In this document: positions 1 through 38,166 of the stretch, piece after piece
Numbering within the stretch: position 1 is the first letter of the stretch
Layout: every line of letters starts with the position of its first letter
DNA from: Clostridiales bacterium
GTDB lineage: Bacteria > Bacillota > Clostridia > Lachnospirales > Lachnospiraceae
DNA: 38,166 bases
Assembly (NCBI GenBank): GCA_020860715.1
Contig: JAJBTU010000034.1
Coordinates: 1-38,166 of the forward strand
Direction of reading: 5' to 3'
The notes under the pieces: generated by a model
The model's database searches: none
What the model was told of the DNA's origin: nothing
What the model saw: the letters and a program-made list of their open reading frames with translations, nothing else
Translations under genes and position numbers: made by a program

Positions 1-59
1 TCCAAATTTAGAGCAGCTCGGCAATAAAAAATCATCAACTTCACGGATTCAGGTAATAG

Positions 60-473
60 CTATTGTGCATTTTCTTCGTCCAATAATTTTTCCACATATT
101 CCTTTATCCCATTTAAAAAAAACTGTGCCTGAGAATTCTGTTTTTCCACTTTATCCTTAGAAATGACATAATAATCATCGTAGTCTGCATCTGATCTGAC
201 ATCAAACGCCGCTCTTAATATTTTGGAATATTCCTTATCAAAAATACCTGTCTTGACATAATTTTTTTGAAAATATGCCATCACACCGGAATGCTTTGAA
301 AAATCAACTCCATCTAACGCAAGTATCGCCCTCACAGAATGAAATATCGCGTAATATGAGCGATTAGCAGCACCATAATAATCTTTCGCGCCGGCCAGAA
401 TATCCGCTGACTTCAGGCAGTTTTCCGCTTTTTCCAGCCTGTATCTGCAAAGTGCTATCTGTCGATCATCCAT
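60..473 (-). CDS. HEPN domain protein (probable toxin of MNT/HEPN pair)
   Basis: A 137-residue all-helical protein of the HEPN superfamily, whose members are often RNases held inactive by a partner nucleotidyltransferase. The family signature NRSYYAIFH (residues 37-45) gives the Arg38/His45 pair, an Rx6H spacing. It lies directly downstream of the MNT gene and overlaps it by 8 nt in an ATGGATGA junction, so translation is probably coupled. An earlier in-frame ATG exists at 488, but the ATG at 473 has a GGTGG ribosome binding site six bases upstream. The RNase role is known for relatives such as HepT; here it is inferred from motif and pairing. Confidence 0.85.
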   Translation of the reverse strand: MDDRQIALCRYRLEKAENCLKSADILAGAKDYYGAANRSYYAIFHSVRAILALDGVDFSKHSGVMAYFQKNYVKTGIFDKEYSKILRAAFDVRSDADYDDYYVISKDKVEKQNSQAQFFLNGIKEYVEKLLDEENAQ

Positions 474-807
474 AAATTGCCACCCCATCTTTCATTACAT
501 TTTGATAGAAAGGCAAAAAATCCAGATTCTCTTCAAAATGCTTCTTGTCTCTTAAGACTATTGACAGAAACACATCTTCATCAAGCGAAATATCGTTTGC
601 CATCTCATACGTCATGTCTCTTAATTCTTCCACTTCGTCTCTGTCGCAGTCCAATAAAATCATGACATCTATATCTGACTCGTCTGTACTATCTCCTCTG
701 GCATATGAACCATATAGTATAATTCTATCCAGCCTGTTACCATATATGTGTTTTGATTCTTCTCTAACCTTATCCAAAACCGTTTGCAATTCAGCCTTGG
801 TACACAT
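466..807 (-). CDS. MNT-type minimal nucleotidyltransferase (probable antitoxin)
   Basis: A 113-residue minimal nucleotidyltransferase. The helix-turn signature GSYARGDS (residues 33-40) is followed by the metal-binding pair Asp45/Asp47 in the string DESDIDVM. In characterised MNT/HEPN systems (MntA/HepT) this enzyme transfers AMP to the HEPN toxin and silences it. The ATG at 807 is preferred: AAGGAG lies nine bases upstream, whereas the in-frame ATG at 816 abuts that site. The downstream HEPN gene overlaps its stop codon. An extended -10 promoter lies just upstream. Alternative: a stand-alone MNT, but the pairing makes toxin-antitoxin the best reading. Confidence 0.85.
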   Translation of the reverse strand: MCTKAELQTVLDKVREESKHIYGNRLDRIILYGSYARGDSTDESDIDVMILLDCDRDEVEELRDMTYEMANDISLDEDVFLSIVLRDKKHFEENLDFLPFYQNVMKDGVAIYG

Positions 808-837
808 AATTACCATCTCCTTCCGGTGCTATCAGTT

Positions 838-853
838 CAGTGCTATTATAGCA
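838..853 (-). promoter_or_regulatory. Extended -10 promoter of MNT/HEPN operon
   Basis: The minus strand reads TGCTATAAT, a perfect extended -10 element (TATAAT at 850-845), with no convincing -35. The -10 sits inside the palindrome GCTATAATAGC, and a GTGCTAT direct repeat (plus-strand 826-832 and 840-846) overlaps the predicted start region. This layout would suit autoregulation, which is inferred only. Confidence 0.6.
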
Positions 854-1017
854 GATTCCTGTCATTCTTACACTATTTTTTTGTTAAAAAGCTTACCGTC
901 AGTAATCTGAAATATTCTATCTGTCCTTTTCGTACAACAAAAGCCCTCAGCTTCAGAAAATACAGAGATTCTCCATAGCTGAAGGCCATTAGCTGTCTTG
1001 CGCTGATTCGATTCCAT

Positions 1018-1284
1018 TTACCGAAGCATTCGTTCCCGATCCCTTGCTCCCATCAGGTACGCCCCTTTCATAACACGCTCCCACAATTCATCGGATTTTG
1101 TCATCAGTTCATCAAAAAATACGTATTCTTTGCTATTTGGACCACCAAGCATTTTCTCAAATTCCTGTTCTTTCTGAAAAAATACTTCATTGAGTTTACA
1201 ATACTCCTCGTCATCTTTAACCGCAGCGGAGACAGGTTCATCATAAACCTTATCAAAATATTCCGCCATAAATTGTCGATCCAT
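1018..1284 (-). CDS. Small acidic helical protein, possibly DUF6809-like
   Basis: An 88-residue, Glu/Asp-rich, predicted helical protein ending in AYLMGARDRERMLR. A ribosome binding site AGAGG precedes the ATG at 1284. The C-terminal pattern (ELMTKSDELW, then AYLMGARDRE) resembles small Firmicutes proteins grouped as DUF6809, which often sit in mobile elements, but that assignment is from memory and weak. There are no membrane segments or catalytic motifs. It lies between the sortase and the MNT/HEPN pair on the same strand. Function unknown. Confidence 0.55.
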   Translation of the reverse strand: MDRQFMAEYFDKVYDEPVSAAVKDDEEYCKLNEVFFQKEQEFEKMLGGPNSKEYVFFDELMTKSDELWERVMKGAYLMGARDRERMLR

Positions 1285-1592
1285 AGTTTTCCTCTTTCCC
1301 GGTCTGACAGGCCGTTTCCCATTGTCTTTAAATCAGCGCAGGTATGAAACAGGGTCCTCGCTTTCCTCATCTGTAAACATCCATCATTTTATCAAAGCAA
1401 TGAAAAATCTCAACGATGTTACCTTCCAGATACTACCAGGCTGATATTTCTATCTTAATTGCTGACAATTACCGTCGCTACGGTCTACGAAATTTCGGCT
1501 ATAATATGCTTCCTGTTCGTCTTTCTCTTTCGGCTCATACCAAACTCCGAAATGCTCCCTGCATTGAGAAAGGACATCACGCTTTGCATTTT
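1285..1592 (-). other. Gap with a start-less protein-like frame
   Basis: This 308-bp gap contains a minus-strand open frame (about 1450-1625, overlapping the 3' end of the sortase gene) whose translation looks protein-like (EHFGVWYEPKEKDEQEAYY) but has no ATG, GTG or TTG start. It may be a decayed gene or chance. Nothing else was recognised. Confidence 0.25.
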
Positions 1593-2438
1593 CTATGATT
1601 CTTTGTTTCCCTCCGTGATTGTTTCGTCAGATGCATTGCTTTCCCACACCCGGTACCCGTGTACCACTTGTCTTGTGGCACTGTTTCCATTACAGGTGGA
1701 TAAGGTTACAACCGACCTTCCCGCATCCACCTCTGTGCCTGTATCAAGATCAGACGCGTTCGCCATATCATATACCCATTCTTCATATGACTCCTGATCC
1801 GCAAACTGAATCGTAAATGTCTCCCCATATACTGCGGCAGAATGTATGGAAAAAATACGATAAAGATAATCCGCATCCGGTGTGTAGATCCAAAAGTATG
1901 GGCAGGAATCCAAAACATCCGGATCATTCAGCTGTTTCAATTTTCCGAACATCGAGCCATTCCGCATATTATGGCCATAGATTAGCGTATTATCGTCCAA
2001 AAATGATGCTTCGTTCTGGTAGTCCATAAAGATGCTGCCGGCAAAAAGGGTACTGCCGTCCGGAGCGCGATGGAGATAATAGTCATTATCTTCCGACTGC
2101 ATCACGGGGTATGAGATGTCCACAGCGGGAATCTGTATCCATGCGATGCAGTCCGGATACTGTTCTGATAATGCCTCCCAGTCTACTGTAATACGCTCCG
2201 GAGCATCTGCAGGAAGATGTTGATCCGTATCACTGATATCGTCCCCCTCGGAAGCTCCGCCTGTTTCATCTTCCGATTCCGTTCCATCCTCCTGCGGATT
2301 ATCTGTGTAATAATCCTCCAGTGCGGTATACGTATCGATTCCTTTCTGGTATCCAAGGTAAACCCACACAGCCATAATTACCCCTGCTGTAAACATTACC
2401 GCGGCGGCAAGTCCGCCAATCCATTCTGTTTTTTTCAT
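1593..2438 (-). CDS. Class B sortase
   Basis: A 281-residue membrane-anchored transpeptidase. One N-terminal transmembrane segment (about residues 8-28) is followed by an acidic linker and a sortase domain with the catalytic His in IYGHNM, the Cys in TLSTCNG, and the Arg in the following TRQVVHGY. Class B sortases attach secreted proteins to peptidoglycan or polymerise surface proteins. The ATG at 2438 follows GGAG at seven bases; an in-frame GTG lies six bases earlier. It resembles the sortase at 14021-15124 across the whole domain. No substrate with a sorting signal is visible nearby, so the target is unknown. It may be cargo of the integrative element. Confidence 0.9.
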   Translation of the reverse strand: MKKTEWIGGLAAAVMFTAGVIMAVWVYLGYQKGIDTYTALEDYYTDNPQEDGTESEDETGGASEGDDISDTDQHLPADAPERITVDWEALSEQYPDCIAWIQIPAVDISYPVMQSEDNDYYLHRAPDGSTLFAGSIFMDYQNEASFLDDNTLIYGHNMRNGSMFGKLKQLNDPDVLDSCPYFWIYTPDADYLYRIFSIHSAAVYGETFTIQFADQESYEEWVYDMANASDLDTGTEVDAGRSVVTLSTCNGNSATRQVVHGYRVWESNASDETITEGNKES

Positions 2439-2557
2439 AAGCACTCTCCATTTCCTGTTTCTACAGTCGCTCCCCAGCCTTTCACATGGGTGAACGCAAT
2501 GTCTTCAATCTGCCATTCACTTAAGTCCTTTTCTGGAAATATTTTCCTGTAATCGGC

Positions 2558-3091
2558 TTAATTCGTGGAATCCGTTCCGGTTTTGCCCGCCTTCCCGGTA
2601 AAGCGGGAATTATAGATCATAACCAGATTCTCCAACGCCTTCGTCCGCCTGCGAAACACGACTGCACGGCACAGTCCGCTCTGCTTCGAATACGCTTCCC
2701 ATTTGGTTTTTTTCACAAACAGGCAGACAATCACTTCTTCCTGATCACTGGGCAGCTTTTTTATGCATCTCTTCACATAGTCCAGCTTTTCCTGTGCCTT
2801 TGTAATCTGCAGCAGTTCCTGCGCCCGTTCTTTCATCTGTTGGTCCAGTTCGCGGTGCACAGACAGCAGCGTGTAATACACATTATCCATTTTCATGCCT
2901 TTCGTATATCCGCTCATACCATCCGTGTCCTTTTCCTGAAGGGCCTTTCTGTAAATGCAGGCTTCCTCCGGTTCTATCCCGTTGTAGGCTTCTTCAAGCA
3001 TTTCCGGAATTTTTTTCTCCAGAACTTCTATTTCCCTGAGATACTCCATCATTTCTTCCCTGTCCATCGGCTCAAAATCCATATAATTCAT
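2558..3091 (-). CDS. Sigma-70 region 4-like/phage-type regulator, unknown role
   Basis: A 177-residue, mostly helical protein. The first half is acidic and coiled-coil-like. The second half (about residues 120-165) contains LPSDQEEVIVCLFVKKTKWE and then AVVFRRRTKALENL, which resembles the helix-turn-helix arrangement of sigma region 4 and of small phage/ICE late regulators. The ATG at 3091 is preceded by AGG at short distance. It lies downstream of repA in the same direction, 138 bp away. A role in controlling element genes is inferred from fold resemblance and position only. Confidence 0.5.
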   Translation of the reverse strand: MNYMDFEPMDREEMMEYLREIEVLEKKIPEMLEEAYNGIEPEEACIYRKALQEKDTDGMSGYTKGMKMDNVYYTLLSVHRELDQQMKERAQELLQITKAQEKLDYVKRCIKKLPSDQEEVIVCLFVKKTKWEAYSKQSGLCRAVVFRRRTKALENLVMIYNSRFTGKAGKTGTDSTN

Positions 3092-3229
3092 GTTCCTACC
3101 CTCACCCTGATTGCGGCTGCCAAAACACGCCGAAATAAAAATATTGGTCTGCTCTGTCTTAACCCGGATTAATCGAAACCAGGTTATTCATTTTGCGCAG
3201 AAAACCACCTTTAAACTTCTGACGGCAGA

Positions 3230-4423
3230 CTACCCGAAGCCCCCGGCCGAGACTGCCGCCCGATAATAATTTTTCGAAGTGACGGGCGCATTAAACACGC
3301 ATGCAAGTATGTATGCCTTGATGTTCTTCACCTCATTTCCGGACTTGCTTATCGCTTCCACAATGTCCTGAATTTCAAAGTAACCCACCCGCATCAGCCT
3401 GTCCGCCACATACTGGTACGGATATTCGGTGCCGCTCACCGTCACCGTATCCCGATGCACTCCGATCGCGTCTACCATGACGGATACGATCTCATCAATG
3501 CACTCTTTGTCAGACGGACGCACCTCACTGACCAGGAAATCATATTCGATATTGTCCCTGATCCTGTCCTCACAGGCTTTGATCTGATCCATCCTTCCAT
3601 CATTCTGGTTTACATCTGGTGGTCTGCATACATCCCTGTACTTTGAAAAATCAGAGGATGGATAGACAGACTCAGTATTACTTTTATTAGTATTATTTAA
3701 GTCAGTATCATTAGGGTCGGCTTTTGCGACCTCCGGAAGTCGGTTTTTCCGATTTCTTAAAGTCGATTTTTCCGACTTCTGGAGATTGCTTCCGTCCGAC
3801 TTCTGCAAGTCGGCTTTTTCGACTTCCAGAAGTCGATTTTTCCGACTTCTGGAAATCGGGCAGGATTCTCCCTGCTCATATTCCGGGTAATTAGCTTCAT
3901 CTTCCTCCACAGCAGGCACTTCCCGCGCAGGTTCTGCTGCCTCGGACGAATCTGAAGAATTACCTCTGTCGTCAGCTTCGTATTCAACGACTTCATCCTT
4001 TTCGAGTTCCGGCTCTGGTTTGATTGAATCTCCAGTCTGGTCTTTTTTGTCTCTCACAAAATTTTTGACATAGATCAAATCCGGTCTGCCCAGGCCACGG
4101 CGTATACGCTCAATCAGGCCGATCCCCTTTTTCGTATCCAGTTCCGCCATCGTCTTGATACATTTGTCGCGGCCGCAGTTCAGATATTCGGCAGCCTCCT
4201 CTATACTGAATACGATGTACACTCTCCCTTTTTCGTCAATCCAGTTATTCTTTCTGGACAGACACATCCGGTCGAGCATCAGACCGTAAAGCACTTTCGC
4301 CTCACAGGACACTTTTTTGAAATAATCATCGGTAAATAAAGCCTTCGGGATGCGGTAGAACGTGAACTGTTCTGCCTGACTCTCGAGGAAATAGCTAAAT
4401 TCAAACGGGCTTTCTTTCTCCAT
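3230..4423 (-). CDS. RepA_N-type replication initiator
   Basis: A 397-residue initiator. The N-terminal 110 residues (FTFYRIPKALF, then AKVLYGLMLDRMCLS) match the RepA_N replication initiator domain found on Firmicutes plasmids and Tn1549-like elements. The middle (about 130-280) is an acidic then Arg/Lys/Ser-rich linker encoded by iteron-like DNA repeats. The C-terminal part (about 290-397) resembles the DUF6017 domain found in this type of protein. The ATG at 4423 follows GAGGAG at five bases; an in-frame GTG at 4429 overlaps that site. In RepA_N plasmids the origin lies within the rep gene, and the repeats here fit that. Whether it drives plasmid-like replication of the excised element is inferred. 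Confidence 0.85.
   Translation of the reverse strand: MEKESPFEFSYFLESQAEQFTFYRIPKALFTDDYFKKVSCEAKVLYGLMLDRMCLSRKNNWIDEKGRVYIVFSIEEAAEYLNCGRDKCIKTMAELDTKKGIGLIERIRRGLGRPDLIYVKNFVRDKKDQTGDSIKPEPELEKDEVVEYEADDRGNSSDSSEAAEPAREVPAVEEDEANYPEYEQGESCPISRSRKNRLLEVEKADLQKSDGSNLQKSEKSTLRNRKNRLPEVAKADPNDTDLNNTNKSNTESVYPSSDFSKYRDVCRPPDVNQNDGRMDQIKACEDRIRDNIEYDFLVSEVRPSDKECIDEIVSVMVDAIGVHRDTVTVSGTEYPYQYVADRLMRVGYFEIQDIVEAISKSGNEVKNIKAYILACVFNAPVTSKNYYRAAVSAGGFG
3674..3716. repeat. AT-rich 15-bp direct repeats beside the iterons
   Basis: Three copies of AGTATTA/AGTATCA begin at 3674, 3689 and 3704, each 15 bp apart, in a stretch far richer in A+T than the surrounding gene. They encode an Asn/Thr-rich linker, so the repeat could exist for protein reasons. 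Next to the iterons it would also suit a DNA unwinding element. Confidence 0.5.
3727..3858. repeat. Iteron-like repeats inside repA (candidate replication origin)
   Basis: Six copies of a unit close to CGACTTCTGGAAGTCG plus a T-rich spacer start at 3727, 3750, 3773, 3797, 3820 and 3843, giving steps of 23, 23, 24, 23 and 23 bp. Each unit is itself a near-palindrome (GACTTC/GAAGTC); the third is degenerate. Because 23 is not a multiple of three, the encoded peptide cycles through frames (SRKNRL, VEKADLQKS and similar), so conservation is at the DNA level. This matches RepA_N replicons, where iterons inside rep form the origin. Confidence 0.75.
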
Positions 4424-4454
4424 TTCCACTCCTCACTTCTTTTATTCCGGCTAC

Positions 4455-4736
4455 TCAGGAATATGGCTGCCAGGCACCGGCTCTGTTCCGTGCCTCGATC
4501 AGTGCCTGATTCCGCAGCGATTGTTTCTCATAACCCAGCGTCACAAGCTCACCGTAATTGATACTTATCCGCTTCAATCCGCATTCTGCTTCGATGAAAT
4601 GCGGATATACAGCCGTTACAGTATAAGAAAGACAACAGGCTCTTGCCGGCCGTGTACAGACATAAGCCGTCTGCGAACTGCTTTTGTACTCGATCACATC
4701 CCCGACTTTGACGCAGTGAACCGTATTTGGCTTCAT
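4455..4736 (-). CDS. Hypothetical protein of the rep-par block
   Basis: A 93-residue protein that I do not recognise. The N-terminal half (VKVGDVIEYKSSSQTAYVC) looks like a small beta-barrel, and the second half is mixed. Four Cys are present without a clear metal-binding spacing. An AGGTG ribosome binding site precedes the ATG at 4736. It sits between the parB-linked small gene and repA in the same direction, and is probably co-transcribed with them. Function unknown. Confidence 0.6.
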   Translation of the reverse strand: MKPNTVHCVKVGDVIEYKSSSQTAYVCTRPARACCLSYTVTAVYPHFIEAECGLKRISINYGELVTLGYEKQSLRNQALIEARNRAGAWQPYS

Positions 4737-4793
4737 ATTGCTTCACCTCGCTCTTTCATTCTTCACCGATCCTCTGTTCTCTCAATTTCAAAC

Positions 4794-5054
4794 TCAGGAA
4801 CCCTTTCTCTCGTCCTCAACCATGTACAGATATGCACTCTGTCCGGAGTTCATAAGAAAGGCAAAGCTGTCAGCCTCGGCCCGATCTGCAAAACGGGCCG
4901 ACAACTGCATTCCCATCTCCATTCCCGAAAGAACATTAAGTTTTTTAAATACAGCAAACGGCAGCGCCTTCCGATGTGCATTCGCTGTAATCTGCATCGC
5001 GATTGTGATTCCCTCATTCAGTTTTTTCTCATATTCCTTTTCGCTGATTTCCAT
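4794..5054 (-). CDS. Small protein downstream of parB, unknown
   Basis: An 86-residue protein starting MEISEKEYEKKLNEG, predicted alpha/beta, with no recognisable motif. The ATG at 5054 has GGGGGA seven bases upstream and is preferred. An in-frame ATG at 5096, just after the parB stop, would give 100 residues but lacks a good ribosome binding site. Tight linkage to parB suggests one operon with parA-parB. Function unknown. Confidence 0.55.
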   Translation of the reverse strand: MEISEKEYEKKLNEGITIAMQITANAHRKALPFAVFKKLNVLSGMEMGMQLSARFADRAEADSFAFLMNSGQSAYLYMVEDERKGS

Positions 5055-5099
5055 GTCCGTTTCCCCCTGTTCATTCACACTATCAGCCGCTGTCATCTG

Positions 5100-6056
5100 T
5101 CAGTGTAATTTCCGGTTTTTCTGCTGTTCTCCTTTTTGCTGCTGCAGGCGTCTCTGCTTCCACTGTTCCAGCAATCCGATAATCGTTTCTTCCATCTTCC
5201 TCGGCGTATAATCTTTCGGAAAATACTGTCTGAGGACATCCGATGTAAGCATGACCCGATCCTGCGGCGGTTTCTTCTCTTCTGACATAATGGCAAGCAT
5301 GGAATCCTCTGTTAATCGCCCTTCCTGACTGAATTGTTTCAAACGCTGTGCCTGTGACAGCGATGGTGACGTCTGCTCATAATCCATCGTTTCAATCAGC
5401 ATCTGCTGTTCCTCCGGTTTCAGAAACGAAAGCTCATACGCCGGGTTAAAGGCCACTTTCTTTTCATCCACCATATCAAGAAGCGGCGGGATGAGTTCCG
5501 TCAGACGGATGTAACGCTGAACCTGTGACTTGCTCTCCTTTGCTTCACTTGCAACCTGATTTACAGCCCAGGAAGACTTCTCCCCAACTTGGGGAGAAGT
5601 TAAATCCGAACGTTCTCCCTGATGCTTTATCGCTTCCAGTTTCATCTTGAACGCAAACGCTCTCTCACTCGGCAGGATCGTCTCCCGCTGCAGATTACTG
5701 TCCACCATCAACAACACCGCCTCGTCGTCATCCAGATCCCGTACAATCACTGGTATCGTCTCCTTTCCCGCCAGTTCGCTTGCCCTGTGCCTCCGATGTC
5801 CTGAAACGATCTCATAACCACCCTCCGGCAACGGCCGGGCGATAATCGGAACCAGAACGCCATATTGCTGCACACTTTCAACGGTCTCCATCATCCTCGC
5901 ATCATCCAGGACCTTAAACGGATGATTCTTAAAAGGATGCAGTTCCGATAACGCGATCTCCTGCACGCGCTCCCTCGCATCATCCTCACGGCTCTCATCC
6001 GTCGTAAAAAGATCGTCAACGGATGCAAGCTTTATATTCTTCGCGCTGCTTTTCAT
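5100..6056 (-). CDS. parB: ParB/Spo0J-family partition protein
   Basis: A 318-residue ParB family DNA-binding CTPase that would load on parS-like sites and be moved by ParA to segregate the element. The N-terminal domain has the family strings LHPFKNHPFKV, VSGHRRHRASELAG and VDSNLQRETILPSERAFA (about residues 40-140). A helix-turn-helix follows (KESKSQVQRYIRLTELIP). The C-terminal tail is Gln/Lys-rich. AGAGGTGA precedes the ATG at 6056. It overlaps parA by 41 bp, so the two are translationally linked. The segment after QGERSDLTSPQVGEKS is encoded by a perfect inverted repeat. Confidence 0.92.
   Translation of the reverse strand: MKSSAKNIKLASVDDLFTTDESREDDARERVQEIALSELHPFKNHPFKVLDDARMMETVESVQQYGVLVPIIARPLPEGGYEIVSGHRRHRASELAGKETIPVIVRDLDDDEAVLLMVDSNLQRETILPSERAFAFKMKLEAIKHQGERSDLTSPQVGEKSSWAVNQVASEAKESKSQVQRYIRLTELIPPLLDMVDEKKVAFNPAYELSFLKPEEQQMLIETMDYEQTSPSLSQAQRLKQFSQEGRLTEDSMLAIMSEEKKPPQDRVMLTSDVLRQYFPKDYTPRKMEETIIGLLEQWKQRRLQQQKGEQQKNRKLH
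5576..5600. repeat. Perfect 10-bp inverted repeat within parB
   Basis: ACTTCTCCCC, loop AACTT, GGGGAGAAGT. It lies in a loop region between the ParB core and its helix-turn-helix. It could be a binding site for ParB or another regulator, or simply the codons of a conserved TSPQVGEKS peptide. Confidence 0.6.
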
Positions 6057-6834
6057 AACTGATCACCTCTTTCGTAAATTCCCGGTAGGCCGCAGCCACC
6101 TTGCCTTTCGGATCGTATCTGTAAATACTTTTTCCTTCTGCAGTCGCTTCCTTCGCACGCACGGAATATGGAATTTCCGTATCAAACACGTTTATGCTCT
6201 CGCCATAGGTATCCCGAACCAGAAAAGCAATTTCTCTGGCAAAATTGGTTCTCTTATCTGCCATAGCAAGAAGGATGCCGTCAATCTGCAAATCCGGATT
6301 GATCTGTCGGCGAACTCTTTTCACCGTATACAGGAGCTGCTCAAGTCCTTTCACCGGCAAGTATTCACATTGGACCGGTATGATAATTCGATTTGCCGCA
6401 GCAAGAGCATTGACCGTCAGCATCCCAAGAGAAGGCTGACAGTCAATCAGAATATGCGTATATTGATTCTTTACTGTATCCAGATACTGTTTCAAGACCG
6501 TTTCCCGGCTGATGATATTTACCAGTGACATTTCCAAACCAGACAGCTGGATATCCGCCGGCAACAGATCCACGCCCTCCGGATGATGCAAAATTCCCTC
6601 TCCCGGCTCCAACTCCTGTTCAGTCAGAATCTTTCCCAGTACAGTTGAGATAGTCACAGGGAGCTGATCCGGATAAGGATTGCCCATTCCGACTGTTAAG
6701 CTGGCCTGGGGATCAAAATCCACCATCAGAACCTTATTCCCTTCCTGCGCCAGTCCAATGCCAAGATTCATACAGGTGGTTGTCTTAGACACACCACCTT
6801 TCTGGTTTACAAGTGCGATAATCTCTGCGTTCAT
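6016..6834 (-). CDS. parA: ParA/Soj-family partition ATPase
   Basis: A 272-residue ParA ATPase. The deviant Walker A is NQKGGVSKTTT (near residue 10), followed by VDFDPQASLTVGMG and Walker B-like HILIDCQPSLGMLT. With ParB it would segregate the circular form of the element. GGAAGGAG precedes the ATG at 6834. It starts 21 bp after the DUF3789-type gene and overlaps parB by 41 bp. No separate promoter was recognised; transcription may start upstream of the small gene. Confidence 0.93.
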   Translation of the reverse strand: MNAEIIALVNQKGGVSKTTTCMNLGIGLAQEGNKVLMVDFDPQASLTVGMGNPYPDQLPVTISTVLGKILTEQELEPGEGILHHPEGVDLLPADIQLSGLEMSLVNIISRETVLKQYLDTVKNQYTHILIDCQPSLGMLTVNALAAANRIIIPVQCEYLPVKGLEQLLYTVKRVRRQINPDLQIDGILLAMADKRTNFAREIAFLVRDTYGESINVFDTEIPYSVRAKEATAEGKSIYRYDPKGKVAAAYREFTKEVISYEKQREEYKACIR

Positions 6835-6855
6835 TTGTTGTATCCACTCCTTCCG

Positions 6856-6963
6856 CTAAAATTGCTTCTCATCCTTGTCGCTCTCCCCGGCGGCAAAGCA
6901 CAAACACATTATTGTGACTCCCAGAAATCCTCCAGCACAAAAAGCGATTAAATGTGTAAGCAT
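6856..6963 (-). CDS. DUF3789-type small membrane protein
   Basis: A 35-residue protein beginning MLTHLIAFCAGGFLGVTIM, then CLCFAAGESDKDEKQF. One hydrophobic segment is followed by a Cys-x-Cys pair and a charged tail, the pattern of the DUF3789 family found in Firmicutes phages and integrative elements. An excellent ribosome binding site (AAGGAGGACATTTATG) sets the start. It lies 21 bp before parA and is probably first in that operon. Function unknown. Its short length makes it easy to miss. Confidence 0.75.
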   Translation of the reverse strand: MLTHLIAFCAGGFLGVTIMCLCFAAGESDKDEKQF

Positions 6964-6985
6964 AAATGTCCTCCTTCTCTTTATG

Positions 6986-7010
6986 AAAAAAAGTGTCCAT
7001 TGTGGACACT
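6986..7010 (-). terminator. Intrinsic terminator 3 / leader palindrome
   Basis: A perfect inverted repeat AGTGTCCA-caa-TGGACACT is followed by seven T on the minus strand, ending 18 bp before the ribosome binding site of the DUF3789-type gene. It could be a terminator, an attenuator of the parAB operon, or an operator. Confidence 0.75.
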
Positions 7011-7047
7011 CAACTACAGTTACCTGTCTTCACTTCCTTTCTGAACG

Positions 7048-7085
7048 AAAAAAAGCGCTCAGCAATCAATCATTTGCTAAACGCT
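7048..7085 (-). terminator. Intrinsic terminator 2
   Basis: On the minus strand AGCGTTTAGCAA pairs with TTGCTGAGCGCT (12 bp, two positions only as G-U in this orientation), followed by seven T. The wobble pairs show the signal works on the minus strand. Confidence 0.8.
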
Positions 7086-7101
7086 TCCAGAGTCGATTTT
7101 C

Positions 7102-7147
7102 CAAAAAGAAAAAGCTGCCAGTAATATAAAAACTTCTACTGACAGCT
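7102..7147 (-). terminator. Intrinsic terminator 1 (after rlmD)
   Basis: On the minus strand AGCTGTCAGTA pairs with TACTGGCAGCT (11 bp, one G-U), followed by TTTTTCTTTTT. It is the first signal met by transcripts leaving rlmD, about 110 bp after its stop codon. Confidence 0.8.
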
Positions 7148-7257
7148 TCCTGTGAAAATCTCATTATTCGATTTTTAACGTTTTCGCCCTACAATACGGT
7201 AATAATCTTTCATATCGATCATAAGGTTTATATAGAACTGTGGGCGATAGAACGGGT

Positions 7258-8688
7258 CTAAAATGGTTTGTGAAGAAGACAAACCGTCTCGACGTGTACA
7301 CTGTTCGCGAACATTTCCGTCGGACAAACCTTTTTCAGCTCATACCCGCCCGCGCACAGATAGTTCAGGTCCCGCGCAAGTGTCGCGGAGTCGCAGCTGA
7401 CATAGACAATCCGTTTGGGCGCGATTTTGAGCATGGTATTGAGCACGCTCATGTCACAGCCCCTGCGGGGCGGATCAACGACGATGACATCCGCGCAGAT
7501 TCCATCTTTTTCGTATTTCTCGGGCAGGACTTCTTCGGCCTTGCCGGCAAAAAATTCCGCGTTTGTGATGCCATTCCGCTCTGCGTTCCGGCGGGCGTCG
7601 CGGATGGCGTCCGGTATGATTTCGACGCCGTACACAGCGCGCGCTTTCTGTGCAAGAAACAGGGAGATGGTGCCGATTCCGCAGTAGAGATCCCAAACGG
7701 TTTCCCGGCCGGTCAGCTCCGCGTATTCGAGTGCTTTGGCATAAAGTTTTTCTGTCTGGAGAGGATTGACCTGATAGAAGGAAAGCGGGGAAATGCAAAA
7801 GCGTATATTCCCAATCGTGTCTTCTATGTATTCTTTTCCCCAGAGCAGCTTCAGCTGTCTGCCCATGATAACATTGGTACGCTCACGATTGATGTTCAGC
7901 GTGATGCAGGTCATGCCGGGAATGGCGCGAAGCGCCTTGACCAGGCGGCCGCTCTCCGGTAAAGAGCTCCCGTTTATAACGATGCAGACCATGATCTGAC
8001 CGGGAGATGCATTTTCCTTCCCCACCCGTATCATCACATGCCGCACGAGCCCTTTTCCTGTCGTCTCATCGTAGGGCTCGATTTCATATGTTTCCATGTG
8101 GTTCAACACAATATCGAGGATGGTCTTGTTGACCTTCGCGCCGAGAAGGCAGTCGCGGCAGTCGATGACCGTATGCGTGCGGCCCGCGTAAAACCCCGCG
8201 ATGAGTCTGCCATTTTTGTCCCTGTCGATGGGATACTGCGCTTTATTGCGGTAACGGAATGGATATGACATTCCGATAATCGGCTCCATTGGCGGATCGG
8301 CAAAGCCGCCGATGCGCTGCAGATTGGCCAGCACCTTCTGCTCTTTGAAGCGAAGCTGGGCCTCGTATTTCATTTCCTGAATCTGACAGCCGCCGCAGGC
8401 ACGGGCCACCGGGCAGGCGGCTTCGATGCGGTCCGGGCTGGGCGTGATGATACGCAGCAGCCGGGCATAGCCGTAGGTCTTTTTCATTTTCATGACCTTC
8501 ACTTCTGCCACGTCCCCGATGATCGTATCCTTGACAAATAAAACCGGTCCGCGTCCTGCAGCTGTATTTGCTGTTTTGGAATCCGCATCTGCAAAAGAGA
8601 GGCCGGGCGTATTTTCCATATACCCGACCCCAAGTCCTTCGCTGCTGAAATCTTCGATTCTTACTGTGATAATGTCATCTTTTTTCAT
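7258..8688 (-). CDS. rlmD: 23S rRNA (uracil-C5)-methyltransferase, RlmD/RumA family
   Basis: A 476-residue SAM-dependent methyltransferase that makes 5-methyluridine in 23S rRNA (U1939, and in some Firmicutes also U747). It has an N-terminal TRAM-type domain (about 1-75), Fe-S cysteines in ACPVARACGGCQ (about 90-100), the SAM motif DLYCGIGTISLFLA, DPPRRGCD, the nucleophile Cys in VYVSCDSATLARDL, and the base Glu in HVETVCLL. GGAG precedes the ATG at 8688, which lies one base after the yhaM stop, so coupling is likely. Its last codons abut the putative integrative element, as expected if they form part of an att site. Confidence 0.93.
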   Translation of the reverse strand: MKKDDIITVRIEDFSSEGLGVGYMENTPGLSFADADSKTANTAAGRGPVLFVKDTIIGDVAEVKVMKMKKTYGYARLLRIITPSPDRIEAACPVARACGGCQIQEMKYEAQLRFKEQKVLANLQRIGGFADPPMEPIIGMSYPFRYRNKAQYPIDRDKNGRLIAGFYAGRTHTVIDCRDCLLGAKVNKTILDIVLNHMETYEIEPYDETTGKGLVRHVMIRVGKENASPGQIMVCIVINGSSLPESGRLVKALRAIPGMTCITLNINRERTNVIMGRQLKLLWGKEYIEDTIGNIRFCISPLSFYQVNPLQTEKLYAKALEYAELTGRETVWDLYCGIGTISLFLAQKARAVYGVEIIPDAIRDARRNAERNGITNAEFFAGKAEEVLPEKYEKDGICADVIVVDPPRRGCDMSVLNTMLKIAPKRIVYVSCDSATLARDLNYLCAGGYELKKVCPTEMFANSVHVETVCLLHKPF

Positions 8689-8689
8689 A

Positions 8690-9637
8690 TCAAAACTCCG
8701 ACGTCTTCCTCAGGTTCGACTCAAACAGCCGGTTATAGCCAAGCCATTCGTTGTTGTCTCCGGCATTCTTCATGATCTCGCGCATGGTCTCCAGCTTGGC
8801 GTCCGTGTCGTCCGCGTAGTTGAGCGCCACGGCTTCCGCAAGAGCCGGTTTTTTGGGGGAGCCGTATTCGAGTTCACCATGGTGCGCCAGTATGCAGTGC
8901 TGCAGCTCGCTCATCAGCTTTTTGGGGAAGCCTTTGATATGGCGGCAGCCGTAGCCGACCAGCTCGCTGCCCATGACAATATGACCGAGCAGCTGTCCGT
9001 CGTCGGTGTAATCGTTTTCCGGGAAGTTGGAAATCTCTTTCAGCTTTCCGACATCGTGAAAAAGCGCCGCGGTAAATAAAAGATCCTTCCGCAGGAACGG
9101 ATACTGTTTTACATAAAAATCGCACAGCTTTACGACGCCCAGCGTGTGCTCCAGCAGACCGCCGACAAAACTGTGATGGACAGTCTTGGCCGCCGAATGA
9201 TTTTTAAATGCCGTAATGAATGATTCGTTGTCCACAAAATAAATCTGAATCAGCTTCTGCAGGTAAGGATTCTCCACCTGGCGCATATAACCCATCAGTT
9301 CCTCATACATCTCATCAATATTTTTCTCGCTGACAGGCAGATAATCCGCGGCGATATATTCGGATTCCTGCGCTTTACGGGCACGGCGGATACTCATCTG
9401 CAGCGTTCCCTGAAAGTTTGTCACGTCGCCGCTTATAAAAACGTAATCCAGCACGCCAAACTCTTCAATCCCGGATGAATTCGGATCCCAGATCTTTGCG
9501 TCGATCGTGCCGGTTTTATCCTGTAACACAACGTTTTCATACAACTTGCCATTTTTCGCGGTCGCGGACTGTTTGTATTTGCACAGATAAATTTCGTTGA
9601 TCTTGTCGCCTTCGCGAAATGTATTGATAAATTTCAT
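8690..9637 (-). CDS. yhaM: 3'-5' exoribonuclease YhaM family
   Basis: A 315-residue nuclease. An N-terminal OB-fold (about 1-90) is followed by an HD domain (about 155-300) with HHSFVGGLLEHTLG, LFHDVGK and ILAHHGELEYGS providing the metal-binding His/Asp. YhaM trims RNA and DNA 3' ends in Gram-positive bacteria. AGGAGG precedes the ATG at 9637. The gene is followed at one base by rlmD and preceded by the dCMP deaminase gene on the same strand. Length is normal for the family. Confidence 0.93.
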   Translation of the reverse strand: MKFINTFREGDKINEIYLCKYKQSATAKNGKLYENVVLQDKTGTIDAKIWDPNSSGIEEFGVLDYVFISGDVTNFQGTLQMSIRRARKAQESEYIAADYLPVSEKNIDEMYEELMGYMRQVENPYLQKLIQIYFVDNESFITAFKNHSAAKTVHHSFVGGLLEHTLGVVKLCDFYVKQYPFLRKDLLFTAALFHDVGKLKEISNFPENDYTDDGQLLGHIVMGSELVGYGCRHIKGFPKKLMSELQHCILAHHGELEYGSPKKPALAEAVALNYADDTDAKLETMREIMKNAGDNNEWLGYNRLFESNLRKTSEF

Positions 9638-9685
9638 GGTTCCTCCTCTTATATCCGGTAAGGGCTGCTGCTGCGCCCGGCTGTT

Positions 9686-10171
9686 TTACACCGTGATCTG
9701 CAGTTCTCTCCCGCTCCTCTGATAGCGGTAATAGCGCACCCCGGCGGCGTCCATCATCTTTTTGGACGTCAGGACGGAAAGCGTGCCCTCGTATTTATCG
9801 TCATCGTAGACCACCGTCTTGATCCCGGCCTGGATAATCGCCTTCGCACATTCATTGCACGGAAAAAGCGAGACATACAGCTTGGCGCCTTCAAGACTGC
9901 CGCCGCGGTAATTAAGGATCGCGTTCAGCTCGCTGTGTACCACATAAGGGTATTTTGTTTCTGCTTCGTCCCCCTCGCGCTCCCATGGAAATTCATCGTC
10001 CGAGCATCCCATGGGAAATCCGTTATAGCCCATGGAAAGGATTTTGTTGTCCTCGCTGACGATGCAGGTCCCCACCTGCGAGTTCGGATCTTTCGAGCGC
10101 ATACCGGCCAGCTTTGCTACTGCCATAAAATATTCATCCCAGGTAATATAGTTCTCACGTTTCCCTGTCAT
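9686..10171 (-). CDS. comEB: dCMP deaminase (ComEB family)
   Basis: A 161-residue zinc deaminase converting dCMP to dUMP for dTTP synthesis. The zinc and catalytic residues are visible: HSELNAIL (His and Glu) and PCNECAKAIIQAG (two Cys). The substrate loop DPNSQVGTCIV is present near residue 30. GGAGG precedes the ATG at 10171. It is on the same strand as yhaM and rlmD with short gaps. In Bacillus the homologue sits in the comE operon; no competence genes are seen here. Confidence 0.93.
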   Translation of the reverse strand: MTGKRENYITWDEYFMAVAKLAGMRSKDPNSQVGTCIVSEDNKILSMGYNGFPMGCSDDEFPWEREGDEAETKYPYVVHSELNAILNYRGGSLEGAKLYVSLFPCNECAKAIIQAGIKTVVYDDDKYEGTLSVLTSKKMMDAAGVRYYRYQRSGRELQITV

Positions 10172-10207
10172 AGTGATCCTCCGATCTTTTGTCCAATTCC
10201 TGTATTT

Positions 10208-10990
10208 TTATAGCCCCCGCTTCCTTAAAATACGCCGTTCCAGTGTGGAGAACACCAGACGGTCAATGAGGATTCCGATCAGAATGATGACCAGCATAAC
10301 CGCCATCACCTGATTGATATCCGCCATATCACGCCCGGCCATCAGCGTATAGCCCAGACCGACGTAGGCGGACATGACTTCACCGGACATCAGAGCTCTC
10401 CAGGCAAACGACCAGGACTGCCGTATGCCTGCCAGAAACCCCGGCAGCGCGGCGGGAAAAATGACATCGGTATACATCTGAAGTTTTCCGGCTCCCATCG
10501 TCGCCGCCGCCCGTTTATAGATCGGCGGGATGGTCTGAATGGCGTTTTCGATGGCGAGCGCCACACTGAACGTGGAGCCGATGACCACGACAAAAAGAAT
10601 GGCCGACTCATCCAGGCCAAACCAGAGGATAGCAAACGGCACCCAGCAGACGCTCGGGAGGGACTGAAACCCGTTCATCAGAGGTTTCAGATTGCGGTTC
10701 AGAAACGGAAACGCGGAGATCAGCAGTCCCAGCGCCGTACCGATCAGCAGCGACAGCGCAAAGCCGATGACCACACGCCGCAGACTGTAGATCACTGCCT
10801 GCCACAGGGTCCCCTTTACAATCAGCTTTTCCAGGCTCTCCACCACCCCAAGCGGGGAGGGCATCGCGTAGGATTTCCACCAGCCGAGCGGACCGGTGCC
10901 GAGAGTATAAATCAGCTGCCAGAGGATGATCAGCGCCGCATAAAAGCAGACGCCCGAAAGAATTTTATTGATCGTATTCTTCTTTTGCAA
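10208..10990 (-). CDS. ABC transporter permease, SsuC/TauC type
   Basis: A 260-residue inner-membrane permease of the nitrate/sulfonate/taurine importer class. About six transmembrane segments surround the EAA-type cytoplasmic loop (RAAATMGAGKLQMYTDVI). It starts with TTG at 10990, with AGGTGGAG four bases upstream, and overlaps the ATPase gene by 26 bp, so coupled translation is likely. It is last of the three-gene importer operon. Substrate not determinable from sequence. Confidence 0.9.
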   Translation of the reverse strand: MQKKNTINKILSGVCFYAALIILWQLIYTLGTGPLGWWKSYAMPSPLGVVESLEKLIVKGTLWQAVIYSLRRVVIGFALSLLIGTALGLLISAFPFLNRNLKPLMNGFQSLPSVCWVPFAILWFGLDESAILFVVVIGSTFSVALAIENAIQTIPPIYKRAAATMGAGKLQMYTDVIFPAALPGFLAGIRQSWSFAWRALMSGEVMSAYVGLGYTLMAGRDMADINQVMAVMLVIILIGILIDRLVFSTLERRILRKRGL

Positions 10991-11735
10991 GCTTCTCCAC
11001 CTCTCTCTCCACGCAGGATAAAATCTTATGACGCACGGCCAGAAATTCCGCCGAATCGATCTCCCGCGGTCTCGGCAGGTCTACCGTAAAGATGTCTTTG
11101 ATACAGCCCGGATTGTCTGAGAGGACCACGATGCGGTCCGCCAGAAACACGGCCTCCTCCACACTGTGCGTCACAAAGACAATCGTTTTTTTCGTCTCCT
11201 CCCAGATCTGCTCCAGATCCGCGCGCAGCTTGTTGGTCGTCTGCTTATCCAGCGCGGAAAAAGGCTCGTCCATCAGAAGTACCGGACTGTTCAGGCATAA
11301 TGCCCGGGCAAGTGCCGTCCGCTGTTTCATTCCTCCGGAAATCTCATGGATCCGGTACTCGCGGAACTCCCACAGACGCACCATTTTCAGATAGTGCTCC
11401 GCACGGCGGTCCTGCTCCTCCTTCGGCACCTTCGCAAGTTTCATCCCGAATTTTACATTGTCGATCACATTCAGCCATGGATAGAGCGCATGCTCCTGAA
11501 ACATCATGGCACGGTCCGCGCCCGGTCCGGCGACCGGCGCACCATTCATCAGAAGTTCTCCTGAAGTCGGCCTGTCCAGACCGGCGATGATATTCAGAAG
11601 GGTCGATTTCCCGCAGCCCGACGGGCCAACAAGGCAGACAAACTCCCCGTCCTGTACGGTCAGCGTGATATCTTTCAGCGTCTCCCTGACCGAGCCCTCA
11701 AAGGAACGGGTGATATTTTTTAATTCCAGTGACAT
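10965..11735 (-). CDS. ABC transporter ATPase, SsuB/TauB type
   Basis: A 256-residue ATP-binding subunit. Walker A GPSGCGKSTLLNII (near 40), Q-loop MMFQEHALYPW, signature ISGGMKQRTALARAL, Walker B PVLLMDEPFSALD and H-loop FVTHSVEEAV are all intact. It energises the adjacent permease and binding protein. A GAGGAT site precedes the ATG at 11735. It is the middle gene of the importer operon. Confidence 0.92.
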   Translation of the reverse strand: MSLELKNITRSFEGSVRETLKDITLTVQDGEFVCLVGPSGCGKSTLLNIIAGLDRPTSGELLMNGAPVAGPGADRAMMFQEHALYPWLNVIDNVKFGMKLAKVPKEEQDRRAEHYLKMVRLWEFREYRIHEISGGMKQRTALARALCLNSPVLLMDEPFSALDKQTTNKLRADLEQIWEETKKTIVFVTHSVEEAVFLADRIVVLSDNPGCIKDIFTVDLPRPREIDSAEFLAVRHKILSCVEREVEKLAKEEYDQ

Positions 11736-11773
11736 TGTTTCGTATCCTCATTGTAATCTTTATTCGGAAAGTC

Positions 11774-12832
11774 TTATTCCGCTTCCTGCAGTTCTTCTAA
11801 CATGGAAAGATCAATCAGCGAATCGCCCGGCATTTCATCGATAAACTCCTGGTCATAAGAGGTCTGCGCGAACTCCCACAGCGCGTCCTCATTGAGTTCT
11901 GTGGTAACCACCGTTTTCTCAAATGAACTCAGAACCACATCCTTGTCGTATGCCGTTCCGGTGATGGATTCGATCTCCTCAATCATCGCGTCCACCGAGC
12001 CGTCAAGATCCGCATTGATCGCGTCCGTTGTCTCGATATGTACCTGTAGAAAAGTCTCAACAACCTCCGGATATTCTTCCAGAAAATCCTTGCGCACAAC
12101 AACTACCGCGACCGGATACTCGCCGTCCAGATAGATGTCCTGATAATCCAGAAGCAGTTCAATGTTATCGGACGCGGTGAGGATCTCCCCCCACGGCTCC
12201 GGAACAAGGGCAGCGTCGATGCTTCCCTGATCAAACATATTCTGCACATTGGAATTGTCTACAGCTGCCACTTCCACCGTGCCTCCATCGGAGACCGGCG
12301 AGAGGTCATTTTCCGATAATAAATTCAGCAGACACAGATGCTGCGTATTGCCCACCTGCGGAATTGCCACGGTCTTTCCGTCCAGATCAGCCACCGAGGA
12401 TATCCCGGAATCCGCGCCCACGACCAGAACCGCGCCGGCATTTGACGCATTGGCAATCACGATCACATCTCCGTCAGATTTGACATTGCCGTTGACCGCC
12501 GGTACAGGTCCGATATATCCGATATCGATCTCCTCCGCAAAAATCGCTTCCACCTCAGAGGAACCTGCGGTAAATGACGTCCACGATACCTCATATCCGT
12601 CTCCAAGCGCCTCTTCCAGAGAGCCCTCGTTTTTCATCACCAGCGCCTGCGCATGGGTAATGTTGGGAAAATAAGCCATCCGAACCTCGACCGTCTCCGT
12701 GGAAGAGCCGGATTCCGTATCCGCTGTCAAAGCCGAAGAATCAGAACCGGACGTGGATGGCGAAGAACCGCATCCGGTAAGTGCCAGCAGTGCGAACAGC
12801 ACAATGAAAACGTTTGCAAAAGGTTTCTTCAT
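11774..12832 (-). CDS. Substrate-binding lipoprotein of SsuA/TauA type
   Basis: A 352-residue lipoprotein: signal peptide with lipobox LTGC (Cys about residue 21), a Ser/Thr linker, then a periplasmic-binding-protein fold with RMAYFPNITHAQAL, DIGYIGPVPAVNG and ALVPEPWGEIL, typical of the nitrate/sulfonate/taurine family (also annotated NMT1/THI5-like). It captures the substrate for the ATPase and permease encoded downstream. AAGGAG precedes the ATG at 12832. The 170-bp leader upstream can fold into a three-way junction, which may regulate it. Substrate unknown: sulfonates, a thiamine precursor or another nitrogenous compound are all possible. Confidence 0.9.
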   Translation of the reverse strand: MKKPFANVFIVLFALLALTGCGSSPSTSGSDSSALTADTESGSSTETVEVRMAYFPNITHAQALVMKNEGSLEEALGDGYEVSWTSFTAGSSEVEAIFAEEIDIGYIGPVPAVNGNVKSDGDVIVIANASNAGAVLVVGADSGISSVADLDGKTVAIPQVGNTQHLCLLNLLSENDLSPVSDGGTVEVAAVDNSNVQNMFDQGSIDAALVPEPWGEILTASDNIELLLDYQDIYLDGEYPVAVVVVRKDFLEEYPEVVETFLQVHIETTDAINADLDGSVDAMIEEIESITGTAYDKDVVLSSFEKTVVTTELNEDALWEFAQTSYDQEFIDEMPGDSLIDLSMLEELQEAE

Positions 12833-12891
12833 AATGGAATCTCCTTACTTTCTTTTGTATTCTTTTCCGTATATATGCTTATTTTGCTTTG

Positions 12892-12947
12892 TTTAAAGGA
12901 ATATACGCATTGTCGGGTCTCCCCCGGACTGCCGTCCAATCCTTTAA
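12892..12947 (-). promoter_or_regulatory. Structured leader of the ABC importer operon
   Basis: On the minus strand an outer 8-bp stem (TTAAAGGA with TCCTTTAA) encloses two small hairpins, GGAC-GGCA-GTCC and CGGG-GGAGA-CCCG, and a 12-14 nt unpaired segment. This three-way junction lies about 60 nt before the importer start codon and has no T tract, so it is not a terminator. I could not match it to a riboswitch class I know. Confidence 0.4.
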
Positions 12948-13003
12948 TAAAGCATAATACACGAATGGGAAGTAATTTTAAAGCCATTTTTGCGCAAACG
13001 TTT

Positions 13004-13201
13004 TCACGCTTTCTTATGCAAAGCCCTCACATTTTTTTCCACCAGCTTGCGGGGAACCATGATCTGACGCTCACAGCCGGTGCATTTCAGGCGAAAATCC
13101 GCGCCCACGCGCAGAATCTCCCATTCCTGGCTGCCGCAGGGATGTTTCTTTTTCAGTTTTACGATATCGCCCACTTCAAATACAGTGTTTCCCGTATCCA
13201 T
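13004..13201 (-). CDS. DUF951 family protein
   Basis: A 65-residue protein with the DUF951 pattern: VGDIVKLKKKHPCGSQEWEI, then GADFRLKCTGCERQIMVPR. The Cys in HPCG and the CxxC pair (LKCTGC) suggest zinc binding. The family is widespread in Firmicutes, of unknown function. It lies between sir2 and the importer operon on the same strand. Confidence 0.85.
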   Translation of the reverse strand: MDTGNTVFEVGDIVKLKKKHPCGSQEWEILRVGADFRLKCTGCERQIMVPRKLVEKNVRALHKKA

Positions 13202-13260
13202 GTGTATCCATGTACATCCTTTCTGCTGTCCGGGTCTTCTCCCGCGCCGGCCGCTCTTTT

Positions 13261-13990
13261 CTATACGCGAAGCGCTCCGAGTATCGTCCCGATTTTTTCC
13301 TGTATAAGCAGATCCGCCTGCCTGTCGCGCGGCGTCGGCGCCATGTTGATCACAACCAGATGCCGTCCCTGAAAATAATCAATCAGCCCCGCCGCCGGAT
13401 ATACGGCAAGCGAAGTCCCGCCGATGATCAGCACATCCGCCCCCCGAAATGCAGCGCACGGATTCCTGCATGGTCTGGCTGTCGAGTCCTTCCTCATACA
13501 GGACCACGTCCGGCTTGATCACACCGCCGCAGCTGCAATGAGGCACTTCTTCCTCCTGCAGTTTATCCAGGATCTCCCCGCCGCTGTAAAACCGATGGCA
13601 TTTCTGACAGTAATTGCGATGAATGCTGCCGTGCAGCTCCAGCACCTTTTTGCTGCCCGCCCTCTGGTGCAGGCCGTCAATGTTCTGCGTCACGACCGCT
13701 TTCAGCTTTCCGCATTTCTCCAGTTCGGCCAGCTTCTCATGCGCAGCGTTCGGCTCTGCATCCAGCACCAGCATTTTATCCCGGTAAAACCGGTAAAACT
13801 CTTTCGTCTGGCGCACAAAAAACGTGTGGCTCAGAATCGTCTCGGGCGGATAATCATATTTCTGATGATAAAGGCCGTCCACGCTCCGGAAATCCGGGAT
13901 ACCGCTCTCAGTAGAGACGCCGGCGCCCCCGAAAAACACGACATTTTCCGTATTGTCAATGATCTGTTGAAGCTGTTCGATCGCGCTCAT
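13261..13990 (-). pseudogene. Sir2-family NAD-dependent deacetylase, frameshifted
   Basis: Two overlapping frames together encode a complete Sir2 deacetylase of about 242 residues. Frame one (from ATG 13990) has GAGVSTESGIPDFRS, TQNIDGLHQRAG, the catalytic His in LHGSIH, and zinc cysteines in CQKC and CSCGG. Frame two carries ADVLIIGGTSLAVYPAAG and the end of the Rossmann fold. The switch falls in a run of six G (plus strand C at 13440-13445); five would restore one frame. AAGGAGG precedes the start. The enzyme removes acyl groups from lysines using NAD. This may be a sequencing error, a true pseudogene or slippage-controlled expression. Confidence 0.85.
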
Positions 13991-14020
13991 GGCTGCACCC
14001 TCCTTTACTCTTTTACTCTT

Positions 14021-15124
14021 TTACTTCTTCACCGCGTACATCTGCGTCAGCTTGCCCTGGACGACGAAGCGGGTCGCGGAATCTCCGGTGCAGGTGGAAA
14101 GTGTCACAACCTTGTCGTCCGTCGACACGGTCACATTGCTGTTGTCCACCTCCGATTCCTCCATCGCCGTGGTCAAAAATTCCTCAAATTCTTCATCCGA
14201 AAATACGATCTGGTACGGCTGCCCGACCTTATTCACGACTCTCGCCGAAAAAATGCGGTACATGTATATGACATCTTCCGTGTAAATCCAGAAAAACTTG
14301 CTCGTCTTATAGACTTCCTCGTCACGGAATTTTTTCAGGGATCCGAACATGGAGCCGTTTTTCATATTGTGTCCATAGATGACCGTGTTCTGATCACTGA
14401 AATCACTTTCGTTCTCGTAATGCACGAAGAGGCAGCCGGCAAACAGTTCTTCCTGCTCAAAGGAGCGGTGAAGATAGTAGTCGTTGTCCTCGCCCTGCAC
14501 GACCGGATAACTCAGATCCAGCGCCCGGATTTTCAGCCAGCCGACAATATCGGAATTGACCTCCTTAAGAGATGCAAAATCAATCGGGCTCTCCATGACA
14601 GGCAGCGTCACTTCCTCGCCGTCCACCGTCACCGTCCGCACTTCCCGTCCGCTGATCAGCTGTGCCAGAGCATCCTCATCTCCCGAATCTTCAGCCTCCT
14701 CAAACGCCTCCTCCAGCGCGTCCAGATCCTCCGTCTCGGTCTCATCGTTCACATAGTCTTCCAGACTCGCATACTCATCATCCGCTTTTTTGTACTCTTT
14801 ATAATATCCGTAAAGAGTATATCCCGCATAGACAAATACACAGAACGCTGCCGCCATCACGATCATGCTGATCACGTCGCCGACGCGGCTTCTTTTCTTT
14901 TTCTTTTTCGGCCGCTTTCCTGATCTGCGGTCCGAACCGCCGGAAATATTCCCGCCGCCGGAAGCGCCGTAAGGGCCGCCGGAAGCGCTGCTGTAGTAGC
15001 TCACATGATCCCCGGAAGATCCGGTATTGTTTCCATACCCTGCGCCATTCCCGTATCCGGCACTGTTTTCATATCCGGTACGATAGTCAGCGCTGTTTCC
15101 TTCTCTTCTTTGCTTTTCTTTCAT
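14021..15124 (-). CDS. Class B sortase with Tyr/Gly/Asn-rich N-terminal tail
   Basis: A 367-residue membrane sortase. Residues 1-70 are a low-complexity Tyr/Gly/Asn/Ser-rich cytoplasmic tail with repeats like SAGYGNGAGYGN, followed by a Lys/Arg cluster and one transmembrane segment (about 85-107). The class B domain has IYGHNM, TLSTCTGDSATR and the preceding DNDYYLHRSF. It overlaps the histidine kinase gene by 38 bp and has a G-rich ribosome binding site inside that gene, so it is expressed with the two-component system. It is a paralogue of the sortase at 1593-2438. The substrate is not visible. Confidence 0.9.
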   Translation of the reverse strand: MKEKQRREGNSADYRTGYENSAGYGNGAGYGNNTGSSGDHVSYYSSASGGPYGASGGGNISGGSDRRSGKRPKKKKKRSRVGDVISMIVMAAAFCVFVYAGYTLYGYYKEYKKADDEYASLEDYVNDETETEDLDALEEAFEEAEDSGDEDALAQLISGREVRTVTVDGEEVTLPVMESPIDFASLKEVNSDIVGWLKIRALDLSYPVVQGEDNDYYLHRSFEQEELFAGCLFVHYENESDFSDQNTVIYGHNMKNGSMFGSLKKFRDEEVYKTSKFFWIYTEDVIYMYRIFSARVVNKVGQPYQIVFSDEEFEEFLTTAMEESEVDNSNVTVSTDDKVVTLSTCTGDSATRFVVQGKLTQMYAVKK

Positions 15125-16130
15125 ACGCTTCCCCCTCTGTGTCCGGCATGGATACCGGTATGTTCACAATAAACCGGGTGTTCTTGCTGTCGCTGACCGC
15201 TGAGATCACACCGCCGTGAAGTTCCACGATCCGTTTGGCGATCGCCAGTCCCAGCCCGGCTCCCCCTGTTTTGCTCGATCTGCCGTCGTCGACACGGTAG
15301 AATTTTTCAAAGATCATCTCCAGCTTCTTCTGCGGGATCTGCGGTCCCTCATTGGTAAATACGATCGTGATGCCGCCGTTGCCGCCGCGCGCCTGGATCA
15401 GGATCCGGGAATTCTCATAGCCGTAGGCAGCCGCGTTTTTCAGCAGATTGTCAAAGACGCGCGCAAGTTTGTCCGGATCGCCCTGCATAATCAGGCCTTC
15501 CTGCACATCCACCACGCAGGTCATGTTTTTGCGGTTCAAAAGTCCCAGGTTCTCATCCTCCAGCTGCTCCAACATAATGGAAAGGTTGATCTCTCTTTTT
15601 TCCAGAACCATGTCCTGCACGTTGTAGCGTGTGATCTCAAAGAACTCGTTCAGCAGTTCCTCCAGACGAATCGCTTTTTCCAGCGTGACATGCGTGTATT
15701 TCTCCCGCTCCTCCCGGGACATCTCCGGATGCTCGTCCAGCATGGTCAGATATGCGGTCACCGATGTCAGCGGCGTCTTGAGGTCGTGTGCCAGGCAGGC
15801 CACCATCTCATTCTTGCGCTGTTCGCTCACCACGGCCTGCTGCGCTCTCCAGGACAGCTTGCGCTGCAGGAGATTCATCTGCTCCTCCATCGGTTCCAGG
15901 TCTTCTCCCAGAGCGACCGGCTCCCCCGATTCAGCGAGAATCCCGTCCAGCGCATCGCCGATGCGGTTCAGGCAGCGCGTCATTTTCCCTGCCGCAAGAA
16001 GGAAAAACAGCAGAAACAAAAAGGCAAGCATGCCAAATGCAAACAGCCATTTCCCGTCCTGAGCCAGACGTATGTAAAGTGAAGCCGCCGTTTCAGAGGA
16101 GGCCCCCAGCTTTTCCAGCAGCCCCACCAC
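15087..16130 (-). CDS. Sensor histidine kinase, VanS-like (N-terminus frameshifted)
   Basis: The intact frame gives 347 residues: transmembrane segment WLFAFGMLAFLFLLFFLLAA, HAMP-like linker, H-box LAHDLKTPLTSVTAYL, N-box FDNLLKNAAAYGYEN and G-box GGAGLGLAIAKRIVELHGG. It would autophosphorylate and pass phosphate to the response regulator encoded just upstream. The frame opens with GTG in mid-protein. The missing first membrane segment lies in another frame at 16131-16236, joined by a run of five G (plus-strand C 16158-16162) that appears one base too long. It overlaps the downstream sortase by 38 bp. Confidence 0.88.
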   Translation of the reverse strand: MVGLLEKLGASSETAASLYIRLAQDGKWLFAFGMLAFLFLLFFLLAAGKMTRCLNRIGDALDGILAESGEPVALGEDLEPMEEQMNLLQRKLSWRAQQAVVSEQRKNEMVACLAHDLKTPLTSVTAYLTMLDEHPEMSREEREKYTHVTLEKAIRLEELLNEFFEITRYNVQDMVLEKREINLSIMLEQLEDENLGLLNRKNMTCVVDVQEGLIMQGDPDKLARVFDNLLKNAAAYGYENSRILIQARGGNGGITIVFTNEGPQIPQKKLEMIFEKFYRVDDGRSSKTGGAGLGLAIAKRIVELHGGVISAVSDSKNTRFIVNIPVSMPDTEGEAYERKAKKRRKQR

Positions 16131-16236
16131 GAGACTCTGAAACGTCTCCTGCCCGATCCCCCTGCATGAGGAAGGTCAGGATCCCATATCCGGCCGCCAC
16201 CACAAGAAGACTGATCAGAAGCGCCCGCAAAATCAT
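16131..16236 (-). pseudogene. Displaced N-terminal segment of the histidine kinase
   Basis: Starting at ATG 16236, 22 bp after the response regulator stop, this frame encodes MILRALLISLLVVAAGYGIL, then TFLMQG, a clear first transmembrane helix. Removing one G from the run at 16158-16162 continues it as GIGQETFQSLV directly into the kinase frame, giving the usual two-membrane-helix sensor. Confidence 0.75.
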
Positions 16237-16258
16237 TGTTCTTTTTAATCTGCCATAT

Positions 16259-16954
16259 CTATTTTTCAATTTTGTATCCTACTCCCCACACAGTTTTGAT
16301 AAAATCACTTTTCCTGTGGCCGTCGCCCATCTTCTCCCGCAGATGCCGGATATGGACCATGACCGTATTGTTGCTGTTCTTAAAATATTTTTCTTTCCAG
16401 ATCTGTTCAAAAAGCTGTTCCGAGCTGATCACCTTCCCGCGGTTCTCACACAAAAACCACAGAATGTCAAACTCCGTCGGTGTCAGGATCAGTTCGCGTT
16501 CATTGTAGCTGCACTCATGCGTGTCGCGGTTCATCAGAAGTCCCGCAAAATCGATGATATTCTCCGGCGCATCGGCGGCCGTCCCATTGTATTTCTGGTA
16601 CCGGCGAAGCTGCGCCTTGACCCGCGCTACCATCTCCAGCGGGTTGAACGGCTTCGGAATATAGTCGTCCGCCCCCAGCGTCAGGCCGTTGATCTTGTCC
16701 GTGTATTCCGTCTTCGCAGTCAGCATGATCACCGGGAACCTGTATTTCTCCCGGATCTTCTGCAGTACCCGGAAGCCGTCGATATCCGGAAGCATCACAT
16801 CCAGCAGCGCCAGATCCGGCGGAGACGCTTCCACCTTTTGCAGCGCCTCACGGCCGGAATAAGCCAGTTCGACCTCATAGCCGTCGTTGCGAAGATAGAG
16901 GCCGATCACATCGGCGATCTCTTTTTCGTTGTCCAAAACCAGAATCTTACTCAT
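16259..16954 (-). CDS. OmpR/PhoB-family response regulator, VanR-like
   Basis: A 231-residue regulator. The receiver domain begins SKILVLDNEKEIADVIGLYL and has the phosphoacceptor Asp in LALLDVMLPDIDG, followed by the conserved Lys in PKPFNPLE. The C-terminal winged helix contains LTPTEFDILWFLCENRGKV and VMVHIRHLREKM. The ATG at 16954 has GAGGGA upstream; an in-frame TTG lies at 16966. It is first in an operon with the kinase and sortase, so it may control surface protein attachment or envelope stress genes. That target is inferred from position only. Confidence 0.92.
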   Translation of the reverse strand: MSKILVLDNEKEIADVIGLYLRNDGYEVELAYSGREALQKVEASPPDLALLDVMLPDIDGFRVLQKIREKYRFPVIMLTAKTEYTDKINGLTLGADDYIPKPFNPLEMVARVKAQLRRYQKYNGTAADAPENIIDFAGLLMNRDTHECSYNERELILTPTEFDILWFLCENRGKVISSEQLFEQIWKEKYFKNSNNTVMVHIRHLREKMGDGHRKSDFIKTVWGVGYKIEK

Positions 16955-17015
16955 TTGTTCCCTCAAGGTTTTCTCTTATCCGCAGATTCTCCTGCTGCCA
17001 CCGGAAAATCCATCC

Positions 17016-18410
17016 TTACGCCAGCGACCCCACCGTCCGCGGATACGGAAGTACATCGCGGATATTGGATACGCCGGTCAGGTACATCACGCAGCGCTCA
17101 AATCCAAGCCCGAATCCGGAGTGGCGCGTGGAGCCGTATTTGCGCAGATCCACGTAATACGCATAGTCTTCCTGCTTCATGCCGAGCTCGGCAATCCGCG
17201 CAGTCAGGATGTCCAGATCGTCCTCCCGCTGGCTGCCGCCGATGATCTCGCCGATCCCCGGCACAAGGCAGTCCATCGCGCGCACCGTCTTTCGGTCCTC
17301 GTTCAGCTTCATGTAAAACGCCTTGATCTCCTTCGGATAATCCGTGACAAACAGCGGACGCTTATAGATCTGCTCCGTCAGATAGCGTTCATGCTCGGTC
17401 TGCAGATCGCAGCCCCAGGAAACTTTGTATTCGAATTTGTCGTTGTGCTTTTCCAGAATCTCCACCGCTTCCGTATAGGTGACATGGCCGAACTCCGAGT
17501 TCAGCACATGGTTCAGCCGGTCCAGCAGTCCTTTGTCCACAAAGGAATTGAGGAAATTCATCTCCTCCGGCGCGTTTTCCAGTACATAGCGGATGACAAA
17601 CTTCAGCATATCCTCAGCCAGCGCCATATCGTCATCCAGATCCGCAAACGCGATCTCCGGCTCGATCATCCAGAACTCCGCCGCATGGCGCGCGGTGTTG
17701 GAATTCTCCGCACGGAACGTCGGCCCGAACGTATAGACGTTCCGGAACGCCTGGGCAAACGCCTCTACATCCAGCTGTCCGCTCACGGTCAGATTCGTCA
17801 TTTCCCCGAAAAAGTCCTGCGTATAATCAATCTCGCCCCTGTCGTTGCGCGGCGGATTGTTCATGTCCATCGTCGTCACCTGGAACATCTCCCCGGCGCC
17901 CTCACAGTCACTCGCAGTGATCAGAGGCGTATGCACATAGACAAAGCCTCTCTCCTGGAAAAAGGTATGGATCGCGTAGGCGATCAGCGAACGCACACGG
18001 AATACCGCCTGAAAGGTATTGGTGCGCGGGCGCAGATGCGGAACCGTGCGCAGGTACTCCATCGAGTGCCTTTTCTTCTGCATCGGATAATCCGGTGTCG
18101 ACGTCCCCTCAACTTCTACAGAGGACGCCTGAATCTCAAACGGCTGCTTCGCGTTCGGCGTCGCCACAAGGGTGCCCTTTACGATCACGGCCGCACCGAC
18201 ATTCAGCTTTGAAATATCGGCAAAATTCGGCAGCTGATCCGAATATACGATCTGTAAGGTCTCAAAAAAAGTACCGTCATGCAGGACGATAAATCCAAAC
18301 GTTTTCGAATCGCGGATGCTGCGCACCCATCCTCCGACGGTAATCTCATGGTCTATATAGCTGTCCCGGTCGCGGTACAGCTCTTTTACTGTAGTAAACT
18401 GCACATCCAT
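17016..18410 (-). CDS. asnS: Asparaginyl-tRNA synthetase
   Basis: A 464-residue class IIb synthetase charging tRNA-Asn. An N-terminal OB-fold binds the anticodon ([20 protein letters not shown]). The catalytic domain has [18 protein letters not shown] (motif 1 region), [19 protein letters not shown] (motif 2) and [15 protein letters not shown] (motif 3). The ATG at 18410 is preferred: it has GAGGAGA upstream and gives the usual family length. The in-frame ATG at 18461 lies only about 12 nt after the predicted transcription start and lacks a ribosome binding site. A strong promoter lies upstream, divergent from the beta-propeller gene. Confidence 0.94.
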
Positions 18411-18479
18411 GTCTGCGGTCTCCTCTTCTTCTTTTATGTCTGGCATATTCATGTCCGGCATATCTTTTATATGAAGTCG

Positions 18480-18508
18480 ATTATACCCACTTTTCCAGGG
18501 GTCTGCAA
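18480..18508 (-). promoter_or_regulatory. Sigma-A promoter of asnS
   Basis: On the minus strand TTGCAG (18508-18503), a 17-bp spacer and TATAAT (18485-18480) form a near-consensus vegetative promoter. The predicted start near 18473 leaves a leader of about 60 nt to the chosen ATG. Confidence 0.8.
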
Positions 18509-18644
18509 GGGCAAACCGTCCGCAGGTTTCTTAAATGTTTTGTAAGATTCCTTTTTGCCACTTGCGCTTTTCAGAATTTTTTTTACAATCAACAGTAAAG
18601 AGACGCAGACATTTTTCGCTGTTATGACATTGGGGGGATTGTGT

Positions 18645-20579
18645 ATGAAAGGAAAAAACCATTTGCGGAAACGAAAAAACAAAGCTGCGGCAGCCGCCTT
18701 TGCGCTGATCTTCGCATCCGTCACGCTGACCGCACTCGCCGGGGAAAGTGAAAGCGATGTAAAGGAACCTGCCGCTCAGGAAGAGACGGACGAAACATTC
18801 GCCGCGTCGGATCCCTTCACATACGCCGCCGACTACGATGAAATCTACGAGGCGTTCCGGTCGATTGCCGAGTCTGATAAGGCGCGGACGTCGAACGGTA
18901 TTATGATGATTGACAGTGCCTTTGATATGACTTCTGACGCGGCGGTTTCCGCGTCGGCGGATACTGCGGCGGAAGAGGACATCCTGTCCGCAGAAACATA
19001 TTCCGCCGCGGACGTCGGGGATTCCGCAGATTCCGTATCTGCGGATGCCGGTTCTGAGGCTGCCGGCTACTCTTCCACCAACATTCAGGAGTACGGGGTA
19101 GACGAGGGCGACGTGGTCAAGACGGACGGTTCTTATATTTATATTCTGCGCTCAGAGGGAGAATTCCTGATCGTCAGCGCGGACGGCACGGAAAGTGAGA
19201 TGCAGCTTTTAAGCCGGACATCACTGGAAAGCGAGAATGACCTGACCGCAAAGGAGATGTATCTGGACGGCAATGTCTTAAGCATCATCACCAGAGAATA
19301 TATCACCTCTCTTACGGAAAACGGGGACGGTACGTACTACACCCGTTCCGTCTCTGTGACCGCGCTGTACACCTACGACATCACTGACCGCAGTGAGCCG
19401 GTGCTTTCCGGAAAGGTGACACAGGAGGGCACTTACAGCGATTCCCGCAAGGCCGGCGATTATATTTATCTGTTTTCCACGTATTACCCGTCGCTCGGGG
19501 ATTCACTGGATGACAGCACGATCGCGCCGCTTTTAAACGGTGAGGAAGCAAAAGCCACAGACTACTATCTCCCGGAGACGATGACCAGCACGGAATGTCT
19601 GGTGATCAGTTCGGTGGACGCGGCCAGCCCCTCCGCATTTGCGGATAACAAAATCCTGGTTTCCGGAGCAGATCATTTTTATGTGAGTACAGAAAACATC
19701 TACGTGGTCAATGAAAATTACGAGAACTCCAACACCGTCACAGAGATCACGAAATTTCACTACGAAGACGGACAGATCACCGGCGTTGCGGCCGGCTCCG
19801 TGACCGGTTATCTGAACGACTCGTTCTCGATGAATGAGTATGACGGAACTCTCCGCCTTGTGACGACCTACTACGGCGATGATATCTCGCCGACCGCCTC
19901 TGTCACAGACTGGACAGAGCACAACGCGCTCTATATTCTCGACGCATCCATGAAGCAGCTGTCCGTCATCTCCGATCTCGCCGCAGGGGAGACGGTCCGC
20001 TCCGCACGTTTTCTGGGAGAGACCGGCTATTTTGTCACCTTCGAGCAAACGGATCCGCTGTTCTCCGTCGACCTCTCCGACCCGGAGGACCCGCAGATCT
20101 TAAGCGAGCTGAAAATCAGCGGTTTCTCCTCCTATCTGCATTTTTACGGAGAAGACCTCCTGCTCGGGCTCGGCTACGAAGCGGACGAATCCACCGGAAG
20201 CACGACCGGACTGAAACTGTCCATGTTTGACATCTCCGATCCGTCAAACGTGACTGAAGCCGCGAAATATGTGATTGACGGCGTCACCTGGTGTGAATCG
20301 CTCTCCAATTACAAATCCATTCTGGTGAGCGCCGGGAAAAATATCATCGGGTTCTACTTAAACGACCGTTTTCTGATCTGTTCCTATGAGGAAGAAGAAG
20401 GGTTTACGCAGGAACTGATCTACGATTTCTACACGGACGGGCTGGCCGGAAAGGCCGACAGTTCCACCATGCGCGGCCTCTATATCGGGGATACGCTGTA
20501 TCTGGCAGGCAGTACATTCGTGATCCGTTTTGACATGAGCAGCGGATATGAAAAGACACAGGTGCTGACGTTTGAATAA
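18645..20579 (+). CDS. Secreted beta-propeller domain protein
   Basis: A 644-residue exported protein. A signal peptide (Arg/Lys-rich start, hydrophobic core AAAAAFALIFASVTLTALA) is followed by an acidic Ser/Ala-rich region to about residue 140, then a domain beginning NIQEYGVDEGDVVKTDGSYI. That string is the hallmark of the secreted beta-propeller family PF09826 of bacteria and archaea. Repeated blade-like segments follow (YLFSTYYPSL, YFVTFEQTDPLFSVDLSDPE). Partner and function are unknown. The ATG at 18645 is chosen because it precedes the signal peptide and has a GGGGGGA site; an upstream in-frame ATG at 18555 would add about 30 residues before it. It is divergent from asnS. Confidence 0.85.
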   Translation: MKGKNHLRKRKNKAAAAAFALIFASVTLTALAGESESDVKEPAAQEETDETFAASDPFTYAADYDEIYEAFRSIAESDKARTSNGIMMIDSAFDMTSDAAVSASADTAAEEDILSAETYSAADVGDSADSVSADAGSEAAGYSSTNIQEYGVDEGDVVKTDGSYIYILRSEGEFLIVSADGTESEMQLLSRTSLESENDLTAKEMYLDGNVLSIITREYITSLTENGDGTYYTRSVSVTALYTYDITDRSEPVLSGKVTQEGTYSDSRKAGDYIYLFSTYYPSLGDSLDDSTIAPLLNGEEAKATDYYLPETMTSTECLVISSVDAASPSAFADNKILVSGADHFYVSTENIYVVNENYENSNTVTEITKFHYEDGQITGVAAGSVTGYLNDSFSMNEYDGTLRLVTTYYGDDISPTASVTDWTEHNALYILDASMKQLSVISDLAAGETVRSARFLGETGYFVTFEQTDPLFSVDLSDPEDPQILSELKISGFSSYLHFYGEDLLLGLGYEADESTGSTTGLKLSMFDISDPSNVTEAAKYVIDGVTWCESLSNYKSILVSAGKNIIGFYLNDRFLICSYEEEEGFTQELIYDFYTDGLAGKADSSTMRGLYIGDTLYLAGSTFVIRFDMSSGYEKTQVLTFE

Positions 20580-20606
20580 AAAGCCAAGAACTGCCGCAAA
20601 GACGGT

Positions 20607-21467
20607 TCAGCCGCCCAGCGCATCCGAGAGCGCCGCGAACTGTGAAAGGGTGAGCGTTTCCCCGCGCACGTTCCCGGCCAAACCGATCCCGGCCAGCGCC
20701 GCAGCGATCTGCTCTTTGGAAAAATGCAGTTCCGGAGAATTTTTCAGGCCGTTGGCAAGGGTTTTCCTGCGCTGTCCAAAAGAAGCGCGGATCAGTGAAA
20801 ACATCAGTTTTTCATCCCGGACCGTGACCGCCGGCTCCTGACGCCGGGTCAGACGGATCACCGCGCTTCCGACTCCCGGCCGGGGAATAAAGCAGTTTGG
20901 CGGCACATTCGCCGCAAGATACGGCTCCGCATAATACTGGACGGCCAGAGAAAGCGCTCCGTAGTCCCTGGTGCCGGGGCCGGCCTGCATCCGCAGCGCC
21001 ACCTCTTTCTGCACCATGACCGTAATGCTCTCAACCGGTACCGCGCTCTCCAGCAGTCCCATAACGATCGGCGTCGTGATATAATACGGCAGGTTGCCGA
21101 CCACCTTGATCGGCTGCCCGCCGTTTTTTTCTTTTACCAGCGCGGCGATATCAACCTTCAGGATATCCTGATGAATGACCGTCACATTCCCGTACTCTGC
21201 CAGAGTCTCCTCAAGGATCGGAATCAGGTTCCGGTCGATCTCGACCGCCGTCACCTCCCGCGCCGCTTCCGCAAGATACTGCGTCATCGTGCCGATGCCA
21301 GGGCCGATCTCCAGTACAAAATCCTTTTTTGTAATTCCTGCCGCCGCGATGATTTTTTCCAGCACATGCGCGTCGATCAGAAAATTCTGACCGTAACGTT
21401 TCTGAAAGTTAAAATGGTTCTTCTGAATCATCTCAATGGTTTTCTGTGGGTTTGCCAGTTTTTCCAT
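20607..21467 (-). CDS. rsmA: 16S rRNA (adenine(1518/1519)-N6)-dimethyltransferase
   Basis: A 286-residue RsmA/KsgA enzyme that dimethylates two adjacent adenosines near the 3' end of 16S rRNA during 30S maturation. Motifs: KRYGQNFLIDAHVLEKI at the N-terminus, SAM motif LEIGPGIGTMTQYLAE and catalytic NLPYYITTPIV (motif IV). Normal family length. The ribosome binding site is weak (GAAGTGAT). It follows tatD in the same direction at 87 bp, a common Firmicutes arrangement, and converges with the beta-propeller gene. Confidence 0.94.
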   Translation of the reverse strand: MEKLANPQKTIEMIQKNHFNFQKRYGQNFLIDAHVLEKIIAAAGITKKDFVLEIGPGIGTMTQYLAEAAREVTAVEIDRNLIPILEETLAEYGNVTVIHQDILKVDIAALVKEKNGGQPIKVVGNLPYYITTPIVMGLLESAVPVESITVMVQKEVALRMQAGPGTRDYGALSLAVQYYAEPYLAANVPPNCFIPRPGVGSAVIRLTRRQEPAVTVRDEKLMFSLIRASFGQRRKTLANGLKNSPELHFSKEQIAAALAGIGLAGNVRGETLTLSQFAALSDALGG

Positions 21468-21554
21468 ATCACTTCTATCCTGTATTCTTTGTATTCCCTG
21501 TTCTGTTTTATCTGATTTTCAGCTGCCTGTTTTGCCGCGGCTCTGTGCCCGTCT

Positions 21555-22328
21555 CTACAGCTGTTTCAAATGATACACCCGCAGCGCGTTCTCATAAAGC
21601 ACCTCTTCCGCTTCATGCGGCGCAATCCCCCTGATCTGCGCGATCGCTTCGATCACCAGCGGAATGTAAAGCGAAGAATTACGCCTGCCGCGGTGCGGCG
21701 CAGGCGCCAGATACGGGCAGTCCGTCTCCGTCACAATGGCTTCCAGCGGCACTGCCGCGACGACTTCTTTCAAGACGCGCGCATTTTTAAACGTAACCAC
21801 GCCGCCGACTCCGATATAATACCCCATCTTTACATATTCCAGCGCCATCTGTGCCGACGAGGAAAAGCAGTGAATGATGCCGCCTGTCGTTCCCGCATGT
21901 TCCGCTCTCATAATATCAAAGGTGTCCTGTGCGGCGTCTCTGCTGTGTATGTTGACCGGAAGGCCTGTATCCTTCGCCATCTGAAGCTGGCGCACAAACC
22001 ATTCTTTCTGCAGCTCATGATTTTCCTTATTCCAGTAATAATCAAGCCCGATCTCCCCGACTGCCACCGTTTTCTCCCGGCTGCAGAGTTCATACAGATG
22101 CTTCATGTGCTCTTCATCCAGCGAGCCCACTTCATCCGGGTGAACGCCGACCGCCGCGTATATAAAAGGATACTTCGCCGCCAGTTCCTGGCTCTCCTCC
22201 ACATCGCGGAGGGTTGCCCCCATATTTACGATCCCCGCGATACCAGCCGGCTCCATCTTTAAGAGCAGTTCCCCGCGGTCTTCATCAAACGCTTTTTCAT
22301 TATAATGCGCGTGCGTATCAAAAATCAT
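21555..22328 (-). CDS. tatD: TatD family metal-dependent hydrolase
   Basis: A 257-residue TIM-barrel hydrolase, a family with 3'-5' DNase/RNase activity in characterised members. Metal ligands are visible in FDTHAHYNEKAFDED, AVGEIGLDYYWNK, NIHSRDA, IHCFSSSAQMA and TETDCPYLAPAPHRGRRN. GGAG precedes the ATG at 22328. It lies upstream of rsmA, as in many Firmicutes, and is divergent from the PurF-like gene. Confidence 0.92.
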   Translation of the reverse strand: MIFDTHAHYNEKAFDEDRGELLLKMEPAGIAGIVNMGATLRDVEESQELAAKYPFIYAAVGVHPDEVGSLDEEHMKHLYELCSREKTVAVGEIGLDYYWNKENHELQKEWFVRQLQMAKDTGLPVNIHSRDAAQDTFDIMRAEHAGTTGGIIHCFSSSAQMALEYVKMGYYIGVGGVVTFKNARVLKEVVAAVPLEAIVTETDCPYLAPAPHRGRRNSSLYIPLVIEAIAQIRGIAPHEAEEVLYENALRVYHLKQL

Positions 22329-22533
22329 TCCGATTCTCCGATTTCTCCCGTCTTACCGGGTTCGCCGCCGGATCCGGGACGGTTTGCCGGCTGGCCTTTC
22401 TCATACTACCATAAAACAGGCTTTGCCGCAACCAGGAAGAATCTGCGCTGCGGAGAAGATTTTCTATTGCCATCATCGGCCTCTTCGTGTTACAGTAAGA
22501 AAGACATATAAGACTGAAATAAGGAGACAGAGC

Positions 22534-23952
22534 ATGGGCGGTATTTTTGGAGTGGCAGCAAAGAGAAGCTGCACAATGGAACTGTTTTACGGAGTCGATT
22601 ATCATTCCCATCTGGGTACGCGCCGCGGCGGTATGGCCGTATATGGAGAACAGGGATTCCAGCGCGCGATTCACAATATTGAAAATTCTCCGTTCCGCAC
22701 CAAATTTGAACAGGACGCGGATGAGATGGACGGGCATCTGGGGATCGGATGCATATCTGATTACGAGCCGCAGCCGCTGCTGGTGCAGTCGCATCTCGGC
22801 AGCTTCGCAATCACCACAGTCGGAAAGATCAACAACATGGAGCAGCTTCTGCTGTCGGTCTATGAAAACGGAAATACGCATTTTCAGGAAATGAGCAGCG
22901 GGCAGATCAACGCAACTGAGCTGGTGGCGGCACTGATCTGCAAAAAGGAAACCATCGTCGAAGGCATCCGCTACGTACAGCAGATCGTTGACGGATCCAT
23001 GACCCTGCTTCTGATGACAAAAGACGGCATCTATGCCGCGCGGGACCGGCTGGGCAGAACGCCGCTGGTTGTCGGCAAAAAGGAGGATGCTTACTGCGTC
23101 TCCTTCGAGAGCTTCGCCTATCTGAATCTGGGATACAGCGATTACCGGGAGCTGGGTCCGGCAGAGATTGATTTTATCACGCCGGATCAGGTAAAGATGG
23201 TCGGTGAGCCGGGGGAACAGATGCGCATCTGCTCCTTCCTGTGGGTGTATTACGGTTACCCGACTTCCTCCTACGAAGGAGTCAATGTTGAAGAAATGCG
23301 CTACCGCTGCGGCGGAATGCTGGCCAAACGTGACCGGGAAGCGGCAAACATTTCGCCGGATATCGTAGCCGGAGTGCCTGATTCCGGCACCGCTCACGCG
23401 ATCGGTTACGCGAACGAATCCGGGATTCCCTTTGCGCGCCCGTTCATAAAATATACGCCGACCTGGCCGCGCTCCTTCATGCCGACAAAGCAGGCGCAGA
23501 GGAACCTGATCGCACGCATGAAACTGATTCCGGTCAAGGCGCTGATCAAAGAAAAAAAGCTGCTGCTCATCGACGATTCCATCGTGCGCGGCACACAGCT
23601 GCGGGAAACCACGGAATTCCTTTATCAGAGCGGCGCCAGAGAAGTCCATGTACGGCCGGCATGCCCGCCGTTACTGTTTGGCTGTAAATATCTGAATTTT
23701 TCCCGTTCCAAATCCGACATGGATCTGATCGCCCGCCGCATCGTACGTGAGCGCGAAGGGGATGACGTGTCCAAAGAAGTGCTTTCCGATTACGCGGATC
23801 CGTGCAGTAAGAATTACACGGAAATGCTGGAAGCGATCCGCAGGCAGCAGAATTTTACCTCTCTCCGCTATCACCGCCTGGATGATATGGAGGAATCCAT
23901 CGGAATCAATCCGTGTAAACTTTGTACGTACTGTTTCAATGGGAGGGAGTGA
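22534..23952 (+). CDS. PurF-like amidophosphoribosyltransferase lacking the catalytic Cys
   Basis: A 472-residue paralogue of glutamine PRPP amidotransferase. The N-terminal Ntn-hydrolase half is present (DYHSHLGTRRGGMAVY, GHLGIGCISDYEPQPL), but the protein starts MGGIFGV where true PurF has a catalytic Cys before GVFG, so glutamine hydrolysis should be lost. The phosphoribosyltransferase half keeps the PRPP loop LLLIDDSIVRGTQLRE and Cys residues likely to hold an Fe-S cluster (CPPLLFGC, PCKLCTYC). AAGGAG precedes the ATG at 22534. It may use ammonia, act on another substrate, or be regulatory. No other purine gene is adjacent; purL lies about 8 kb away. Confidence 0.85.
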   Translation: MGGIFGVAAKRSCTMELFYGVDYHSHLGTRRGGMAVYGEQGFQRAIHNIENSPFRTKFEQDADEMDGHLGIGCISDYEPQPLLVQSHLGSFAITTVGKINNMEQLLLSVYENGNTHFQEMSSGQINATELVAALICKKETIVEGIRYVQQIVDGSMTLLLMTKDGIYAARDRLGRTPLVVGKKEDAYCVSFESFAYLNLGYSDYRELGPAEIDFITPDQVKMVGEPGEQMRICSFLWVYYGYPTSSYEGVNVEEMRYRCGGMLAKRDREAANISPDIVAGVPDSGTAHAIGYANESGIPFARPFIKYTPTWPRSFMPTKQAQRNLIARMKLIPVKALIKEKKLLLIDDSIVRGTQLRETTEFLYQSGAREVHVRPACPPLLFGCKYLNFSRSKSDMDLIARRIVREREGDDVSKEVLSDYADPCSKNYTEMLEAIRRQQNFTSLRYHRLDDMEESIGINPCKLCTYCFNGRE

Positions 23953-23964
23953 TCCCCCTCCCAT
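23939..23964 (+). terminator. Stem-loop at the end of the PurF-like gene
   Basis: ATGGGAGGG pairs with CCCTCCCAT (9 bp, 8-nt loop) and includes the stop codon of the PurF-like gene. No T tract follows, so it is a weak terminator candidate or an RNA 3'-end stabiliser between convergent genes. Confidence 0.4.
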
Positions 23965-23994
23965 CTGTCCATATATTCTCAGGGTACCTGGCCG

Positions 23995-25080
23995 TTACTT
24001 CCGCGCCAGGTATTTGCTTTTGATGTATTTGCCGGCCGCGCTTAAGTCGCTGGTTTTCCATCCGCTGGTCTTTTTGGTGCCTGACTTCAGCAGGGCTGAC
24101 GACTCAGCCTTATTGCTCAGGCTCCAGCAAAAATAGCTGATATTGTACTTATTCAGCAGCTGAAACCATGTATTCATCGCTGTCTTATTGATACTTCCGC
24201 TGCCGCTGGCCGCTGATAATCCAAATTCCGAGACAATCACAGGCAGTCCCTTTTTGCGCGCATAGCGCAGTTTCGCCGGCAGATATTTGTTATGGGCGCT
24301 TTCACCGGCATAAAAATGAAGGGAATACATGATATTCTTATAGCCCTTGATCGGATTATTCGCCACCTCATTGGATGTCAGACTTGACCCAAGCTGGGAC
24401 CATGACGGGGTACCGACGATAATCACAGCGTTCTTGTCATATTTCCGGATGCGCTTGATAATTTTCGTGGCGTAAGACTTCACCGTGCTCCAGCTGCATC
24501 CATTTGGTTCATTGCAGATCTCATAAATCACGTTCTTGTAATTTTTATATCTCTTTGCCATGATGCCGAAAAAGTTCACGGCATCCTTGTAATGCGTATT
24601 TGGATTCCCGTCGGACAGGATGTGCCAGTCAATTATCACGTACATACCAAGTTCCGTGGCATATTTAACACCGTTATATACCAGTTTTCTCAGTTCCGCC
24701 TGATTGCCGCCGCTGCAGTAGCCGTTATAGCCTTCTGTATACAAAGAAAGCCGGATGGCATTGACTCCCCACTCATCCCGCAAGGTTTTAAATGCTTTCT
24801 TGTTCACATAGGCTTTCCCCACGTCCCAGTTGATGCCATGGGTGCTGATCCCGCAAAGCTGAAACACCTTTCCTTTACTGTCTACCAGATTCGCACCTTT
24901 TACAGACAGCCTTCCATGTTTGCTGACCGGCGTAGACGCCGCGCTTACGGTTGACGCCGGCAGCAGTCCCACCGAAGCAACTGTCAGACAGAATACCAGC
25001 AAAAAAGCGCCAAAGCGCCTGCATCCGCGAGTACTTCCGTGACGGCCTGCCGACAGTCTTCCCTTTCTTTTTCCTCTCAT
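23995..25080 (-). CDS. Secreted glycoside hydrolase family 5 (endoglucanase type)
   Basis: A 361-residue secreted glucanase. The Arg/Lys-rich start and hydrophobic core (FGAFLLVFCLTVASVGLLPA) form a long signal peptide ending near VSAAS. The TIM barrel shows the GH5 pattern: QLCGISTHGINW, AIRLSLYTEGY, VIIDWHILSDGNP, acid/base Glu in YEICNEPNG, MYSLHFYAGE and nucleophile Glu in VIVSEFGLS. This matches GH5 subfamily 2 cellulases that cut beta-1,4-glucans outside the cell. There is no carbohydrate-binding module or dockerin; the basic C-terminus may bind the cell wall. GGGAGAG precedes the ATG. Confidence 0.9.
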   Translation of the reverse strand: MRGKRKGRLSAGRHGSTRGCRRFGAFLLVFCLTVASVGLLPASTVSAASTPVSKHGRLSVKGANLVDSKGKVFQLCGISTHGINWDVGKAYVNKKAFKTLRDEWGVNAIRLSLYTEGYNGYCSGGNQAELRKLVYNGVKYATELGMYVIIDWHILSDGNPNTHYKDAVNFFGIMAKRYKNYKNVIYEICNEPNGCSWSTVKSYATKIIKRIRKYDKNAVIIVGTPSWSQLGSSLTSNEVANNPIKGYKNIMYSLHFYAGESAHNKYLPAKLRYARKKGLPVIVSEFGLSAASGSGSINKTAMNTWFQLLNKYNISYFCWSLSNKAESSALLKSGTKKTSGWKTSDLSAAGKYIKSKYLARK

Positions 25081-25719
25081 GCTCTCCCTGCTTTCTTTTT
25101 CATCTGCATTATTTTCAGCTGCGTATATCCTGTTCTCAAGTTCCTCCCTGTTACTTTTATATTTAAACTATAACATAATGCACAGAGCAACGCAATAAAA
25201 TTTTCCAAGCGTGTCTTATTTCCACGCATCAAAAACATAAGTCTGCGTCTCTGAATCCATTAAATTCAATGGTAAATTAAACGAGACTTTGCGTTTGCTT
25301 ATGCGTACTTACCAAACCGTCAGATGCGCCGACTATTTCATCGCAAAAGTGAGGTCAGACAATACACGCTCCCAGCATCTTATGGACAAATTACATGCCG
25401 TAAAAGCCGGTCGTGAAGACGATGAATTCAAGCAGGCTATACAAAGTTTACTGAATTCGTCAGACAAAAGTAATGGATCGTCATACATCTTGTTGAAAAG
25501 GATTATATATCTTCGTTAAACTTTTGTTAATATGCATTTTTCAACATCCATTCGTTTGATCCTGCTTCTCCAGTGTGTTCCTTGTTGCCCTGACAAATCA
25601 CGCAGAATAAGTCAGAGGTGTGTCAAAACACAGAACATCCACAATCTGTTTACGATTTTTCCACAATACAATCAATTTTTCTTCACAGAGCCATAGTATT
25701 TTTGAAATCCCAGCAGCCG
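25081..25719. other. 640-bp intergenic stretch with one gene remnant
   Basis: The A+T-rich gap between the GH5 and AlkZ-related genes. Apart from the plus-strand acetyltransferase-like remnant at 25289-25519 I see no gene, tRNA, promoter of quality or terminator. The lack of conserved structure suits decayed DNA. Confidence 0.4.
25289..25519 (+). pseudogene. Possible GNAT acetyltransferase C-terminal remnant
   Basis: A 76-codon frame whose middle (YFIAKVRSDNTRSQHLMDKL, then HAVKAG) resembles the end of a GNAT acetyltransferase, where an Asn-x-x-Ser helix precedes a K-L-G-A type strand. The acetyl-CoA binding loop and N-terminal half are missing, and no ribosome binding site is seen. Reading as a decayed fragment is tentative; it could be a chance frame. 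Confidence 0.35.
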
Positions 25720-26415
25720 TCATTTCAAAAGCCTGTTTAGCTGCTCCCCGGAAGCAAATGGATAGTTGTGACTCAAATGCTCATAAATCTTTTTCCGGCT
25801 TTCAGATGGTTCTTCTTTATAATTCGCGGACACCATATCATAGCCCCATAAATCTTCCGGTTTCGAGTAGACACACACCGGCATTCCATATTCCCCGCCG
25901 CGCTTATTTACCTTGCGCCGAAAGTCTTTGATCACCAGATAGGTCTGCATCTGCAGGTCGGTCAGGATACCGTTGAAATTCTTCTCTCCGCCTTTGCCGA
26001 AACCCGCCTGTTTTTTCAGTTCCAGGCCAATATACTCGTCCTTTTCCTCAAAGCAGTCCATGATCTTCTTGCTGCGGATATTCGCCAGTTCATCGTCCCA
26101 TCTGGCATCAAAATCATAACCGTCCCTGCGGTAATTTGCAAAGACCGGGAACCATTCCAGACTGATAAAGGCCGACTTCTTTCCGAAAAATTTCCCATAT
26201 GCCACTTCGTGGCTTCTGGCAATCAGTTCCCGCCATTCCCACGGATCCTGCCTGAGGTCTCCTGTCCACCAGAACAGATTTGATGTATGTTCTTCCACCG
26301 AAAAGCCCTCGATTTCGTTTTTGAAAAGCGGAAGAAACCCGATCTCATTGATCCAGCTGATCAGATCCCGCCAGCTGCGGATACGCATGGGGTCGTTCCA
26401 GTCCATTCCGTACAT
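25720..26415 (-). CDS. AlkZ-related protein
   Basis: A 231-residue, Trp-rich protein matching what is annotated as AlkZ-related protein in Lachnospiraceae: MYGMDWNDPMRIRSWRDLIS, NEIGFLPLFKNEIEGFS, QDPWEWRELIARS, VAYGKFFGKKSAF and FANYRRDGYDFDARW. The family belongs near the AlkZ/YcaQ winged-helix DNA glycosylases (crosslink repair), but its own activity is not established. The ATG at 26415 follows GGAG at eight bases; an in-frame ATG at 26442 is possible. It sits alone between the remnant-bearing gap and the tRNA genes, with a possible small gene upstream. Confidence 0.75.
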   Translation of the reverse strand: MYGMDWNDPMRIRSWRDLISWINEIGFLPLFKNEIEGFSVEEHTSNLFWWTGDLRQDPWEWRELIARSHEVAYGKFFGKKSAFISLEWFPVFANYRRDGYDFDARWDDELANIRSKKIMDCFEEKDEYIGLELKKQAGFGKGGEKNFNGILTDLQMQTYLVIKDFRRKVNKRGGEYGMPVCVYSKPEDLWGYDMVSANYKEEPSESRKKIYEHLSHNYPFASGEQLNRLLK

Positions 26416-26466
26416 AATCCATTCTCCGTTTTCATTCGCCATACTGTCCTGCTCTTTCTGTTCCCC

Positions 26467-26586
26467 CTACAATCCGGCAAAAAACAATTCGTAAAAATTA
26501 TCTTCCGCTTCCAGCATGGACGAGTTCTCGCCGCCTCCGTTAATTGTCATGTATCTGCGCAGCAGATGCGCGACGCAGGCGTCCAT
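26467..26586 (-). CDS. Possible 39-residue protein upstream of AlkZ-related gene
   Basis: A short frame beginning MDACVAHLLRRYMTINGGGE and ending EAEDNFYELFFAGL, on the same strand and about 25-50 bp before the AlkZ-related gene. The composition is protein-like (amphipathic start, acidic aromatic end), but the ribosome binding site is poor. It could be a real small protein, or the tail of a lost gene, since the frame stays open about ten codons upstream of the ATG. Confidence 0.35.
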   Translation of the reverse strand: MDACVAHLLRRYMTINGGGENSSMLEAEDNFYELFFAGL

Positions 26587-26645
26587 ACTTACCGTCAATC
26601 TTTCATTATCCCTGCATCATTAGATTTCGGATCCTTCGGAAATGC

Positions 26646-26684
26646 AAAACCCCGGGAAGCCGCCAAATAAGCGGGTTCCCGGGA
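26646..26684 (-). terminator. Terminator of the tRNA operon
   Basis: On the minus strand CCCGGGAACCCGC pairs with GGCGGCTTCCCGGG around a TTATTT loop, followed by GTTTTG. It begins about 10 nt after the tRNA-Met gene. A strong G+C-rich intrinsic terminator with a short T tract. Confidence 0.8.
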
Positions 26685-26692
26685 CCTGTTCG

Positions 26693-26766
26693 TAGCGGAA
26701 GGGAGACTTGAACTCTCGACACCACGGGTATGAACCGTGTGCTCTAGCCAGCTGAGCTATTCCGCC
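26693..26766 (-). tRNA. tRNA-Met (CAT)
   Basis: The minus strand folds as a full 74-nt cloverleaf: acceptor GGCGGAA/TTCCGCT (first pair G-U), D-arm GCTCAGCTGGCTAGAGC, anticodon stem CACGG/CCGTG around loop TTCATAC, T-arm with TTCAAGT. Anticodon CAT; discriminator A; CCA is not encoded. The paired first position argues against initiator tRNA, so elongator Met is likely, although a tRNA-Ile with modified CAT anticodon is not excluded. Confidence 0.92.
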
Positions 26767-26828
26767 ATATACCATATACATAGAAAGCGATATACAGGAA
26801 AAAGCAGATCGCTCACTATTGTTATCTA

Positions 26829-26901
26829 TGGGGCCTATAGGGCTCGAACCTATGACCCTCTGCTTGTAAGGCAGATGCTCTCCCAGCTGAGCTAAGACCC
26901 C
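26829..26901 (-). tRNA. tRNA-Val (TAC)
   Basis: A 73-nt cloverleaf on the minus strand: acceptor GGGGTCT/AGGCCCC (one G-U), D-arm GCTCAGCTGGGAGAGC, anticodon stem TCTGC/GCAGA with loop CTTACAA, T-arm loop TTCGAGC. Anticodon TAC. No encoded CCA. It is first in a two-tRNA operon with tRNA-Met. Confidence 0.94.
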
Positions 26902-26909
26902 ATATTCAC

Positions 26910-26968
26910 GAGCCGTCCTCTGGACGACTCGCTTTGCCATTATAATACCGCACGACAGATAAAGTCAA
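26910..26968 (-). promoter_or_regulatory. Promoter and leader hairpin of the tRNA operon
   Basis: On the minus strand TTGACT (26968-26963), an 18-bp spacer and TATAAT (26944-26939) form a near-consensus sigma-A promoter. Between it and tRNA-Val the leader forms a hairpin GAGTCGTCC-AGA-GGACGGCTC (26930-26910), probably removed during tRNA processing. Confidence 0.8.
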
Positions 26969-26976
26969 GCACTTTT

Positions 26977-27660
26977 TTAAGAAACTCTGCGAACCCCTGC
27001 CTGTCCTTTTCTGCGGGACAGTTCGGTCTTCCATTCTACCTTGTACACCAGGCCATGGATGACAAAACTCATCATCGCGCCGCATACCACATCAATGATG
27101 GAATGCTGGTCAAGCATCACCGTAGACGCACAGATCAGTATCATGATCACCAAATGGACGGCAATTGTGAGACGCCTGTGTCTGAGATTGTCAAGACTGC
27201 AGACTGCCTGAAATACCATCACGGTATTCATCACATGGACGGACGGGCAAACGTTCGTCGGCGTATCGATTGCGCGGAGCATCACCACAAGGTTGTACAG
27301 GGCGCCGGTCTCATGCGGCTGCGAAGCCAGACGCAGATTCAGCCCGGTCGGAAATACATAATAAATGACCAGGCAGATGGTCAGGCCGGAAAAAATCATC
27401 TGACAGAGTTTTTTATAGTCGTCCCAGCCGCGGTGATTAAACCAGAGAAAAGTTCCTGTTATGTATGGGAACCAGAATATGTAAGGGATGATAAAGACCT
27501 CGCAGAAGGGGATCAGTTCATCCAGCTTGCAGTGGATAATATACTTCGGCACGACGTTCTCTTCAAGCCAGTGAAATGCCGCCAGATAAAAAATCAGATA
27601 ACATACGGAAATCATCAGCGGATATCTGCGAAACCACGCCTTGATTTTTTGCATCTTCAT
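26977..27660 (-). CDS. PAP2-family membrane phosphatase
   Basis: A 227-residue membrane protein with about six transmembrane segments and the PAP2 phosphatase signature in the second half: CPSVHVMNTVMV (catalytic His region) and MLDQHSIIDVVCG (His/Asp). The first motif (KxxxxxxRP) is weak, as in the inositol-phosphorylceramide-synthase-like branch. It would dephosphorylate a lipid phosphate such as phosphatidic acid or undecaprenyl pyrophosphate, or exchange head groups. GGAGATGAG precedes the ATG at 27660. It stands next to the tRNA promoter without an obvious partner. Confidence 0.85.
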   Translation of the reverse strand: MKMQKIKAWFRRYPLMISVCYLIFYLAAFHWLEENVVPKYIIHCKLDELIPFCEVFIIPYIFWFPYITGTFLWFNHRGWDDYKKLCQMIFSGLTICLVIYYVFPTGLNLRLASQPHETGALYNLVVMLRAIDTPTNVCPSVHVMNTVMVFQAVCSLDNLRHRRLTIAVHLVIMILICASTVMLDQHSIIDVVCGAMMSFVIHGLVYKVEWKTELSRRKGQAGVRRVS

Positions 27661-27791
27661 GTCTCATCTCCATAAAAATGATCTTTTCTGCAATGCATCC
27701 TATCATATCATCTTTTTTTTCATTTGTCAGCGTATTTCCATTTTCTTAAGAATTTTAAGAAATTATTCCCACCCGGTCATCCTGTGGGGGC

Positions 27792-28280
27792 CTACACAAG
27801 CAGCCGCTTTGTGTCGAGTGCTTCCCATTCGTGAACCCCGGCGTAAGATATGTAGCTGCTCCACCAGTAATCCTCCAGACGGCTCACACATCCCTGTTCC
27901 AGAGGAAGCCTGTGAATCCTCCGGCAGCAGTCTGCGATCCGCACCAGGGTTCCGAGTTTTCTGGTGTGCCCTGTTAATTCTATGCCGGCGTTTCGCCGGA
28001 GTTTTTCTTTGTCGGACACCCCGGACCTGTAATCTTCCAGTAACTGTTTCAGCACTGCGTTCTGAAGTCCGCGGACGACCCGTTCAATCCGGTTTGCTGC
28101 GATTATAAAATATGCGGCTTCATCCATAATGCAGAATGCGAAAAGAAGCCAGCCGTCCCGCTGCCGGATTTCCCCTACGAGGTCAATCAGATGTTTTTTG
28201 ACCCTCTCGTCCGCAAAAAGGCAGCGGCTTCCTTCCATTGAATAGCAATACACCTGTTTCTCTGTTGGTACCTGTGACAT
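27792..28280 (-). CDS. RAYT/Y1-transposase-like protein with lost HUH motif
   Basis: A 162-residue protein that keeps the frame of REP-associated Y1 transposases: ADERVKKHLIDLVGEIRQRD, AFCIMDEAAYFII, then IHRLPLEQGCVSRLEDYWWS with SSYISYAG. In active enzymes the second string is M-x-N-H-x-H-L-L; here the His positions are Ala55 and Tyr57, so metal-dependent nicking should be lost. The region that normally holds the catalytic Tyr and the GHLFQDRFKS-type string is also altered. A strong AAAGGAGGA ribosome binding site and an uninterrupted frame argue for a kept, possibly domesticated gene rather than debris. Activity unknown; RNA or DNA hairpin binding is a guess. Confidence 0.7.
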   Translation of the reverse strand: MSQVPTEKQVYCYSMEGSRCLFADERVKKHLIDLVGEIRQRDGWLLFAFCIMDEAAYFIIAANRIERVVRGLQNAVLKQLLEDYRSGVSDKEKLRRNAGIELTGHTRKLGTLVRIADCCRRIHRLPLEQGCVSRLEDYWWSSYISYAGVHEWEALDTKRLLV

Positions 28281-28442
28281 ACCGTTTCCTCCTTTCGGAA
28301 AGATACTCTTTGTCTTCCCTTAGTGGAAATGGTAGCACGCCCACATATTTTTTTCAACATCGAACAACTTTGTGAAACAAATTGTGTCATTTTGAAGCAT
28401 TCCGGATAAAGTACCTCTCGGTGCCGCAGCTACTGCGAAGTG

Positions 28443-31400
28443 TTACAGGCCCGTCGATGCCGTGTAGGTAATATCCCCAAATTCCTCGCTGTATTCGTTG
28501 ATCCGCTCCATTATCTCATCCGCCGCGCTCCCGGTCGCCGGTGTCGGGCAATAATCGTTATAACCGGAGGCGGAAGAAATGGTGCAGGGAATGATTTCGA
28601 TTGCATCGTCCAGAGCCGCTCCGTCTGTGCCAATCGTAAATGTCTGCCGGAATATCATCGTGTCCTTGTCGGAGGGGTTGGCGTTCCCTCCAAAGCAGAA
28701 ATTGCCAAGGCTGTACACGATGTATTTGCCGTTGTATTTCTCGATGCCCTGCAGGACATGGGGATGATGGCCGACAACCAGATCCGCTCCGCAGTCGATT
28801 GCGGTATGAGCAAGGGACTGCTGAATTTCATCCGCATAGTTTTCTTTTTCCGTTCCCCAATGAAACGCGACGATAATCAGCTGCGCGCCTTCGGACTGCG
28901 CCTCGGCAATCGTCTCGCGCACCTGTGTTTCGCATCCCAGGCCGGTGGGCAGCTCATAAATGCCGATGCATGCAATTTTCACGCCGGAAATTTCCTGATA
29001 TGCGATGGTGTCTCCCGTGCAGTAATCAATACCGGCCGCGGTCAGGTTCTCTTTGGTATCGGAAAGTCCTTCGGAGCCATAATCGCTGCTGTGATTGTTC
29101 GCAAGCGTCACAACTTCGATGGAGCCGTCCTGCAGAATCTCTGTATAAGAGGGATCTCCTTTAAAGGCATAGGTTTTATCTGCGGCATTGGTGGAATCCG
29201 TGAGGGGGCCTTCCAGATTGGCGAAGGTAAGGTCATCGTTTGAGAGGATTTCACTGACGTTCTGGAAAAACCAGGAGGCGCCATACATAGAGTAATAGGT
29301 GTCAAAGTTTGTTGAAGTGACGGAACCTTTGTAGGTGCCGAGCGTACAGTCGCCAATGGCGCTGACGGTAATCACTGCCTCCTGCACCACATTTACGATA
29401 CAGGTCGCCATGTCCACGCCATCCGCAGTTGCCTTAATAAGGGCGCTGCCCTCTGCGACAGCGGTCACCAGACCGGAACTGTTTACAAGGGCAACGTCTG
29501 TATTCGAACTCTCGTACTTTAAATTTGTTAAAATAGCGTCGGAGGGAGTTACTTCCGTGGTTAAATACGCGGTGCTTTCCGGATACAGCGTCAGCTCACT
29601 TTCGCTTAATACAAACGACTGCGCGGTCACCATATTGGAAACAGCCGGGGAACTGCTGTTCCCCGCCTGATCGACCGCGTAGAAATAATACAGGCAGTCT
29701 TCCTCAAAAGCAATCGGTTCACTGTAGTTTTGATATTGCGGAAGCTGCAGCCAGTCGTCATCCTTCACCACGGCATACCGAATCTGCGCCACGCCGGAAC
29801 GGGCATCGGTCGCTGTCAGTGTGATCTGTCCGCCGGAAAGATCCGCCGTGACCACAGGCGCGTCGGAATCCAGCATCGGGATTTCCACGCTTGCGGTGAG
29901 CGTTTTCTCCGCTGTTGTCACAGTCACTTCCAGCGGGGTCTTTTGTGCCTCGACTGTCACATATCCCTTCTCATTCGGTTCCACCGCAGTACCGTCGATT
30001 TCGATGGAAGAACTTTCTCCGTTTTTCACGGAAATCTTCATTGTCAGTTCACAGGTCTGGCACCATTCCGCAGGCTGGTTCTCTACCGTGATCGTCAGAC
30101 CTTCTTCCGCGGTGACGTATTTCTGTTTTTCCTTTATCTGCGCGGAACGATATACCATACACGAAACAGCAGCAACAACCAGAACAATTGCCGCCGCGGC
30201 GGAACAGAGCACCATTGCCCGCTTCTTTGCAGCGTGAAGGATTCCTGTCTTTTCTGCGGGACTGTCCTTCGGCTCCGGCGTCCCTTCTGTCTGTACCGAA
30301 TCCGTATTTGGCTGCGCTGTCTCCGTCTCTTCTGGCTGCTCCGATATCGCCTTCGGCTGCGCTGTCTCCGTCTCTCCCGGCTGCTTCGATATCGCTTTCG
30401 GCTGCGCTGCCTCCGTCTCTTCCGGCTGCTCCGATATCGTTTTCGGCTGCGCTGCCTTTTGAGGTTGCTCCGGTGCCGCCGCTTCTTTATTTTGCGTCGT
30501 ATACACATCCAGCAGGCGATCCAGAATCTGCACTGTATCCAAATCTATGGAATCTGCATCAATCTCATCTACAGAACGGTCTGGTTTTTTTGCATCATTC
30601 GTTCTCCGGGAAGGACTGCCGCCGCGCGCGGTGTGACTGTCCCGCGTTTCGGCTGCATACTCTTCCGGCTCTTCCGACACTGGATCCATGTGAAGACTGT
30701 GAAGTATCCGTTTTCCTATTGTTTCTGACTCTTCCGAAACAGATTTTGCGCCATAGCGTCTGCGCGTTTTTCCAATTGGTTCTTTCTCAATATCCGTCAG
30801 GTGAACGCGGCCGAGCTCACGTGTGCGGTCTTCGCCCATACGTTCCTCGTCCGAACCCGCCACGGAATATCCGGCAGATGGCTGTTCCTCGATTATATGT
30901 ATCTTCGGAGCGTCTGTCTGACCGTGGTCTGTCTGAGGTTCCGCTTCGGCGGTACGATGCGCCTCTGTCTGAGGTTCCGCTTCGGCGGTACGATGCGCCT
31001 CTGTCTGAGATTCCGTTCCGGCGGTACGATGCGCCTCTGTCTGAGGTTTTGCTTCGACGGTGCGATGCGCCTCTGTCTGAGGTTTTGCTTCGGTCAGATT
31101 CTCCTTCCACCCGGTCAGTGCTTCCTTCGCCGCCCGGCCTTTTTCTCCAAGGAAAGCTGCCGCCATGCCCAGAGACCCGCGAAGCTGCTGCATTGCTGAC
31201 TTCAGCCCATCCAGCCCTTCCTCCGAATCTTCCTCCAGCAACCGCTCAAAATCCTCTTCATCAGAACCCGTATCGCTCAAGCGCGCAGCCTTCTCGTACT
31301 CTTCCTGCTGCTGCCGCTTCCCGGCCTCCGCCTGTTCGCGCTCTTCCTGCTGCTGCCGCCTGGCAGTTTCTGCCTTCTCGCGCTCTTCCCGGCGTTTCCG

Positions 31401-31589
31401 CTTTACAGCCTCTGCCCTCTCGCGCTCTTCCTGGCGTTTCCGCTTTTCGGCTTCCTCGGCTTCACGTTCTGCCTCAAGCGCCTCCCGGCGCTTCCGCTTT
31501 GCGTATTCCTCCGGATCTTCCCCGTTCTGCACGGCTTTTACGATTTCGAATAATTCATCTACGCTGTCTGCTTTTAATTTCTTTTTCAT
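28443..31589 (-). CDS. Membrane-anchored CapA-family protein with coiled-coil and Ig-like domains
   Basis: A 1048-residue protein in five parts. Residues 1-105 are a charged coiled coil built of 14-residue repeats (KRKRQEERERAEAV type). Residues 105-455 are a disordered cytoplasmic region with 12- and 15-residue tandem repeats. A transmembrane helix lies at about 459-481 (CSAAAAIVLVVAAVSCMVY). Outside are Ig/Y-type domains and a Big_2-like domain to about 740. A CapA/PgsA-type metallophosphatase-like domain (ISAIGDCTLG, FANLEGPLT, TLANNHSSDYG, AFHWGTE, VVGHHPHVLQGIE, YSLGNFCFGG) ends the protein. CapA relatives act in polyglutamate capsule synthesis, but no capB or capC is seen. It starts 4 nt after the purL stop with no clear ribosome binding site. 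Confidence 0.85.
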   Translation of the reverse strand: MKKKLKADSVDELFEIVKAVQNGEDPEEYAKRKRREALEAEREAEEAEKRKRQEERERAEAVKRKRREEREKAETARRQQQEEREQAEAGKRQQQEEYEKAARLSDTGSDEEDFERLLEEDSEEGLDGLKSAMQQLRGSLGMAAAFLGEKGRAAKEALTGWKENLTEAKPQTEAHRTVEAKPQTEAHRTAGTESQTEAHRTAEAEPQTEAHRTAEAEPQTDHGQTDAPKIHIIEEQPSAGYSVAGSDEERMGEDRTRELGRVHLTDIEKEPIGKTRRRYGAKSVSEESETIGKRILHSLHMDPVSEEPEEYAAETRDSHTARGGSPSRRTNDAKKPDRSVDEIDADSIDLDTVQILDRLLDVYTTQNKEAAAPEQPQKAAQPKTISEQPEETEAAQPKAISKQPGETETAQPKAISEQPEETETAQPNTDSVQTEGTPEPKDSPAEKTGILHAAKKRAMVLCSAAAAIVLVVAAVSCMVYRSAQIKEKQKYVTAEEGLTITVENQPAEWCQTCELTMKISVKNGESSSIEIDGTAVEPNEKGYVTVEAQKTPLEVTVTTAEKTLTASVEIPMLDSDAPVVTADLSGGQITLTATDARSGVAQIRYAVVKDDDWLQLPQYQNYSEPIAFEEDCLYYFYAVDQAGNSSSPAVSNMVTAQSFVLSESELTLYPESTAYLTTEVTPSDAILTNLKYESSNTDVALVNSSGLVTAVAEGSALIKATADGVDMATCIVNVVQEAVITVSAIGDCTLGTYKGSVTSTNFDTYYSMYGASWFFQNVSEILSNDDLTFANLEGPLTDSTNAADKTYAFKGDPSYTEILQDGSIEVVTLANNHSSDYGSEGLSDTKENLTAAGIDYCTGDTIAYQEISGVKIACIGIYELPTGLGCETQVRETIAEAQSEGAQLIIVAFHWGTEKENYADEIQQSLAHTAIDCGADLVVGHHPHVLQGIEKYNGKYIVYSLGNFCFGGNANPSDKDTMIFRQTFTIGTDGAALDDAIEIIPCTISSASGYNDYCPTPATGSAADEIMERINEYSEEFGDITYTASTGL
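30310..30459. repeat. 45-bp tandem repeats in the CapA-like gene
   Basis: Three full copies and one partial copy of a 45-bp unit start at 30310, 30355, 30400 and 30445. They encode the Glu/Gln/Pro-rich peptide AISEQPEETETAQPK in the cytoplasmic linker. Copy number may vary between strains. Confidence 0.85.
30929..31108. repeat. 36-bp tandem repeats in the CapA-like gene
   Basis: Five units of 36 bp start at 30929, 30965, 31001, 31037 and 31073, encoding EAEPQTEAHRTA-type peptides. The first two are nearly identical, pointing to recent duplication. Confidence 0.9.
31285..31460. repeat. 42-bp degenerate repeats encoding a coiled coil
   Basis: About four 42-bp units encode 14-residue (two-heptad) peptides such as KRKRQEERERAEAV and RRQQQEEREQAEAG at the N-terminus of the CapA-like protein. 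Confidence 0.7.
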
Positions 31590-31593
31590 TGTT

Positions 31594-34500
31594 TTATCTG
31601 AAGTACTCTACGCCCGACTCAAAGATTTTCAGGTCCTGCTCTCCATAAATGTTGACAGCCACGGATTCCCCGCGGCGCTCCGCGTGCGCCATCTTGCCAA
31701 ATACTCTTCCGTCCGGGCTGGTGATGCCCTCGATTGCGAAATAGGAACCGTTGACGTTCCACATCTCATCGCTCACGTCTACGCTGCCATTGATATCGCA
31801 GTACTGCGTCGCCACCTGACCGTTGCCAAACAGGCGCAGCAGCCATTCCTTGCCTGCCACGAAACGGCCTTCGCCGTGGGAAGCCGGATTCGTGTAAACG
31901 CCGCCCAGTTCCGCGCCGGCCAGCCACGGGGACTTGTTGCTGACTACCTTTGTGTACACCATCTTCGAAATATGGCGGCCGATCGTATTGAACGTCAATG
32001 TCGGAGAGTTCTCCGTCTGCCCGGTGATCTCGCCGTTCGGCACGAGGCCGAGCTTGATCAGCGCCTGGAAACCGTTGCAGATGCCGAGCGCAAGACCGTC
32101 GCGCTCATTTAACAGCTTCGTCACCGTTTCTTTTATCTTCGCGTTCTGGAACGCGGTCGCGAAAAACTTTGCGGAACCGTCCGGCTCATCACCTGCGGAA
32201 AAGCCGCCCGGGAACATGATGATCTGCGCCTGGCTGATCGCTTTTTCAAATACATCCACAGATTCACGGATGTCCTGCGCGGAAAGGTTGCGGAACACCT
32301 GCACGTCTACCTCGGCTCCCGCGCGCTCAAACGCCTTTTTGCTGTCATATTCGCAGTTCGTACCGGCAAAGACCGGGATAAACACACGAGGCTTCGCCAC
32401 CTTGTGTTTGCAGATATACAGGTTTCCCTCGCCGAGCTGCCATACACCTTTTTCAGTCATTCTTCCGCCGGAATCTTTTCTTCCCGCAAAGAAATAGCTT
32501 CTCGGACCATTCACCGGATTGCCGTCGATGTCCAGACCGCCGCCGACGGTCGGGATGCCGGAATCCGTCTTAAATACTTTCTCCAGCGTACCGGTCCACG
32601 CTTTGTACGCCTCATCCAAAGGAATCTTTACATCGCGGTATTCCAGAATGCCGGTGTCCGTTACCTCGCCGATCACGGTGTAGGTGATCGCCAGTTTCGA
32701 AACCGCGCCGTCCGGAACCTCCGCGACGATATCGCCGAAACCCGCCGTAAACAGATCTCTCTCATCCACGCTGTGCTCGATCTTAAAGCCAAGGCCGTTG
32801 CCGAACGCCATCTTTGTGAGCGCCGCCGCAAGTCCATTGCCGTCCAGCGCGTAAGCGGAAATGATGTTGCCCGCCTTGATATCCTGGTGGAACTTCCGGT
32901 ACTGGTCAAGCACCTGCTGATACTCCGGCAGGTCATATTCATTCTTCGCGATCTGAAGCAGCACCAGCCTGCTGCCCGCTTTTTTCAGTTCCGGCGTGAT
33001 CACAGTCCGGTCGTCCGCCACGTCTACCGCAAAAGAGACGAGTGTCGGCGGAACGTCGATCTCGCGCATCTGTGCGCCAGCACCGCCTTCTGTACCCTGT
33101 GTCCCGTCGTCCGCGAGTGTAAACGATCCGGACATGCTGTCCTTGCCGCCGATCGCCGGAAGTCCATAGCCGATCTGTGCGTCATATGCGCCGAGCAGCG
33201 CCGCGAACGGCTGACTCCAGCGCTTCGGATCCTCAGTCATGCGGCGGAAATATTCCTGGAATGTAAAGCGGATCCTGTCCGCCTCGCCGCCGTTCGCTAC
33301 GATGCGTGCGATGGACTCTGTCACCGCGTAAATTGCTCCATGGTACGGGCTCCAGCTCGAAAGCTGCGGGTCAAAGCCATAGCTCATCATCGTCACCGCG
33401 TGTGTTTTTCCGTCCATCACCGGAATCTTCGCTACCATCGCCTGCGTCTCAGTCAGCTGATATTTCCCGCCGTACGGCATCAGCACCGAGCCCGCGCCGA
33501 TGGAGCTGTCGAACATCTCCACAAGCCCTTTCTGAGAGCAGCAGTTCAGATCCGCGAGTGTGGAAAGCCATTTTTCACGGACATCGCCCACGTCCTCCCG
33601 GGCAAAATATTTCTCACTCTCCGACGGCATCTCTACGGCCACATTTGTCTCCTGATGCGCGCCGTTCGTATCGAGAAATGCCCTCGAAATATTGACGATC
33701 TCTTTTCCTCTCCAAAACAGCCGCAGTCTCGGCTCTTCCGTCACGACCGCCACCTTCGTCGCCTCCAGATTTTCCTCGGCGGCGTATTTCATAAATTCTT
33801 CCGCGTCCTTCGGATCTACGACCACAGCCATGCGCTCCTGCGACTCGGAAATCGCAATCTCCGTGCCGTCCAGACCCGCGTATTTCTTCGGCACCTTATC
33901 CAGATCAATGCGAAGCCCGTCCGCCAGTTCGCCGATGGCTACCGACACGCCGCCCGCGCCGAAATCATTGCATTTCTTGATCAGATGGCTTGCCTCCGGT
34001 CTGCGGAACAGTCTCTGCAGCTTGCGCTCTGTCGGCGCGTTTCCTTTCTGCACCTCCGCGCCGCACACCTCGATCGAGGCCTGCGTGTGTACCTTGGAGG
34101 AGCCTGTCGCGCCGCCGATGCCATCGCGCCCGGTGCGTCCGCCGAGCAGGATGATGATGTCGCCCGGATCGGAATTCTCCCGGATCACCGCGCTTCTCGG
34201 AGCCGCCGCCATCACCGCGCCAATCTCCATGCGTTTTGCCGCATAGTTCGGATGATAGACCTCTTTCACATAGCCGGTCGCCAGACCAATCTGATTGCCG
34301 TAGGAACTGTAGCCGTGCGCCGCCTCGCGCACCAGTTTCTTCTGCGGCAGCTTTCCTTTTAATGTCTCCGAAGCCGGAACCGTCGGGTCCGCCGCGCCGG
34401 TCACGCGCATCGCCTGATACACATAGGTACGCCCGGAAAGCGGATCGCGGATCGCGCCGCCAAGGCAGGTCGCCGCGCCGCCGAACGGCTCGATCTCTGT

Positions 34501-35697
34501 CGGGTGATTATGCGTCTCATTTTTAAAGTTTACCAGCCACTCTTCTGTGGCAGTCTCAGTTTTCTGCGCATTCACAGATTCTGAAGCAGCGGTGTCTCCG
34601 CCCGCCGTATCCTGTGCTTCGCCTGCAGCGCCGCAGGCATTTCGCTCGATCTCCACCGGCACCACGATACTGCAGGCGTTGATCTCGTCCGATTCTTCCT
34701 GGTCGTCCAGCTTACCTTCTTTTTTCAGCTTGCGCGCAGCCAGCGTCGCCAGATCCATCAGGCAGGGGAACTTATCAGCAGCCGCGCAATGCGCAGCATT
34801 CTCATCATCATGGCTGCGATCTGCCCTCGCCGGGTGGCATCCTCGCCCTTCGGGCGGGATATCCGCCGAGTCCTGACGAGGGGGCGCTACCCGTCTGTCC
34901 TTAAAAATTTCCTTGCGGTCCGCCAGATACTGCTCGTAAGTCTTTTCGATCGGAGCACGGTAAAAGCCGTCGTCAAATGCCACATCCTGAATCTCCGTGG
35001 AGAACGTCGTATGGCGGCAGTGATCGGACCAGTAGGTATCCAGCACGCGGATCTCCGTCACGGTCGGATCACGGTGCTCCTCCCCTGCAAAGTATTTCTG
35101 AATATGCAGAAAATCCCGGAACGTCATCGCCAGATTCAGCGAATCATACAGTTCCTTCAGCGCGCTCTCTTCCATTGAGATAAAGCCGTCAAACACAGCG
35201 ATATCCGCCGGCTCGTCAAACTGCGCTACCAGCGTCTCCGGCTTTTCAAATCCGGCCTCACGGGAATCCACCGGGTTGATGCAATGATGTTTGATCGCCT
35301 CAAAGTCCTCATCCGAAAGCTGTCCGGACACCACATACACGGTCGCGGAGCGGATGACCGGCTCTTCTTCCTCATTCAAAAATTTCACACACTGCTCCGC
35401 GGAATCCGCCCGCTGATCAAACTGCCCCGGCAAATACTCCACCGCAAACGCCCGCTCGTTTTCGGACAGCGGAAACTCTTCCCTGTATAAATCATCAACC
35501 GGCGGTTCAGAAAAAACCGTCCGGCACGCCTCTTCAAACACAGCGTCGGAGCAGTTCTCTACATCATAGCGGATCAGCTCCCGGACCTTTTTCAGCCCCT
35601 GCACCCCAAGATAACTTTTGATTTCATGTTCAAGTCCTTTGGCCGCAACCGCAAAACTGTCCTTTTTTTCCACGTACACTCTTCTAACTTTGCTCAT
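31594..35697 (-). CDS. purL: Phosphoribosylformylglycinamidine synthase (single-chain PurL)
   Basis: A 1367-residue enzyme for step four of purine synthesis (FGAR plus glutamine and ATP to FGAM). Domains in order: N-terminal PurS-like domain, linker, first AIRS-type synthase half (NFKNETHNHPTEIEPFGGAA), second half, and a C-terminal class I glutaminase with VFIPVFAGTNCEYDS, the Cys in ALGICNGFQALIKLG and the His in NPASHGEGRF. It is about 100 residues longer than typical clostridial relatives. One extra segment is encoded at 34774-34890, a second lies near 34540-34640. The ATG at 35697 has GGAGGG upstream; an earlier in-frame ATG at 35724 lacks one. The CapA-like gene follows 4 nt downstream. 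Confidence 0.93.
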   Translation of the reverse strand: MSKVRRVYVEKKDSFAVAAKGLEHEIKSYLGVQGLKKVRELIRYDVENCSDAVFEEACRTVFSEPPVDDLYREEFPLSENERAFAVEYLPGQFDQRADSAEQCVKFLNEEEEPVIRSATVYVVSGQLSDEDFEAIKHHCINPVDSREAGFEKPETLVAQFDEPADIAVFDGFISMEESALKELYDSLNLAMTFRDFLHIQKYFAGEEHRDPTVTEIRVLDTYWSDHCRHTTFSTEIQDVAFDDGFYRAPIEKTYEQYLADRKEIFKDRRVAPPRQDSADIPPEGRGCHPARADRSHDDENAAHCAAADKFPCLMDLATLAARKLKKEGKLDDQEESDEINACSIVVPVEIERNACGAAGEAQDTAGGDTAASESVNAQKTETATEEWLVNFKNETHNHPTEIEPFGGAATCLGGAIRDPLSGRTYVYQAMRVTGAADPTVPASETLKGKLPQKKLVREAAHGYSSYGNQIGLATGYVKEVYHPNYAAKRMEIGAVMAAAPRSAVIRENSDPGDIIILLGGRTGRDGIGGATGSSKVHTQASIEVCGAEVQKGNAPTERKLQRLFRRPEASHLIKKCNDFGAGGVSVAIGELADGLRIDLDKVPKKYAGLDGTEIAISESQERMAVVVDPKDAEEFMKYAAEENLEATKVAVVTEEPRLRLFWRGKEIVNISRAFLDTNGAHQETNVAVEMPSESEKYFAREDVGDVREKWLSTLADLNCCSQKGLVEMFDSSIGAGSVLMPYGGKYQLTETQAMVAKIPVMDGKTHAVTMMSYGFDPQLSSWSPYHGAIYAVTESIARIVANGGEADRIRFTFQEYFRRMTEDPKRWSQPFAALLGAYDAQIGYGLPAIGGKDSMSGSFTLADDGTQGTEGGAGAQMREIDVPPTLVSFAVDVADDRTVITPELKKAGSRLVLLQIAKNEYDLPEYQQVLDQYRKFHQDIKAGNIISAYALDGNGLAAALTKMAFGNGLGFKIEHSVDERDLFTAGFGDIVAEVPDGAVSKLAITYTVIGEVTDTGILEYRDVKIPLDEAYKAWTGTLEKVFKTDSGIPTVGGGLDIDGNPVNGPRSYFFAGRKDSGGRMTEKGVWQLGEGNLYICKHKVAKPRVFIPVFAGTNCEYDSKKAFERAGAEVDVQVFRNLSAQDIRESVDVFEKAISQAQIIMFPGGFSAGDEPDGSAKFFATAFQNAKIKETVTKLLNERDGLALGICNGFQALIKLGLVPNGEITGQTENSPTLTFNTIGRHISKMVYTKVVSNKSPWLAGAELGGVYTNPASHGEGRFVAGKEWLLRLFGNGQVATQYCDINGSVDVSDEMWNVNGSYFAIEGITSPDGRVFGKMAHAERRGESVAVNIYGEQDLKIFESGVEYFR
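34831..34893. repeat. Palindromic repeat copy A, in frame within purL
   Basis: A 63-bp element with complementary ends CGGGT/ACCCG and inner stems CCTCG/CGAGG and CGCCC-TTC-GGGCG. Its 34-bp core (34836-34869) matches copy B (35927-35960) at 33 of 34 positions. It encodes most of an extra 39-residue segment between FKDRR and KFPCLMDLA of PurL without breaking the frame. Confidence 0.8.
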
Positions 35698-35805
35698 TGA
35701 AGGCCCTCCTGTATCCCTTTGCATTTTCCGTCTGTTATCCCGCCGGAGACGAGAATTTCACGCATTATTTCTCATTTTCACAACAGAGTCTTTTCTCTCT
35801 TGCGA

Positions 35806-35834
35806 ATTTTAACATACTTACAGGAATCTGACAA
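35806..35834 (-). promoter_or_regulatory. Sigma-A promoter of purL
   Basis: On the minus strand TTGTCA (35834-35829), a 17-bp spacer and TAAAAT (35811-35806). The predicted leader to the purL ATG is about 100 nt and shows no recognisable purine riboswitch. Confidence 0.7.
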
Positions 35835-35899
35835 GAGAATCGCCCCAAACGCGAAGTGTTTTTCTTTATGGGCGGCTTGGCCTGCCCCTGCCGTGTTAT

Positions 35900-35923
35900 G
35901 CCCCCAATCTTCGATTGTAGGGC
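35900..35923. repeat. Hairpin next to palindromic repeat copy B
   Basis: GCCC...CAATC-ttc-GATTG...GGGC, a hairpin with an internal bulge just before copy B. It may be part of the same composite intergenic element. No T tract follows. Confidence 0.45.
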
Positions 35924-35925
35924 GC

Positions 35926-35987
35926 GGGCATCCTCGCCCTTCGGTCGGGATATCCGCCGAAGCGCAGCAAGAGGCGTTTCCATGCCC
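35926..35987. repeat. Palindromic repeat copy B, intergenic
   Basis: A 62-bp element with complementary ends GGGCAT/ATGCCC, carrying the 34-bp core shared with copy A inside purL. Arm sequences differ from copy A but remain complementary, so the fold is conserved. It lies in the 390-bp gap between purL and the G3E GTPase gene, upstream of the purL promoter. Confidence 0.8.
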
Positions 35988-36114
35988 AATAAATATATTG
36001 ACAATATAAAATGGAATAATATTATTGCAGATAATAAAGAAAGGATCTGTTATAATTTCTAATGTAAATATTAATATCAGAATGGACAGCGATTTAATTT
36101 AAAATTTCTGACAG

Positions 36115-37152
36115 TCACTGGAAATACTCCTGTGTATTCCCCGCAAGATGTCTTTGAATTGCAGCCTCATCCAGCCGCTCCCCGATCACAATGAGAACCT
36201 CCTGCCCCACACGGATGGGTTCAAGTGTGATCTCGCTGCGCGTTGCGTTGAGCTGCAGCCATTGTTTCTCCTCTTCTGCCGCACGCAGGAACCCCTTCAT
36301 CCGGAAAACATCTCCGCAGGCAGGGTCGGTAAAAATATCCGTTACTGCCTCCCGCAGCCGTTCCTCCGATATGTGAATATTCATAAAGTAAACCGATTGA
36401 AATTTTTCTTCATCCTCGCCCATTTTCTGATAGCTCTCACTCACATATCCGCAGGTGATAAGTTTCTCAAAGTCCCCCGGCTCAAAAGTATCCCAGTCTT
36501 TGATCAAAACATCCTTCGTGCTGCCCAAATGTGAACTGTTTTTTCCATGGGAATCACAATCTGTTTCCGGATTCAGGCAGGGAGACGTTTCCACTGCAAA
36601 TCTGCGCCCACAGCGCACGGACTCCAGCGCCCGGTTCAGATGTGCCGCTGTCTCCCGAATGTCTTTCTCTGTCGCGGCCTGGCTTTTGCTCATAACCACG
36701 CAGCCCGCGTTTGCCACCTCCGATGCCAGCAGATAGTCCGCCTCGGCGGATAAATCCGGCTCCAGTTTCGCGTCCACGACCGCAATCACATTTCCGATCT
36801 CATACCACTGATCCAGCGGCTCCTCCTGCAGGACATCGAAAAACTCGTCCACATCATAAATACCGGAAGGTTCAACCAGAACACGGTCATATCCGCACAT
36901 CCCCATCGCAATCAGCTTGGATTTAAAGCGGCGGCGATGGCAGTCTCTGTGACAGCCTCCTGCCACCATCTCCAGCTCACACTGATCCCCCATCAGGTCC
37001 TGCAGCAGCATCATATCCACATTCACCGCGCCGTAATCGTTTTCCAGGATTCCGATGTTCTGACCCTTTTCTATCAGATATGCCGCATATTTTTTTATAA
37101 AAGTTGTCTTTCCCGCGCCCAGAAATCCGGTAATTAAGTCAATTTTTATCAT
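36115..37152 (-). CDS. G3E-family (CobW/HypB/UreG-like) GTPase
   Basis: A 345-residue P-loop GTPase of the metallochaperone G3E family. Walker A GFLGAGKT (9-16), switch region ENDYGAVNVD (37-46), Walker B VEPSG (93-97) and a G4-like MSKSQ are present. Where CobW/COG0523 proteins usually have a CxCC metal site, this one has CHRDCHRR (67-74), a Cys/His variant. The C-terminal CobW-type domain (GDVFRMKGFLRAAEEEKQWL) follows. It probably delivers a metal or cofactor to an unknown protein. The ribosome binding site is weak. No cobalamin, urease or hydrogenase genes are adjacent. Confidence 0.85.
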   Translation of the reverse strand: MIKIDLITGFLGAGKTTFIKKYAAYLIEKGQNIGILENDYGAVNVDMMLLQDLMGDQCELEMVAGGCHRDCHRRRFKSKLIAMGMCGYDRVLVEPSGIYDVDEFFDVLQEEPLDQWYEIGNVIAVVDAKLEPDLSAEADYLLASEVANAGCVVMSKSQAATEKDIRETAAHLNRALESVRCGRRFAVETSPCLNPETDCDSHGKNSSHLGSTKDVLIKDWDTFEPGDFEKLITCGYVSESYQKMGEDEEKFQSVYFMNIHISEERLREAVTDIFTDPACGDVFRMKGFLRAAEEEKQWLQLNATRSEITLEPIRVGQEVLIVIGERLDEAAIQRHLAGNTQEYFQ

Positions 37153-37259
37153 GATGTCCGGTTCCCTTTTCCTTTTGTCGTTTTTTCACATGAAAAGCCT
37201 GCAGAATTACATATCTCCAGGCTTATCACAGGATTCTCTTCCATACAGTCAGGACGAAC

Positions 37260-38166
37260 CTACTTCTTTACTGTCACTGCCTTTTTCGACGTCCACGCAG
37301 AATAATAGATCGTCCCGGACCCCGTCCTGTAAAACGTACGGATCCGCACATAATATTTTTTGCCCTTCGTCAGCTTCGAGAGTACCTTGCTGACATTCGA
37401 ATACCCTTTTACCGTCGTCGTCTTACTGTTCTTAAAACTGGAACTGGTCGAATACTGGATCTGGTAGCCCGTCACCTTCGCGACCTTTTTTCCATCTCAC
37501 CGTCAGCTTCCTCGATGAGGAGTTTTTCACGCTGGAGAGCGTCGGGGTCTTCAGACGCACAATCGTCTTTGCCGTGTATCCACTCTTTGTAACGCTGCTG
37601 CCGCTTTTGTAGTAAGCGATCACCTTGTAGGTATAGCTGACGCAATTTTTACTCTTAACCGCCGTGTCTGTATAACTCACGGTCGAATTGCCCGTAATCG
37701 TTTTGATCAGCTTATAGCTCCCGGAACTCGTTTTCCGATAAACATAATATCCGGTTGCCCCGGTAACTTTATTCCACTTGATCGTCACGCCATTGGCCGC
37801 GTTTGTCAAGCTGGAAACCTTGCAGGATGCCAGCGTCACCTTCACAGTCACCGTTTTACCTGCCGCATTGTAATTCGTGGTGCCCGCAGCTTTCACGGTA
37901 ATTGTCACCGTTCCCGGTTTTTTCGCGGTGACCACACCGCTCGAGCTGACCGTGGCAACAGAGGTATTGCTCGACGTATAAGTGACTGCTCCCACCGCGC
38001 CGCTCACCTTCACTGTCGTCGTTGCCCCCGCTGCAACCGTGGACGCGCCCGCCTTTACCGTAATCGTCTGAGACGCTTTTGCGATAGTAAAAGTTGCTTT
38101 TGCCGTTCCCGTATAATTCCCTTTTCCGGTGATTGTCACAGTTGCAGTGCCCGCGTTTGTGTTGTT
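37260..38166 (-). pseudogene. Secreted Ig/FN3-like surface protein, 3' part, frameshifted
   Basis: The frame is open to the window edge, so the N-terminus is missing. Visible parts are an Ig-like repeat end (AGTATVTITGKGNYTGTA), a Big_2-like domain (VSGAVGAVTYTSSNTSVATV, then SSSGVVTAKKPG) and two fibronectin-III-like domains (GVTIKWNKVTGATGYYVYR; YQIQYSTSSSFKNSKTTTVK). The frame switches at a run of six A (plus-strand T 37486-37491); five would join KLTVRWKK to VAKVTGYQI and run on to the stop at 37260. Such domains form adhesins and cell-wall proteins in Clostridia. The C-terminus has no sorting signal. Confidence 0.8.

What the first reader, a model, noticed from the sequence alone, without database searches (positions are those of the whole stretch)
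34774..34893. Palindromic element inserted in frame inside purL, with a second copy 1 kb away
PurL carries an extra segment of about 39 residues at 34774-34890 that consists mainly of a 63-bp palindromic element. A 34-bp core matches an intergenic element at 35927-35960 with one mismatch. Both elements are 62-63 bp, have complementary ends (CGGGT/ACCCG versus GGGCAT/ATGCCC) and keep inner stems although the arm sequences differ, so the fold is conserved. In-frame insertion of small palindromes into housekeeping genes is known from Rickettsia palindromic elements; I know of no described clostridial case. It would mean a mobile or REP-like element that tolerates translation.
Basis: partly seen in the sequence, partly recalled or inferred. 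Interest (0 to 1): 0.72.

Follow-up and report, generated by a model that had tools for sequence, protein, structure and literature searches.

The report
Mobile palindrome that hides inside genes
A short hairpin-forming DNA element, filed in an RNA database as GA-cis, has spread to dozens of places in some Lachnospiraceae-type bacteria and often sits inside genes without breaking their reading frame, much like a case long known from Rickettsia.

Summary
PurL carries a lineage-specific in-frame insert of 114 nt net (38 residues). It is one copy of a dispersed double-hairpin element: 49 model matches in this genome at E<=0.1, 37 at E<1e-4, and 16-101 in each of 17 of 47 genus genomes. The unit is about 78 bp; the copy-specific arms of its first hairpin change almost only as Watson-Crick pairs. 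Copies without the nested module match Rfam GA-cis, RF02987, above cut-off. Here 105 of 158 copies lie inside ORFs, against 71% of random control positions; 78 of the 105 share one reading frame. In other genera of the family 2 of 53 GA-cis copies do. Empty sites in relatives show clean insertions, mostly without an evident target duplication. I read this as a mobile GA-cis variant that translation tolerates, working like Rickettsia palindromic elements. The mobilising machinery is unknown: no Y1 transposase or reverse transcriptase match in this genome.

The parts
31594..35724 (-). purL, intact ORF of 1376 aa that carries the insert in frame
   Evidence: NCBIfam TIGR01857 FGAM-synthase, 1703 bits
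34777..34893 (+). GA-cis-type element (sense strand is +, so antisense to purL), with nested module B; the purL residues it adds read RVAPPRQDSADIPPEGRGCHPARADRSHDDENAAHCAAA
   Evidence: model R1 match, E 9.6e-6; absent from relatives; Rfam GA-cis 23.9 bits over model 1-88, below its cut-off of 34.7
34778..34783 (+). arm L of hairpin 1 (GCAGCC)
   Evidence: inverted repeat
34788..34800 (+). inner hairpin AATGC-GCA-GCATT
   Evidence: read from the sequence in the register of alignment A3
34812..34817 (+). arm R of hairpin 1 (GGCTGC)
   Evidence: inverted repeat
   Evidence: present or absent at the same insertion in different species
34870..34877 (+). mini-hairpin GTCCTGAC
34878..34893 (+). conserved 3' part GAGGGGGCGCTACCCG (consensus GAGGGGGCGTTTCCA)
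35841..35982 (+). second, intergenic copy upstream of purL: degenerate hairpin 1, module B interrupted by a further hairpin module, 3' part ending GAGGCGTTTCCA
   Evidence: core match; boundaries by comparison with the consensus (inspection; not a model match)
35896..35926 (+). module D, TTATGCCCCCAATCTTCGATTGTAGGGCGCG, nested inside module B
   Evidence: similar arrangement in L051 and L110; L051's site is aligned

Best explanation
The purL segment is one copy of a mobile palindromic element, a derived lineage of the Rfam GA-cis family. The unit is a defined piece of about 78 bp (72-81 net at the measured sites without module B): hairpin 1 with copy-specific arms and an inner GCGAAGC-like hairpin, then a second small hairpin flanked by GA steps. 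Shown: it is dispersed; it has empty sites in close relatives; at most measured sites it is inserted as a whole unit with no evident target duplication; its net length is a multiple of three at the nine host-gene sites measured; and its arms stay Watson-Crick complementary while their sequence changes. Inferred: it spreads as a hairpin-forming DNA (or a short structured RNA copied into DNA) captured at breaks or stalled forks, with no coding capacity of its own. One stop-free, hydrophilic, nearly neutral reading frame lets hosts translate through it as a loop, so insertions into genes are kept. Module B, a 39-bp hairpin, is a secondary insertion into some copies (direction inferred), also a multiple of three, and is part of the purL copy.
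For: Copy number: 37 own matches at E<1e-4; 17 of 47 genus genomes with 16-101 matches, 8 with 1-8, 22 with none. Empty sites: HflX, IleS, two in ASST, ABC ATPase, LeuS, Orn/Lys decarboxylase, purL of this genome, and purL of G010 at another site; net insertions 78 (five sites), 75, 72, 81 and 114. Covariation: 38 rows, 102 double-change cells against 27.9 in shuffles, score 0.351 against 0.106, slid controls at most 0.064. In 49 copies from loci not fetched with a structure model, arms mismatch at 0.59 of 9 positions on average, against 3.25 when arm R is taken from another copy. 5 G-U in 705 cells. At 29 orthologous insertion groups: 5 complementary double changes where 0.10 were expected; without the doubtful pair L059/L188, 3 where 0.065 were expected. 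Coding: 105 of 158 copies in ORFs of 200 aa or more, 78 of them in one frame, against 563 of 795 control positions. That frame is open in 10 of 10 copies checked and least hydrophobic. GA-cis of other genera: 2 of 53 in ORFs, controls 368 of 550. Module B present in one species and absent in another at L003/L176, L030/L170, L053/L184, L059/L188.
Against: No mobilising enzyme is identified and no transposition was observed. Most rows lie in loci fetched with the structure-aware model R1, and R2's seeds had been picked with an arm criterion, so that test is not free of ascertainment; the check used loci fetched otherwise. In one search the mini-hairpin register pairs in only 24 of 38 rows, and the measure 'further pair types' (24 against 20.7) is reached by 13 of 500 shuffles. 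Eight single arm changes exist among the 29 groups, and the finding pattern limits how far copies can diverge. Openness of frames is only slightly above composition-matched shuffles (4.84 against 4.37), and a second frame is also open in 10 of 10 copies. In 10 of 52 copies at least 7 nt of arm L recur within 30 nt after the 3' end, and the MBOAT copy could be read as a 12-bp target duplication, so 'fixed ends, no duplication' does not describe every copy. Whether module B was gained or lost at the four sites was not polarised.
Confidence: 0.82

Rival explanations
1. A functional structured RNA (sRNA or cis-regulator), as the Rfam entry type suggests, that happens to be multi-copy.
For: Rfam types RF02987 as 'Gene; sRNA'. 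In other genera 51 of 53 copies lie outside ORFs. The structure covaries, and elements diverge less than their flanks at orthologous sites (0.034-0.042 against 0.087; the finding pattern itself limits divergence).
Against: In this genus two thirds of copies lie inside ORFs, 88 of 105 antisense to them, and empty sites show gain in some lineages. G-U pairs are almost absent (3 of 798 cells), unlike what selection on RNA pairing usually leaves (general knowledge).
Confidence: 0.1
2. A REP/RAYT- or IS200-type element moved by a Y1 (HUH) transposase acting on the hairpin.
For: Hairpin structure and mostly no evident target duplication; Y1_Tnp present in 25 of 47 genus genomes.
Against: No match in this genome. 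11 of 17 element-rich genomes against 14 of 30 others carry it (counted), so no clear association. No shared target word was seen by eye at the junctions.
Confidence: 0.12
3. A short structured RNA, reverse-transcribed and inserted by a resident reverse transcriptase.
For: Unit-like insertion, mostly no evident duplication, an RNA-like structured unit; RVT_1 in 15 of 17 element-rich genomes against 19 of 30 others (counted).
Against: No RVT_1 match in this genome, nor in G011, which has the highest match count (G011 is only 71% complete). The near absence of G-U pairs does not suggest an RNA constraint.
Confidence: 0.2
4. The insert is kept because the peptide is useful to PurL.
For: One reading frame is used in 78 of 105 copies within ORFs.
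Against: Similar peptides sit in many unrelated proteins, and the segment is absent from PurL of the 26 relatives seen.
Confidence: 0.03
5. Assembly or binning artefact.
For: Most genus genomes are fragmented assemblies (contig counts), and the records named are metagenome-derived by their titles.
Against: Same model matches in 17 genomes, shared insertions in 29 orthologous groups, and ORFs continuous through inserts.
Confidence: 0.01

Closest known systems
GA-cis RNA, Rfam RF02987
   Same: Full-model matches above the gathering score for copies without module B in the six loci I chose: hairpin with inner hairpin, GACCTGCCGCCGA, small hairpin, GAGGGGGCG.
   Different: The variant here lacks the AGGAGG-like start seen in most printed copies of other genera, has more open frames (4.84 against 1.53 of six), is about 78 and not 88 nt, and sits in genes. 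The Rfam 15 paper lists the family in a table (passage read). I found no text describing it as mobile (search listings).
Rickettsia palindromic elements (RPE)
   Same: Dispersed palindromes inserted in frame into unrelated protein genes, with a conserved peptide (review PMC10969869, passages read).
   Different: RPEs are about 150 bp, in Rickettsia. No sequence comparison with RPEs was made. Here arms differ copy by copy and a second module nests inside.
RU/ERIC small mobile sequences of enterobacteria found inside genes
   Same: Small repeats contributing reading frames to annotated genes (PMC2759123, abstract and outline read).
   Different: Described there as MITE-like; no sequence comparison was made, and covariation of arms is not in what I read.
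Hairpin and double-hairpin elements of mitochondrial DNA (RHE)
   Same: Repetitive hairpins; mitochondrial repeats are also reported inside protein and rRNA genes (PMC2800124, passages read).
   Different: Organelles; no homology tested.
Clostridiales-1 RNA, Rfam RF01699
   Same: Intergenic repeats sharing the module-B core give sub-threshold matches (24.1-35.8 bits against 48).
   Different: Below cut-off, so only a lead. A 2010 table marks it y/n/n, first column 'RNA?' (PMC2864571, passage).

Membership tests
GA-cis RNA (RF02987) | Covariance-model score at or above 34.7 bits | tested here: met
   Eight element matches in six chosen loci, 35.6-52.2 bits, for copies without module B
GA-cis RNA (RF02987) | Same score for the purL copy itself | tested here: not met
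   23.9 bits, E 0.055, full model 1-88; not listed at gathering. For this copy the link rests on model R1 and its anatomy
Rickettsia palindromic elements (as a kind) | Palindromic, dispersed, in frame in unrelated genes | tested here: met
Rickettsia palindromic elements (as a family) | Sequence homology to an RPE family | not tested
   No RPE sequence was fetched
MITE | Terminal inverted repeats and target-site duplication | tested here: inconclusive
   No duplication evident at most measured junctions (by eye); the main inverted repeat lies in one half of the unit; in 10 of 52 copies the arm recurs after the 3' end
REP/RAYT system | Resident Y1_Tnp/RAYT enzyme | tested here: not met
   No PF01797 match in the own genome
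REP/RAYT system | GTAG or CGTC foot tetranucleotide | not tested
   Not scanned systematically

The most novel reading that the evidence does not exclude
A transposase-free mobile palindrome whose two arms are copied from each other at the DNA level (hairpin-primed or template-switch synthesis), so arm sequence drifts freely while pairing stays near perfect; one lineage of it changed from an intergenic element into one that translation tolerates and now lands in genes almost at random.
Probability: 0.3. Interest if true: 0.88.

Novelty: new variant of a known kind. Interest (0 to 1): 0.75.

Why it matters
It would be a Firmicutes counterpart of the Rickettsia elements. It recasts an Rfam RNA family as, at least in this genus, a mobile palindrome. 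With 17 element-rich related genomes, many empty and filled sites and a sister state in which the element stays out of genes, it makes testable how a selfish repeat adapts to being translated, and whether palindromes keep their arms matched by selection or by templated copying.

Tried and rejected
Arms copied from the target at insertion: suggested by copies whose arm L recurs after the 3' end (10 of 52). Rejected as a general rule because the arms are not in the empty sites of HflX, ASST, LeuS or G010 purL (by eye); it may still hold for the MBOAT copy. Better read, by inference, as a truncated second unit: ArgJ of G007, G010 and G013 shows a lone arm-loop remnant.

Phage or plasmid carriage: no match among viral contigs (exact pattern), plasmids or phages (both with the purL copy as query).

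Resident reverse transcriptase or Y1 enzyme as the driver: no clear association, none in the own genome.

Special enrichment of open frames: mostly composition.

PurL structure: the solved relatives found by sequence align from query residue 393 or later, beyond the insert, apart from one short weak piece before it, so the insert could not be placed. I ran no structure prediction.

Dropped rows and corrections: 69 of 122 matches were set aside (75-nt register, truncated or split by module B) and the rest deduplicated to 47; alignment A3 leaves out 9 of those 47 (eight copies with module B, and L243). In one search, 1 of 173 copies proved a duplicate; one search recounts 172, of which 14 had too little flank, so 158 were judged (one search had 159). 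Two of the 55 items were duplicates; one search recounts 53; the 368 of 550 controls include those two. The 53 are among the best-scoring matches listed, not a random sample. In one search, spans for HflX in G013 and G007 hit a wrong anchor and were not used, and three further spans found no anchor. One search lists purL of this genome and of G010 as a pair, but these are two different sites; searches do not list that pair.

Full report
What was claimed and what is there. The 34-bp core repeats at 34836-34869 and 35927-35960 with one mismatch and is not expected by chance in the window. purL (31594-35724, minus) is a single intact ORF scoring 1703 bits as FGAM synthase. Against G007, G010 and G013 the insert is 114 nt net, 38 residues. 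46 of 47 genus genomes matched the PurL query. Among the 30 loci fetched, each from a different genome, 27 showed both anchors, the window's own included, and none of the other 26 has the insert.

The unit. A search with one own-genome copy gave 37 matches in this genome, in pieces that revealed a modular layout. From conserved parts the unit reads: A-[arm L]-AAACGC-GAA-GCGTTT-TTTCAT-[arm R]-GAYCTGCC-(optional module B)-GCCGA-[mini-hairpin]-GAGGGGGCGTTTCCA. An alignment of 21 copies without B gave model R1. R1 finds 49 matches at E<=0.1 in this genome, 37 of them at E<1e-4; the purL copy is C5:34777-34893. In the genus, 25 of 47 genomes match: 17 with 16-101 matches, 8 with 1-8, 22 with none (101 candidates were scored in each genome, so high counts are lower bounds). 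An exact core search in a collection of one genome for each of 84,980 species gave 33 stretches, all titled Lachnospiraceae or Clostridiales bacterium; the answer warns that records of the own genome may be left out.

It is GA-cis. Rfam names the unit: RF02987, 35.6-52.2 bits against a cut-off of 34.7 for eight copies without B in the six loci I chose. The purL copy itself scores 23.9, I think because module B splits it; this copy alone would not be called. In 250 genomes of the family, this one included, 18 have a match (17 over cut-off), by genus 18 of 249. The Rfam 15 paper mentions the family once, in a table (passage). The paper I believe described it first is recalled, not held. Searches for the name (one paper) and for a phrase of that paper's title (20 of 67 listed) gave no account of mobility.

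Insertion. Empty sites are clean in HflX, IleS, two places of an arylsulfotransferase, an ABC ATPase, LeuS, purL of this genome and, independently, purL of G010 at another site. Net lengths at nine sites, Orn/Lys decarboxylase included, were 78 (five), 75, 72, 81 and 114. By eye no target duplication is evident at most of them and I saw no common target word. Host genes of own copies also include ArgJ, NAD synthase, class-III aminotransferase, riboflavin kinase/FAD synthetase, beta-galactosidase and an aminoacyl-tRNA editing protein.

Module B. At four insertions the same unit has B in one species and not in another (own/G007 in an oxidoreductase-like ORF by my reading, own/G010 in the ABC ATPase, G009/G018, G015/G020). 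B is 39 bp in most copies and 38 in a few. A further hairpin module sits inside B in the intergenic window copy and in L051 and L110. Intergenic repeats sharing B's core resemble Clostridiales-1 RNA only below its cut-off.

Pairing. In 38 full-length rows 95.0% of cells pair (shuffled 82.0), 102 cells changed on both sides (27.9), and the covariation score was 0.351 (0.106); sliding partners by 1-3 columns gives at most 0.064. Against this: the mini-hairpin pairs in only 24 of 38 rows in the register given, and 13 of 500 shuffles reach the number of further pair types. Only 3 of 798 cells are G-U; in a second count of 47 rows, 670 of 705 cells are Watson-Crick and 5 G-U. These rows were collected with a sequence-only model, but most of their loci had been fetched with R1, which uses pairing, and the seeds were picked with an arm criterion. 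So I repeated the test on 49 copies from loci fetched by core pattern, BLAST or host protein or as stretches around such hits: own arms mismatch at 0.59 of 9 positions on average, arms taken from another copy at 3.25, with 41 distinct arm R sequences. At 29 orthologous insertion groups, one pair each, arms show 5 complementary double changes, all Watson-Crick to Watson-Crick, and 8 single ones over 261 arm positions, where 0.10 complementary doubles were expected. Pair L059/L188 contributes two doubles and may be a re-insertion; without it 3 remain against 0.065 expected. Most copies within ORFs are antisense to them, so the host transcript would not carry the GA-cis strand. With the lack of G-U this points, by inference, to DNA-level pairing or templated copying.

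Coding. Of 172 distinct copies in hand, 158 had enough flank: 105 lie inside an ORF of 200 aa or more with 25 aa on each side, against 563 of 795 random positions in the same loci. ORF calls are mechanical, genes were confirmed by Pfam only for own-genome hosts, and orthologous copies count separately. 88 of 105 are antisense and 78 use one frame, read as (V/M)ETPPRCASAADR...ENASR.. or, with B...SADIPPEGRGCHPARADR... In ten 78-nt copies that frame is open in all ten and has the lowest hydrophobic share, 0.12; one other frame is also open in all ten. Open frames overall exceed shuffles only slightly. GA-cis copies of other genera behave otherwise: 2 of 53 in ORFs (Fisher p 4e-17 against this genus, copies not independent), with 368 of 550 control positions in ORFs. 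Most of those printed begin with AGGAGG or a near form, and 15 of them have on average 1.53 open frames of six. They occur in tandem 88 nt apart in G253, while tandem units in G011 are 78 nt apart.

Mechanism. Shown: dispersed, gained at empty sites, unit-like, in frame, covarying. Inferred: a hairpin-forming DNA, or cDNA of a structured RNA, captured without its own enzyme. Y1_Tnp has no match in this genome and is found in 11 of 17 element-rich and 14 of 30 other genus genomes (with 36). RVT_1 has no match here and is found in 15 of 17 and 19 of 30 (with 36). Neither explains the distribution. No phage, plasmid or viral-contig copy was found at the sensitivity used.

Known work. Rickettsia palindromic elements are the closest in behaviour: a review says nearly half of the first set lay in ORFs and calls similar events in other prokaryotes conceivable (PMC10969869, passages). 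Enterobacterial RU elements also occur inside genes (PMC2759123, abstract and outline). Literature searches for in-frame palindromes, in bacteria at large and in clostridia or Lachnospiraceae, gave nothing matching this element in the listings, which showed 5 of 5, 25 of 159, 12 of 29 and 12 of 27 papers. The library holds only open-licence papers, so this is not proof of novelty.

Noticed in passing
L066 (G010 purL), 2062-2139: purL of relative G010 carries its own independent in-frame 78-nt copy at a different site, absent from this genome, G007 and G013.
   Followed up: yes
L013, L022, L028, L029, L032, L033 (own genome): A second intergenic repeat family around the module-B core with a variable hairpin (by eye); in three of these loci (L028, L029, L033) it resembles Clostridiales-1 RNA below cut-off.
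   Followed up: partly
G011:C52:2643-2876 (L381) and G011:C315 (L189): Head-to-tail arrays of the 78-nt unit (three, and at least two, units).
   Followed up: no
L301, L297, L302 against L211 (ArgJ): In G007, G010 and G013 a lone arm-loop remnant stands where this genome has a full unit plus a partial one, as if direct repeats had recombined.
   Followed up: partly
window 34551-34646: Another segment of PurL (about residues 361-392) differs in length between this genome and many relatives; the aligned pieces break there.
   Followed up: no
window 5100-6834: Adjacent ORFs that look like ParB and ParA partition proteins (my reading of the translations), perhaps a mobile or plasmid-like stretch.
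   Followed up: no
window 26693-26766 and 26829-26901, minus: Two tRNA genes.
   Followed up: no
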